A stretch of DNA of 49,254 nucleotides from Clostridiales bacterium (GTDB lineage Bacteria > Bacillota > Clostridia > Oscillospirales > Oscillospiraceae), in the NCBI GenBank assembly GCA_021205725.1, contig JAJPWY010000038.1, positions 1 to 49,254 on the forward strand, in the 5' to 3' direction. The notes beneath the pieces are model-generated. The model was given only the letters and a program-made list of their open reading frames with translations, ran no database searches and had not been told where the DNA came from. Below are positions 1 through 49,254 of the stretch, piece by piece. Each line of letters starts with the position of its first letter. Position 1 is the stretch's first letter. Position numbers and translations under genes: made by a program.

Positions 1-2
1 AG

Positions 3-1142
3 ACCCTGGAGAAGAACGGCGTGGAGCAGAGCGACATCGACGACCTGGTGAAGTATATCAATCAGGCCATCGGCCTGCTGGTGGAGGTGCCCGCCCCCAC
101 CCTGACCGGCGCAGTCAACGACAAGACCGGCGTTACCGTGACCTGGGAGGCCGTGGCAGACGTTGAGCAGTATGTGGTGCTCCGCCGGAACTCCACCACC
201 ACTCCCTGGACGGCATGGGAGGTCATTGCCACCGTATCTGACACCAGCTACACCGACACCGACGTGGTCACCGGGCAGATTTATCGGTACACCGTGGCCT
301 GCGCCAACGCCGACGGTGAGCAGATTAGCGATTACAACACCAGCGGCGTCGCCGTCCGCTGGGTCGCTCCCACTACCCTGAAGGCTGCCAACAGCAGCGT
401 GGGCATCGTCCTCACCTGGACAGAGGTGGAGAACGCCGACGGCTACATCGTCTCCCGGAAGACCTCCGGCGGCGAGTATAAGTGGGTCGCCACCCTGTCC
501 GGCTCTGACGTTCTGACCTACACCGACCGGAGCGCCGTCAGCGGCACCTCCTACACCTACAAGGTGGAGGCCTATTCCGGGAATACCAGAAGCGCCTTCA
601 CCGCCGTCGGCCTGTACCGGCTGAAGGAGGTCACGTTGACCGCCGAGAACCAGCCCGGCAAGATCGTCCTCACCTGGACAAAGTCCGCCGGAGCCACCGG
701 TTATTACGTGTACCGTCGGACGACGGACGGGGCCTTCACCAAGATCGCCACCCTGTCCGGAGCGGACACCCTGTCCTACATCGACTATGAGGTCGCCTCC
801 TCCAGCGGCACCGGCTACTATTACGCAGTCCGGGCCTACAAGGGCTACAGCGCCAGCAGCTACACGGCGGTGAAGATCGTCCGTCTGGGCCATCCGACCC
901 TGACCCTGACCAAGACCGACAGCGGTATCCAGCTGAGCTGGACGAAGTCCAACAACTGCACCAGCTATGTCATCTACCGTGTGGAATCTGACGGCAGCCT
1001 GACCCAGATCGCCAAGGTGAGCTCCTCCACCCTGACCTACACCGACAAGACGGTGAAGTCCGGGACGAAGTACACCTACGCAGTCCGGGCCTACCGGGAC
1101 GGCTCCTACAGCTCCTACACCGCAAAGTCCCTCACCTACTAA
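3..1142 (+). CDS. Fibronectin type III repeat protein, 5' end outside window
   Basis: The reading frame is open from base 3 through a GTG at 21 to a TAA at 1140-1142, so the gene almost certainly starts left of the window. About 380 residues are visible. After a short helical lead-in they form four tandem modules of about 85-90 residues, roughly residues 30-115, 117-203, 205-291 and 293-373 counted from the GTG. Each has the beta-sandwich pattern of fibronectin type III domains: a TWE/TWT/SWT strand, a YxVxRR strand, and a closing YTYKVxAY strand. No signal peptide, anchor or catalytic domain is visible in this part. Such arrays usually act as spacers or ligand-binding arms of secreted clostridial proteins or of phage virion proteins. 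It converges on a phage-like cassette, so a phage origin is possible but unproven. Confidence 0.8.
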   Translation, partial: TLEKNGVEQSDIDDLVKYINQAIGLLVEVPAPTLTGAVNDKTGVTVTWEAVADVEQYVVLRRNSTTTPWTAWEVIATVSDTSYTDTDVVTGQIYRYTVACANADGEQISDYNTSGVAVRWVAPTTLKAANSSVGIVLTWTEVENADGYIVSRKTSGGEYKWVATLSGSDVLTYTDRSAVSGTSYTYKVEAYSGNTRSAFTAVGLYRLKEVTLTAENQPGKIVLTWTKSAGATGYYVYRRTTDGAFTKIATLSGADTLSYIDYEVASSSGTGYYYAVRAYKGYSASSYTAVKIVRLGHPTLTLTKTDSGIQLSWTKSNNCTSYVIYRVESDGSLTQIAKVSSSTLTYTDKTVKSGTKYTYAVRAYRDGSYSSYTAKSLTY

Positions 1143-1173
1143 TCTGCATCGTTCCGCTCTGACCTGAGCGGAC

Positions 1174-1207
1174 AAGCCCCCGGGCCACCATTTTGGCCCG
1201 GGGGCTT
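1174..1207. terminator. Bidirectional intrinsic terminator
   Basis: A perfect 13-bp GC-rich stem (arms 1174-1186 and 1195-1207) with an 8-base loop is flanked by AA on one side and TTTGTGTTT on the other. It lies between the converging fibronectin gene (+) and the holin gene (-), so it probably ends both transcripts. Confidence 0.8.
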
Positions 1208-1212
1208 TGTGT

Positions 1213-1581
1213 TTAGCTGCGGTCGGGGTCGTCCCCGCCGGTGTCGTTGTTCTCCAGTCCGGAGAGGCCGCCGAACAGCTGCCGGAGCTGCGTCGAAAGC
1301 AGCTGGGGATTGATCTCACACACATTCTCCAGGATGGAGCCGGTTTCCATCAGGCTGATGTAGGTACACGCAGACCCGGCCACCGGCAGGGTCAGGCCCA
1401 GCTCCAGATACCCCTGGGCGTAGTCCACCAGCACACCCAGCAGGATGACCAGGATCAGCCCGGACTTGTGGAACAGGCCCTCCCGCATTTTGGTGCTGGA
1501 GAAGCTGGCTGTGGCAAAGGCCTTGATAAGGCCGGTGACAAAGTCCAGCAGGATAAAGGCGAATACGATTGCATAGATCAT
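1213..1581 (-). CDS. Phage holin (toxin secretion/phage lysis holin family)
   Basis: This is a small membrane protein of about 122 residues. I start it at the ATG at 1581 (MIYAIVFAFILLDF), which overlaps the upstream stop as ATGA and so looks translationally coupled. An upstream in-frame start would add 20 basic residues that are unlikely to be real. Hydrophobic segments lie at about residues 1-18, 36-52 and 60-80. The LLDFVTGLIKA and STKMREGLFHKSGLI motifs are typical of the TcdE/phi-29-like phage lysis holins, which form membrane lesions that release endolysin. It is the last gene of the minus-strand phage cassette. No endolysin follows; the next gene is convergent. Confidence 0.85.
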   Translation of the reverse strand: MIYAIVFAFILLDFVTGLIKAFATASFSSTKMREGLFHKSGLILVILLGVLVDYAQGYLELGLTLPVAGSACTYISLMETGSILENVCEINPQLLSTQLRQLFGGLSGLENNDTGGDDPDRS

Positions 1582-2000
1582 GGCTCTGCTCCTTCCTCTG
1601 TGATGGCCTGCCATCCCTCGGGATACGCCTCCGGCGACCATACGTTGTTGTCGATGAGAGATTCATACACGGTTCCGTTGTACACCACCCGGTCTCCCGT
1701 CATGTAGCCGTTGGTGGACTCCGGCTGCACCCACTCCCCTACCTCAGAGCCGCCCTGTCCGGGTAATACCTCCGCAAACAGGCTCGGGGCGTTCTCCGGC
1801 GTCCAGTCGCTCTGTGACGTGTGGGCCTGGAGAACGGCGTAGACCGTGCCGCCGTACTGCACCCGCATCCCGCTCTCGTAGGCGGCTCCCTCCGTCCACG
1901 CCGGGAACAGGGCAGGGACTTCCGCCGCCGTCTCGTCGTCTAAACTCTGCACCGCCGTCTCAATGGCCGCCCGGTACTTCAATGCCTCTGCTCTAGTCAT
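1578..2000 (-). CDS. Phage accessory protein with two CBM5/12-like motifs
   Basis: This 140-residue protein has an N-terminal helix (TRAEALKYRAAIETAVQSL) followed by two similar aromatic-rich repeats. The first, around residues 36-75, reads YESGMRVQYGGTVYAVLQAH. The second, around 97-130, reads YMTGDRVVYNGTVYESLIDN and then WSPEAYPEGW. The G-x-R/V-V-x-Y-x-G-x-x-Y core followed by W-x-P resembles chitin-binding type 3 (CBM5/12) modules, which are common in tail-associated phage proteins. It overlaps both neighbours by 4 bases (ATGA), so the three downstream genes look like one coupled unit. A glycan-binding role is inference; binding was not checked. Confidence 0.7.
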   Translation of the reverse strand: MTRAEALKYRAAIETAVQSLDDETAAEVPALFPAWTEGAAYESGMRVQYGGTVYAVLQAHTSQSDWTPENAPSLFAEVLPGQGGSEVGEWVQPESTNGYMTGDRVVYNGTVYESLIDNNVWSPEAYPEGWQAITEEGAEP

Positions 2001-2257
2001 GCTGTCTCACCTCCCAGAATAATGCTAACCGCCTCGGCGTCGGAGATCTCCTCCGTCTCCACCTTTGTCCACTGTCCGGACAGGTTTTCCCCGGTCAGGA
2101 TGGAGAACGCCGCAGGGTCTTCCACCTGCTGTCCGAACAGCACCTCCTGCCCCAACTCCTCCACGTACCCGTCAGATACCAGCAGCAGCTCCCGCCCCTC
2201 GTCCGGGACGATGTGATCTCCCACATAGAGGGCCATGCCATTTTTGTCATAAAACAT
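1997..2257 (-). CDS. Small phage-associated hypothetical protein
   Basis: This is an 86-residue acidic protein with no family I recognise. It begins MFYDKNGMALYVGDHIV and is rich in beta-prone and acidic stretches, with no membrane segment. The ATG at 2257 is preceded by a strong GAGGAGG ribosome site. It starts 13 bases after the tail protein and overlaps the next gene by ATGA, so it belongs to the tail/lysis cassette. The VGDHIVPDEG segment suggests a small beta-barrel fold, but I do not assign a function. Confidence 0.65.
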   Translation of the reverse strand: MFYDKNGMALYVGDHIVPDEGRELLLVSDGYVEELGQEVLFGQQVEDPAAFSILTGENLSGQWTKVETEEISDAEAVSIILGGETA

Positions 2258-2270
2258 CGTTATTTCCTCC

Positions 2271-4262
2271 TCAGTAGACCGCCACCCAGTTCACGCCGGT
2301 AGCGGTGGTGTTGGTGCGGGTGACATAGATGGTAGTTCCGGCATACGTACTGCCATAGGCCGATACGCCCGTCACCTGTGTACCCGGCGTAGTGCTTGCC
2401 GCCGAAGCGGTTACAATGGGCGTTCCGCTAAAGTCCTCCCCGAAGCTCACCGCCAGTCCCGTTGGGGTATTGGCCGCAGAAGGGGTAATCGTCGCCGTCC
2501 CCCGTTGAACCTCCGGCACCCGGATACCCTTTGGCCCGGCGTACAGGCTGCCATTCATCCTGGCGGCTCCCGCCACCGTCAGGGTGCTGTCCAGCGCAGC
2601 TGCGCCCACGGCCTCCAGCGGGCCGTTCACAAAGCAGCTGGTGGCCAGATAGGTGGAATAGACGGCGCTCTCGTCTCCGGTGAGCTGGACGGCCAGCCCG
2701 TCGTATCTGCCTCCCAGATAATACCGGATGGTGTTGCCCGTCTCCACTGCGCTTTTGCCGTAGAGGGCGCCGTAGCTGATGGCGGCATAGTTCCCGTCGT
2801 CGTCTGTGTTGGAGGTGAAGGAGCTGCCGGAGATGGCGGTGCCGGAGATGGTGCCGCCCACCAGAGCGGCGCCGGTGATGGTACCCGTGGCGGTGATGTC
2901 CTGGGCGAACAGGTCGGTGACGTTGATCCGGTCGGCGGTCACGGAGTTTGCCACCAGCACCGAGCCGTCGATGGCGGTTCGGTACTGCTCCTCCGTCAGC
3001 TGCTCGGCGGTCAGCCCACCCGCCGTGGCGTTGATCTCATAGATCAGCCCGTCCGCCCCGGTGAGGAGGAGCTTGTCCGCCGTCAGCGTGCCTGCCTGGA
3101 TCACGTCGCCGATAATGGTCACGCCGGTCAGGTACTTGGTGGCGTTAATCTCCACGCCGGAGAGGGTGTCGGTGACGATGCCGCCCCGCACCAGCAGCTC
3201 CTGGAGATAGGCCTTGTCCGCAAACAGGCTCTTAAAGCTGGCCATGTCCGCCGTGTACCGCTCCAGGGCGGTGGTGGTGGGGCCCTTGTAGCTGGCGGTG
3301 CTGTCCGTCTCTGCGCTGCCATAGGCGGCGAGCTTTGTCTGAAAGCCCCCGTCATAGGTGTGCTCCACGTTCATGACCGGGAAGATGTAGGCGTCTCCCG
3401 CCAGGTCGGTGACGGTGACGATGTCTCCCGGCTCCAGCCGCAGATCGCCTGCCACCGTCACCTCTCCCGGCCGGTAGGTGAAGCCCTCCAGCCCGTCCCA
3501 CACGGCCTCCAGCGCCTCCCCCGTCATATAGGGGTCGGTCAGGGAGATACCGCTGCCTCCCGTCCCGGCGGAGAGCCGGTCATCCTCTCCGGAGCCGGTG
3601 GCCACCGTCAGACTGGACAGGACATAGTCGTAGTCCTTCCGGGTGAAGCCGCCGCTGTAGTAATCCTCCGGGCCGATGTCCGCCTCCACGGCAGAGAACC
3701 ATCGGAGCGTCAGCCTCCCCTCCCGGTCAAACAGGGCGTTGCACCCCAGCAGGGCCGCCATATACCCCGCCATCTCCCGGCAGGTGTACCCGGAGGCCAC
3801 CCCGCTGACCGCTGCATCGGTCAGTCCGGACACATCTCCCAGCGTCACCCCCGCCTGGTCGCAGACCTCCGCCAGCACCCCCAGGGCGGTGTCAGGCGCC
3901 GGGTCGGACGGATAGTAGCCCGTCTCCATGGCCCACATCATGGCGTCGGAGGCCGTGACCTTCACGGTGCCCTCTCCCGTCTCCGGCGTCTCGAAGCGGA
4001 ACCGGCCCAGGCTGAGCCACGCCCCGTCCAGTTCCACCTCCGGGGTGACATACGCTCCTTCCAGCGCAGGAAGCCAGTCCCCGGCCAGCGTCACCGTCAA
4101 ATAGGCCGCCACCGTGCTCCCCAGACTGGGCCCGGAGGTGTCGGAGCTGCATCCGGCGGTCAGGGTGAGCCGGGTGATCTCCTCCTCCAGACAGACGCCG
4201 CTGTCCAGCCGCAGCCGGAGCGGGATGCGCTCCTGGCCCTCATGTGCAAATTCTGAAAGCAA
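2271..4262 (-). CDS. Phage tail tip / minor structural protein
   Basis: This 663-residue protein is typical of siphovirus tail-tip proteins. Residues about 1-330 form the tail-attachment part (GYTCREMAGYMAALLGCNALFDREGRL; LEPGDIVTVTDL). Residues about 340-480 hold fibre-like repeats with the SVTADRINVTDLFAQDITATG pattern common in phage minor structural proteins. The C-terminal 150 residues are Ser/Thr/Gly-rich and end in a beta-strand module. The start is a TTG at 4260-4262 behind a clear AAAGGAGGGAGG ribosome site. A -10-like TACAAT sits only about 24 bases upstream of the TTG. No head, terminase or tape-measure gene lies upstream; the next gene to the right is a chromosomal transporter. 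Confidence 0.85.
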   Translation of the reverse strand: MLSEFAHEGQERIPLRLRLDSGVCLEEEITRLTLTAGCSSDTSGPSLGSTVAAYLTVTLAGDWLPALEGAYVTPEVELDGAWLSLGRFRFETPETGEGTVKVTASDAMMWAMETGYYPSDPAPDTALGVLAEVCDQAGVTLGDVSGLTDAAVSGVASGYTCREMAGYMAALLGCNALFDREGRLTLRWFSAVEADIGPEDYYSGGFTRKDYDYVLSSLTVATGSGEDDRLSAGTGGSGISLTDPYMTGEALEAVWDGLEGFTYRPGEVTVAGDLRLEPGDIVTVTDLAGDAYIFPVMNVEHTYDGGFQTKLAAYGSAETDSTASYKGPTTTALERYTADMASFKSLFADKAYLQELLVRGGIVTDTLSGVEINATKYLTGVTIIGDVIQAGTLTADKLLLTGADGLIYEINATAGGLTAEQLTEEQYRTAIDGSVLVANSVTADRINVTDLFAQDITATGTITGAALVGGTISGTAISGSSFTSNTDDDGNYAAISYGALYGKSAVETGNTIRYYLGGRYDGLAVQLTGDESAVYSTYLATSCFVNGPLEAVGAAALDSTLTVAGAARMNGSLYAGPKGIRVPEVQRGTATITPSAANTPTGLAVSFGEDFSGTPIVTASAASTTPGTQVTGVSAYGSTYAGTTIYVTRTNTTATGVNWVAVY

Positions 4263-4285
4263 TTCGCCTCCCTCCTTTCACCTGC

Positions 4286-4314
4286 ATTGTAGCGTAAAAT
4301 CCCGGAAGCCGAAA
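4286..4314 (-). promoter_or_regulatory. Possible promoter of the tail/holin cassette
   Basis: On the minus strand there is a TACAAT (4286-4291), 17 bases from a poor -35, TTTCGG (4309-4314). The predicted start would give a leader of only about 17 bases, just long enough for the ribosome site. The weak -35 would suit an activator-dependent or late-phage promoter. Confidence 0.4.
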
Positions 4315-4328
4315 TGCAAGAAAGGAGA

Positions 4329-4340
4329 TTGACCGGTCAA
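4329..4340. promoter_or_regulatory. 12-bp perfect palindrome upstream of phage cassette
   Basis: TTGACCGGTCAA reads identically on both strands. It sits about 15 bp upstream of the weak -35 of the tail cassette and just past the terminator of the ECF gene. The position would suit a regulator-binding site, but no regulator is identified here. Confidence 0.35.
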
Positions 4341-4348
4341 ATGGGCAG

Positions 4349-4390
4349 AAAAATACCGTAGATTTGCGTTTTTCCGCAAATCTACGGTAT
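4349..4390 (-). terminator. Terminator of the ECF S-component gene
   Basis: A perfect 16-bp inverted repeat (4353-4368 and 4375-4390) with a 6-base loop is followed on the minus strand by a T run (A run 4349-4353 on +). It lies 30 bases past the stop of the ECF gene. The stem is unusually AT-rich for this window. Confidence 0.75.
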
Positions 4391-4419
4391 CAATGATGCT
4401 GAAAGCAGGGGGGAGAGCT

Positions 4420-5031
4420 TCAGACCCGCTTCAGGGCGTGGGCCACGGCCTTGCCGACGCCGCCGCCCACGATGGCCCCGGTGATCCACTCCACCAGGCC
4501 CTGGACGCCCACGGACAGGACGACGAACATGATCGGGCCGGTGGCGCCCAGAGTGCTGACCAGGCCCTGGACATAGTCACAGGAGTAGAAGAACCAGACG
4601 ATATATCCCATAAACAGCAGGGTGTTGAGCAGAGGGCACAGAAGCCCGGTGGCAAAGTAGCAGACCGTATCTGTCCTGTCGATCTTTTTCAGCCCCCGGA
4701 AGATCCAGCCGGTGAGTGCCCCCACCAGCGTCCGGGTGCCCACGCACAGGACAAAGGTGGAGACGGGGCTGAGCTGGAAAAATGCCCCGGTCATGAGGGA
4801 TGCCCCGGTGACGGCATCATAGAAGCTGGTGAAGCCAAAGACCAGGCCCAGAATCGCTCCCGCCAGCGGGCCGGAGATCATGGCGCCGATGGCGATGGGG
4901 ATCATGGTGAAGGTCATCACCAGAGGGCCCACCGGGATGCTGGCCAGGCCGGTGAGCTTCATCACCAGGATGATGGCGATGAGCAGGGCTACCTCGGTGA
5001 GATAGCGCACCTTGTCGTTGCTGTTTTTCAT
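4420..5031 (-). CDS. ECF transporter S component, substrate unknown
   Basis: This is a 203-residue integral membrane protein with five to six hydrophobic helices. It opens with a basic MKNSNDKVRYLTEVALLIAI segment and has the PLVMTFTMIPIAIGAMISGP loop and GLVFGFTSFYD motif of energy-coupling-factor S components. These proteins bind a vitamin or metal at the membrane and share a common EcfAA'T module, which is not encoded here. The sequence most resembles pantothenate/unknown-vitamin S components, but the substrate cannot be read from it. The ATG at 5031 follows AGGAGGTAACTATC, which rejects a longer reading frame from 5142. It has its own promoter, a folded leader and a terminator, so it is monocistronic. 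Confidence 0.85.
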   Translation of the reverse strand: MKNSNDKVRYLTEVALLIAIILVMKLTGLASIPVGPLVMTFTMIPIAIGAMISGPLAGAILGLVFGFTSFYDAVTGASLMTGAFFQLSPVSTFVLCVGTRTLVGALTGWIFRGLKKIDRTDTVCYFATGLLCPLLNTLLFMGYIVWFFYSCDYVQGLVSTLGATGPIMFVVLSVGVQGLVEWITGAIVGGGVGKAVAHALKRV

Positions 5032-5176
5032 GATAGTTACCTCCTGCTGCCGTTCCGCCCTTTCGTCGGATACAGCGCAATATGATGTGCCGCAGCTGTT
5101 GCGTCTCAGTTCCTGCCGTCCACACCGGGTACAGCGGAGCAATTACAACAGCATTGGCCGCCGGGCAAGCCCGACG
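5032..5176 (-). promoter_or_regulatory. Structured 5' leader of the ECF gene
   Basis: The predicted transcript has about 145 untranslated bases. After the initial dyad, GCTGTTG and CAACAGC pair around a roughly 45-base loop that holds further complementary segments. A second element, GCTG..CCG..CGG..CAGC, ends directly against the AGGAGG ribosome site. I do not recognise a known riboswitch consensus. Confidence 0.45.
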
Positions 5177-5181
5177 GCCAA
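5154..5181. promoter_or_regulatory. 28-bp dyad at the ECF transcription start
   Basis: The arms TTGGCCGCCGGG and CCCGACGGCCAA match at 11 of 12 positions around a 4-base loop. It begins 2 bases downstream of the -10 box, so it covers the start site. It could be a repressor operator or a 5'-terminal RNA hairpin. Confidence 0.5.
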
Positions 5182-5182
5182 C

Positions 5183-5211
5183 ATTATAGTTCGGATGAGG
5201 AAAAATTGCAA
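5183..5211 (-). promoter_or_regulatory. Promoter of the ECF gene
   Basis: On the minus strand, TTGCAA (5206-5211), a 17-base spacer and a perfect TATAAT (5183-5188) form a strong sigma-A promoter. It predicts initiation near 5176. Confidence 0.75.
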
Positions 5212-5236
5212 CTGTATTTTTGCGGCAGGTCGTCCC

Positions 5237-5926
5237 TCACAAAATGCGATCCGTCACCGGCGGCTCCATGCGCAGATCGTCAAAATAGTGGTACAGGGGC
5301 AGCAGCAGCTCCCAGCCCTCCACCACGGCGTCCGCCAGCTCCGGTGAGCAGAACAGCTCGTCGGGAGGACACTCCCGGACAAAGCTGAGAGACTTCCGGT
5401 TGTACCAGCCGTCCAGCACAGGGGAGACGCTGCCCTTGGGCCGCTTGTACGACTGCCCCTCCAGGACAAAGGTGTCCTGTCGGTCAAAGTCCCGGATCAG
5501 CTGCTCCAGCACCTCCGGCTCCCGGCGGATGCGGCGGCGATAGGCCTCCATATCGGCGGGGGTTCCCCAATAGCCCAGGCCGTAGCCGTAGCCCTGGCGG
5601 GAGACCTCGAACCAGAGAGAGGGGATGTCGTGCCAGTTCTCGTCCCGGTCGTGGGGCCGCTCCAGGGAGAGCCAGAGATGGTCCTTATACGGCCCGCCCC
5701 CGTGAAGCCGCCGGGCGTCCCGGTAGATACGGGTGACGTGGAGATTGACCAAAAGTCCCGGATTCCGCTCCAGTATCCGGTCATACACTGTCCGCCCCAG
5801 CTCCTGCATGGGCTGATAGAGGTGAGTCAGATATTCCTCCTTGTGGGCGTTGAACCAGCTCCGCTCGTTGTTCAGCGCAATCCCCCAGAGGAACTGAATG
5901 GTCTCGTCGGAAAAGCCTTGAAACAT
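5237..5926 (-). CDS. DUF2461 family protein
   Basis: This 229-residue soluble protein begins MFQGFSDETIQFLWGIALNNERSWFNAHKEEY, the characteristic N-terminus of DUF2461 (TIGR02453). In that family a conserved N-x-x-x-W-F/x-x-x-x segment is followed by an R-I-x-R-D-x-R/P-Y-K-x-H core. Here the core is seen as VTRIYRDARRLHGGGPYKDHLW and WFEVSRQGYGYGLGYWG. The family's biochemical role is unknown. Length is normal for the family. The ATG at 5926 follows an AGGAG. It is likely monocistronic, since the ECF gene downstream has its own promoter. Confidence 0.85.
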   Translation of the reverse strand: MFQGFSDETIQFLWGIALNNERSWFNAHKEEYLTHLYQPMQELGRTVYDRILERNPGLLVNLHVTRIYRDARRLHGGGPYKDHLWLSLERPHDRDENWHDIPSLWFEVSRQGYGYGLGYWGTPADMEAYRRRIRREPEVLEQLIRDFDRQDTFVLEGQSYKRPKGSVSPVLDGWYNRKSLSFVRECPPDELFCSPELADAVVEGWELLLPLYHYFDDLRMEPPVTDRIL

Positions 5927-6010
5927 ATGCTGTACACTCCTGTCTGAATATGTGCCCTCCCCCGTCGGCCCTCCCCGGCGGCGCTCTCCAGGGCGTCTGC
6001 TTTACAGGAT

Positions 6011-6039
6011 AATATAGCATACAAAACCGCAATTGTCAT
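6011..6039 (-). promoter_or_regulatory. Promoter of the DUF2461 gene
   Basis: On the minus strand, ATGACA (6034-6039), a 17-base spacer and TATATT (6011-6016). The leader is about 80 bases. Confidence 0.55.
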
Positions 6040-6077
6040 GGCACAGCTTTATTTTTCCTGAAATCTGAGAATATCTC

Positions 6078-6107
6078 TTTTCAAGGGGCCGGTTTTCGTT
6101 GTATACT
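6078..6107 (+). promoter_or_regulatory. Promoter of the XpaC-like gene
   Basis: TTTTCA (6078-6083), an 18-base spacer and TATACT (6102-6107), about 110 bases upstream of the start codon. Confidence 0.5.
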
Positions 6108-6216
6108 AAAATCATCATCGGGCTCCCGCCGCTCTGTGCGGTGAAGCCAAAGCGAAAACAGATTTGAGAGAGACGGTTCGGTGCAGGGATGCGATCTGCC
6201 CGGACGGGAGGGTGCC

Positions 6217-7488
6217 ATGAACAACAAAAACGGAGGGCTGGACGACCTGATCCGGAGCCTGCCCAACATTCCCTGGTGGGTCATTGTGGTCTGCTTCTGC
6301 CTGGGCGCTACCGCTCCGGCGGCGGTGGTGCTGCTCATTATGAAGCTGATAAAGGACGCCCACACCGGCGGCAGCCGGAAGCAGATGAGAGAGTCCGCCA
6401 ACCGCACCCGCACCGCAGACGGGGGAGCCAGCCGTCGGCAGACCCGGCCCGCCGGGGGCTATCAGCCGGGGCGTCCCTTTCCCTACGTCACGCTGAAGGA
6501 CGGCAAGGGATGGACGGTGGCCGGAGCGATATTGATCGCTCTGTTCGGGCTGGCCTTCTTCGCCGTTGTGGCGGATTGGATGCCCTACTATCCCCAGTAT
6601 GTTCTGGAGGACGGGTGGTTTCCCCTGCTCATGACGGGGGTTGGCGTCTGGATGACGGCCAAGGGCGGCCGCCTGAACCGGCAACAGCGGAAGTACCGGC
6701 AATACCTGGCCCGGATAGGCAACGATCCCCTCATCCCTCTCCGTCCTCTGGCGGAATCCCTCCAGACGGGGATGGACAAGGTGTGTGAGACCCTCCAGGA
6801 GATGATCGACCTGGGAGCCTTTGGCGACCGGGCCTATCTGGATCTGTCCGCCGAGATGCTGGTGGTGGACAACACCTACGCCCGTCCGGAGCCGAAGCCC
6901 CGGCAGGAGAAGGCCCCGGAGCCTGAGGCGGATCATTTGGACTTCTCCGCCGAGGACAGGATTTTGCAGCAGATCCGGGACGCCAACGACCGCATCCCGG
7001 ACGCCGAGATCAGCCGGAAGATCGACCGCATTGAGAGCGTCACCCGGGATATCCTCTACTACCTGAAAAAGCACCCGGAGCGGGCCAACGAGCTGCACAC
7101 CTTCCTGGACTACTACCTGCCCACCACCCTGAAAATGCTCAACAAATATGCCGAGCTGGACGCCCAGCAGGTGACCGGAGACAACATCGACGGCACCAAG
7201 CGCCGCATTGCAGGCATTCTGGACAAGGTGGTGGAGGGCTTCGAGATGCAGCTGGACAAGCTGTTTGAGGGAGATATGCTGGACATCTCCTCCGACATCG
7301 ACGTGCTGGAGCGGATGCTCCAGCGGGACGGCCTCTCCGGGGAGATGAAAATGCCCAAAGCCCCCAAAGCAACAGGCAAGGAGACCTACACCCCTCACCT
7401 GACCCTGGAGCCAGAGGAGACCGTCTCCGGCGGCACGGCAGCCCAGGCCCGGGAGGAAAAGCGGTACGACGACCGGAGGACGTGGTAA
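6217..7488 (+). CDS. XpaC-like 5-bromo-4-chloroindolyl phosphate hydrolysis family protein
   Basis: This is a 423-residue membrane-anchored protein. I start it at the ATG at 6217 behind GGGAGGG; an upstream GTG would add 12 residues without a ribosome site. A first hydrophobic helix lies near residues 16-42. A basic linker follows, then two helices around 100-145 (TVAGAILIALFGLAFFAVVADW and FPLLMTGVGVWMTA). The cytoplasmic part, from about 155, matches the XpaC/Halogen_Hydrol family pattern and ends in long amphipathic helices (about 260-370, YYLPTTLKMLNKYAEL). The family is named after an old Bacillus phenotype and its true function is unknown. It often sits beside TelA-like toxic-anion genes, but none is present here. 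The last 40 residues are low complexity. Confidence 0.75.
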   Translation: MNNKNGGLDDLIRSLPNIPWWVIVVCFCLGATAPAAVVLLIMKLIKDAHTGGSRKQMRESANRTRTADGGASRRQTRPAGGYQPGRPFPYVTLKDGKGWTVAGAILIALFGLAFFAVVADWMPYYPQYVLEDGWFPLLMTGVGVWMTAKGGRLNRQQRKYRQYLARIGNDPLIPLRPLAESLQTGMDKVCETLQEMIDLGAFGDRAYLDLSAEMLVVDNTYARPEPKPRQEKAPEPEADHLDFSAEDRILQQIRDANDRIPDAEISRKIDRIESVTRDILYYLKKHPERANELHTFLDYYLPTTLKMLNKYAELDAQQVTGDNIDGTKRRIAGILDKVVEGFEMQLDKLFEGDMLDISSDIDVLERMLQRDGLSGEMKMPKAPKATGKETYTPHLTLEPEETVSGGTAAQAREEKRYDDRRTW

Positions 7489-7822
7489 TGCCTGTCTCTG
7501 GCGGAGCCCGTCGAAATTTGCTCTCTTTCCGTCCGTCTGCTAAAAAGAGCCCACTCCGGGGATGCAGCATCCCGGCGGGAGAACGGGTGACAGAGGCGGC
7601 GACTGCCCGGTCACAGCGGGAGAAAAACTGCCCGTATCAGGGACAAAAGGCCGCTTTCCCCCAGCTTTGGGGGATCGGGGGTGAAAAATCCCCGGCAGAT
7701 GTGGAAAAAACAGAACAGAACAGACAGGCGGGGAGGGAGCGGCCTGCTCCCTCCCCGTCGCTGTGTGGGCGGAGCATTTTTGAATGATTTGTGAATTTCA
7801 TCGGAAATGCCCCTCAAAGGGC
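7489..7822. repeat. Intergenic region with several strong inverted repeats
   Basis: No credible gene fits these 334 bases. They hold a short CCCCCA..TGGGGG hairpin near 7655-7671, a CGGGG..CCCCG hairpin just after it, and a perfect 12-bp stem at 7729-7740/7746-7757 with a 5-base loop. A T5 lies about 20 bases past the last stem. One of these may end the XpaC-like transcript. The clustering is like that of dispersed palindromic elements in related genomes, which is inference only. Confidence 0.4.
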
Positions 7823-7851
7823 TTGCATTTTTGCGGCGGATGGGTTATGAT
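7823..7851 (+). promoter_or_regulatory. groESL promoter
   Basis: TTGCAT (7823-7828), a 17-base spacer and TATGAT (7846-7851). The CIRCE element begins 10 bases downstream, so HrcA binding would cover the transcription start. Confidence 0.8.
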
Positions 7852-7861
7852 AACACTGTTC

Positions 7862-7888
7862 TTAGCACTCAGGACTTTAGAGTGCCAG
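7862..7888. promoter_or_regulatory. CIRCE operator (HrcA site), imperfect right arm
   Basis: TTAGCACTC, 9 bases, then GAGTGCCAG. The left arm is the exact CIRCE consensus. The right arm departs from GAGTGCTAA at two positions. HrcA, encoded at 39771-40877, is the expected repressor. Confidence 0.85.
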
Positions 7889-7929
7889 AACGAAAGCCAT
7901 TTCACTTCGTTAATTCTTATTTTTTATAG

Positions 7930-8226
<297 letters not shown>

Positions 8227-8255
8227 TGCAAACTCATCTCATCAATTGGAGGTAA

Positions 8256-9884
<1,629 letters not shown>

Positions 9885-9908
9885 GGACAAGACAAACCCT
9901 TTATCATG

Positions 9909-9940
9909 CGACTCCCGCCAGGGCGACCCGGCGGGAGTCG
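9909..9940 (+). terminator. Stem-loop after groEL
   Basis: A perfect 11-bp stem (9909-9919, 9930-9940) with a 10-base loop lies 25 bases past the groEL stop. There is no T run, so it may be a stabilising 3' hairpin or an inefficient terminator. Confidence 0.55.
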
Positions 9941-10035
9941 TAGCCGTTTCAGGGGATATTTCGATTATCGGTCTAACAACGGTGCCGGACGCATATCCTT
10001 TCTGAAAGAGGAGAAACAGAAACGGAGAGATAACT

Positions 10036-10917
10036 ATGAAGGAAAAAACGACCTGGCAGCAACGGCGGGAACGGTTCCGACAGGCTGCCCATTCCCGGGG
10101 CGTCACCCTGGCGGTCTACCTGGTGCTGCGGCTGCTGGTCATCTTCTGCATGATCCGTCAGTTTATCCAGGGGAACTACAACTATGTGATGCTTTGCGTC
10201 CTGTCCCTGGTCATTATGGTGGTGCCCTCCTTCCTGCGGGGCAGGTTCCGGATCTATCTGCCGGATGCGCTGGAGGTATCTATCTACATCTTTGTGTTCG
10301 CCGCCGAGATTTTGGGGGAGATCGGCAACTTTTACGGCTATATCCCCTTCTGGGACACCCTGCTCCACACGTTTAACGGCTTCCTGGCGGCCTCCATCGG
10401 CTTTAACCTGGTGGAACTGCTCAACACCCGTACCAAGCGGATGAACATGACCCCCTTGTTCGTGGCTATCGTGTCCTTCTGCTTCTCCATGACGGTGGGG
10501 GTGCTGTGGGAGTTTGTGGAGTTCTCCGCAGACGAGCTCTTTTATCTGGACATGCAGAAGGACGAGATCGTCACCACTGTCGGCTCCGTCTCCCTCAATC
10601 CGGAGACGAAAAACGAACCGGTGATCGTCCGGGACATCGCCTATACCGTCCTCTATGACGCCGACGGCAACGAGCTGGCGGTAGTAGAGGGGGGCTACCT
10701 GGACATCGGCATCGTGGACACCATGGAAGATCTGCTCGTCAACCTGGTGGGGGCGCTGACCTTCTCCATTTTGGGATGGTTCTATCTCCACAGGAAGCAG
10801 GGGAAGGAGTCCATTGTGGACTACTTTATCATCACCATGGAGCCGAAAAAGGAGCGGGTGGACGCCCTGATCGGGGAGCCAATGGAGCCGGACGCCCCAC
10901 CGGACGAGACGCCGTAG
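10036..10917 (+). CDS. Polytopic membrane protein, DUF2238-like
   Basis: This 293-residue protein has about six membrane helices: near residues 20-40, 46-64, 72-92, 106-126, 134-156 and 235-257. A soluble insert of about 75 residues lies between the last two. The insert carries VTTVGSVSLNPETKNEPVIV, and the last helix is preceded by DTMEDLLVNLVGALTFS. The acidic WEFVEFSADELF segment after helix 5 and the D-T-x-x-D-L-x-x-N pattern resemble the uncharacterised DUF2238/YjdF-type membrane family. The function is unknown. The ATG at 10036 follows a GGAGAGATAACT site. No partner gene is evident; the radical SAM gene 200 bases on has its own promoter. Confidence 0.65.
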   Translation: MKEKTTWQQRRERFRQAAHSRGVTLAVYLVLRLLVIFCMIRQFIQGNYNYVMLCVLSLVIMVVPSFLRGRFRIYLPDALEVSIYIFVFAAEILGEIGNFYGYIPFWDTLLHTFNGFLAASIGFNLVELLNTRTKRMNMTPLFVAIVSFCFSMTVGVLWEFVEFSADELFYLDMQKDEIVTTVGSVSLNPETKNEPVIVRDIAYTVLYDADGNELAVVEGGYLDIGIVDTMEDLLVNLVGALTFSILGWFYLHRKQGKESIVDYFIITMEPKKERVDALIGEPMEPDAPPDETP

Positions 10918-11019
10918 ACTTCTGACTCTCCTTTTGGACAAAACGCCGACATCGTCCAAATTTGTAACAGTTCGGGCCAATTGCGGAAAAATTCGACAAA
11001 CGGAAAATCTGTCCGGTGC

Positions 11020-11044
11020 AGACCGAAAAAAGACGGTCTATAAT
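11020..11044 (+). promoter_or_regulatory. Promoter with overlapping dyad, radical SAM gene
   Basis: A perfect TATAAT (11039-11044) has only a poor -35 (GTGCAG, 17 bases upstream). A dyad, AGACCG (11020-11025) and CGGTCT (11034-11039), fills the spacer and touches the -10, as an operator or activator site would. A further leader hairpin pairs CATTGC (11066-11071) with GCAATG (11093-11098). Confidence 0.5.
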
Positions 11045-11122
11045 CGGGCATAACAAGTCGGAGAACATTGCGTATGGGCTGAAAGTCCGGCTGCAATGAC
11101 GGCAAAAAAGGAGGCCCATTTT

Positions 11123-12526
11123 ATGGACGTTGGAAATGCAATTAAAAAGTTCGGCCTGGAGCAGGCGATCGCTTATCTCCAGAAGGACCCGGAGACCAAC
11201 ATGAAAAAGCTGATAGATGTGGGGGACAAGGTCGCCGGAGGGATGTTCCCCCGTCAGCGCAACGCCATCCGGGAGGCTGTTTATAACCCCGATAACCCCT
11301 ATCACCAGTACATCCTCCGCCTCATCAGGGACACGGATGAGGACGTGCTGAAAACGGTGGTTACCAACTTCTTCATCAACGTCAATCTGAAGGGCTGGCC
11401 CCTCCAGGACGAGATGCGGGAGAAGTACGGCTGCAACATCCCCTGGGCCATCCTGCTGGACCCCACCTCCGCCTGCAACCTCCACTGCACCGGCTGCTGG
11501 GCGGCGGAGTATGGCAACCGGCTGAACCTGTCCTATGACGAGATCGACAGCATCATCTGTCAGGGCAAGGAGCTGGGGGTCTATATGTACATCTACACCG
11601 GCGGCGAGCCGCTGGTGCGGAAGAAGGACATCATCCGCCTGTGCGAGAAGCACAACGACTGCATCTTCCTGTGCTTCACCAACGCCACCCTCATCGACGA
11701 GCAGTTCGCCGACGATATGCTCCGGGTGAAGAACTTCATCCCTGCCATCTCCCTGGAGGGCTTTGAGGAGGCCACCGACGGCCGCCGGGGCCAGGGGGTC
11801 TATCAGAAGGTCATCCACGCCATCCAGCTGCTGCATGAGCGCCGTCTGGTCTTCGGTATCTCCGCCTGCTACACCAGCGCCAACCTGGACTCCATCACCT
11901 CGGAGGAGTTTTACGACAGCCTGATCGACATGGGGGTCTACTTCATCTGGTACTTCCACTATATGCCCGTGGGCAACGATGCCAGCCCCGATCTGCTGCT
12001 CACCCCGGAGCAGCGGGAGACGATCTATCACCGTATCCGCCACTATCGGGCCACCAAGCCCCTGTTCCCCATGGACTTCCAGAATGACGGCGAGTTTGTG
12101 GGCGGCTGCATCGCCGGTGGCAGACTGTATCTCCACATCAACGCCAACGGCGACGTGGACCCCTGCGTCTTTATCCACTATTCCAACTGCAACATCCGGG
12201 AGTGCACCCTGTTGGAGGCCCTCCAGTCCCCCATCTTTATGGCATATCACGACGGCCAGCCCTTCAACGACAACCATCTCCGGCCCTGCCCCATGCTGGA
12301 AAACCCGGACGCCCTGCGCAAGATGGTCAAGGAGACCGGCGCCCACTCCACCGACCTGGAGTCCCCGGAGACGGTGGATCACCTGTGCGACAAGTGCGTG
12401 GAGTACGCCGCCAACTGGAAGCCCACCGCCGACCGGCTGTGGAAGGAGTCCCAGGAGGAGAAGGCAAAGCGCCAGGCCCAGCGGGAGCTGGAGGAGCAGC
12501 AGGCCCAGCAGAAGAAGAAAAAGTAA
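11123..12526 (+). CDS. Radical SAM/SPASM-like protein
   Basis: This 467-residue protein has its start at the ATG at 11123, after AAAAAAGGAGG; the ATG 27 bases earlier has no ribosome site. The N-terminal 100 residues are helical. The radical SAM core begins with a canonical CxxxCxxC (Cys118, Cys122, Cys125 in SACNLHCTGC), which holds the [4Fe-4S] cluster that cleaves S-adenosylmethionine. A GGEPLVRK motif follows. The C-terminal third carries more cysteines (GGCIAGGR, DPCVF, NCNIREC, RPCPM, CDKC), consistent with a SPASM-type domain binding auxiliary clusters. The tail is Lys/Gln/Glu-rich. The substrate is unknown; no precursor-peptide gene is apparent beside it. It ends at a strong terminator. 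Confidence 0.85.
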   Translation: MDVGNAIKKFGLEQAIAYLQKDPETNMKKLIDVGDKVAGGMFPRQRNAIREAVYNPDNPYHQYILRLIRDTDEDVLKTVVTNFFINVNLKGWPLQDEMREKYGCNIPWAILLDPTSACNLHCTGCWAAEYGNRLNLSYDEIDSIICQGKELGVYMYIYTGGEPLVRKKDIIRLCEKHNDCIFLCFTNATLIDEQFADDMLRVKNFIPAISLEGFEEATDGRRGQGVYQKVIHAIQLLHERRLVFGISACYTSANLDSITSEEFYDSLIDMGVYFIWYFHYMPVGNDASPDLLLTPEQRETIYHRIRHYRATKPLFPMDFQNDGEFVGGCIAGGRLYLHINANGDVDPCVFIHYSNCNIRECTLLEALQSPIFMAYHDGQPFNDNHLRPCPMLENPDALRKMVKETGAHSTDLESPETVDHLCDKCVEYAANWKPTADRLWKESQEEKAKRQAQRELEEQQAQQKKKK

Positions 12527-12541
12527 TTTCCCTGACGAATT

Positions 12542-12582
12542 GCCCGCAGAGCAGGTCAGCCCTGCTCTGCGGGCATTTTTTT
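12542..12582 (+). terminator. Terminator of the radical SAM gene
   Basis: A perfect 14-bp stem (12542-12555, 12561-12574) with a 5-base loop is followed by seven T residues. Confidence 0.92.
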
Positions 12583-12593
12583 CGCTGTAAGAC

Positions 12594-12621
12594 TTTACAA
12601 TCGGGAGAAATCTGGTATAAT
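12594..12621 (+). promoter_or_regulatory. tRNA-Ala promoter
   Basis: TTTACA (12594-12599), a 16-base spacer and TATAAT (12616-12621). It begins right after the preceding terminator and lies 33 bases ahead of the tRNA. Confidence 0.75.
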
Positions 12622-12654
12622 AGGGTTTGCTGAGTTGGCCGCAGGGCGGCATTT

Positions 12655-12730
12655 GGGCCTGTAGCGCAGCTGGGAGCGCATCACATTCGCATTGTGGGGG
12701 TCGTCGGTTCGAATCCGATCAGGTCCACCA
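12655..12730 (+). tRNA. tRNA-Ala, anticodon CGC
   Basis: The 76 bases fold as a complete cloverleaf. The 7-bp acceptor stem includes the G3:U70 pair that identifies alanine tRNAs. The D arm is GCGC/GCGC. The anticodon arm TCACA/TGTGG carries loop TTCGCAT (anticodon CGC, reading GCG). The T arm is GTCGG/CCGAT with TTCGAAT. The 3' CCA is encoded. It has its own promoter and terminator and is not part of a tRNA cluster. Confidence 0.96.
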
Positions 12731-12773
12731 AAGCACCGGGAATCATCAAGCCGATGGTTCCCGGTGCTTTTTT
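12731..12773 (+). terminator. Terminator of the tRNA gene
   Basis: A perfect 12-bp stem (12731-12742, 12758-12769), with partial pairing continuing inward, ends in a run of six T residues. Confidence 0.92.
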
Positions 12774-12841
12774 GCCACAGCGCCTCGGCGGAGGACGCCC
12801 GGTCGTGGAGGCCTGTCCATGGAGCGGTCAAATGTCGCCGT

Positions 12842-13222
12842 CTACATCAGGTTCCGCCAGGTGAGCCGCTCCGCCTCGCTGAGGTGCTGCACCTGGGCCA
12901 CCAGCTCCCCGTTGGCGGCGGCGTATTCCGGCGTCTCCTGCCATTGGAGCAGCTCCAGCACCTCGTAAAAGCCGGTGTTCACCTCGTCGGTGTAGTCGTG
13001 ACGGAGCACCACATAGAGATAGGAGGCGGCAGCCTCCCACTCGTCCTTCGCCGCCAGGGTCAGCTCCTCCGCCCTGTCCCAGTCCCCCGTCTCCGCCAAT
13101 GCCTCGGCGTGCTCCAGCTGAGAGGCGAGACGGCCGGAGATGCCCTCCAGCAGGGAAATGTTCCACAGCCCCGCCCCAAAGAGCAGCAGCAGAATAGCCA
13201 CAGAGATCGACAGCCGCCTCAT
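12842..13222 (-). CDS. DUF4363 family protein
   Basis: This 126-residue protein has a single N-terminal membrane helix (residues about 5-22, ISVAILLLLFGAGLWNISLL). A helical extracytoplasmic domain rich in Glu/Ala/Trp follows (SQLEHAEALAETGDWDRAEELTLAAKDEWE). This matches the DUF4363 pattern found beside DUF421 genes in Clostridia. Its start overlaps the stop of the DUF421 gene by 4 bases (ATGA), so the two are translated as a coupled pair. The function is unknown. The pairing suggests the two proteins act together at the membrane. Confidence 0.8.
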   Translation of the reverse strand: MRRLSISVAILLLLFGAGLWNISLLEGISGRLASQLEHAEALAETGDWDRAEELTLAAKDEWEAAASYLYVVLRHDYTDEVNTGFYEVLELLQWQETPEYAAANGELVAQVQHLSEAERLTWRNLM

Positions 13223-13905
13223 TGCGCCCCCTCCTTCCGGGCCAGATAGACCCCCATATTCTCGTCCACCGTCATCAGATAGACCTCCTTCGCCGACGGG
13301 ACGCCCTGCCGGGACAGCTCCTTTTCCAGCCAGGCCAGGTTCAGCCCCCGGCGACGGAGATTCTCCCGGCGGACGTGCCCGTCCTCGATGACCGTCAGGG
13401 GCAGACCCGGCTCCTCCGGGGCCAGGGAGAGCTGCCGGGCGGTGGCGGGCTGCTGGTCGGCATAGAGCAGGACGGAGACCCGGCCGCTGGTCTCCAGAAT
13501 GGCATACCGCACCAGGGAGAGGTCAGTGACCCCCTGGAGCCGCAGCTCCTCCAGCAGCTCCTCCGGCGTCATCCGGTTGCGGGTCAGCTCCCGCTGGAGG
13601 AGCTTGCCCTTCTCCACGAGGATGCTGGGCCGCCCGCAGAGGAGCAGGCGGAGCCTCCGGCTCTTGACGGTGAGGACGGACAGGATCATAGTCAGACACA
13701 GCAGGGTGATGATGGGCACCACCCCAAAGAGCAGGGGGATGCCGAAGTCCTGCATGGGGACGGCGGCCAGGTCGGAGATGAGCATGGCCAGCACCAGCTC
13801 CGTCGGCTCCAGCTCCCCCACCTGCTTCTTTCCCATCACCCGAATTCCGGCGATGATGAGCAGATACAGGACGACGGTCCGTATAAAAGCGATGATCATA
13901 TGCAT
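13219..13905 (-). CDS. DUF421 (YetF/YdfR-like) membrane protein
   Basis: This 228-residue protein has three N-terminal membrane helices (about residues 4-20, 38-55 and 58-76). A cytoplasmic YcaP/DUF421 domain follows, with the diagnostic RVMGKKQVGELEPTELVLAML and GRPSILVEKGKLL motifs and a NRMTPEELLEELR segment. Relatives in Bacillus affect sporulation or spore properties, but the molecular activity is not established. Two in-frame ATGs are 6 bases apart. The second, at 13899, is better spaced from CGGGAG, so the protein may be two residues shorter. It forms an operon with the DUF4363 gene. Confidence 0.88.
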   Translation of the reverse strand: MHMIIAFIRTVVLYLLIIAGIRVMGKKQVGELEPTELVLAMLISDLAAVPMQDFGIPLLFGVVPIITLLCLTMILSVLTVKSRRLRLLLCGRPSILVEKGKLLQRELTRNRMTPEELLEELRLQGVTDLSLVRYAILETSGRVSVLLYADQQPATARQLSLAPEEPGLPLTVIEDGHVRRENLRRRGLNLAWLEKELSRQGVPSAKEVYLMTVDENMGVYLARKEGAQ

Positions 13906-13927
13906 TTTCTCCCGTATATCATGAATA

Positions 13928-13956
13928 AAAATACAAAAAGTAAGCCTACCTTACAA
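13928..13956 (-). promoter_or_regulatory. Promoter of the DUF421-DUF4363 pair
   Basis: On the minus strand, TTGTAA (13951-13956), a 17-base spacer and TATTTT (13928-13933), about 22 bases upstream of the start codon. Confidence 0.45.
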
Positions 13957-14036
13957 ATTTTCACCGTTATTGTGGACAATCGACGAAAAAATATGCGGGG
14001 CAGTTTTGGACAAACCGCAGAAACATTTTTCTTCGC

Positions 14037-14065
14037 TTGTAAGCCGGGGCGAATTGTGGTATGCT
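14037..14065 (+). promoter_or_regulatory. carAB promoter
   Basis: TTGTAA (14037-14042), a 17-base spacer and TATGCT (14060-14065). The predicted leader of about 180 bases contains the PyrR site and terminator below. Confidence 0.6.
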
Positions 14066-14083
14066 GTCACTGCTGTAAATCTG

Positions 14084-14115
14084 CGAAGGGGACGCCCTGG
14101 GAGGCTTCTCCTTCG
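14084..14115 (+). promoter_or_regulatory. PyrR-binding RNA hairpin
   Basis: A 9-bp lower stem (14084-14092 with 14107-14115) carries a GCC/GGC upper stem and the hexaloop CTGGGA. The top reads CCTGGGAGGCT, an exact match to the PyrR-binding pattern CCNGNGAGGCT. Uridine nucleotides bound to PyrR stabilise this hairpin and so favour the downstream terminator. Confidence 0.85.
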
Positions 14116-14129
14116 GGAACGAATAAACC

Positions 14130-14186
14130 AAGAGAGTCAGCCGAACGTCAAGGTGCCCCCTTGCGCGGGGGATGGCTCTCTTTTTT
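14130..14186 (+). terminator. carAB attenuator terminator
   Basis: AAGAGAG and GCC on the left (14130-14142, with a TCA bulge) pair with GGC and TCTCTT on the right. An inner CCCCC/GGGGG hairpin is enclosed and six T residues follow. It lies 65 bases before the carA start codon. Confidence 0.8.
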
Positions 14187-14251
14187 ACAAACGGCACAAC
14201 GGCGTGCCTGTGGGCTTCACCGCCCAGAGAGCGGAAAGGTGGATTTGATGC

Positions 14252-15337
14252 ATGAAAGCGACGCTGATCCTGGAAAACGGCGCAGTCTTTGAGGGAGAGA
14301 GCATCGGCAGCACGGAGGACGTGGTCTGCGAGATGGTGTTCAACACCTCCATGGTGGGCTATCAGGAGATCCTCACCGACCCGTCCTATGCGGGGCAGGG
14401 GGTGGTGATGACCTATCCCCTCATCGGCAACTACGGCACCAACGATGAGGACGACGAGTCGGAGCACCCCTGGGCGGAGGCGCTGATCATCCGGCACCTG
14501 GCCCCCCGGGGCAGCAATTTCCGCTGCACCAGCACCCTGAACGACTACCTGATCCGCCACGGCATCACCGGCATCCAGGACATCGACACCCGGGCGCTGA
14601 CCCGTATCCTCCGTATCCAGGGGGTCATGAATGGGGTCATCACCTGCCGGGAGAACTACGACCTGGATGCGCTCATGGAGCAGATGCACGCCTACCGGGT
14701 TCAGGGCACGGTGGAGCGGGTCACCTGCAAGGAGGTCACCCACATCCCCGGCGACGGCCCCCGGATCGCTCTCTACGACTTCGGAGAGAAGCGGAACATG
14801 GCCAACCGCCTGCTCCACTACGGCTGCGATTTGACCATCTACCCCGCCCACACCCCGGCGGAGACAGTGCTGGCGGAGGGCTATGACGGCATCATGCTCT
14901 CCAACGGCCCCGGCGACCCGGCGGACTGCGTGGATATTATCCCCCAGGTGCGCAGGCTCTATGAGTCCGGGACGCCCATCTTTGCCGTCTGCCTGGGCCA
15001 CCAGCTCATGGCCCTGGCCACCGGCGCCAGGAGCCGGAAAATGCGCTTCGGCCACCGGGGGGCCAACCATCCCGTAAAAGACCTGGCCCGGAACCGGTGC
15101 TATATCACCAGCCAGAACCACGGCTATGTCATCGAGGCGGAGTCCATCGACCCGGAGATCGCCGAGATCAGCCACATCAACGTCAACGACGGCAGTCTGG
15201 AGGGCCTGCGGTACAAGCAGAAGCCCGTCTTTACCGTCCAGTTCCACCCGGAGGCCTCCCCCGGCCCGGTGGACACGGACTATCTGTTCCGGTCGTTCCT
15301 GGACGTGGTAGAGCAGCAGAAGAAGGAGGCGGAGTGA
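14252..15337 (+). CDS. carA: Carbamoyl-phosphate synthase, small (glutaminase) subunit
   Basis: This 361-residue subunit hydrolyses glutamine and channels ammonia to CarB for carbamoyl phosphate, the start of pyrimidine and arginine synthesis. The N-terminal domain has VFNTSMVGYQEILTDPSYAGQ and the LSNGPGDP turn. The class I amidotransferase triad is Cys247 (FAVCLGHQLMAL), His332 and Glu334 (QFHPEASPGP). Length is normal for the family. The ATG at 14252 follows AAAGGTGG. One base separates it from carB, and the PyrR attenuator upstream predicts repression by uridine nucleotides. Confidence 0.97.
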   Translation: MKATLILENGAVFEGESIGSTEDVVCEMVFNTSMVGYQEILTDPSYAGQGVVMTYPLIGNYGTNDEDDESEHPWAEALIIRHLAPRGSNFRCTSTLNDYLIRHGITGIQDIDTRALTRILRIQGVMNGVITCRENYDLDALMEQMHAYRVQGTVERVTCKEVTHIPGDGPRIALYDFGEKRNMANRLLHYGCDLTIYPAHTPAETVLAEGYDGIMLSNGPGDPADCVDIIPQVRRLYESGTPIFAVCLGHQLMALATGARSRKMRFGHRGANHPVKDLARNRCYITSQNHGYVIEAESIDPEIAEISHINVNDGSLEGLRYKQKPVFTVQFHPEASPGPVDTDYLFRSFLDVVEQQKKEAE

Positions 15338-15338
15338 G

Positions 15339-18300
15339 ATGCCAAAGGACGCAACACTGAAAAAGGTACTGGTCATCGGCTCCGGCCCCATCGTCATCGG
15401 ACAGGCGGCGGAGTTTGACTACGCCGGAACCCAGGCCTGCCGCGCTCTGAAGGAGGAAGGCATAGAGGTGGTGCTGGTCAACTCCAACCCCGCCACCATT
15501 ATGACCGACAAGGACGTGGCCGACCACGTCTATATCGAGCCGCTGAACGTCTATACCCTGGCGGCGGTCATCGAAAAGGAGCGCCCGGACGCCCTGCTCC
15601 CCACCCTGGGCGGGCAGATCGGCCTGAACCTGGCCATGAATCTGACGGAGGACGGCACGCTGGAGAAATACGGCGTCCGCCTTCTGGGCACCAGCGCCGA
15701 CTCCATCCGCAAGGCGGAGGACCGTCAGGGCTTCAAGGACACCATGGAGTCCATCGGTCAGCCCTGCATCGTCTCCAAGGTGGTGACCACAGTGGAGGAC
15801 GCCGTGGACTTCACCAACGAGATCGGCTACCCCGTCATCGTCCGCCCCGCCTATACCCTGGGCGGCACCGGCGGCGGCATCGCCTATGACGAGGCCATGC
15901 TCCGGGAGATTGCAGACCGGGGCATCTCCCTCTCCCGGGTGGGAGAGGTGCTCATCGAGCGGTGCATCTCCGGCTGGAAGGAGATCGAGTTCGAGGTCAT
16001 GCGGGACTCGGCGGGCAACGTCATCACCATCTGCTCTATGGAGAACCTGGACCCGGTGGGGGTCCACACGGGAGACTCCATCGTCATCGCCCCCACCCAG
16101 ACCCTGGCCAACAAGGAGTATCAGATGCTGCGGACGGCGGCCCTGGACATCATCTCCGCTCTGGAGATCGAGGGGGGCTGCAACTGCCAGTTCGCCCTGA
16201 ATCCGGAGTCCTACGAGTACGCCGTCATCGAGGTCAACCCCCGTGTGTCCCGCTCCTCCGCTCTGGCCTCCAAGGCCACGGGCTACCCCATCGCCAAGGT
16301 GGCCGCCAAGATCGCCCTGGGCTACACCCTGGACGAGATCCCCAACGCCGTCACCGGCAAGACCACCGCCTGCTTCGAGCCGGCGCTGGACTACTGCGTC
16401 ATGAAGCTGCCCCGGCTGCCGTTTGACAAGTTCACCACCGCCAAGCGCACCCTGGGCACCCAGATGAAGGCCACCGGCGAGGTCATGGCCATCGGCAACA
16501 GCTTTGCCAACGCCCTGCTCAAGGCCATCCGCTCCCTGGAGCTGAATGTCCACTCCCTGAAGCTGCCCAAGCTCCAGGCTATGAGCACCAAAAAGATCTG
16601 GGACAAGCTCTCCGACGTGGATGACGAGCGCATCTTCGTGGTGGCGGAGGCCCTGCGCCGGGGCATCACCCCGGAGGAGATCAACCGGATCACCAAGATC
16701 GACATCTGGTTCATCGACCGGATCGGCACCATCGTCAATCTGGAGAACCGCCTCTCCCAGGGCATCCCGGACGCAAAGACCCTCCGCTTTGCCAAGGAGG
16801 TGGGCTTTGCCGACTCCTTTATCGCGGAGCTGTGCGGCGTCACCCGGGTGGACATCCGGGAGCTGCGGCGGAAATACGGCATCCAGCCCACCTATAAAAT
16901 GGTGGACACCTGCGCCGCCGAGTTCGACGCCCAGACCCCCTATTACTACTCCACCTACGACATCGAAAACGAGTCTGTCCCCGTGGACAACGGCAAGCGG
17001 AAGGTGCTGGTGCTGGGCTCCGGCCCCATCCGCATCGGACAGGGCATCGAGTTCGACTACTGCTCCGTCCACTCCGTCTGGGCGCTGAAGCGTCTGGGCT
17101 GCGAGACCATCATCGTCAACAACAACCCGGAGACCGTCTCCACCGACTTTGACATCGCTGACCGGCTCTACTTCGAGCCCCTGACCCCGGAGGACGTGGA
17201 GCAGATCGTGGAGCTGGAGAAGCCCTGGGGCGCTGTGGTGCAGTTCGGCGGCCAGACCGCCATCAAGCTGGCCAAGACCCTGGCGGACATGGGCCTGCCC
17301 ATTCTGGGTACCAGCGCCGACGGGGTGGACGCCGCCGAGGACCGGGAACGGTTCGACGAGATTTTGAACCTCTGCGGCATCCCCCGTGCGGCGGGACACA
17401 CCATCTACACCACCGAGGAGGCCATCGCCGCCGCCAACCAGGTGGGCTACCCCGTCCTGGTGCGCCCCTCCTATGTCCTGGGGGGACAGGGGATGGAGAT
17501 CGCCTACAACGACGACAACATCCGGGACTTTATGCGCATCATCAACATGACCGCCCAGGAGCACCCCATTCTGGTAGACAAGTACCTCATGGGCCGGGAG
17601 GTGGAGGTGGACGGCGTCTTTGACGGGGAGGACATCCTCATCCCCGGCATTATGGAGCACGTGGAGCGGGCAGGCATCCACTCCGGAGACTCCATCTCCG
17701 TCTATCCCCCGCTGAACGTGGCGGAGAAGCACAAGCAGACCATCCTCCGCTACACCAGAGATCTGGCAAAGCACCTGGGAGTCATCGGCCTGATCAACGT
17801 CCAGTTCATCATCTACCACGACGAGGTCTATATCATCGAGGCCAACCCCCGCTCCTCCCGCACCATCCCCTATATCTCCAAGGTGACGGGGGTGCCCATC
17901 ATCGATCTGGCCACCAAGGTCATGCTGGGGGCCAGGCTGAAGGACCTGGGCTACGGGGTGGACATCTACCCCGAGGGGCGGTATTACGCCGTGAAAATGC
18001 CGGTGTTCTCCTTTGAGAAGCTCACCGACGTGGACACCAACCTGGGGCCGGAGATGAAGTCCACCGGCGAGTGCCTGGGTCTGGCGGACAGCTTCCCCCA
18101 GGCCCTGCTCAAGGCCTTCAAGGGGGCCAACATGAAGGTGCCCAAAAAGGGCAGCCGGGTCATCCTGACAGTGAAGGACGAGGACAAGGCGGAGACGCTG
18201 GAGCTGGCCCGGGAGATGGTGGAGCTGGGCATGGAGCTGTACGCCACTCAGGGCACCTATGACTACCTGACCGAGCGGGATGTGCCGGTGCGCTATATCC

Positions 18301-18542
18301 AGCGCCTGGGCCACGGACACCCCAACATTCTGGACATGATCCAGTCCGGGGTGGTGGACATGATTTTGAACACTCCCCGCCGCACCCAGCGGGAGGACGG
18401 GGACGGCTGGCGCATCCGCCGGGCCGCTGTGGAGCACTCCGTCCTCTGCCTGACCAGTACGGACACCTGCCGGGCCATCCTCACCGCCCGGAAGGAGGGC
18501 CACAGCGAGCAGATCGTCCCGGTGGACATCACCCGGCTGTAA
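15339..18542 (+). CDS. carB: Carbamoyl-phosphate synthase, large subunit
   Basis: This 1067-residue subunit is the synthetase half of the CarAB enzyme. It has two homologous ATP-grasp halves. The first opens [30 protein letters not shown] near residue 7. The second opens [20 protein letters not shown] near 556. Each has its own ATP-grasp core ([16 protein letters not shown] and [16 protein letters not shown]). A C-terminal MGS-like allosteric domain follows from about 930 ([17 protein letters not shown]). All landmarks are present and the length is standard. The start codon lies one base after the carA stop, behind GAAGGAGG inside carA. Confidence 0.97.
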   Translation: [1067 protein letters not shown]

Positions 18543-18561
18543 CGCTCAAGTCACGCAAATC

Positions 18562-18603
18562 GCCCCCTGAGGCGGCCTGAAAAAGCTGCCTCAGGGGGCT
18601 TTC
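18562..18603 (+). terminator. Terminator of carAB
   Basis: A perfect 12-bp stem (18562-18573, 18588-18599) with a 14-base loop is followed by TTTTCG-like bases. The T run is short. Confidence 0.75.
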
Positions 18604-18629
18604 GTCTCAGAAATTTTACAATTCCGGGG

Positions 18630-18658
18630 TAGACAAACAGCCCTTCATATGCTACAGT
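18630..18658 (+). promoter_or_regulatory. Possible promoter of the HAD phosphatase gene
   Basis: TAGACA (18630-18635), a 17-base spacer and TACAGT (18653-18658). Both hexamers are two mismatches from consensus. Confidence 0.4.
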
Positions 18659-18718
18659 ACCCCCCGGACAGCCAAAGAGCGTCCCAATTTTTGAATCGAA
18701 CAGGAGTTATTTTATTAT

Positions 18719-19573
18719 ATGCAGGAAAATATCAACACCCTTGATTTCAACCGGAAGACCGGTTTTATATGCGATATGGACGGCGTCATCTATCACGGCA
18801 ACCAGGTGCTGCCCGGCGTGGCGGAGTTCATCCAGTGGCTCCAGGAGGAGAAGAAGGAATACCTCTTTCTGACCAACAACAGCGGCTACACCCCCCGGGA
18901 GCTGCACCAAAAGCTGGCCCGGATGGGCCTGGAGGTGCCGGAGGAGCACTTCTACACCAGTGCCCTGGCCACCGCCGCCTTTTTGAAGGAACAGGCCCCC
19001 GGTTGCTCCGCCTACGTCATCGGAGAGGCGGGTCTGCTCAACGCCCTGTATGACGCCGGCATCACCATGAACGACGTGAACCCGGACTATGTGGTGGTGG
19101 GAGAGGGCCGCACCTACTCACTGGACTCCCTGACCAAGGCCACCAACCTGGTCATGGCCGGGGCAAAGCTCATCGGGGCCAACTCGGATGTGTCCGGCCC
19201 CATCGAAAACGGCATCGCCCCCGCCTGTGGTGCGCTGATCGCCCCCATCGAGATGGCTACGGGCAATCGGGCCTATTTCTGCGGCAAGCCCAACCCTCTG
19301 ATGATGCGCACCGGCCTGCGGCTGCTCCACTGCCACTCGGAGGACGCCGTCATGGTAGGCGACCGGATGGATACCGACGTGATCTCCGGTCTGGAGAGCG
19401 GTATGTCCACCGTCCTTGTGCTCTCCGGCTGCTCCACGCCGGAGACCATCAAGACCTACGCCTATCGGCCCTCCATCGTCCTGGATGGGGTGGGGGATAT
19501 CCCCCGGCTGGCCCGGGCGGGAAAAAAGCGCACATCCTCCCGGCGCTCTGATACATCAAACAGCAAGGCCTGA
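18719..19573 (+). CDS. HAD-IIA (NagD-type) phosphatase
   Basis: This is a 284-residue haloacid-dehalogenase phosphatase. Motif I is ICDMDGVIY, with nucleophile Asp19 and acid/base Asp21. Motif II is FLTNNSGYTPREL. The C2 cap sits between them and motif III. Motif III/IV is seen as FCGKPNPLMM and MVGDRMDTDVISGLESGM. This order and the GKPNP signature place it in the NagD/AraL/phosphoglycolate group that dephosphorylates small metabolites, but the substrate cannot be fixed. The last 20 residues are basic, Ser-rich and probably disordered. The ribosome site (AGGAG) is rather far (13 bases) from the ATG at 18719. Confidence 0.9.
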   Translation: MQENINTLDFNRKTGFICDMDGVIYHGNQVLPGVAEFIQWLQEEKKEYLFLTNNSGYTPRELHQKLARMGLEVPEEHFYTSALATAAFLKEQAPGCSAYVIGEAGLLNALYDAGITMNDVNPDYVVVGEGRTYSLDSLTKATNLVMAGAKLIGANSDVSGPIENGIAPACGALIAPIEMATGNRAYFCGKPNPLMMRTGLRLLHCHSEDAVMVGDRMDTDVISGLESGMSTVLVLSGCSTPETIKTYAYRPSIVLDGVGDIPRLARAGKKRTSSRRSDTSNSKA

Positions 19574-19593
19574 ACGCCGTTCGGCGTTCAGGC
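19568..19593. terminator. Hairpin between convergent genes
   Basis: A perfect 11-bp stem with a 4-base loop overlaps the stop codon of the HAD gene. There is no T run on either strand. It may protect both 3' ends or act as a weak terminator. Confidence 0.5.
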
Positions 19594-19650
19594 CCGTTGC
19601 CTTCTATTGCTTTCTGTGCCTTCTGACCGGCGCTCCCAACCTCCGGCGGC

Positions 19651-20904
19651 TCACGGCTGGGGGAAGATCTCCCGGAGCACCCGGTGGCTGGCCTGGCCAT
19701 CGTCCATGGGGGTATAGGTCTGGTTAAAGCGCTCATAGGCCTCGGTATACCGGAACCCTCCGTTGAACTGCTCCAGGATGGCCGCCTCCAGCTCCTCCTG
19801 GGTGCGGAGGATGGGGAAGGGCAGCTCGGACAGGTCGATGTAGAAGTCCCGGAGCTGGTTCTGATACCGCTCCAGGTCGTACATGAACAGCAGGATGGGG
19901 CGGCGGAGGATGGCGTAGTCGAAAAACACGCTGGAATAGTCGGTGATGAGCATGTCGGAGATGACATAGACCTCGTTCACGTCGTCCACGTTCGCCACGT
20001 TGAACACCCGGCCCTCGTACCGCTCAAAATCGAACTTGTCGGCGATGAAATAGTGGGGCCGGAACAGGACGACGTACTCCTCCCCCAACTGCTCCAGCAG
20101 ATGGTCAAAGTCCATCTCCAGGTGGAAGCCATAGGAATAGGCCTTGTCCAGCTTCTCGTCGTCCCGGTAGGTGGGGGCATAGAGGATGACCTTTTTCCCC
20201 TCCGGCACTCCCAGCCGCTCACGGATGGCGGCGACATCCTCCGGGGTGTACCGGGAGAGGAAGTCGTTGCGGGGGTAGCCCTGCTGGATCATCCGGACGT
20301 GCTGCCCATAGTCCTTCAGAGCAAAGGCAGAGGTCAGCTTTTCCGTGTAGAAATCAGAGGGGGAGAGCATGACCGTCATCTTCTGCACCCGCTCCCGATA
20401 GCGCTGGTGGATCTCATCGGCGGTATTGACGCTGTTGGCGTCCACCTGGATATCACAGCCCAACCGCTTCAGCGGGGTGCCGTGCCAGGTCTCAATGAGC
20501 TCCTGACCCTTGCGGAGCCTGATGAAGCCCAGGGGCATGGAGTTGGTGACGATGTATTTGGCCCGGGCACAGGCCATCTTGTGCCTCCGGGCGTTGTACC
20601 GCACCACCTGAGTCCGGGGCCCGGAGATCTGGTTCCGTCGTCCCGCCCCCTTGGTAAAGGCCCAGATAAAGTGATAGTCCTGATAGGCCGGGTCGGACAG
20701 CATCTCCAGATACAGCGCCTTGGGACTACAGGTGTACTGCCGCCCCTGAAAGGCGTCAAAGACCACCAGATGCTCGTCCAGCGGCAAAACGATCCGGGCG
20801 ATGAGATACAGGATGCTCACCAGCCAGCGGTAAAACCGGTGCAGCAGCTGAAACAGCGGCGACTCCCGGTCGATGTGCGTTCGGATAAAGCGCTTGACAC
20901 TCAT
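19651..20904 (-). CDS. CDP-glycerol glycerophosphotransferase family protein (distal copy)
   Basis: This 417-residue protein resembles TagB/TagF, which transfer glycerol-phosphate or ribitol-phosphate units from CDP-alditols onto wall polymers at the inner face of the membrane. Diagnostic motifs are LIETWHGTPLKRLGCDI (near residue 136), QQGYPRNDFL, ILYAPTYRDD (near 242), VLFRPHY (near 281) and LITDYSSVFFDYAILRRP (near 318). The N-terminal 45 residues are basic and amphipathic, as expected for membrane association. It overlaps the upstream paralogue by ATGA. With that gene it forms a two-enzyme unit, probably acting in sequence on the same polymer. Confidence 0.9.
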   Translation of the reverse strand: MSVKRFIRTHIDRESPLFQLLHRFYRWLVSILYLIARIVLPLDEHLVVFDAFQGRQYTCSPKALYLEMLSDPAYQDYHFIWAFTKGAGRRNQISGPRTQVVRYNARRHKMACARAKYIVTNSMPLGFIRLRKGQELIETWHGTPLKRLGCDIQVDANSVNTADEIHQRYRERVQKMTVMLSPSDFYTEKLTSAFALKDYGQHVRMIQQGYPRNDFLSRYTPEDVAAIRERLGVPEGKKVILYAPTYRDDEKLDKAYSYGFHLEMDFDHLLEQLGEEYVVLFRPHYFIADKFDFERYEGRVFNVANVDDVNEVYVISDMLITDYSSVFFDYAILRRPILLFMYDLERYQNQLRDFYIDLSELPFPILRTQEELEAAILEQFNGGFRYTEAYERFNQTYTPMDDGQASHRVLREIFPQP

Positions 20905-22163
20905 TTCTCTTTCCCCTTTCCCATGACCGCCTCTGTGACCCGGCGGGCGGCTTCTCCGTCGTCCAGGGGAGCAAACCGCCGCCGGAAGGCCTCCCAGGTG
21001 TCGTCCCAGACAAAATGCTCTGTGGCCCGGACAGCGGGAACCAGCTGAGCCTCCTCCGTCAAAACAGGGCCGGGCAGCTCGTTCAGGTCAAAGTAAAAGC
21101 CCCGCAGCCGATCCCGGTACTGCTCCAGGTCGTACATATAAAACAGGATGGGCCGCCGGAGCACAGCGTAGTCAAACATGGTGCTGGAATAGTCGGTGAT
21201 GAGCAGATCTGCGGCCAAATACAGGTCGTTGATCTCCTCCGCCCCGGACACGTCCAGCACGAAGCCGGCCCAGGCGGAGAAGTCACAGGCGGCAGCCACC
21301 AGGTAGTGGGCACGAAAGAGGATGACGTAGTCCTCCCCCAGCCTCTCCCGGAGGGCGGTGAAGTCCACCGCCGGGCGGTAGGCGTACCCCTTCCCGGAGA
21401 CGTGCTGATTGTCCCGGAAGGTGGGGGTGTAGAGGATGACCCGTTTTCCCGGCGGGATGCCCAGTCTCCGCCGCATGGCCTGGCACTCCTCCGGCGTGGC
21501 GTTGGCCAGGCGGTCGTTCCGGGGATAGCCCAGCTCCAGCACCGTTCCCGCTCTCCCCCGACGGCCCAGCTGCCAGGCGGAGCGGAAGCAATTTGAGGCA
21601 AAGGGGGACGGGGAGAGGAAAAAATCGATCTTCTCTCCCTCCAGCCGGTATTTCCGGCGAATCTCCGCCAGGGAGTTCATGGCGTTGCCCTCCTCCCTGA
21701 TGTCACAGCCCAGACGCTTCAGCGGTGTGCCGTGCCAGCACTGGAGGTAGACCTGCCCCCGGCGGGGGCTGATATGCTCCGGCAGGGTGGAGTTGAACAC
21801 CCAGTAGCCCGCCCCGGCCATGGCCCGCTGAAAGGCCCTGCCGCCGAAGGGAACCACCCGGGTTCGTGGGTTGGAGGCCAGTGCCGTCTCCTCAGACGGC
21901 TCCGCCGCCGCCCAGATAAATTGATAATCTCCGTAGGCGGGAGCAGTCAGCATATAGTCGTAGATGGCCCTGGGGCTGCATGAGCAGCTCTTTCCATGGT
22001 AGGAGCAAAACAGCACCGTCTTGGGGTCGGGCGTTATGCCCCAGGTGCTCAGCCGGTAGACCGCACCCCGGAGCACCCGGAGGCACCGCCGCACCAGCAG
22101 CCGCAGGCCGGGAAATCGCTTGATGAGGTCGTAGGCCGCCTTTTTGACGCCGCCCTCCGGCAT
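20901..22163 (-). CDS. CDP-glycerol glycerophosphotransferase family protein (proximal copy)
   Basis: This 420-residue paralogue of the next gene has the same motif set: YLQCWHGTPLKRLGCDI, ELGYPRNDRL, VILYTPTFRDN, VILFRAHYL and LITDYSSTMFDYAVLRRP. The RAHY replaces the usual RPHY. I start it at the ATG at 22163, which has AAGGGGG 7 bases upstream. Longer starts at 22190 or 22220 run into a perfect hairpin that belongs to the leader. Two divergent copies in tandem suggest different steps, such as priming and polymerisation of a teichoic-acid-like chain. No other wall-polymer genes lie in the window. Confidence 0.88.
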   Translation of the reverse strand: MPEGGVKKAAYDLIKRFPGLRLLVRRCLRVLRGAVYRLSTWGITPDPKTVLFCSYHGKSCSCSPRAIYDYMLTAPAYGDYQFIWAAAEPSEETALASNPRTRVVPFGGRAFQRAMAGAGYWVFNSTLPEHISPRRGQVYLQCWHGTPLKRLGCDIREEGNAMNSLAEIRRKYRLEGEKIDFFLSPSPFASNCFRSAWQLGRRGRAGTVLELGYPRNDRLANATPEECQAMRRRLGIPPGKRVILYTPTFRDNQHVSGKGYAYRPAVDFTALRERLGEDYVILFRAHYLVAAACDFSAWAGFVLDVSGAEEINDLYLAADLLITDYSSTMFDYAVLRRPILFYMYDLEQYRDRLRGFYFDLNELPGPVLTEEAQLVPAVRATEHFVWDDTWEAFRRRFAPLDDGEAARRVTEAVMGKGKEK

Positions 22164-22191
22164 GGTGCTGCCCCCTTCCATATCTCTCATT

Positions 22192-22222
22192 ATTTGAGGG
22201 ACGCCGAAAGCGTCCCTCAAAT
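22192..22222 (-). promoter_or_regulatory. Leader hairpin of the glycerophosphotransferase operon
   Basis: Perfect 13-bp arms (22192-22204, 22210-22222) enclose a 5-base loop about 10 bases after the predicted transcription start. It is not followed by T residues, so it is not a standard terminator. Confidence 0.6.
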
Positions 22223-22238
22223 CGGTTCAGGCATGATT

Positions 22239-22267
22239 ATTGTAACGAGACAAGACCGGATTGTCAA
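22239..22267 (-). promoter_or_regulatory. Promoter of the glycerophosphotransferase operon
   Basis: On the minus strand, a perfect TTGACA (22262-22267), a 17-base spacer and TACAAT (22239-22244). Confidence 0.8.
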
Positions 22268-22294
22268 CCTTTTGTAAAGTGTGCTGCATCCGGG

Positions 22295-22600
22295 TCACAC
22301 GATCAGATCCCACAGTCCTCCGTCCGTGGCGTCCAGGGTCAGGCATTTGGCCCGGTACAGGTCGAAGGCGGTCTGCTCCAGCGACTCGTCCTCCACGGAC
22401 TCATAGCTCTCCGCCTTTTCCTCGTCGTCTCCCACCAGGCGGAGCACCACAGCGCCGCCCTCCGCTCCCTTTGTGGGGAGGAAGATGCCGAAGGTGTCGT
22501 CCAGCACCTCCACCAGGTCGTCCAGCTCGTAAACCGTCTCGCTGCCGTCCTCGTTTTCCACCGGGATGAGCACCCGCTTCTCGTCAGAGTCCAGAAACAC
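22295..22600 (-). CDS. DUF1292 (YrzB-like) protein
   Basis: This 101-residue acidic protein matches the YrzB/DUF1292 family, which in Firmicutes is commonly encoded next to ruvX. The VLIPVENEDGSETVYELDDLVEV and VVLRLVGDDEE segments are typical. Function is unknown. Translation starts at a GTG (22600) preceded by AAGGAGGGAG. The gene overlaps the end of ruvX by 17 bases, so translation is probably coupled. Confidence 0.8.
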   Translation of the reverse strand: MFLDSDEKRVLIPVENEDGSETVYELDDLVEVLDDTFGIFLPTKGAEGGAVVLRLVGDDEEKAESYESVEDESLEQTAFDLYRAKCLTLDATDGGLWDLIV

Positions 22601-23039
22601 CGCCGTCTCCCTCCTTCTCCAGGGGGTGGAGCCGCCGATAGGTGAGAAATCCCTCCAGAATGAGGGAGGCCGCCACAGCGTCCACCGTATTTTTCCGTTT
22701 TTTTCCGTGCCGCCCGTTCTCCGACAGGATGCGGTGGGCGTCCACCGTGGTTCGCCGCTCGTCCCAGAGGGTGACGGGGAGACCCGTCTCCTCCCGGAGC
22801 CGCCGGGCCAGGGCCTCGCTCTTTTCCGCCCGGTCGCCCAGGGTGGCGTTCATGTTTTTCGGCAGGCCCAGCACCAGCTCCTCCACCTGATGGGTCTGGA
22901 TGAGGGTCTTTAGCTCCTCCACCACCTGATCCTGATTCCGGCTGTGGATGACGGTGGTATACCCCGCCAGCATCCCCAGGGCGTCGGAGATGGCGATCCC
23001 TGTCCGGGCGTCGCCGTAGTCGATGGCCAGTATCCGCAT
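22584..23039 (-). CDS. ruvX: Putative pre-16S rRNA nuclease / Holliday junction resolvase (YqgF/RuvX)
   Basis: This 151-residue RNase H-fold nuclease opens MRILAIDYGDARTGIA, in which Asp7 is the first catalytic acid. LVLGLPKNMNATLG is the conserved second motif, and LWDERRTTVDAH and KNTVDAVAASLILEGFL provide the remaining acidic positions. Family members mature the 5' end of 16S rRNA and were also described as junction resolvases. The C-terminus extends about 15 Gly/Glu-rich residues past the usual end. It sits 15 bases after the aminotransferase and overlaps the DUF1292 gene, in one operon. Confidence 0.92.
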   Translation of the reverse strand: MRILAIDYGDARTGIAISDALGMLAGYTTVIHSRNQDQVVEELKTLIQTHQVEELVLGLPKNMNATLGDRAEKSEALARRLREETGLPVTLWDERRTTVDAHRILSENGRHGKKRKNTVDAVAASLILEGFLTYRRLHPLEKEGDGGVSGL

Positions 23040-23054
23040 GAGCCGCTCTCTCCT

Positions 23055-24239
23055 TTATCGTCTGTATCGCTCCGCCAGCTTTGCAAACACCGGCAGCGAG
23101 CGCTCGATGCGCTCCGTGGGCACGCAGAAGGCGATGCGGACGTGGCCGGGACAGCCGAAGCCCCGCCCGGGCACCAGCAGCAGATCCAGCTCCTGTGCCG
23201 CTTTGGAGAACGCCTCGTCGTCCGGCTCCAGAGACTGGGGGAACAGGTAGAAGGTGCCCCCGGGCACCGGGCAGCGGTAGCCCATTTTGGTCAGCTCAGT
23301 GACCAGCAGTTTGGCGTTTTCCTCGTACACCGACAGGTCGGCGGTCAGATCGCAGCAGGCCCCCGCCACCCGCTGGAGCAGACTGGGGGCGCAGACATAG
23401 CCCAGTGCCCGGCCCGCCCCGGCCACGGCGGCATAGACGGCTTCGCTGTCCTCCACGCTGCCGGGGACATAGACGTAGCCGATGCGCTCGCCCGGGAGGG
23501 AAAGGGACTTGGACCAGGAGTAGCACACCAGGGTATTGTCGTAGAGCTTGGGGAGATAGGGCACCTCCACCCCGGCAAAGGCGATCTCCCGGTAGGGCTC
23601 GTCGCTGATGAGGTAGATAGGGTGTCCCCACCGGTTCTGCCGATCCTCCAGCAGAGCGGCCAGACGCTCCAGCGTCGCCCGGGTATACACCGCTCCGGAG
23701 GGGTTGTTGGGGGAATTGACGATCACCGCCCGGGTCTTGGGGGACAGCAGCCCCTCCAGGGCGTCGAAGTCGATCTGGAAGCTCTCCGTCTCCGGGGGCA
23801 CCAGCTTCATCACCGCCCCGGCGGTGTGGATAAACACCTGATACTCTGAGAAATAGGGGGCAAAGACCACCACCTCATCTCCCGGCTCGCACAGGCCCAG
23901 GAGACAGCAGCTCAGGGCGGCGGCGGCCCCTGCGGTGAGATAGAGCTGATCCGCCGTGCAGTCCACCCCGAACCGCCGCCGGAGAGAGGCGGCGATCTGT
24001 CCCCGGGCCACCGGATCCCCCGGTGCGCTGGTATAGCCGTGGAGGAGGCAGGGATCCGTCTCGTCCAGCAGGCGGCGGATGGTATCGTTCACCTGGGGAG
24101 GCGGGGCCACGCTGGGATTGCCCAGGGAGAAGTCGTATACCTTCTCCCGGCCCACCACGGCAGCCCGCCGGTTGCCGTACTCAAACAGCTCCCGGATCAC
24201 CGACCGGGCCTGTCCATATTGCAGCATCTGTTCATTCAT
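23055..24239 (-). CDS. Class I/II pyridoxal-phosphate aminotransferase
   Basis: This 394-residue fold-type I aminotransferase has the substrate loop FSLGNPSVAPPP, the PLP-phosphate site YLTAGAAAALS (near 100), NSPNNPSGAVY (near 175-185), the ring-binding SDEPY (Asp213) and the Schiff-base lysine Lys244 in YSWSKSLSLPGERIGY. The closing Arg lies in GHVRIAFC. Such enzymes usually exchange amino groups between aspartate or other amino acids and 2-oxo acids. The exact pair cannot be called. The ATG at 24239 follows AGAGGCG. It heads the operon with ruvX and DUF1292, and a CGGGGC/GCCCCG hairpin lies in its leader. Confidence 0.88.
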   Translation of the reverse strand: MNEQMLQYGQARSVIRELFEYGNRRAAVVGREKVYDFSLGNPSVAPPPQVNDTIRRLLDETDPCLLHGYTSAPGDPVARGQIAASLRRRFGVDCTADQLYLTAGAAAALSCCLLGLCEPGDEVVVFAPYFSEYQVFIHTAGAVMKLVPPETESFQIDFDALEGLLSPKTRAVIVNSPNNPSGAVYTRATLERLAALLEDRQNRWGHPIYLISDEPYREIAFAGVEVPYLPKLYDNTLVCYSWSKSLSLPGERIGYVYVPGSVEDSEAVYAAVAGAGRALGYVCAPSLLQRVAGACCDLTADLSVYEENAKLLVTELTKMGYRCPVPGGTFYLFPQSLEPDDEAFSKAAQELDLLLVPGRGFGCPGHVRIAFCVPTERIERSLPVFAKLAERYRR

Positions 24240-24299
24240 ATCTGGTCGCCTCTTTTATCCGGGGCAACTCGCCCCGATGATTTTGATTCGTGGCACAGC

Positions 24300-26186
24300 T
24301 CACCCCGCCGCCTCCGCCAGCTCCGCCTCCCAGACGGTCTGCTCCGGCCAGCCGTCAGTGTCAAATTCCCCCCGGATGAGGGAGAAGTACCAGGTCAGCT
24401 TTTCCTGGATGTGAGAGCTGGCAAACCAGCGGTTCGGCCCGCTGTCCGGGTCGGCCAGCAGGTATTCCATCAGTCTGGCTCGGTCCTCGGTGGGATAGGT
24501 GGTGGAGTAGGCGTCCACGAAGTAGACGCTCTCCACGTCCCCGTTATAGTAGGCGGAGCCGTCGGCGGTGTAGGTGGTGTCCCCCCACTCGTAGCTCACG
24601 CCGTTCTCGTCGATATAGGCGTAGTGATAATCAAACCCCTCCGGGTTCATGCTGTTCCAGGTCTCCTCGTCCAGGGCCAGCCAGAGCTGGTGGTCCAGGA
24701 TATGGGTCAGCTCATGGATCACGTCCTGAACCCGGACATAGCCGTCGGCGTCCAGGGCGACAATCTCCAGGTCGCCCACCTGACAGGCCAGCCCGCCGGG
24801 ATTGGAGATGTTCTGACTGGGGTCGGTGGGGGTCATGGCGCCGGAGAGATAGAAGCAGATGGCCCGGGTATCGTCCCCTCCCAGCTGGGCCAGATAGCCC
24901 TCCGGGTAGCGGGAGAAGGCCTCCTCCAGAGCGTCCAGGGCGGTGTCGATGCCATCGGCGTCGTCACAGACGGACAGGGTGTAGTCGGAGATGGGCGCAT
25001 CCAGCACCGCCTCTCCCGTGTAGATGTATACCCCGTACTGCTCCGACATCCGGACAGCCCGCTCCGTGGCGTCGCTGTAGGTCTCCAGCTGGAGCATAGT
25101 CAGTGCCTCTGTCTCCCTGCCCGTCAGCGTGTCCGAGCCGTAGTCCCAGAGGATGGGGGTCAATGTACCGTCCGCCCACTCCATATAGAGCAGGCTTCTG
25201 CCGGAGACCTGGCCCTGACGGGCGGGACAGAGCCAGCCCACATAGTCCTCCGCCGACACCGTCTCCGGGTATTGGGAGAGGAGAGAGACGGAAAAGGTTC
25301 CCTCCGTCTGCCGGGTTCCGGCGTAGGCCGTCAGCGTGAAGTCGGTCAGGGAACTCTCCACCCCGTCTGTGGCGACCTCCCACCGCCGGATGAGGGCCTC
25401 CGCACAGGAGCCGTCATAAACGGCGGTCAGCTCACCGGTCTCCAGGCTCATCATCAGGGTCACGGCATCGCCGCCGGTGGTGTCGGCAGAGAGCACCGCC
25501 TCCCCCTCCGGGGTCAGCCCATCCAGCCAGACATAGAGGTAGGCCACCGGAACGTCGCCCACCCGGGCGATCTCCAGGGTGTCCAGATCCATCCGCTGAA
25601 GGCCGTATTTGCCGGAATCGTACCAGTAAACGGCGTTCTGGGTGAAGACGCAGCTGTAATAGCTGGGAAAGCCGTCGTCATAGGAGACGGGCAGCTCCTC
25701 CGTCGTCCCGTCCTCATGCACCAGAAGGCACTGTTCCTCCTCTCCGGAGCTCATGATGACGATGGGGTCGACAGAGAGGAAATACCGGCTGCACCAGCTC
25801 CACTCCTCCGGGTCGGCGCTGTCGTCGGTGATGGTTTCCGACCAGTCCAGTTGACATAATGTCTCCACCGTTCCCGTCTCCAGGTTCAGGGTGAGCAGGG
25901 TGTCCTGCTGTTCTCCGGTGAGGAACAGGACGGTGTTCTCATCCAGCAGGGCCATGTCCGAAATGTCCAGCCCGGCCAGCTGCGGCAGCAGGCTCAGCTC
26001 ATAGAAGCCCTCCGCACCGGGGATGGCTGCGTCGGACAGGTCAAAGGACAGCTCCTCCTGCTCTGTCTCGACAGAGGCCGGAGCCTCCGGGACGAGGTCT
26101 GTCTCCTCCGCCGTCTCCTGTCGGAGGCCGCACCCGGAGAGGGTCACGGCCAGGGCCAGCAGGAGGGCGAGCATCTTCTGTTTCAT
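24300..26186 (-). CDS. Lipoprotein with propeller-like region and zinc metallopeptidase motif
   Basis: This 628-residue exported protein starts at the ATG at 26186 behind GGGAGGAG. The signal peptide ends in a lipobox, LSGC, with Cys19 as the lipidated residue. An acidic Glu/Thr/Val linker follows. Residues about 60-330 are repeated beta-strand motifs (NTVLFLTGEQQDTLLTLNLE, YGLQRMDLDTLEI) like a beta-propeller. The C-terminal domain carries HELTH at about 491-495, the HExxH of zinc peptidases, and a later TED (Glu567) that could be the third ligand of a gluzincin. The fold resembles anthrax-lethal-factor-like or clostridial putative metallopeptidases. Substrate unknown; probably acts outside the membrane. 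Confidence 0.75.
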   Translation of the reverse strand: MKQKMLALLLALAVTLSGCGLRQETAEETDLVPEAPASVETEQEELSFDLSDAAIPGAEGFYELSLLPQLAGLDISDMALLDENTVLFLTGEQQDTLLTLNLETGTVETLCQLDWSETITDDSADPEEWSWCSRYFLSVDPIVIMSSGEEEQCLLVHEDGTTEELPVSYDDGFPSYYSCVFTQNAVYWYDSGKYGLQRMDLDTLEIARVGDVPVAYLYVWLDGLTPEGEAVLSADTTGGDAVTLMMSLETGELTAVYDGSCAEALIRRWEVATDGVESSLTDFTLTAYAGTRQTEGTFSVSLLSQYPETVSAEDYVGWLCPARQGQVSGRSLLYMEWADGTLTPILWDYGSDTLTGRETEALTMLQLETYSDATERAVRMSEQYGVYIYTGEAVLDAPISDYTLSVCDDADGIDTALDALEEAFSRYPEGYLAQLGGDDTRAICFYLSGAMTPTDPSQNISNPGGLACQVGDLEIVALDADGYVRVQDVIHELTHILDHQLWLALDEETWNSMNPEGFDYHYAYIDENGVSYEWGDTTYTADGSAYYNGDVESVYFVDAYSTTYPTEDRARLMEYLLADPDSGPNRWFASSHIQEKLTWYFSLIRGEFDTDGWPEQTVWEAELAEAAG

Positions 26187-26226
26187 ACGGGGCTCCTCCC
26201 TTTTGGAAAGGTTGTTTTCTACCCCT

Positions 26227-26255
26227 ATGCTACCGTCTCCCCCGGAGATTGTCAA
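26227..26255 (-). promoter_or_regulatory. Proximal promoter of the lipoprotein gene
   Basis: On the minus strand, a perfect TTGACA (26250-26255), a 17-base spacer and TAGCAT (26227-26232). Confidence 0.65.
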
Positions 26256-26307
26256 GCGGTAAGCGCTCAATGAAAGAATCGTTTAGCTTTGTCGCTTTAA
26301 CGTGTGA

Positions 26308-26348
26308 AGTATACCATATTCCGATGCAAATGGCAATCGGGCATTTGC
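26308..26348 (-). promoter_or_regulatory. Distal promoter of the lipoprotein gene with overlapping dyad
   Basis: On the minus strand, TTGCCA (26331-26336), a 17-base spacer and TATACT (26308-26313). A dyad, GCAAATG (26326-26332) and CATTTGC (26342-26348), overlaps the -35 and could be an operator. Confidence 0.55.
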
Positions 26349-26442
26349 CGATTTGAACGGAGTTCCGGCCCAAAAGCGCCCATCCCGGTGAAAAAATCCG
26401 TTGAAATCTCCCCTTCTGCCCCAAAACCGGCAGCAAGACCGG

Positions 26443-26472
26443 TTGACCGGACGGTGGGATATGTGCTAAAAT
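26443..26472 (+). promoter_or_regulatory. argS promoter
   Basis: TTGACC (26443-26448), an 18-base spacer and TAAAAT (26467-26472). A short TCCGGC/GCCGGA hairpin (26495-26514) lies in the 60-base leader. No T-box features are visible. Confidence 0.65.
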
Positions 26473-26536
26473 GACGGATAGTGAAATTTGCGTTTCCGGC
26501 CCCTGTCCGCCGGAGACGCCGAGAGGGAAGCTGTGC

Positions 26537-28309
26537 ATGAAAACCTTGATCGATCAAATCTCCGCTGTCCTGGCAGAGGGCTTCGCCGCTGCCGGGTATG
26601 ACCCCGCCCTGGGTCGGGCCACCGCCTCCAACCGTCCTGACCTGTGCCAGTATCAGTGCAACGGGGCCATGGCCGGGGCCAAGCGCTATCACAAGGCCCC
26701 CCTGGTCATCGCCCAGGAGGTGGCGGCGGCAGTGGGCGACAATCCCATGTTTGCCAAGCTGGAGGCGGTTCGCCCCGGCTTTCTCAATCTGGATCTCAGC
26801 CCGGACTTTCTGGCAGACCGTCTGGCCCAGCTGGAGGCCGACCCTCTCCGAGGCGTGGAGCAGGCGGAGCAGCCTCTGACCATCGTGGTGGATTACGGCG
26901 GCCCCAACGTGGCAAAGCCCCTCCACGTGGGCCATCTCCGCTCCGCCATCATCGGGGAGAGCATCAAGCGCACCTGCCGGTTCCTGGGCCATAAGGTCAT
27001 TGGGGACGTGCATCTGGGGGACTGGGGCCTCCAGATGGGGCAGATCATCACCGAGCTGCGCTGCCGTCAGCCGGAGCTGCCCTATTTTGACGAGAGCTTT
27101 GCCGGGCCGTATCCGGAGCAGGCCCCCTTCACCATCTCCGACCTGGAGGAGATCTATCCCGCCGCCAGCGCCCGGTGCAAGGTGGATGAGGACTACCGGA
27201 AGGCAGCTCAGACCGCCACCTGGGAGCTGCAGAGCGGCCGCCCCGGCTACCGCGCCCTGTGGCGGCACATCGTCAACGTCTCCGTCGCCGACCTGAAGCG
27301 GAACTATGACCGGCTGGACGTGAGCTTTGACCTGTGGTACGGGGAGAGCGATGCCCAGCCCTATATCGCCCCCATGGTTGAGGCCATGAAGGAGGGGGGC
27401 TACGCCCACCTCAGCGACGGGGCCCTGGTGGTGGACGTGCAGGAGGAGAGCGACACCCGGGAGGTACCCCCCTGCCTCATTCTGAAATCCGACGGGGCCG
27501 CCCAGTACGAGACCACCGACGTGGCCACCATCGTCCAGCGGGAGAGGGACTTCCACCCCGACCGGATGATCTACCTGGCGGACAAGCGCCAGGAGCTGCA
27601 CTATGTCCGGGTATTCCGCTGCGCCTACAAGACGGGACTGGTGGACAAGGACGGGTGCAGTCTGGAGTATGTGGGCTTCGGCACCATGAACGGCAAGGAC
27701 GGCAAGCCCTTCAAAACCCGGGAGGGGGGCGTGCTCCGGCTGGAATATCTGCTGGAGGACGTGAGCAAGGCGGTCTATGAAAAGTCCAAGGCCGCCAACC
27801 CCAGCCTGTCCGAGGAGGAGCTGCGGGAGATCGCCGACAAGGTGGGCCTGGCCGCCATCAAATACGGCGACCTGTCCAACCAGCCCGCCAAGGACTATAT
27901 CTTTGACATTGAGAAGTTCACCGCCTTTGAGGGGAACACCGGCCCGTATATCATGTACACCATGGTGCGCATCAAGTCCATCCTGTCCAAATACGCCGCC
28001 GCTTTCCCGGAGGCGGAGGCCGGGCGCATCCTGCCCCCGGAGAGCCGGAGCGAGACCGGCCTGGCTCTGACCCTCTGCCGCTTCAACGAGGCGGTGTACG
28101 AGACCTACGACCAGAAGTCCCCCAGCCGTCTGTGCCGCTATATCTACGACCTGACCGGGGCGCTGAACCAGTTCTATGTGGAGCACAACATCATGAAGGA
28201 GCCGGACGCCGAGCGCCAGGCAGGATATATCGCCCTCATCCGGCTGGTGCTCCACGTGCTGGAGACCGCCATCGACCTCTTGGGCTTCTCTGCCCCCGAC
28301 CGGATGTGA
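26537..28309 (+). CDS. argS: Arginyl-tRNA synthetase
   Basis: This 590-residue class I synthetase charges tRNA-Arg. Landmarks run in order: the N-terminal Add1 domain (about 1-110), VDYGGPNVAKPLHVGHLRSA with the HIGH-type HVGH, the insertion carrying DLWYGESDAQPY, and MNGKDGKPFKTREGG at the KMSKS position (ArgRS often lack the exact motif). The C-terminal anticodon domain ends ALNQFYVEHNIM..VLHVLETAIDLLGF. The ATG at 26537 follows AGAGGGAAG, and I reject an upstream in-frame ATG at 26471 that lies within the -10 box. Length is normal for the family. Monocistronic. Confidence 0.95.
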   Translation: MKTLIDQISAVLAEGFAAAGYDPALGRATASNRPDLCQYQCNGAMAGAKRYHKAPLVIAQEVAAAVGDNPMFAKLEAVRPGFLNLDLSPDFLADRLAQLEADPLRGVEQAEQPLTIVVDYGGPNVAKPLHVGHLRSAIIGESIKRTCRFLGHKVIGDVHLGDWGLQMGQIITELRCRQPELPYFDESFAGPYPEQAPFTISDLEEIYPAASARCKVDEDYRKAAQTATWELQSGRPGYRALWRHIVNVSVADLKRNYDRLDVSFDLWYGESDAQPYIAPMVEAMKEGGYAHLSDGALVVDVQEESDTREVPPCLILKSDGAAQYETTDVATIVQRERDFHPDRMIYLADKRQELHYVRVFRCAYKTGLVDKDGCSLEYVGFGTMNGKDGKPFKTREGGVLRLEYLLEDVSKAVYEKSKAANPSLSEEELREIADKVGLAAIKYGDLSNQPAKDYIFDIEKFTAFEGNTGPYIMYTMVRIKSILSKYAAAFPEAEAGRILPPESRSETGLALTLCRFNEAVYETYDQKSPSRLCRYIYDLTGALNQFYVEHNIMKEPDAERQAGYIALIRLVLHVLETAIDLLGFSAPDRM

Positions 28310-28376
28310 CAGGAGTTTCGGCAAACCTGACGATTTTCTGAATTTTTAACCTTTGTTCATGCTTTTTTCTGGCAAA

Positions 28377-28393
28377 GGCAGTATGATACTGCC
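28377..28393. promoter_or_regulatory. 17-bp perfect palindrome over a -10 element
   Basis: GGCAGTAT, one base, then ATACTGCC. The TATGAT at 28382-28387 is a good -10 box for the downstream membrane-fusion gene, but no clear -35 is seen. A transcription factor bound here would control initiation directly. Confidence 0.6.
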
Positions 28394-28414
28394 AACAGGC
28401 ACAGTGACAGACCC

Positions 28415-28433
28415 CCGGAGCGTGCCGCTCCGG
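28415..28433 (+). promoter_or_regulatory. Leader hairpin of the membrane-fusion gene
   Basis: CCGGAGCG and CGCTCCGG form a perfect 8-bp stem with a 3-base loop, 20 bases ahead of the start codon and just upstream of the GGGAGGAA ribosome site. Confidence 0.5.
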
Positions 28434-28453
28434 AGGGTGCGGGAGGAATCAAC

Positions 28454-30052
28454 ATGACGGAATCAGGTAAAAAGCGTCCGGCGCTGCAAAAGCGGTGGCT
28501 GGTGCTGGGGACGATCATTCTGGTCGCCCTGATTTTCCTGATCCCCTTTATCCAGGACGGCGGAGCCCGGGTGGATACCTCGGTGGAGGTGGAGACGGAG
28601 ACCGCCGTGATCGGAACCATTCGGGAGACGGTGTCCGCCTCCGGCGCCGTCCAGTCCGCCGACAGCGAACCGGTGACCGCCCAGTACAGCGGCGTCATCG
28701 CCTCGGTGGAGGTCAGCGAGGGGGACGTGGTGGAGGCCGGCGACGTGCTGGCCTCCTATGACACCGACGACCTGACCGAACAGATGCTGGCCCTGCTGGA
28801 GCAGCTGGACGAGGTGGACGATCAGCTGGCAGAGACAGAGCAGGGCGGCAGTGCCCAGCTCACCGCAGAGACCGACGGACTGGTGAAGGCAATTTACGCC
28901 AGCCGGGGCGACCTGGCCGGAGAGGTCACCGCCGCATACGGCGGCCTGCTGGAGCTGTCCACCGACGGCCTGCTCCGGGTGGAGCTGACCCTGACAGAGG
29001 AGACAGTCCTCCGGGCAGGAGACGCCGTCACCGTCACCCTGGAGGATGAGGTCGTCGAGGGCACGGTGGATGCGGTGGATGCGGAGACCGGCGTGGCCGT
29101 CGTCACCTTTCCGGACAGCGCCAGCCGCTCCATCGGCGTGACCGCCGCCGTCACCGGGGAGGACGGAGCAGCGCTGGGCAGCGGAACGGTTGCCTCCAAC
29201 AGCCCGGTGCTCATCGCCTGGGAGAGCGGCATGGTCTCCTCCCTTCTGGTGGAGGTGGGGGACGAGGTTGCCGAGGGCGACCCTCTCGTCCGCTGCGTGG
29301 ATGAGACCTATGACGAGACCTGGCTCGCTCTGACGGAGCAGCGGGAGACGCTGGCGGCGGAGCTGTACCGGCTCCGCCAGTTCCGGGAAAATCCGGTGCT
29401 GACGGCAGATTCCAGCGGCATCGTCACCGACCTGGCCCTGACAGAGGGTGAGCCGGTAGAGCAGGAGGCCCAGGTCTGCGCCATCACCTCCACCAGCTCC
29501 TTCCGAATCCGTCTGGAGGTCTCCGAGCAGGAGGTGGAGCAGATCCAGGTCGGGCTGACGGCGGAGCTGACCTTTTCCGACGAGGCCGACGAGGTGGATA
29601 CCATCTATACCGGCCAGGTGACGGAGGTGTCTGAGTCAGCCGAGGCCTCCGGCGACGAGACGTTCTATGCCGTCACCGTCTCTCTGGAAAATGCCCAGGG
29701 CCTCCAGGTGGGGGACGCCTGTGACGCTGTCATCATTCTGGACGAGGCGGAGAACGCCGTACTCGTCCCCATTCAGGCCCTTTCCATCCAGTCTGATGGC
29801 ACCCGCTCCGTGGAGATCGCCTATGGCGACGGCCTGACCAGCGTGGTCACGGTGGAGATCGGCCTGACCAGTCAGGATCAGGTTCAGATCCTCTGGGGCG
29901 TAGAGGAGGGAGACGAGGTGGTGGTGGCCTCCCGGGTGACCGAAACCACCGTGTTCACCTTCTTCAATCACGAATGGATTATTGACCAGAGCGAGAGCGA
30001 ATACTCCGTAGGCCCCTCCTCCCTTCCGGAGACGGAGGACAGCGACGAGTGA
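28454..30052 (+). CDS. HlyD-family membrane-fusion (adaptor) protein, orphan
   Basis: This 532-residue protein has an N-terminal membrane anchor (about 14-34, RWLVLGTIILVALIFLIPFI). Lipoyl-type modules follow: YSGVIASVEVSEGDVVEAGD (about 78-97), a second around 255 (MVSSLLVEVGDEVAEGDPLV) and a third near 320 (SGIVTDLALTEGEPVEQ). A beta-barrel segment and a membrane-proximal domain close it (EENAVLVPIQAL-like, GVEEGDEVVVAS). Such adaptors couple to MacB-type ABC exporters. The helical hairpin is short and very acidic (EQLDEVDDQLAETE). The usual ABC permease and ATPase do not follow; the next genes are convergent and belong to an importer. The ATG at 28454 follows GGGAGGAA. Confidence 0.85.
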   Translation: MTESGKKRPALQKRWLVLGTIILVALIFLIPFIQDGGARVDTSVEVETETAVIGTIRETVSASGAVQSADSEPVTAQYSGVIASVEVSEGDVVEAGDVLASYDTDDLTEQMLALLEQLDEVDDQLAETEQGGSAQLTAETDGLVKAIYASRGDLAGEVTAAYGGLLELSTDGLLRVELTLTEETVLRAGDAVTVTLEDEVVEGTVDAVDAETGVAVVTFPDSASRSIGVTAAVTGEDGAALGSGTVASNSPVLIAWESGMVSSLLVEVGDEVAEGDPLVRCVDETYDETWLALTEQRETLAAELYRLRQFRENPVLTADSSGIVTDLALTEGEPVEQEAQVCAITSTSSFRIRLEVSEQEVEQIQVGLTAELTFSDEADEVDTIYTGQVTEVSESAEASGDETFYAVTVSLENAQGLQVGDACDAVIILDEAENAVLVPIQALSIQSDGTRSVEIAYGDGLTSVVTVEIGLTSQDQVQILWGVEEGDEVVVASRVTETTVFTFFNHEWIIDQSESEYSVGPSSLPETEDSDE

Positions 30053-30070
30053 CAAGTAGTCAGTGATAAG

Positions 30071-30115
30071 AAAAAAGCTGCACCCTGCCGGACTTTGCCC
30101 GACGGGGTGCAGCTT
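30071..30115. terminator. Bidirectional terminator
   Basis: An 11-bp outer stem (30075-30085, 30105-30115) with further inner pairing separates the membrane-fusion gene (+) from the ABC ATPase gene (-). The six A residues at 30071-30076 give a T run for the minus strand, where it should be strong. Confidence 0.85.
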
Positions 30116-30132
30116 GCTTTATGGAGCGGCAA

Positions 30133-30702
30133 TCAAAGGCCGATGATCTCCGCTCCCAACGCCACCGCCTCCTCCCGGAGGTGGGTGGTCATGAGCAGGA
30201 GGCGGCCGTTCTGCCGCTGCCGCACGTAGCGGATGACCCTTTCCCGGGTCTCCTCGTCCAGACCGGTGAACGGCTCGTCCAGGAGCAGCACGTCCGACGG
30301 CGCCAGCACCGCCCGGGCGATGGCCGTCCGCCGCTTCATCCCTCCGGAGAGGGTGCTGGCGGGCCGCTCCAGACAGTCGGCGGGAAGGATGGTCTCCAGC
30401 TCCCGGCGAAGGGCAGCCCTGTCCGGCTTTGTCTGCACCAGGGCCACGTTGGTCACCGGGGAGAGGTGCTCACACAGGCGGTTTTCCTGAAAGACCATGG
30501 AGATCCTCGCCCGGTCAAAGCCCAAAATCCGTCCCCCGTCCGGCGTCTCCAGCCCGGCCAGCAGGCGGAACAGGGTGGTCTTTCCCCCGCCGGAGGGGGC
30601 CATGATCGCCACGCAGTCCCCGGGAGCAAAGGACAGGCTCACCCCATCCAGCACGGTCAGCGAGCCGTAGCGCCGGGTCAGGTTTTCACAGCCGTAGATC
30701 AT
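30133..30702 (-). CDS. ABC importer ATP-binding protein (SsuB/TauB/ThiZ-like)
   Basis: This is a short, 189-residue ATPase that energises the permease encoded upstream. Walker A is APSGGGKTT (near 34-42, with Ala for the usual first Gly). The Q-loop is MVFQENRL, the signature is LSGGMKRR, Walker B is LLLDEPFTGLD and the H-loop is MTTHLREE. All catalytic parts are present, so the protein is functional-looking, but it lacks the C-terminal helices common in 240-260-residue relatives. It overlaps the permease gene by 17 bases and ends before a strong terminator. Likely cargo of this importer type: sulfonates, nitrate or thiamine precursors. Confidence 0.88.
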   Translation of the reverse strand: MIYGCENLTRRYGSLTVLDGVSLSFAPGDCVAIMAPSGGGKTTLFRLLAGLETPDGGRILGFDRARISMVFQENRLCEHLSPVTNVALVQTKPDRAALRRELETILPADCLERPASTLSGGMKRRTAIARAVLAPSDVLLLDEPFTGLDEETRERVIRYVRQRQNGRLLLMTTHLREEAVALGAEIIGL

Positions 30703-31450
30703 CGGTTCCCTCCAATCTCCCGGCGATATACCTCAGCAGCCAGAGGAACGCCCGCTCGAACAGAGCGCTCAGGGCCAGGATCACGAATGTCCAGGCAAAC
30801 AGGTCATCGATCTCCAGATAGATCTTGGCGAAATAGAGCTGCTGCCCGATGGAGTGGAGGGGGGTGCCAATGACCTCCGCCGCCACTCCGGACTTCCAGC
30901 TCATCCCCAGGGCCAGCTGGCACCCGCTCATCAGGGAGGGCAGCAGAGCCGGGAGATAGACATACCGGAACCGCCGCCAGGGGGAGAGGCGGAACACCCG
31001 GGCCATCTCCAGCAGCTGTCCGTCCGCCCGCTCCAGTCCCTCCCTTGTCTGGAGATAGAGGATGGGGAAGGCCACCAGAAAGACGATGAGAAAGGTCAGG
31101 TTTTGGGAGCCCACCCACACCAGGGCCAGAATGACGAAGCAGGCCACAGGCACCGACTTCATGGCGGTCACTGCCGGGGCCAGGATGTCCCCTACCAACG
31201 GGAACCGATAGGCCAGCCCTCCGGCCATCAGCCCGGCGGCAAAGGCCAGAAGATATCCCCCCAGGATGCGCAGGAAGGTGAACAGCACCGTCTGCCAGAA
31301 CTCGGCGGTGACGATGAGGGTCAGCAGGGCCTGGAACGCCTCTGCCGGGCCTGCCAGGATGACGCTCTGGTTCACCCAAAGGCTGGCCAGCTGCCAGAGG
31401 GCCAGCCAGCCCAGGGCGATGAGCAGCTTTTTCAGCCCCGGCTTACCCAA
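30686..31450 (-). CDS. ABC importer permease (SsuC/ThiX-like, BPD_transp_1)
   Basis: This 254-residue protein has six membrane helices, starting with KKLLIALGWLALWQLASLWV. It carries the family's EAA-type loop, MARVFRLSPWRRFRYVYLPALLPSL (about residues 150-175), which contacts the ATPase. The closing GMSWKSGVAAEVIG and GQQLYFAKIYLEIDDLFAW motifs are typical of SsuC/TauC/ThiX permeases. It overlaps the substrate-binding gene by 8 bases and the ATPase gene by 17, forming a compact SBP-permease-ATPase operon. Confidence 0.9.
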   Translation of the reverse strand: MGKPGLKKLLIALGWLALWQLASLWVNQSVILAGPAEAFQALLTLIVTAEFWQTVLFTFLRILGGYLLAFAAGLMAGGLAYRFPLVGDILAPAVTAMKSVPVACFVILALVWVGSQNLTFLIVFLVAFPILYLQTREGLERADGQLLEMARVFRLSPWRRFRYVYLPALLPSLMSGCQLALGMSWKSGVAAEVIGTPLHSIGQQLYFAKIYLEIDDLFAWTFVILALSALFERAFLWLLRYIAGRLEGTDDLRL

Positions 31451-32558
31451 GGTAGTAGAACTCGTCCCCCGGCAGCGTTCCGCCCACGGAGGAGGGCTCC
31501 AGGTCGTAGAGCACCTGGAGATAGGCGGAGACCATGTCCTTCATATCCTGGCCGGTGACGCAGGTGACGTTGCAGTAGGGAATGGCGGTCTCCGCCACGG
31601 CTGCGCTCTCCAGAATCCCCAGGTCAACCATCCGCTGGGCGGTGGTGGCCACATCCTCGTTGGCGGCGGTGGTGCTGGTCAGGTGGTCGGCCAGGAACCG
31701 GGCCACTGCATCCGGGTGCTCCTCCAGAAAGGCGGTGCGCACCACGGTGACGCCGGTGATCAGGTCGGTGTCGGACACGGCCCCCCACTCCTCGGTGAGG
31801 TCAAGGACGATGGAGAAGCCCTCCAGCTTGTTCAGGGCGGCGGTGACAGAGGGCTGGGGCAGCAGGCCCACCCCCTCCGGGTCGGCGGTGAGGGCGGCGA
31901 TGACCTCGGTGGCCTCAGACTGGTACTCCACGTTCACGTCGTCCAGGCTCATGTCATGCTGAGCCAGGAGATACTGGAGCACATAGTCCGGGGAGGTTCC
32001 CTGGCCGGGGAGGTAGATCGTCCGGCCTGCCAGATCCTCGATGGAGGCGATGGAGTCGTCTGCGCTGATGACGTAGAGCACCCCCAGGGTGTTCACGTCG
32101 ATGCAGGTGACGCCCCCGTCAATTTTGGTATTCCAGATGGCGGCGGCGTTGGCGGGGATGAGGGCGATGTCCAGCTCCCCGGAGACCATCTCGGTCAACA
32201 GGGCGGAGGCGTCCGTCTCCATGGTAAAGCTGTAGTCGGCGGAGTCCCAGCTCATCATCTCGGTCAGGCCGATAGAGGTGGGGCCCTTCAGGGAGCCGAT
32301 GCGGGTGACGACGGTTTCGGTCTCAACGTCTTCCTCCGTGTCCTCCGGCTCCACAGTCTCCGTCTCCGTCTCGGACTCGGTGTCCGCCTCCGACTCGGAT
32401 TCCGTCTCCTCCTCCGCCTCGGCTTCCTCCTCTGCTGCGTCCTCTGTGACGGCGTCGGCGGTCTCCTCTGTGGTCGTCTCCGTCTCCGTGCTGCCGCAGG
32501 CAGCCAGGGCAAGCATCATGGCCAGGGCCATGAGCAGGGCAAACAGTCTCTTTTTCAT
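31443..32558 (-). CDS. ABC importer substrate-binding lipoprotein (NMT1/THI5-like)
   Basis: This 371-residue lipoprotein has the start at the ATG at 32558 behind CAGGAGG. The signal peptide ends in LAAC (Cys21). Residues about 25-82 are an extraordinary acidic linker made almost only of Glu, Thr, Ser, Asp and Ala. The binding domain follows from VVTRIGSLKGPTSIGLTEMM with the two-lobed NMT1/SsuA pattern: DIALIPANAAAIW, LAGRTIYLPGQGTSPDYVL and VGLLPQPSVTAAL. Ligand unknown; sulfonate, pyrimidine thiamine precursors or similar small molecules are candidates. It is the first gene of the importer operon, downstream of a leader that contains a terminator. Confidence 0.88.
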   Translation of the reverse strand: MKKRLFALLMALAMMLALAACGSTETETTTEETADAVTEDAAEEEAEAEEETESESEADTESETETETVEPEDTEEDVETETVVTRIGSLKGPTSIGLTEMMSWDSADYSFTMETDASALLTEMVSGELDIALIPANAAAIWNTKIDGGVTCIDVNTLGVLYVISADDSIASIEDLAGRTIYLPGQGTSPDYVLQYLLAQHDMSLDDVNVEYQSEATEVIAALTADPEGVGLLPQPSVTAALNKLEGFSIVLDLTEEWGAVSDTDLITGVTVVRTAFLEEHPDAVARFLADHLTSTTAANEDVATTAQRMVDLGILESAAVAETAIPYCNVTCVTGQDMKDMVSAYLQVLYDLEPSSVGGTLPGDEFYYLG

Positions 32559-32593
32559 GGTGAATGTCCTCCTGTCTTGTCTCCCTGAGCGCC

Positions 32594-32624
32594 AAAAAAC
32601 GTCCATGCCCGAGGGCATGGACGT
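32594..32624 (-). terminator. Leader terminator (attenuator candidate) of the ABC importer
   Basis: Perfect 12-bp arms (32599-32610, 32613-32624) are followed on the minus strand by six T residues. It lies 36 bases before the start codon, downstream of the only promoter I can find, so it must be read through for expression. Confidence 0.75.
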
Positions 32625-32720
32625 AGTGCGGCCTTGCAGCATCCCGTCTTTCCCCGCAGCACAGCTTTGGCGTCAGTCTGATGTCGGGGATATGGTAGCA
32701 TAAACCGGGAGAAAGCGCAA
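32625..32720 (-). promoter_or_regulatory. Promoter and possible aptamer region of the ABC importer
   Basis: On the minus strand, TTGCGC (32715-32720), a 17-base spacer and TACCAT (32692-32697). About 60 transcribed bases follow before the terminator. They include pairable GTGC/GCAC and CTGC/GCAG segments, but I see no TPP, guanidine, SAM or other consensus core. Confidence 0.45.
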
Positions 32721-32751
32721 GAGGATTGATGGGAAAAATGGTGTGTTCGCC

Positions 32752-33768
32752 TTACAGCAGCGGCACCGCCGCATCCCGGCAGGCCTGGATGGTTTCCGGA
32801 TCCCAGACAGAGGACTGCACCTCGCCGATGTGGGCCTTGCCCAGCAGGAGCATACACAGCCGGGACTGACCAATACCGCCGCCGATGGTCTGGGGCAGCT
32901 CGCCCTTTAAGAGCATTTTGTGGAACATCAGCTCCCGGCGGTCGTCGCAGCCTGCGGCGGTGAGCTGGCGATCCAGGGCCTCCGGGTCCACCCGGATGCC
33001 CATGGAGGACACCTCGAAGGAGCAGCCCAGCACCTCGTTCCAGAACAGGATATCCCCGTTCAGGCTCCAGTCGTCGTAGTCCGGGGCCCGGCCGTCGTGG
33101 GGCTTGCCGGAGCGGAGGGGTGCGCCGATCTGACTGACAAATACCGTCTTGTACTGCTGGACGAATTTATTCTCCCGCTCCTTGGGGGTCAGGTCGGGGT
33201 AGAGATCCTCCAGCTCCTGGCTGGAGATGAAGGTCACCTTGTCGCAGAGAGGGGTCACGGCGCACATCTGGCCGTAGATGTTGCGCAGGATATTCTGGGT
33301 GTCGCAGATGGCCCGGACGATGGCCCGCACCACCGTATGGAGGTATTCCTCCGTCCGATCCCGGGGGGCGATCACCTTTTCCCAGTCCCACTGGTCCACA
33401 TAGACCGAGTGGAGATTGTCCAGCTCCTCGTCCCGGCGGATGGCGTTCATGTCGGTGACCAGACCGGTGCCCACCTGGAAGCCGAAGCGGTACAGAGCCA
33501 TCCGCTTCCACTTGGCCAGGGAGTGGACTACCTGGGCGTCCCGCCCGGTGTAGGGGATGTCGAAGGAGACGGGACGCTCCACTCCGTTCAGGTCGTCGTT
33601 CAGGCCGGAGGCGGCCTCCACGAACAGGGGAGCGGAGACTCGCCGCAGATTCAGGGCCCCACACAGGTGATCCTCAAACAGCCGCTTGATGAGGCCGATG
33701 GCCTTCTGGGTATCATACAGGTTTAAGATCGGGGTGTAGCCCTGGGGAATACAGTTCAGATTGGACAT
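32752..33768 (-). CDS. asnA: Aspartate-ammonia ligase (asparagine synthetase A)
   Basis: This 338-residue cytoplasmic enzyme makes asparagine from aspartate, ammonia and ATP, and is related to class II synthetases. The sequence is typical throughout: FVEAASGLNDDLNGVERPVSFD near 50-70, AQVVHSLAKWKRMALYRFGF, MNAIRRDEELDNLHSVYVDQWDWE, and the C-terminal PQTIGGGIGQSRLCMLLLGKAHIGEVQ. Length matches the family (about 330). It has its own promoter. The ribosome site (GGAG) lies 10 bases before the ATG at 33768. Confidence 0.96.
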   Translation of the reverse strand: MSNLNCIPQGYTPILNLYDTQKAIGLIKRLFEDHLCGALNLRRVSAPLFVEAASGLNDDLNGVERPVSFDIPYTGRDAQVVHSLAKWKRMALYRFGFQVGTGLVTDMNAIRRDEELDNLHSVYVDQWDWEKVIAPRDRTEEYLHTVVRAIVRAICDTQNILRNIYGQMCAVTPLCDKVTFISSQELEDLYPDLTPKERENKFVQQYKTVFVSQIGAPLRSGKPHDGRAPDYDDWSLNGDILFWNEVLGCSFEVSSMGIRVDPEALDRQLTAAGCDDRRELMFHKMLLKGELPQTIGGGIGQSRLCMLLLGKAHIGEVQSSVWDPETIQACRDAAVPLL

Positions 33769-33806
33769 AGCAGACAGCTCCGTTTCTCATGAGACTTCTC
33801 TCAACC

Positions 33807-33828
33807 GGGCGGATGGGATATCCCGCCC
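33807..33828 (-). promoter_or_regulatory. Leader hairpin of asnA
   Basis: GGGCGG (33807-33812) pairs with CCGCCC (33823-33828) and encloses the palindrome GGGATATCCC (33815-33824). It begins about 4 bases after the predicted transcription start. Confidence 0.5.
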
Positions 33829-33838
33829 ACTGCCCCCT

Positions 33839-33867
33839 ATGGTATCACGGCAGGGCGGCGGTGTCAA
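33839..33867 (-). promoter_or_regulatory. asnA promoter
   Basis: On the minus strand, a perfect TTGACA (33862-33867), a 17-base spacer and TACCAT (33839-33844). Confidence 0.75.
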
Positions 33868-33905
33868 ATGGGAAAGGGAGATTTTTCTGCCGGCATCCTG
33901 TCCGC

Positions 33906-34673
33906 TCACTCCAGATTGAGCCGGTGGGTCAGCACCCACTGGGTCACCGCCCAGAACACGGCGCTCCAGACCAGGAAAAAGACGGTATATCCGACAGCTC
34001 CCACCCTTGTATACACGATCATGGCGTCCAGGACGGAGGTGGAGCGGAGGGTGAGGGTCGCTGTCCAGCTCTCCACCACGCTGAGGCCGAACCAGGCCGC
34101 CACCATCCCCACCGTCCGGTGGGCGGGCAGGAGCTGGCCCAGGGAGATGGCGGCATAGACCTGGAGAATGGTCGCCAGCAGCATAGCCAGCAGCGTCACC
34201 CCCGCCTGAACCATTTTCGCCACCATCTCCCCGTCGGAGAACAGCTCCGCCAGGAAGTCGAACACCTCGCTCCAGTCGATGCCGGAGATACCGGCGCTGA
34301 CCAGGAGCAGCAGAAGCCAGGAGAACACCATCACGCACCCGGAGATCACCGTCCAGACCAGAGCGGGAATGCACTTGCCCGCCAAAATCTGCCAGGGATG
34401 GACGGGCAGGGTGTGGAGAAGATAGCCCTCCTCCCGGAAGATGCCGTTGTAAAACCGCTGTATGTTGAGTACGGTGGTGATGAGGACGACGGCGAAGAAG
34501 AACAGCACCGTGACCATGAGCAGCACCTGGACGATGGACACGTTGCCCCCGGCGTCGTCAAAGAGCTGGTCGGAGGCCCCTGTCAGGATGCACAGCAGCA
34601 CCAGCACCCCATAGACCAGGCCGAAGGCCCGGCAGGTGGATTTGAACTCGTATTTGAACAGCTTCATCAGCAT
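33906..34673 (-). CDS. ABC transporter permease, ABC-2-like
   Basis: This 255-residue membrane protein has about six helices: near 18-38, 50-72, 100-128, 155-175, 185-205 and 225-248. The N-terminus, MLMKLFKYEFKSTCRAFG, is the usual cytoplasmic lead-in of ABC-2-type subunits. I start it at 34673, 8 bases after GGGAGG and overlapping the ATPase stop by 7 bases; a second ATG at 34667 is possible. It partners the ATPase encoded just upstream under a GntR regulator. Relatives of this arrangement (Ytr-like) respond to cell-wall-active compounds, but the cargo is unknown. Confidence 0.82.
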   Translation of the reverse strand: MLMKLFKYEFKSTCRAFGLVYGVLVLLCILTGASDQLFDDAGGNVSIVQVLLMVTVLFFFAVVLITTVLNIQRFYNGIFREEGYLLHTLPVHPWQILAGKCIPALVWTVISGCVMVFSWLLLLLVSAGISGIDWSEVFDFLAELFSDGEMVAKMVQAGVTLLAMLLATILQVYAAISLGQLLPAHRTVGMVAAWFGLSVVESWTATLTLRSTSVLDAMIVYTRVGAVGYTVFFLVWSAVFWAVTQWVLTHRLNLE

Positions 34674-35380
34674 TTGAATACCTCCCGGAACAGCTCGTCC
34701 ACGCTGACGCCCCGCTCCTCCCGGATGTGGTCTACCGAGTCGTGGAGGACGACGGCTCCATCCCTGAGAAACAGCACCTCGTCCAGCACCGTCTCCACGT
34801 CGGCGATCAGGTGGGTGGAGATGAGGATGCTCCCCTCCTCGTTGTAGTTGGTGAGAATGGTGGACAGGATAAAATCTCTGGCCGCCGGGTCTACCCCGCC
34901 GATGGGCTCGTCCAGTACGTACAGCTGGGCGTTCCGGCTCATCACCAGCACCAGATGAACCTTCTCCAGCGTCCCCTTGGAGAGGGCGGTCAGCCGGGCC
35001 CCGGCGTCCACTCCCAGCCGGGTCAGCATATTCTCCGCTTTGGCCCGGTCGAAATCGGCGTAAAAATCCTGAAACAGGTTGAGTCCGTCCCGGACTGTCA
35101 TCCATTTGCCCAAAAAGGGTCGCTCCGGCAGGTAGCTCACCACCGCCTTACTCTCCGGCCCCACGGGGTATCCGGCCACGGAGATGCTGCCGCTGTCCGG
35201 AGTCAGCAAGCCGCAGATGAGCTTGATGAGGGTGGTCTTCCCCGCCCCGTTGGGCCCCAGCAGGCCGATGATGCGTCCCCGGGGCAGACTCAGGTTCAGG
35301 CCCCGGAGTACCTCTGTCCTGCCGTAGCGCTTGGTCAGCCCCTCACAGGTCAGGATCGGTTGTTCTGTCATATCGGTCAC
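34667..35380 (-). CDS. ABC transporter ATP-binding protein
   Basis: This 237-residue ATPase has Walker A GPNGAGKTT (near 42-50), a Q-loop-like VSYLPERPFLG, Walker B LYVLDEPIGGVDP and the H-loop LISTHLIADVE. The signature reads ALSKGTLEKV, a degenerate LSGGQ: Lys replaces the second Gly-type position and the following residues differ. This is common in YtrB-type ATPases. It overlaps the GntR gene by 4 bases (ATGA) and the permease gene by 7, forming a regulator-ATPase-permease operon. Confidence 0.9.
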   Translation of the reverse strand: MTDMTEQPILTCEGLTKRYGRTEVLRGLNLSLPRGRIIGLLGPNGAGKTTLIKLICGLLTPDSGSISVAGYPVGPESKAVVSYLPERPFLGKWMTVRDGLNLFQDFYADFDRAKAENMLTRLGVDAGARLTALSKGTLEKVHLVLVMSRNAQLYVLDEPIGGVDPAARDFILSTILTNYNEEGSILISTHLIADVETVLDEVLFLRDGAVVLHDSVDHIREERGVSVDELFREVFKC

Positions 35381-35778
35381 TCCTTCTGATTGTTATCCGT
35401 CTCCCCGTCCGGGGCGGCTTTGGCGTTCCATTCCCGGAGCATGGCCTGTATCTCCTCCGGGGAGAAGCCCAGCCGGGCCAGCTGCTGTCGGCAGACGGTC
35501 ACATAGCTCCGGGCCTGCTTCAGCCGGAGACAGCGGATGAGCTCCTCGCTCTCCGTCACCGTCCGCCCCGCCGTTCGCTGGGTGTAGAGCAGTCCCTGCT
35601 CCTCCAGCAGGCTCAGCGCCCGTTGCATGGTGTTGGGGTTGACGGCGGCCTCCTGGGCCAGCTCCCGGACGGAGGGCACGTGACTTCCCGGGGGATATTC
35701 CCCGGTGAGAATGCGCAGCCGGATGACCTCTGCCGCCTGCAAATAGATGGGGGAGTCGCTCTGAAATCTCCACGGCAT
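35377..35778 (-). CDS. GntR-family (YtrA-like) transcriptional regulator
   Basis: This 133-residue protein starts at the ATG at 35778 behind AAAGGAGG. An N-terminal winged helix follows (SPIYLQAAEVIRLRILTGEYPPGSHVPSVRELAQEAAVNPNTMQRALSLLEEQGLL in separate segments, about residues 9-65). Only a short helical C-terminal part of about 60 residues follows, the YtrA subfamily layout, in which dimerisation rather than a large effector domain is present. It is the first gene of the ABC operon. A perfect 24-bp dyad over the operon's -10 box is its obvious operator, implying autorepression. Confidence 0.88.
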   Translation of the reverse strand: MPWRFQSDSPIYLQAAEVIRLRILTGEYPPGSHVPSVRELAQEAAVNPNTMQRALSLLEEQGLLYTQRTAGRTVTESEELIRCLRLKQARSYVTVCRQQLARLGFSPEEIQAMLREWNAKAAPDGETDNNQKE

Positions 35779-35800
35779 TGCTACCGTCCTCCTTTCTATG

Positions 35801-35824
35801 ATTGTATTAAGATAATAATACAAT
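35801..35824. promoter_or_regulatory. GntR operator
   Basis: ATTGTATTA, 6 bases, TAATACAAT: perfect 9-bp arms. The dyad covers the whole -10 box (35812-35817) of the operon promoter. Confidence 0.75.
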
Positions 35825-35840
35825 TTGGAAATGCTGTCAA
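35812..35840 (-). promoter_or_regulatory. Promoter of the GntR-ABC operon
   Basis: On the minus strand, a perfect TTGACA (35835-35840), a 17-base spacer and TATTAT (35812-35817). The leader is short. Confidence 0.8.
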
Positions 35841-35873
35841 CCGGGGATGACGGCAATTCAGAAGTCTTACAAC

Positions 35874-35920
35874 AAAAACTGCCCCCTCCGAGACAGGGCT
35901 CTGTCCTGCTCGGAGGGGGC
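35874..35920 (-). terminator. Terminator of the hrcA-grpE-dnaK-dnaJ operon
   Basis: A perfect 12-bp stem (35881-35892, 35909-35920) with inner pairing is followed on the minus strand by a five-T run. It lies 33 bases past the dnaJ stop. Confidence 0.88.
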
Positions 35921-35953
35921 GGTTGCGTACCTGATGCAGTTTTCCGGCAGCGG

Positions 35954-37120
35954 TCAGCGCTTCTTTTTCTTGCCGAAGAAGAAGTTTTCCTTCTCCTCCT
36001 CGCTGCTATTGCTTTTGCCGGTCATGGCCTCGTCGAAGGCCCGGAGGGCCTCCTTCTGCTCCCGGTTCAGGTTGGTGGGGATCTGTACCTTGACGGTGAC
36101 GTACTGGTCGCCCCGGCTCTCGCTGTTGACCTTGTAGATGCCCTTTCCTCTCAGGCGGATGGGCCGCTCCGGCTGGAATCCGGCAGGGAGCGTGTAGCGC
36201 ACGTTGCCGTCGATGGTGGGAATCTCCAGCTCCGAGCCCAGGACTGCCTGGGCGTAGGAGACGGTCTGGGTATAGTAGACGTCGTACCCGTCCCGCTCGA
36301 AGTAGGGATGGGGGATCAGCTCCACGCTGACCAGCAGGTCGCCGTTGGGGCCGCCGTTCTGTCCGGCATGTCCCTCGTTGGGAACGGAGAATGCCTGGCC
36401 GTCGTCAATGCCCCGGGGAATCTTGAATTTCCGGGTCAGGTTCCGGCGGATGGCCCCCTTGCCCTTGCACTTGGGGCAGGGGTTCTTGATGATCTTGCCT
36501 GTGCCGCCGCACTGACCGCAGGGCTGAGTGCTGGACATAACGCCGAAGGGCGTCCGCTGCTGCACCTGCACCGTTCCGGTGCCCCGGCAGTTGGGGCAGG
36601 TCTCCGGAGCGGCGCCGTTGGCACAGCCGGAGCCGTGACAGTCAGGACAGCTCTCCACCCGGGAGAAGGAGATGTCCTTCTCACAGCCGAAGGCGGCCTC
36701 CTCAAAGGTCAGGCGCACGCTGGCCCGGAGGTTCTGGCCCTTCCGGGGCGCATTGCGCCGGGAGGAGCTGCTGCCGCCGAAGCCGCCGCCAAAGCCACCG
36801 CCGAAGAAGGAGTTGAAGATGTCGCCCAGATCCACGTCGCCGGTGAAGTCGCCGTAGCCTGCGCCTCCGGCCCCGTAGTTGGGGTCTACCCCCGCAAAGC
36901 CGTACTGGTCGTACCGTGCCTTTTTGTCCTCGTCGGAGAGGATCTCATAGGCCTCGTTGACCTCCTTGAACTTGGCCTCGGCCTCCTTGTCGCCGGGGTT
37001 CATGTCCGGATGGTATTTCCGGGCCAGCTTCCGGTAAGCCCGCTTGATGTCGTCCTGGGAGGCGGAGCGATCCAGGCCCAGAGCCTCATAGTAATCCTGT
37101 TTGTCTGCCATGCTGTTCAC
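35954..37120 (-). CDS. dnaJ: Chaperone protein DnaJ
   Basis: This 388-residue Hsp40 co-chaperone stimulates DnaK ATPase and delivers substrates. The J domain (about 5-70) contains [11 protein letters not shown] with the HPD triad. A Gly/Phe-rich linker follows ([12 protein letters not shown], about 105-125). The four zinc-binding repeats are [24 protein letters not shown] and CPKCKGKG, around 155-220. Client-binding beta domains and a lysine-rich tail close it. It is a full-length type I DnaJ and the last gene of the hrcA operon, 100 bases after dnaK with a hairpin between. Confidence 0.97.
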
Positions 37121-37157
37121 TTCCTAATGGCATGATATATAGAGATAGACCGCCGTT

Positions 37158-37187
37158 CCGGGCGTGACAGGGGTCTGCCACGCCCGG
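37158..37187 (-). other. dnaK-dnaJ intergenic hairpin
   Basis: Arms CCGGGCGTG and CACGCCCGG (9 bp) with a 12-base loop, not followed by T residues. It could be a partial terminator or a processing/stability element that sets the dnaK to dnaJ ratio. Confidence 0.5.
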
Positions 37188-37220
37188 TTCGATCTTTGCA
37201 CTGTAGAGAGAAATTCCGTC

Positions 37221-39143
<1,923 letters not shown>

Positions 39144-39177
39144 CTATCCTCAGCCGCCGGGCGGCGAAGGTGCTTTT

Positions 39178-39750
39178 TCAGTTGGCCACCTGGACCATGG
39201 CGTGACGGATGACCCGGTCGCCCATGATGAAGCCGGTCTGGAACACCTGGGCCACCACGTTCTCGCCCAGATTCTCGTCCTCCGTGTGCATCACGGCGTT
39301 GTGGAAGTTGGGGTCAAAGGGCTTGCCCAGGGCGTCGATCTTGTGGATGTCCAGGGACTCCAGCACCTTGACCAGCTGATTCATGGTCATCTCTACCCCT
39401 TTCAGAAACGCCTGGTCCTCGGTGCCCTGGTTCAGGGCCCGCTCCAGGTTGTCATAGACGGGGAGAAACTTCTCGGCGGCGTCCGCCTTGGCCTTGGAAT
39501 AGGCCTCCGACTTCTCACGCACCGAGCGGCGGCGGAAGTTGTCGTACTCGGCGGCCAGGCGGAGGAGCTGATCCTCTCTGGCGGCCAGGTCTTTTTTCAG
39601 GCTCTCCACCGGGTCGGGGGCGGCGGTCTCCTCCTGCTTGGGGGGTGCCTCCTGCTCCACGGTCTCCTCGGCGGCGGTCTCCTGCTTGACCTCCTCCTGG
39701 GGCTCCTGCTCCGGGGCGGTGGTCTGAGACTCTTTTTCCTTATTGCTCAT
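39178..39750 (-). CDS. grpE: Nucleotide exchange factor GrpE
   Basis: This 190-residue dimeric factor releases ADP from DnaK. The N-terminal 45 residues are disordered and rich in Glu, Gln and Thr. A long coiled-coil helix follows (ESLKKDLAAREDQLLRLAAEYDNFRRRS). Then comes the four-helix and beta-wing head with FLPVYDNLERAL, GVEMTMNQLVKVLES and the signature FDPNFHNAVMHTEDENLGEN..VAQVFQTGFIMGDRVIRHAMVQVAN in pieces. Length is normal for the family. It starts 20 bases after the hrcA stop. Confidence 0.96.
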   Translation of the reverse strand: MSNKEKESQTTAPEQEPQEEVKQETAAEETVEQEAPPKQEETAAPDPVESLKKDLAAREDQLLRLAAEYDNFRRRSVREKSEAYSKAKADAAEKFLPVYDNLERALNQGTEDQAFLKGVEMTMNQLVKVLESLDIHKIDALGKPFDPNFHNAVMHTEDENLGENVVAQVFQTGFIMGDRVIRHAMVQVAN

Positions 39751-39770
39751 TGACTGCGTTCTCCTTCAAA

Positions 39771-40877
39771 CTAGTGATCTTCACCCGCCGGTTCCTTGGG
39801 CGGATTCAGGGCCGGGGCCTCCCGCTTCTGGGGAAGCTGGCTCTGCTGTGAACTGCTGAACATCTTGCTCAGGTTGTCCGCCAGGTAGGACAGCTTGGCG
39901 GTCACCTTGGCATAATCCATTCGGGTGGGGCCGACGACGCCGATGACGCCCTTCATGCCCTCTCCAATGTCGTAGCTGGCCAGAACCACGCTGGTGTCCT
40001 TCAACTCCTCCGCCACGTTCTCCGGGCCGATGAGGATTTTCGTATCCGCATCGCTCTGGAGCATGGGGGCGGACAGCTTGGAAAACGCCGGCTCGTCGGA
40101 CAGATAGGTCATCAGCTTGTGGGCCTTGTCGATGTCCTGGTACTCCGGGCTCTCCAGCAGGTGGCCCACCCCGGAGGTGCGCACGGTGCTGTGTCCCAGC
40201 TCCTCCAGCACATCCATGGCGAAGGACACCACCAGGGAGATCAGCCCGTAGGAGGAGCCTGCGGCCTTTTCCGCTACCCGCATCAGCTCCGGGTTCAGCT
40301 CGGAGAGACTCTTGCCCGTAAAGGTCGTGTTCAACAGGGTGTTGAGCAGCTGGAGCTGTGGCTCGGTGATGTCGGTGGGGAGATGGATGAGCTTGTTCTT
40401 TACCGCATTGTTGCTGGCCATGACCACTGCGATGAAGGAGTTCTTATCCACCATCAGCAGGTCGAACCGGGTGATGGTGATGTCGTCGCCGCTCCCCGCC
40501 AGAGAGAAGGCGGGATAGTTGGTCATCTTGCTGACCAGGCGGCCCGCCTGGTCGATGACCCGATCCAGTTCCCGCATCTTGCCGTCCATGGCTGCGTTGA
40601 TGCGCTCCGTCTCCTGGAGGGAGAGCTTGTGCTGCTCCATCAGCTCATTGACATAGAGCCGATAGCCCTGGGCAGAGGGGATACGCCCGGCGGAGGTGTG
40701 GGGCTGCTCCAGGTAGCCCTCCCGCTCCAGCGCAGCCAGCTCGTTTCGTATGGTGGCGGAGGAGCAGGTGAGCTGGGCCTTTTCCGCAATGGCCTTGGAG
40801 CCGATGGGCTCCGCCGTTTCGATGTAGTTTTCCACTACCACCCGCAAGATCTTCTTGCGCCGTTCCGTCAGTGCCAA
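39771..40877 (-). CDS. hrcA: Heat-inducible transcription repressor HrcA
   Basis: This 368-residue repressor binds CIRCE and needs GroEL for activity. I take a TTG start at 40877, preceded by GAGGTGAGG. The first residues are then LALTERRKKILRVVVENYIETAEPIGSK, the standard N-terminus; the longer open frame upstream crosses the operator and promoter. The winged helix (about 5-75) shows SSATIRNELAALEREGYLEQPHTSAGRIPS. The C-terminal GAF-like region ends GVIGVVGPTRMDYAKVTAKLSYLADNLS. It is the first gene of its own operon and is autoregulated. Confidence 0.95.
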   Translation of the reverse strand: MALTERRKKILRVVVENYIETAEPIGSKAIAEKAQLTCSSATIRNELAALEREGYLEQPHTSAGRIPSAQGYRLYVNELMEQHKLSLQETERINAAMDGKMRELDRVIDQAGRLVSKMTNYPAFSLAGSGDDITITRFDLLMVDKNSFIAVVMASNNAVKNKLIHLPTDITEPQLQLLNTLLNTTFTGKSLSELNPELMRVAEKAAGSSYGLISLVVSFAMDVLEELGHSTVRTSGVGHLLESPEYQDIDKAHKLMTYLSDEPAFSKLSAPMLQSDADTKILIGPENVAEELKDTSVVLASYDIGEGMKGVIGVVGPTRMDYAKVTAKLSYLADNLSKMFSSSQQSQLPQKREAPALNPPKEPAGEDH

Positions 40878-40912
40878 TCGCCTCACCTCATATCTGAATG
40901 TCTGGTTTCGTT

Positions 40913-40939
40913 TTAGCACTCCGTTTCCCTGAGTGCTAA
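40913..40939. promoter_or_regulatory. CIRCE operator (HrcA site), perfect
   Basis: TTAGCACTC, 9 bases, GAGTGCTAA, an exact match to consensus on both arms. It lies just downstream of the -10, over the transcription start. Confidence 0.97.
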
Positions 40940-40943
40940 TGAT

Positions 40944-40972
40944 ACTATAGCACCCGGGGGTCGGATTGTCAA
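40944..40972 (-). promoter_or_regulatory. Promoter of the hrcA operon
   Basis: On the minus strand, a perfect TTGACA (40967-40972), a 17-base spacer and TATAGT (40944-40949). Confidence 0.85.
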
Positions 40973-41052
40973 TAGGAGAAAGTATAAATAGTTTGTGAAC
41001 AAGAAGATGGTTCAAACCCCGGAAAATACAGGGAATGTCCGGCGGTTTCCGC

Positions 41053-41086
41053 AAAAAAGCGGCCCGTCCGATGTATCAGACGGGCC
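41053..41086 (-). terminator. Terminator of folT-folC
   Basis: An 8-bp stem (41061-41068, 41079-41086) is followed on the minus strand by GC and six T residues, 50 bases past the folC stop. Confidence 0.8.
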
Positions 41087-41136
41087 AAAGGACTGCTAAA
41101 ATCAGGCTGAAAACGGGCGCTGCTGTGCCAGGAGCC

Positions 41137-42411
41137 TTAGAACCGTTCCATCGCCGCATGACGGATGGCCCCGGAGAAATAGAGGCTGCCCAGGGCGCAG
41201 ACCCCGGTGTCGGGACGGCACAGATCCAGCGCTGTCTCCACCCCCTGCTCCACGGAATCACAGGCCCGGGCGGGCAGACCGGTGAGACGACGGATTTCCT
41301 CCGCCAGCTCCTCCGCCGGGAGGGAGCGGGGAGAGGGGGGCGTCACCGTGACAAATTCCGCCGCCAGGGGTGCCAGAGGGGCGACCATGGATGCGGCGTC
41401 CTTGTCCGCCATGACCCCCATGAGAAAGACGAACCGCCGCCCGGGATACCGGAGGGCCAGGCTCTCCGCCGTGGCCCGGACGCCCTGGGGGTTGTGGGAG
41501 CCGTCCAAAAGGAAGGGCGGCTCCCGCCGGAGCAGCTCGAACCGGCCCGGCCAGCGCACCGTCTCCAGCCCCTGCCGGATGGCGCTCTCCGGGATGTCCC
41601 ACCCACAGTTCCGTAGCAGCCGGGCCCCGGTGACAGCCAGGGCAGCGTTTCTGGGCTGGTAGGCGGCCAGCAGAGGGAGTCGGAGCTCGTCCAGCCCGTC
41701 GTAGTTCATCCGGGTGCAGTCCGGCTCCCAGGCCAGAACCTCCAGCTTTGTCCAGTCGGGAATGGTCAGGCTTGCCCCCTGCTCCCGGCAAACCCGGTAA
41801 ATGACCTCGTCCGCCTCCGGCGCACCGCCGTAATAGACCACCTGTCCTCCCGGCTTGATGATGCCCGCCTTGGCTGCGGCGATCTCCGGCAGGGTGCCCC
41901 CCAGCTGCCGAGTGTGGTCCAGCCCCAGGGCGGTAATGACCGCCAGGTCGGGACAGTCGATGACGTTGGTGGGGTCTAATGTACCGCCCAGACCCACCTC
42001 CAGCACCACGATGTCGCACCCCTCCTCCGCAAACCAAGCCAGAGCCAGGGCGGTGATCAGGTCGAACTCGTTGGGGGTGTCCTCCATTTTGTCGGCCACA
42101 GGGCGGACTCGCTCCGCCATCCGGCACAGGACCTCGTCCGGGATGGGGACGTCGTCGATCTGAAATCGCTCGTTGAACCGCTCCAGGAAGGGGGAGGTGA
42201 AGCACCCCGTCCGATAGCCCGCCGCCTGCAACACGGAGGACATACAGGCGCAGACGGAGCCCTTGCCGTTGGTGCCCGCCACATGGACGAAGCGGAGCTG
42301 TTTTTGGGGGTTTCCCAGCCTCTCCAGCAGCTCCCGCACCCGGTTCAGTCCGGGGCGCTTTCCCTGCCAGTGGGTGGAGTGGATGTAGGTCAGCGTCTCC
42401 TCATAGGTCAT
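41137..42411 (-). CDS. folC: Folylpolyglutamate synthase / dihydrofolate synthase
   Basis: This 424-residue Mur-ligase-fold enzyme adds glutamates to folates, trapping them in the cell, and often also makes dihydrofolate. The N-terminus, TYEETLTYIHSTHWQGKRPGLNRVRELLERLGNPQ, and the P-loop HVAGTNGKGSVCA (near 43-55) are diagnostic. GCFTSPFLERFNERFQID, the metal-binding LEVGLGGTLDPTNVI, and the C-terminal domain opening (LDGSHNPQGVRA) follow. Length is normal for the family. It overlaps folT by 11 bases and is translated from the THF-controlled transcript: uptake and retention of folate are linked. Confidence 0.95.
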   Translation of the reverse strand: MTYEETLTYIHSTHWQGKRPGLNRVRELLERLGNPQKQLRFVHVAGTNGKGSVCACMSSVLQAAGYRTGCFTSPFLERFNERFQIDDVPIPDEVLCRMAERVRPVADKMEDTPNEFDLITALALAWFAEEGCDIVVLEVGLGGTLDPTNVIDCPDLAVITALGLDHTRQLGGTLPEIAAAKAGIIKPGGQVVYYGGAPEADEVIYRVCREQGASLTIPDWTKLEVLAWEPDCTRMNYDGLDELRLPLLAAYQPRNAALAVTGARLLRNCGWDIPESAIRQGLETVRWPGRFELLRREPPFLLDGSHNPQGVRATAESLALRYPGRRFVFLMGVMADKDAASMVAPLAPLAAEFVTVTPPSPRSLPAEELAEEIRRLTGLPARACDSVEQGVETALDLCRPDTGVCALGSLYFSGAIRHAAMERF

Positions 42412-43015
42412 GATTCATACCTCCCCGGGGCGTCTGTCGCAGGGCGGGGAAGCGGAGGCTGATCCGCAGCACCGTCTCCAGCACAAAGTAAAGCAGCAGG
42501 CTCTCGATGGGCCACAGAAGGGCATTTTTCACCGCCCGGAGGGGAAGCAGCACCAGGAACCCGTCTCCCCCGGTGAGGGAGAGCCAGAAGGTGTTGAGCA
42601 GCATATTGCACAGCAGATTGATGAGCCCCTTGGCAATGAAGCACCGGAGCAGCCGGAACCCCTTCCGCTCTGAGGGGCGGTAGAGCACTACGCCATAGAT
42701 CAGCCCTCCGGCGATGGCCGTCAGGGTGTAGCCGGGAAAATAGGCTCCGCCACCGGTGTTCATCAGGTAGCCCAGCACGTCGGTACACACCCCCGACGCC
42801 ATGCCCACCACCGGGCCGAACAGCATGCCGATGGAGGCGTCGCACAGGTAGCCAAAGGTGATGCGGAGCTGGGGGGTGATCTGGATACGGACATTCAGTA
42901 GGTCTAAGGTGACGCTGATGGCCACGAACAGAGCCGCCAAAGCCAACGCTCTCGGCTCACGCAGCCACCGGGCGGAGGCGGCGAACAGGCCGTCTCCCCT
43001 CTCATGCTCTCTCAT
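42401..43015 (-). CDS. folT: Folate ECF transporter S component
   Basis: This 204-residue membrane protein has six helices after a 22-residue cytoplasmic lead. The start at the ATG at 43015 follows AAAGGAG, and I reject 26 extra residues from 43093. Motifs LAALFVAISVTLDLLNVRIQI, LRITFGYLCDASIGMLFGPVVGMASGVCTDVLGYL and the GGAYFPGYTLTAIAGGLIYG loop match FolT, which binds folate and works with the shared ECF module. The THF riboswitch in its leader and co-transcription with folC strongly support folate as cargo. Confidence 0.92.
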   Translation of the reverse strand: MREHERGDGLFAASARWLREPRALALAALFVAISVTLDLLNVRIQITPQLRITFGYLCDASIGMLFGPVVGMASGVCTDVLGYLMNTGGGAYFPGYTLTAIAGGLIYGVVLYRPSERKGFRLLRCFIAKGLINLLCNMLLNTFWLSLTGGDGFLVLLPLRAVKNALLWPIESLLLYFVLETVLRISLRFPALRQTPRGGMNHDL

Positions 43016-43052
43016 AGGTGACGCTCCTTTGCTTGGCAGGGCCACACAGAGC

Positions 43053-43092
43053 AAAAATGGGATGCCCGCCGCAAAAACGGCGCTGCATCCCA
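43053..43092 (-). terminator. Expression-platform terminator of the THF riboswitch
   Basis: TGGGATGC and GCATCCCA (43058-43065, 43085-43092), with an inner CGCCG-type stem, are followed on the minus strand by five T residues. The 5' arm GGGATGC is also complementary to GCATCCC at the 3' edge of the aptamer, giving the antiterminator. Confidence 0.85.
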
Positions 43093-43109
43093 AAACGTCT
43101 TCCCCGTGC

Positions 43110-43231
43110 GGCAGCGGGATGCGGGCTGAACACTGCTGGTTTTTTCAACCGATTCGTCCGGCGGACAACTCCCCGTTCCGCCGGCACTGGGGCAGCCTGC
43201 GCTGCCTCGACACGTCCAGACCTACTCTGCC
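43110..43231 (-). ncRNA. Tetrahydrofolate (THF) riboswitch aptamer
   Basis: On the minus strand the RNA opens GGCAGAGTAGG, contains GTGCCGGCGGAACGGGG and the matching GTTGTCCGCCGGACGAA, and closes GCATCCCGCTGCC. These are the conserved blocks of the folT-type THF riboswitch, and GGCAG/CTGCC form P1. The long-range elements GGGG..GTTG and CCGGACGAA are as expected. THF bound to the aptamer would hold GCATCCC, free the terminator arm and switch folT-folC off. Confidence 0.9.
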
Positions 43232-43248
43232 TGTCAGATTGTGCTCTT

Positions 43249-43276
43249 ATTATAGCCTATCCGCCGGGAATTACAA
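43249..43276 (-). promoter_or_regulatory. Promoter of folT-folC
   Basis: On the minus strand, TTGTAA (43271-43276), a 16-base spacer and a perfect TATAAT (43249-43254). The aptamer begins about 11 bases after the predicted start. Confidence 0.75.
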
Positions 43277-43295
43277 GAGCAGGTGTGATAGCGGA

Positions 43296-43324
43296 TTGAC
43301 TTTTTTGCCGCTCCGGTTTATACT
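43296..43324 (+). promoter_or_regulatory. Promoter of the counter-transcript RNA
   Basis: TTGACT (43296-43301), a 17-base spacer and TATACT (43319-43324), one of the strongest promoters in the window. It is divergent from the folT promoter. Confidence 0.75.
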
Positions 43325-43330
43325 ATAGAT

Positions 43331-43424
43331 ACAGCAAGGGGCGCTGCCCGGTAACGGTTGGCCCCTAGTTGTTGGTTACAGAAGTAACCGCCAGGTTAGG
43401 ATCCGGGGCGGTTACTTCTTTTTT
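43331..43424 (+). ncRNA. Candidate antitoxin RNA (RatA-like counter-transcript)
   Basis: Between a strong promoter and a perfect 13-bp terminator (43380-43392, 43407-43419, then T run to 43424) lie about 94 bases with no reading frame. It contains a GGGGC..GCCCC hairpin near 43338-43365. It also has a GGTTAC-AGAA-GTAACC hairpin (43374-43389) that competes with the terminator's left arm. Its 3' end overlaps the last codons of the minus-strand peptide gene, the geometry of txpA/ratA-type type I systems. It could alternatively be an attenuated leader for the gene at 43741. Confidence 0.6.
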
Positions 43425-43492
43425 GCCTGAAAGAACAGGCTGACAATGCCGATAATCACAAGGCAGAATTGATAGAACTCTGATGTACTCAT
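43412..43492 (-). CDS. Putative holin-like type I toxin peptide
   Basis: This 26-residue peptide reads MSTSEFYQFCLVIIG then IVSLFFQAKKK: a short polar start, one membrane helix (about residues 9-22) and a lysine-rich end. This is the layout of the Firmicutes 'putative holin-like toxin' family (TxpA/BsrG relatives). The ATG at 43492 follows GGAGAGGGGGG. That ribosome site can pair with an upstream CCCCCTGA, and GGGCAGC upstream can pair with GCTGCCC just before the ATG, so translation is probably held low, as in known type I toxins. The 3' end overlaps the plus-strand RNA. No homology search was possible. Confidence 0.65.
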   Translation of the reverse strand: MSTSEFYQFCLVIIGIVSLFFQAKKK

Positions 43493-43674
43493 CGGGCAGC
43501 CCCCCTCTCCTGAAATCAGGGGGCAAAAGAAGCTGCCCCCGTGAAGGGGCCAACCGCCACCGCATTGGGCAGCACCCAGCCCCCGAAGGGGCCTGCCACA
43601 GGATAACATATCTCCCGACGAAAAGCAGCAGAAACAGGCCACAGAAAAGTCAGAACCGGATTTCCTCCCTGCCC

Positions 43675-43703
43675 TTGCACTTTTGACCGGGACGCATTAC
43701 AAT
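43675..43703 (+). promoter_or_regulatory. Promoter of the PHP phosphatase gene
   Basis: TTGCAC (43675-43680), a 17-base spacer and TACAAT (43698-43703), about 37 bases before the start codon. Confidence 0.65.
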
Positions 43704-43740
43704 ATCCACAGGAAATTTGCGCCCGGGAGGTTCTGCCGCC

Positions 43741-44553
43741 ATGTCTCTCATCGATCAGCACATCCATTCCACCGTCTCCTTTGACGGCCACAGCAGCCGG
43801 ACGGAGATGGCCCGGGCCGCTCTGAGCCGGGGCGTGAGCGGCCTGTGCTTTACTGACCACTACGACGTGGTCAATGAGAAAAACCAGCTCGTCCCCGTCT
43901 ACGACTGGGCCCCTGCCCGCCGCCAGCAGCAGAAGGCGCTGACCGCCCTGGGCGGAGAGATGGAGCTGCGCTACGGTCTGGAGCTGGGCAACGCCCCGGC
44001 GGACTTCGCCGCTGCCGAGCGTGCCCTGCAGGAGCCTGGGCTGGACTTCGTCCTGGGCTCCATCCACAACGCCAGCGCCGCACTGGGCTGGCAGGACTAT
44101 TATTATGTCAACTTCACCGACCCGGAGCAGTGCTACCGCTATCTGGACGACTACTTTGACGGCCTGGAGGCTCTGATGGCCTGGGGCAACTTCGACTCCC
44201 TGGCCCACCTGCCCTATCCTCTCCGGTACATGGCCCAGCGGGACGGCCAGAGGGTGGGCCTGGGGCCCTATGAGGAGCGGGTCACCGAGCTGCTCCGCTC
44301 CCTGGTGCGCACCGGCAAGGCCCTGGAGGTCAACAGCAGCAAGTCGGAGACCCTGATGCCGGAGTACGCCTGGCTGCTGGAACGATACCGTGGTCTGGGC
44401 GGAAAATTGGTCACGGTGGGCACCGACGCACACCGGGCCGCCGACGCCGCCCGGGGCCTGCGGGAGGCCTACGCCCTGCTGGAGGGTAAGGGCTTTACCC
44501 GGGTGGCCCTGTACTGGAACCGGACGCCGGAGCTGGTGCCCTTTTGCCTGTAA
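43741..44553 (+). CDS. PHP-domain phosphatase, histidinol-phosphatase-like
   Basis: This 270-residue metal-dependent hydrolase starts at the ATG at 43741 after CGGGAGG. PHP motifs run in order: DQHIHSTVSFDGHS (metal-binding His-x-His), CFTDHYDV, a conserved Glu region (GLELGNAPAD), FVLGSIHNA, and the closing TVGTDAHRAADAARG. The pattern matches HisK-type histidinol-phosphatases (HisJ family), which carry out the penultimate step of histidine synthesis. No other his genes are nearby, so a different phosphoester substrate is possible. It lies 33 bases ahead of the fumarase-type gene, probably in the same transcript. Confidence 0.85.
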   Translation: MSLIDQHIHSTVSFDGHSSRTEMARAALSRGVSGLCFTDHYDVVNEKNQLVPVYDWAPARRQQQKALTALGGEMELRYGLELGNAPADFAAAERALQEPGLDFVLGSIHNASAALGWQDYYYVNFTDPEQCYRYLDDYFDGLEALMAWGNFDSLAHLPYPLRYMAQRDGQRVGLGPYEERVTELLRSLVRTGKALEVNSSKSETLMPEYAWLLERYRGLGGKLVTVGTDAHRAADAARGLREAYALLEGKGFTRVALYWNRTPELVPFCL

Positions 44554-44586
44554 CGCACCAAAAACGTTCAAAAGGAGAGAGAATCC

Positions 44587-45429
44587 ATGAGAGAGATCAC
44601 CGCCGAACAGATCACACAAACCGTCCGGGCGCTCTGCATCCGGGCCAACTGCCAGCTGCCGGAGGACGTGCGCTGTGCCATTCGTGCCGCCCGGGAGACG
44701 GAGGTTTCCCCGGTGGGGCAGTCCATTTTGGGCGACGTGGTGGAAAACTTTACCTTCGCCGGGGAACGGCAGCTCCCCATCTGCCAGGACACCGGCATGG
44801 CGGTGGTCTTCTGCGACCTGGGCCAGGAGGTACACATCACCGGTGGTCTGCTCTCCGACGCCGTTGACCGGGGGGTATCCCTGGGCTATACTGAGGGGCA
44901 TCTTCGGTGCAGCGTGGTGGCCGACCCCCTTCGCCGGGTCAATACCGGGGACAACACCCCCGCCGTCCTCCATCTCCGGCTGGTGGAAGGAGACCAGCTG
45001 TCCATCACTGTGGCTCCCAAGGGCTTTGGCAGCGAGAATATGGCCAGCCTCTCCATGCTCAAGCCCTCCGTCACCCGGGAGCAGGTGGAGGATACCATTG
45101 TGGAGGCGGTGTCCCGGGCGGGCTCCAACCCCTGTCCCCCAGTCATCGTGGGCGTGGGCCTGGGCGGTGACTTCGAGCTGGCGGCCCTTCTCTCCAAGCG
45201 TGCCCTTCTCCGCCCACTGGACGAGGACAATCCCGACCCCTATTACCGGGAGATGGAGGAGCGCATCCTGGACAAGGTCAACCGTCTGGGCATCGGACCC
45301 CAGGGCCTGGGCGGACGCACTACCGCCCTGAAGGTGAGCATCCTGACCCATCCCACCCACATCGCCGGACTGCCCTGCGCCGTCAACCTGAACTGCCATG
45401 TGGCCCGGCACGCCTCGGCAGTATTGTGA
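44587..45429 (+). CDS. Class I fumarase / tartrate dehydratase, alpha subunit
   Basis: This 280-residue protein covers the N-terminal (alpha) half of iron-sulfur hydro-lyases that interconvert fumarate and malate. The three cluster cysteines are visible: Cys66 in PICQDTGMAV, Cys183 in GSNPCPPVIVGVG and Cys270 in NLNCHVARHAS. The GGDFELAALLSKRALLR segment is also typical. Two-subunit forms are normally encoded alpha then beta. Here no beta subunit follows; hpf is next. Either the beta gene lies elsewhere or this alpha protein acts alone. The ATG at 44587 follows AAAAGGAGAG. Confidence 0.9.
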   Translation: MREITAEQITQTVRALCIRANCQLPEDVRCAIRAARETEVSPVGQSILGDVVENFTFAGERQLPICQDTGMAVVFCDLGQEVHITGGLLSDAVDRGVSLGYTEGHLRCSVVADPLRRVNTGDNTPAVLHLRLVEGDQLSITVAPKGFGSENMASLSMLKPSVTREQVEDTIVEAVSRAGSNPCPPVIVGVGLGGDFELAALLSKRALLRPLDEDNPDPYYREMEERILDKVNRLGIGPQGLGGRTTALKVSILTHPTHIAGLPCAVNLNCHVARHASAVL

Positions 45430-45494
45430 GAGAGAAACCTGAAAGGATTTTTACAAAATTTACATTTTAGTCTTTTCCTCCTCCGAAAGTGTGG

Positions 45495-45527
45495 TATAAT
45501 AGAGTCACAGAAGGGGAGCTCCCCTTC
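45495..45527 (+). promoter_or_regulatory. Extended -10 promoter of hpf and start-site palindrome
   Basis: TGGTATAAT gives an extended -10 (TATAAT 45495-45500) with no good -35. About 10 bases on, GAAGGGGAG and CTCCCCTTC form a perfect 18-bp palindrome (45510-45527), which would be a hairpin at the 5' end of the mRNA or an operator. Confidence 0.65.
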
Positions 45528-45557
45528 TTCACGCCACCAGGAAGGAGCTGAATTGCA

Positions 45558-46094
45558 GTGAAATTCGCATTCATCGACAAGAAATCCCCTCAGCCGGAAA
45601 AGGTTCTTGCCTATGCCGAGAAAAAGGTGGGCAAGCTGGATCGGTACTTCCGTTCTGACGCCGAGGCGACCGTTCGCTTCCAGGAGAAGAAACGGGGCCA
45701 GGTCAAGCTGGAGGTCACTGTGCGTACCGGCAGTTCCATCTTCCGCTCCGAGACCTATTCCGACTCCATGTACTCCGCCATTGACGCCGCTGTGGATACC
45801 ATCGAGGGCCAGATCCGGAAAAACAAGACCCGCCTGTCCAAGCGTCTGCGCACCGACGCCTTTGACCCGGTAGAGTTCACCGGGGTAGATGCCTCTGAGC
45901 CCGACGCCCCTCTGGAGATTGCCCGGGCCAAGCGGTTCCCCCTGCGCCCCATGAGCGTCGAGGAGGCGGTGCTCCAGATGAACCTTCTGGGCCACACCTT
46001 CTTCGCCTTCCGCGACGCCGACGAGGGCGAGGCGTTTGCCGTGGTCTACGCCCGTGAGGACGGCGGCTATGGTCTGATCGTGGATCAGCCCTGA
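45558..46094 (+). CDS. hpf: Ribosome hibernation promoting factor, long form
   Basis: This 178-residue protein pairs 70S ribosomes into inactive 100S dimers in stationary phase. The N-terminal domain (about 1-100) has the beta-alpha fold that sits in the decoding centre (VLAYAEKKVGKLDRYF, YSDSMYSAIDAAVDTIEGQIRKNKTRL). After a linker, the C-terminal dimerisation domain (about 122-178) shows KRFPLRPMSVEEAVLQMNLLGHTFFAFRDA, which marks the long form of Firmicutes. The start is GTG at 45558, after GAAGGAG, spaced 10 bases. Confidence 0.95.
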   Translation: MKFAFIDKKSPQPEKVLAYAEKKVGKLDRYFRSDAEATVRFQEKKRGQVKLEVTVRTGSSIFRSETYSDSMYSAIDAAVDTIEGQIRKNKTRLSKRLRTDAFDPVEFTGVDASEPDAPLEIARAKRFPLRPMSVEEAVLQMNLLGHTFFAFRDADEGEAFAVVYAREDGGYGLIVDQP

Positions 46095-46131
46095 GGAGAG
46101 CGCTTGCCGCCTTACATAGTGATTTGATTCC

Positions 46132-46161
46132 TGCGGGGTCTGCTTTACAGCAGGCCCCGCA
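46132..46161 (+). terminator. Stem-loop after hpf
   Basis: TGCGGGG pairs with CCCCGCA, with a further TGCT/AGCA inner stem. No T run follows closely, so termination may be inefficient. Confidence 0.45.
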
Positions 46162-46207
46162 GCGCATTTGTGAACGGCGTTCCCCCTGCCCTCTCCGACG
46201 AGCTGAC

Positions 46208-46239
46208 AAAAACCGGCCCCCGCTTTTGCGGGAGCCGGT
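46208..46239 (-). terminator. Terminator of the sugar ABC ATPase gene
   Basis: A 12-bp stem (46212-46223, 46228-46239, one mismatch) with a TTTT loop is followed on the minus strand by five T residues, 36 bases past the stop. Confidence 0.85.
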
Positions 46240-46274
46240 CTGATTTATGATGAATGTGACAACAGAGGGAACGC

Positions 46275-47429
46275 TCAATACTTCTTGCAGACAGGAGCAT
46301 TGGCGGCGGCGGACTCGGGGTCGAACCACACCAGGTTGTTGCCGGTCTGCTTGTCGAACAGCTGGAGCAGGTCGGCGGGGAAGGTGAAGTGAACCGTCTT
46401 GGTGCTGCCGTCGATCAGGCCCTGATCCAGGCCCACGGTGGAGACCACCAGAACCACCTCGTCGCCGTTGCAATCGGTGTGCAGATGCAGGGAGGAACCC
46501 ATCATCTCGCAGACCTCCACGCTGGCGCTCAGGCCGCCATCGCCCAGGGTGACGTGCTCAGGACGGATACCGGCGACGATGTCGCAGGGCTGCTGGTTGT
46601 TGGCCCGGAGAGCCTTCTGGTGCAGCTCGGACAGCTCGAAGTCGGTGCCCTTGATCTGGGCATAGTACTTGCCCTGCTTGACAATCAGCTTGGCATCGTT
46701 GAAGAAGTTCATCTGCGGGGTGCCGATGAAGCCTGCCACGAACAGGTTCACGGGGCAGTTGAACAGCTCCTGGGGAGTGCCGATCTGGTTGACGAAGCCG
46801 TCCTTCATGATGACGATACGGTCGCCCAGGGTCATGGCCTCGGTCTGGTCATGGGTAACATACATGAACGTGGTCTTGATACGGCTGCGCAGCTTGATGA
46901 TCTCAGCACGCATCTGGTTCCGCAGCTTGGCGTCCAGGTTGGACAGAGGCTCGTCCATCAGGAACACCTTGGGCTCACGGACGATAGCACGGCCGATGGC
47001 CACACGCTGACGCTGACCGCCGGAAAGCGCCTTGGGCTTCCGATCCAGATACTGGGTGATGCCCAGAATCTCAGCAGCCTCCTCCACCTTCTTGTCGATC
47101 TCGGCCTTGGGAACCTTCTTCAGCTTCAGAGCGAAGGCCATGTTGTCCCGCACGGTCATGTGGGGATACAGAGCGTAGTTCTGGAAGACCATTGCGATGT
47201 CACGATCCTTGGGGGCCACGTCGTTGACCAGGCGGTCGTCGATGTACAGCTCGCCCTCGGAGATCTCCTCCAGACCGGCGACCATACGAAGGGTGGTGGA
47301 CTTACCGCAGCCAGAGGGACCGACCAGAACGATAAATTCCTTATCGGCGATCTCCAGGTTGACGTCATGGACGGCGGTAACCTTGTTGTCATAGACTTTC
47401 TTCAGGTTTTTCAGTTTTACAGTTGCCAT
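46275..47429 (-). CDS. Carbohydrate ABC transporter ATPase (MsmX/UgpC-type)
   Basis: This 384-residue protein is the energising subunit of CUT1 sugar importers. Walker A is GPSGCGKST (near 37-45). The Q-loop is VFQNYALYPHMTVRDN, the signature LSGGQRQRVAIGRAI, Walker B VFLMDEPLSNLD, and the H-loop YVTHDQTEAMTL. The C-terminal regulatory OB-fold/TOBE region (about 240-375, GIRPEHVTL) is present. No permease or binding-protein gene adjoins it, so it is probably a shared ATPase like MsmX. It has a good promoter, an unusually long structured leader (about 245 bases) and a weak ribosome site (GGAAG, 3 bases from the ATG). Confidence 0.92.
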   Translation of the reverse strand: MATVKLKNLKKVYDNKVTAVHDVNLEIADKEFIVLVGPSGCGKSTTLRMVAGLEEISEGELYIDDRLVNDVAPKDRDIAMVFQNYALYPHMTVRDNMAFALKLKKVPKAEIDKKVEEAAEILGITQYLDRKPKALSGGQRQRVAIGRAIVREPKVFLMDEPLSNLDAKLRNQMRAEIIKLRSRIKTTFMYVTHDQTEAMTLGDRIVIMKDGFVNQIGTPQELFNCPVNLFVAGFIGTPQMNFFNDAKLIVKQGKYYAQIKGTDFELSELHQKALRANNQQPCDIVAGIRPEHVTLGDGGLSASVEVCEMMGSSLHLHTDCNGDEVVLVVSTVGLDQGLIDGSTKTVHFTFPADLLQLFDKQTGNNLVWFDPESAAANAPVCKKY

Positions 47430-47676
47430 TGCTTCCGACTCTGACAGAAGAGCCTCCGCAGCTTCTGCCTCAGCGCTGTGTGCTTTATCACAGTGCCATT
47501 ACGACAGGTCTCCACACTGCCGCACCGCGAGCCTTGCGGGGATGATTGACCTCCTCTTTGAATGTACGCCGACCATATCGTGGAGTGGCCGACGCCATGG
47601 GGATGATATATATTCCGGGGCAAAGCCCCAAAATACCAATGAAAAAGGTATCGGGAAAAGAGCTTCCCACTCCACG
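47430..47676 (-). promoter_or_regulatory. Long structured leader of the sugar ABC ATPase gene
   Basis: The predicted RNA starts with CGTGGAGTGG (47667-47676), which pairs perfectly with CCACTCCACG (47579-47588). Inside this closed domain of about 98 bases lie three further hairpins: GGGAA/TTCCC, GATACC/GGTATT and GGGGC-TTT-GCCCC. A GAGGAGG with no start codon follows outside it. I recognise no known riboswitch class, and no terminator is seen. Confidence 0.5.
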
Positions 47677-47681
47677 TCCAT

Positions 47682-47710
47682 ATCATACCGGAATTTTTCG
47701 GGAATGTCAA
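47682..47710 (-). promoter_or_regulatory. Promoter of the sugar ABC ATPase gene
   Basis: On the minus strand, a perfect TTGACA (47705-47710), a 17-base spacer and TATGAT (47682-47687). Confidence 0.8.
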
Positions 47711-47735
47711 TCAAATCTTGTGGGAATTTTCTTTC

Positions 47736-47768
47736 AAAAACGTGCCGCCCGGCACAGGGCCGGACGGC
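47736..47768 (-). terminator. Terminator of icd
   Basis: A 10-bp stem with one G-U pair (47744-47753, 47759-47768) and a five-T run on the minus strand, 20 bases past the icd stop. Confidence 0.85.
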
Positions 47769-47788
47769 AGGATGATGCAATGTGTTTG

Positions 47789-49003
47789 TTATCCCAGCTT
47801 TTGCTCCAGCCGCTGGCGGATGGCGCGGAGGAACTCCAGGGAGCTGACCTTTTGGGCGGGGACATCCCCCTCCCACATGGCGCACAGGTCGCCGGTCATG
47901 ACGCCGGACTCGATGGTCTCGATGGTGGCGGCCTCCAGGGCGTCGGCGTAGGCCCCCAGAGCGCTCAGCCCGTCCAGCTCGCCCCGCTTGCGGAGGGCCC
48001 CGGACCAGGCAAAGAGGGTGGCCACCGGGTTGGTGGAGGTCTCCTCCCCCTTCAGGTACTTGTAGTAGTGGCGGGTGACGGTGCCGTGGGCGGCCTCATA
48101 CTCATAGTTCCCCTCCGGGGAGACGAGGACGGAGGTCATCATAGCCAGGGAGCCGAAGGCGGTGGAGACCATGTCGCTCATCACGTCGCCGTCATAGTTC
48201 TTGCAGGCCCAGATGAAGCCGCCCTTGGAGCGGATGACCCTGGCCACGGCGTCGTCGATGAGGGTGTAGAAATAGGTGATGCCCGCCGCCTCAAAACGGG
48301 CTTGGTACTCCGCCTCAAAGATCTCCTGGAAGATGTCCTTGAAGGTGTGGTCATACTGCTTGGAGATGGTGTCCTTGGTGGAGAACCACAGATCCTGCCG
48401 GGTGTCCAGGGCGTACTGGAAGCAGGAGCGGGCAAAGGAGCGGATAGAGGTATCCTTGTTGAACTGCCCCTGAAGCACGCCGGGGCACTCGAAGTCATAG
48501 ACCGTCTCCCGGAAGGAGGCGCCGTCCTCGCCGGTGTAGACCAGCTCCGCCTTGCCGGGGCCGGGAACCCGGTACTCCGTGGCCTTGTACACGTCGCCAA
48601 AGGCGTGACGGGCGATGGTGATGGGCTCCTTCCAGGTCTTGACCACCGGGGAGATGTCCTTGACCATAATGGGAGAGCGGAACACGGTGCCGTCCAGAAT
48701 GGCCCGGATGGTGCCGTTGGGGCTCTTCCACATCTGGGAGAGGTTGTACTCCTTCACCCGCTGGGCGTTGGGGGTGATGGTGGCGCACTTCACCGCCACG
48801 CCGTACTTCTTGTTGGCGTTGGCAGCGTCGATGGTCACCTGATCCTTCGTCTCCTCCCGGTGCACCAGGCCCAGGTCGTAATACTCTGTTTTCAGCTCCA
48901 CAAAGGGGAGGATCAGCTCGTCCTTGATCTGCTTCCACAGGATGCGGGTCATCTCGTCCCCGTCCATCTCCACCAGGGGAGTTGTCATTTTGATCTTTTC
49001 CAT
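47789..49003 (-). CDS. icd: NADP-dependent isocitrate dehydrogenase
   Basis: This 404-residue enzyme oxidises isocitrate to 2-oxoglutarate, giving NADPH and the carbon skeleton of glutamate. It is of the eukaryote-like (type II) subfamily. Evidence: the N-terminus TPLVEMDGDEMTRILW, KCATITPNAQRVKEYNLSQMWKSPNGTIRAILDGTVFR, the metal-site region YDGDVMSDMVSTAFGSLAMM, and the coenzyme loop YEAAHGTVTRHYYKYLKGEETSTNPVA, all in order. Length is normal for that subfamily. The ATG at 49003 follows GTGAGGG; MTTPLV five residues later is an alternative start. It is monocistronic with its own promoter and terminator. Confidence 0.96.
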   Translation of the reverse strand: MEKIKMTTPLVEMDGDEMTRILWKQIKDELILPFVELKTEYYDLGLVHREETKDQVTIDAANANKKYGVAVKCATITPNAQRVKEYNLSQMWKSPNGTIRAILDGTVFRSPIMVKDISPVVKTWKEPITIARHAFGDVYKATEYRVPGPGKAELVYTGEDGASFRETVYDFECPGVLQGQFNKDTSIRSFARSCFQYALDTRQDLWFSTKDTISKQYDHTFKDIFQEIFEAEYQARFEAAGITYFYTLIDDAVARVIRSKGGFIWACKNYDGDVMSDMVSTAFGSLAMMTSVLVSPEGNYEYEAAHGTVTRHYYKYLKGEETSTNPVATLFAWSGALRKRGELDGLSALGAYADALEAATIETIESGVMTGDLCAMWEGDVPAQKVSSLEFLRAIRQRLEQKLG

Positions 49004-49020
49004 GAGGTGCCCTCACTTTC

Positions 49021-49039
49021 GACAGGACAACTACCTGTC
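49021..49039 (-). promoter_or_regulatory. Leader hairpin of icd
   Basis: GACAGG (49021-49026) pairs with CCTGTC (49034-49039) around a 7-base loop, starting about 9 bases after the predicted transcription start. Confidence 0.45.
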
Positions 49040-49054
49040 CTTTATTTCTTTACC

Positions 49055-49083
49055 AGTATAGCGTAAAAAAGTAGCCGCTGCAA
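49055..49083 (-). promoter_or_regulatory. icd promoter
   Basis: On the minus strand, TTGCAG (49078-49083), a 17-base spacer and TATACT (49055-49060). Confidence 0.7.
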
Positions 49084-49137
49084 TGGTCAGCTGTGACAAA
49101 ATCCGGATTTCTCCGGCCCGGTTCGTGAACGGTCAGG

Positions 49138-49254
49138 TCAGTAATTGGCCTCCATGCCCCGGATGAGCCGGTAGAGCATGGTGTTGACCGGGGTGGGAAC
49201 GCCGTGCTCCCGGCCCAGCTCCAGAATGACGCCGGTGAGGGTGGCGATCTCGGT
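49138..49254 (-). CDS. C-terminal fragment of a 2-dehydropantoate 2-reductase-like protein
   Basis: Only the last 38 codons and the TGA are inside the window. The rest lies to the right. The peptide contains TEIATLTGVILELGREHGVP and TPVNTMLYRLIRGME. This strongly resembles the C-terminal helices of ketopantoate reductases (PanE/ApbA), whose GREHGVPTPVN segment is highly conserved. That enzyme makes pantoate for coenzyme A with NADPH, but many paralogues act on other oxo acids. No terminator is obvious between it and the icd promoter. Confidence 0.75.
   Translation of the reverse strand, partial: TEIATLTGVILELGREHGVPTPVNTMLYRLIRGMEANY

Follow-up and report, generated by a model that had tools for sequence, protein, structure and literature searches.

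Between two housekeeping genes, folT and a PHP-domain gene, in a contig of a gut-type clostridial bacterium, we identified a compact cassette that we consider likely to be a mobile, multi-copy type I toxin-antitoxin module whose expression would be held off in three layers. The window, by which we mean the whole stretch of 49,254 nucleotides that was analysed, carries on its minus strand a 26-codon open reading frame (ORF) for the hydrophobic, lysine-tailed peptide MSTSEFYQFCLVIIGIVSLFFQAKKK and on its plus strand the gene of a predicted antisense RNA. An earlier annotation made from the letters alone (the sequence-only reading) had paired this tiny predicted toxin with the counter-RNA; that observation is confirmed, and the system is larger than first described. 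The predicted toxin mRNA contains a long inverted repeat of approximately 27 pairs, formed by segments A and B with their partners A' and B', that joins its 5' and 3' ends, and the coordinated changes in this repeat among related cassettes suggest that the mRNA is locked for safety by pairing between its ends. The features of the cassette are collected in Table 1.

Table 1. Elements of the cassette, numbered from the first nucleotide of the window.
Feature	Position	Strand	Details
Antitoxin promoter	43296-43324	+	TTGACT-17-TATACT; promoter scan
Antitoxin RNA	~43331-43424	+	start placed by the -10 element, 3' end by the U tract
Segments B' (43365-43350) and A' (43349-43339)	43339-43365	-	predicted toxin mRNA 3' end
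Inverted repeat across the last Lys and stop codons, also the antitoxin terminator stem	43380-43419		loop 43393-43406 variable
Terminator stem halves	43380-43392/43407-43419	+	followed by TTTTTT, 43419-43424; read directly from the sequence
Predicted toxin ORF	43412-43492	-	26 codons plus stop, hydrophobic, KKK tail; frame in ORF list
Ribosome-site/start-region hairpin	43494-43540	-	GGGCAG of segment C (43540-43532) with CUGCCC (43499-43494)
Ribosome-site hairpin, second pairing	43523-43519 with 43505-43501	-	CCCCC with GGGGG
Segment B, second 5' half of the 5'-3' pairing	43546-43561	-	GGUGGCGGUUGGCCCC; partner 43350-43365
Segment A, 5' half of the 5'-3' pairing	43567-43577	-	GGGUGCUGCCC; partner 43339-43349
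5' terminal hairpin, predicted toxin mRNA	43578-43593	-	GGCCCC-UUCG-GGGGCU
Toxin promoter	43600-43628	-	-35-like CTGCTT (43628-43623), 17-nt spacer, extended -10 TGT-TATCCT (hexamer 43605-43600); read from the sequence

The peptide frame is present in the ORF list, and the claim of a plus-strand RNA with its own promoter and terminator is borne out at the sequence level by a promoter, by a stem with a terminal T tract, and by a match to our antitoxin covariance model R1 at 43332-43423 (R1 was built from 46 rows, the window sequence among them). A scan of 42500-44500 on both strands returned four promoter-like sites, against 0.3 expected from shuffles. The corresponding scan for terminator-like sites did not list the stem at 43380-43419 because its loop is longer than the 8-nt maximum of the scan. 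On the minus strand, the -35 element of the toxin promoter is degenerate and weaker than the TTGCTT of the closest relatives (L003 and L004), and the predicted mRNA would start near 43593 with a terminal hairpin whose stem letters differ among copies, some of which lack the hairpin. Rfam gave no RNA family at the gathering score across 43250-43720. Around the cassette, a tetrahydrofolate riboswitch (Rfam THF, 64.9 bits) lies upstream of folT at 43110-43231 on the minus strand, and a promoter-like site at 43276-43249 (minus strand) diverges from the antitoxin promoter. Further along, a malK-I RNA motif (47424-47603, minus strand, 129.5 bits) precedes a gene that we take, from its sequence, to encode an ABC transporter ATPase.

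Homology among non-orthologous copies of the cassette spans approximately 43296-43637 at its widest, that is, from promoter to promoter, and because this stretch is conserved in copies that are not orthologous, we exclude chance as the source of its features. Read in the direction of the toxin, the order comprises an extended -10, the variable 5' hairpin, segment A (GGCGCUGUCC type), segment B (CGGUUNGCCCC type), segment C (GGGGGCAGC), CUUCUU, GCCCCC, the ribosome site GGAAAGGGGG, GCUGCCC, the start codon and the peptide. The lysine codons follow, with the stop codon inside the repeat AAGAAGTAACCGCC..GGCGGTTACTTCTT, and after a spacer that varies among copies come B' and A'. A short T-rich stretch leads from there to the antitoxin promoter, which lies on the opposite strand. 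The overlap of the antisense RNA with the 3' end of the toxin gene, part of the sequence-only reading, is conserved across cassettes. We collected 92 distinct cassettes, of which 72 had both ends defined, 70 were folded and 60 were aligned after removal of near-duplicates (alignment A2). Among the 86 with enough downstream sequence, the antitoxin-promoter pattern occurs in 85 and the toxin extended -10 pattern in 68, both being pattern counts made without a shuffled control. One pattern check covered seven loci and fitted three of them.

Seventy genus cassettes were also compared side by side after removal of three duplicates. In approximately nine of these (L016, L041, L044, L054, L011, L037, L048, L049 and L060), a recurrent GC-rich element, seen in two related-looking forms and in either orientation, adjoins the toxin 5' region or stands in its place. 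Rfam returned no family for the element at the five such loci searched, and it may be the end of a mobile element that prefers the cassette.

The evidence for pairing between the ends of the toxin mRNA comes from folding, covariation and a test of strand. In minimum-energy folds of 70 toxin RNAs delimited from the promoter patterns, the 5' 65 nt pair with the last 50 nt through at least 10 pairs in 70 of 70 and at least 25 pairs in 65. The mean duplex energy was -50.0 kcal/mol for true partners and -43.5 kcal/mol for swapped ones, and none of 5000 permutations did as well. For the covariation analysis that had been proposed across relatives we used the 60 aligned cassettes. Of all cells in the 27 A:A' and B:B' pairs, 92.3% hold a standard pair; 17 of these pairs have changed on both sides, and changes from one Watson-Crick pair to another occur at many of them. 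Doubly changed cells numbered 89, compared with 19.8 in shuffles and 7-16 in slid controls, although the cells are not independent, as the copies are related.

Because this relatedness inflates covariation counts, we added a strand test, which exploits the asymmetry of wobble pairs: a G-U cell in the toxin sense corresponds to A-C when the opposite strand is taken as functional. Counting cells that are, again, not independent, segment B gave 110 G-U against 10 A-C and inner segment A gave 26 against 5; over all 11 A:A' pairs the bias was modest (37 against 20). The ribosome-site hairpin gave 51 G-U against 9 A-C. The repeat across the Lys and stop codons, read in the toxin sense, showed the reverse (6 against 26), which is the pattern that selection for a terminator on the antitoxin strand would leave. 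The local hairpin that B' and A' form, which on the plus strand is the antitoxin 5' hairpin (43339-43365), showed no overall strand bias (70 against 68). We rejected it as a toxin terminator: read in the toxin sense, its three inner pairs come out mostly as A-C or C-A, so that the hairpin seems designed for the antitoxin strand. In the toxin sense there is no clean intrinsic terminator after A'. As A' and B' lie beyond the repeat at the coding end, we infer from these evolutionary patterns that the toxin mRNA would read through the antitoxin gene, so that one transcript would span both ends.

This evidence also gives a new meaning to a 12-bp block that the sequence-only reading had noted in inverted orientation at 43355-43366 and 43545-43556. 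The block is present, and segment B covers most of its 43545-43556 copy, but the 5'-5' recognition proposed for it has to be rejected as stated because the two RNAs carry the same sequence near their 5' ends and are there identical, not complementary. On the covariation and wobble evidence, the block would instead be part of the 5'-3' complementarity of the toxin RNA.

The earlier claim that the ribosome site and start codon lie in pairable GC-rich repeats holds for both repeats in Table 1, and 94.8% of 650 cells of this hairpin are paired in the 60 aligned cassettes. Its covariation is low, with six doubly changed cells, below three of six slid controls. We also considered a "trim to open" switch, in which loss of the 3' end would expose the ribosome site, and rejected it because the predicted folds do not support it: the site was 0.30 unpaired at full length and 0.25 unpaired without the 3' end, becoming more open in nine of 70 cassettes and less open in 19. 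The start region moved from 0.17 to 0.20 unpaired (15 cassettes more open, four less). In the 52 cassettes with segments located, removal of the 3' end lowered pairing of segment C with the start region from 0.27 to 0.00 and raised pairing of B with C from 0.01 to 0.16. As the ribosome site does not open in these predictions, we suggest that expression is blocked first of all by the local hairpin, with the 5'-3' lock adding a second layer.

These folds bear on a simpler reading, in which the cassette is a plain BsrG/TxpA-like module, the antitoxin overlap and ribosome-site hairpin suffice, and the terminal repeat is a shared stabilising 5' hairpin that the toxin RNA never reaches. A ribosome site that stays closed upon 3' truncation agrees with this, as do the conserved 5' hairpin of the antitoxin itself and a general layout that is that of bsrG/SR4 and txpA/RatA as far as described in the part of a 2019 review available to us (PMC6562991). 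The bsrG locus of phage SPbeta, which we used as a control, also has some 5'-3' complementarity (z -3.5 against mononucleotide shuffles), with a longest stem of 8 bp compared with at least 11 in the cassette family; given this weaker match, the 5'-3' feature may predate the family. Shared hairpins alone, however, predict neither the toxin-sense G-U compatibility of segment B nor the exchanges between Watson-Crick pairs at many A:A' and B:B' positions, and we consider this simpler reading unlikely. Predicted pairing between the ends of the toxin mRNA also extends to distant relatives. Twenty of the 27 order- and class-level loci L224-L250 were picked by eye and 18 of these measured (all but L225 and L239) against approximately dinucleotide-preserving shuffles: 14 of the 18 have a 5'-3' duplex with z below -3, L247 reaches z -2.0, and the remaining three lack such a duplex.

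The peptide is under purifying selection. Across codons 2-19 of 74 distinct coding sequences, the median dN/dS was 0.195 (quartiles 0.12 and 0.30), from the 1458 of 2701 pairs that were usable, i.e. unsaturated and with at least three synonymous differences. A comparison with Hol_Tox profiles, suggested by the sequence-only reading, failed for the window peptide itself: Pfam gave no family and no Hol_Tox match at E values up to 10, NCBIfam gave one weak match below cut-off to a sorting-signal model (E 0.088), and PHROGs one weak match to a family of unknown function (E 0.23). Among close relatives, two of 25 matched Hol_Tox weakly (best E 0.16), and of five divergent genus peptides two came within 1.2 bits of the cut-off and one matched weakly. 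Ten distant relatives, nine from order or class level and one from the family, gave two matches above the 23.3-bit cut-off (33.8 bits, E 3e-8; 25.2 bits), four below it and four without a match; the best scorer, L229, also has strong 5'-3' pairing (z -7.6). BsrE/BsrG-type peptides belong with Hol_Tox. The window peptide resembles Hol_Tox (PF16935), a family of putative holin-like toxins and the nearest protein family to emerge, in being short, with a single hydrophobic stretch, an acidic residue near the N terminus and a basic tail, and differs in falling below detection; since order- and class-level relatives bridge the two, it is probably distant kin of Hol_Tox, not a member by the cut-off criterion.

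The antitoxin consensus comprises a conserved 5' hairpin followed by the terminator hairpin, whose loop is hypervariable. YUNR, a U-turn motif with a role in antisense pairing, is present in 59 of 66 distinct terminator loops, compared with 35.4 (sd 3.9) in mononucleotide shuffles. Loops were compared in the 61 cassettes that fit the loop pattern, all from genus loci. Where toxin genes are at least 95% identical, loop identity is 0.63 within genomes (n=11) and 0.66 between genomes (n=32), so that greater divergence within than between genomes was not seen; over all cassette pairs it is 0.63. The 60 nt ahead of the start codon are 87-88% identical in pairs with such near-identical toxin genes. 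As the loops that accompany near-identical toxins are no more alike than loops in general, their divergence far outpaces that of the toxin; module-specific recognition probably explains this, and recombination could have the same effect.

Model R1 matched 27 of 32 genus genomes, two of which hold at least 30 matches each; owing to the palindromic terminator, some matches on one strand overlap others on the opposite strand, and their numbers are thus not module counts. We examined 59 matches, namely the 62 of 123 scoring at least 43 bits, minus two repeats of another locus and one cut-off match; those left out score lower, and many lie on the opposite strand of a listed match. By script, 42 of the 59 have a toxin ORF, 14 do not and three are at contig edges. 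By eye, two of the 42 ORFs look false (L034:110 and L329:351), and some belong to another sequence group (e.g. MSATEIFMFCQFIVGMCELFLIIYYNNKKK or MVTYSDLIQIGILIVNIIGLWFLANKKK); among the 14, one has a peptide beside masked bases (L325:739) and two (L334 and L335) share an identical sequence. The 46 loci of this sample were chosen mostly because the toxin search had missed them. Conversely, one of the 86 toxin-found cassettes lacks the antitoxin-promoter pattern, and although the two samples were drawn differently, this asymmetry (14 of 59 against one of 86) fits a toxin and its antidote. Loss of the peptide frame with retention of the RNA, which the sequence-only reading had named as counter-evidence, thus occurs in a minority of copies, as would also be expected of a toxin with an antidote, and the remaining copies keep the frame. 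In four cases, antitoxin-like copies without a recognisable toxin adjoin complete cassettes (L020:1179-1271, L045:79-168, L008:1172-1264 and L034:110-202).

The cassette recurs well beyond the window. In keeping with the expectation that peptide and counter-RNA would co-occur elsewhere in the genome (2.12 Mb, 89 contigs), contig C10 holds a second copy with all elements present, the antisense promoter and terminator included, and a peptide that is 96% identical over 25 residues; this copy adjoins two tRNA genes. By peptide search (E 0.01 or better), 20 of 32 genomes of the genus match, with up to 11 matches each, some in tandem approximately 400 bp apart. A 25-row alignment (A1) matched 51 of 400 genomes and 29 of 106 genera in the family, with up to 17 matches per genome. 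Peptide matches fall to 26 of 394 genomes at the order level and four of 391 at the class level, own genome counted. Among the best 80 of 146 matches, the named contigs include Colidextribacter, Pseudoflavonifractor, Flintibacter, Lawsonibacter and Oscillibacter records, with a few from differently named bins. Locus L162, a copy in Colidextribacter sp. OB.20, shows both promoter patterns. Viral contigs of IMG/VR contain 23 cassette loci; the peptide was recognised in 21, of which 15 show the antitoxin-promoter pattern and six do not. A search of plasmids and annotated phages with one 26-residue relative as the query gave no match.

Taken with the conserved promoters, the selection on the peptide, the antisense overlap, the ribosome-site hairpin and the decayed copies that keep the antitoxin, this abundance of loci supports the type I toxin-antitoxin reading at the level of sequence. 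The low dN/dS would be compatible with any function, including regulation or signalling by a small membrane peptide that the antisense RNA keeps at a set level; many copies per genome, carriage on viral contigs, antitoxin genes that outlast broken toxins (in a selected sample) and the distant kinship to Hol_Tox make such a role improbable. The scattered and tandem copies, and the presence of the cassette at only three of 30 PHP loci examined (G000, G013 and G007), could likewise suggest a MITE-like inverted-repeat element with the peptide as a passenger. Transposition ends are an unlikely identity for the terminal repeats, given that both promoters are conserved outside them, and with homology running from promoter to promoter, purifying selection on the peptide and a strand-specific wobble bias that is an RNA-level signal, we regard this explanation as very improbable. 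At L092 (in G013), the sequence to the left of the cassette departs from that of the window beyond approximately 43288, which places the change of neighbourhood directly at the antitoxin promoter. The notion that the plus RNA is a leader of the similarly oriented PHP gene (43741) or part of folT regulation can practically be discarded, as the RNA ends in a terminator-like hairpin of its own, 27 of 30 PHP loci lack the peptide and many copies lie elsewhere. The PHP gene itself is found in 31 of 32 genus genomes and, at 30 of 30 loci examined, lies close to the gene that follows it (ORF 44587-45429, plus strand), presumably a fumarate/tartrate hydratase alpha subunit.

Returning to the three-layered toxin-antitoxin module, we propose the following scheme. 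The minus strand would yield an mRNA of approximately 260 nt for a 26-residue, single-helix peptide that would be toxic at the membrane, and the plus strand an RNA of approximately 94 nt with full complementarity to the final codons and the 3' region of the toxin mRNA; the toxin Lys codons would double as the U tract of the antitoxin terminator. In the first layer, the local GC hairpin would shut the ribosome site and start region. In the second, the full-length mRNA, having read through the antitoxin gene, would pair its 5' end with its 3' end over approximately 27 bp. This lock would stabilise the inert RNA and set up the exchange that forms the third layer, in which the antitoxin would replace the mRNA's own 5' end on the toxin 3' region. 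First contact would probably occur through the U-turn loop of the antitoxin terminator hairpin, and the resulting long duplex would probably decay by RNase III. A more specific proposition, on which we are evenly divided, is that this is a clostridial type I family in which the mRNA closes 5' to 3' with a near copy of the antitoxin 5' end, the two competing for one site, and in which hypervariable U-turn loops prevent cross-talk among paralogues, of which some genomes have more than a dozen.

The cassette would add a toxin-antitoxin family whose window copy has no Pfam match and nothing at cut-off in NCBIfam or Rfam; the family is frequent in one family of gut bacteria and also occurs on viral contigs. 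Its comparative evidence suggests that a clostridial toxin mRNA closes 5' to 3', as Hok and AapA1 do, and because near-identical toxins occur with unrelated antitoxin loops, module specificity can be tested directly. The titles and abstract openings of the mostly non-subscription literature searched contained no account of this family or of a 5'-3' lock in a Gram-positive type I system.

Among known systems, par/fst of plasmid pAD1 (RNAI-RNAII) comprises convergent RNAs with 5' repeats and a shared terminator region, a layout that the cassette resembles. The par/fst repeats are direct and give complementary RNAs, whereas the long repeat of the cassette is inverted and gives near-identical 5' ends; fst-like direct repeats were rejected as its basis for this reason, and a short direct repeat, GCTGCCC, is present in the window cassette.

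According to the 2019 review, the B. subtilis systems have 3'-overlapping antitoxins and ribosome sites that four or five GC pairs keep shut, and bsrG/SR4 and bsrE/SR5 make loop-loop contact through U-turn motifs (PMC6562991). The cassette resembles bsrG/SR4, bsrE/SR5 and txpA/RatA in sequence and predicted pairing, with an antitoxin over the toxin 3' end, a GC-held ribosome site and U-turn loops; of the txpA/ratA logic invoked in the sequence-only reading the layout stands, and for txpA/ratA it is from layout that the likeness is drawn. In contrast to these systems, the predicted overlap covers the whole antitoxin, the antitoxin terminator is encoded in the Lys tail and the cassette occurs in many copies per genome, and its 5'-3' complementarity is longer than that of bsrG. 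For Gram-positive systems the same review names hairpins at the ribosome site, ribosome sites that are too strong, rare start codons and pseudoknots that have been proposed, and it assigns the processing of long inactive mRNAs to Gram-negative bacteria, and the term "long-distance" is absent from the portion available (PMC6562991). In C. acetobutylicum, a transcription start site lies near a holin-like toxin, according to one study (PMC9045289).

A study of AapA3 describes 5'-3' closure, transient hairpins and module-specific antitoxins (PMC6733600). The cassette shares with hok/Sok and aapA/IsoA the pairing of the toxin mRNA ends, predicted here from covarying complementarity, and local hairpins over the ribosome site, and would share with aapA/IsoA the module-specific antitoxins that are known there and proposed here. 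It differs from both in that 3' trimming is not predicted to open the ribosome site, in its clostridial host, and in an antitoxin whose 5' end is a near copy of the 5' end of the toxin.
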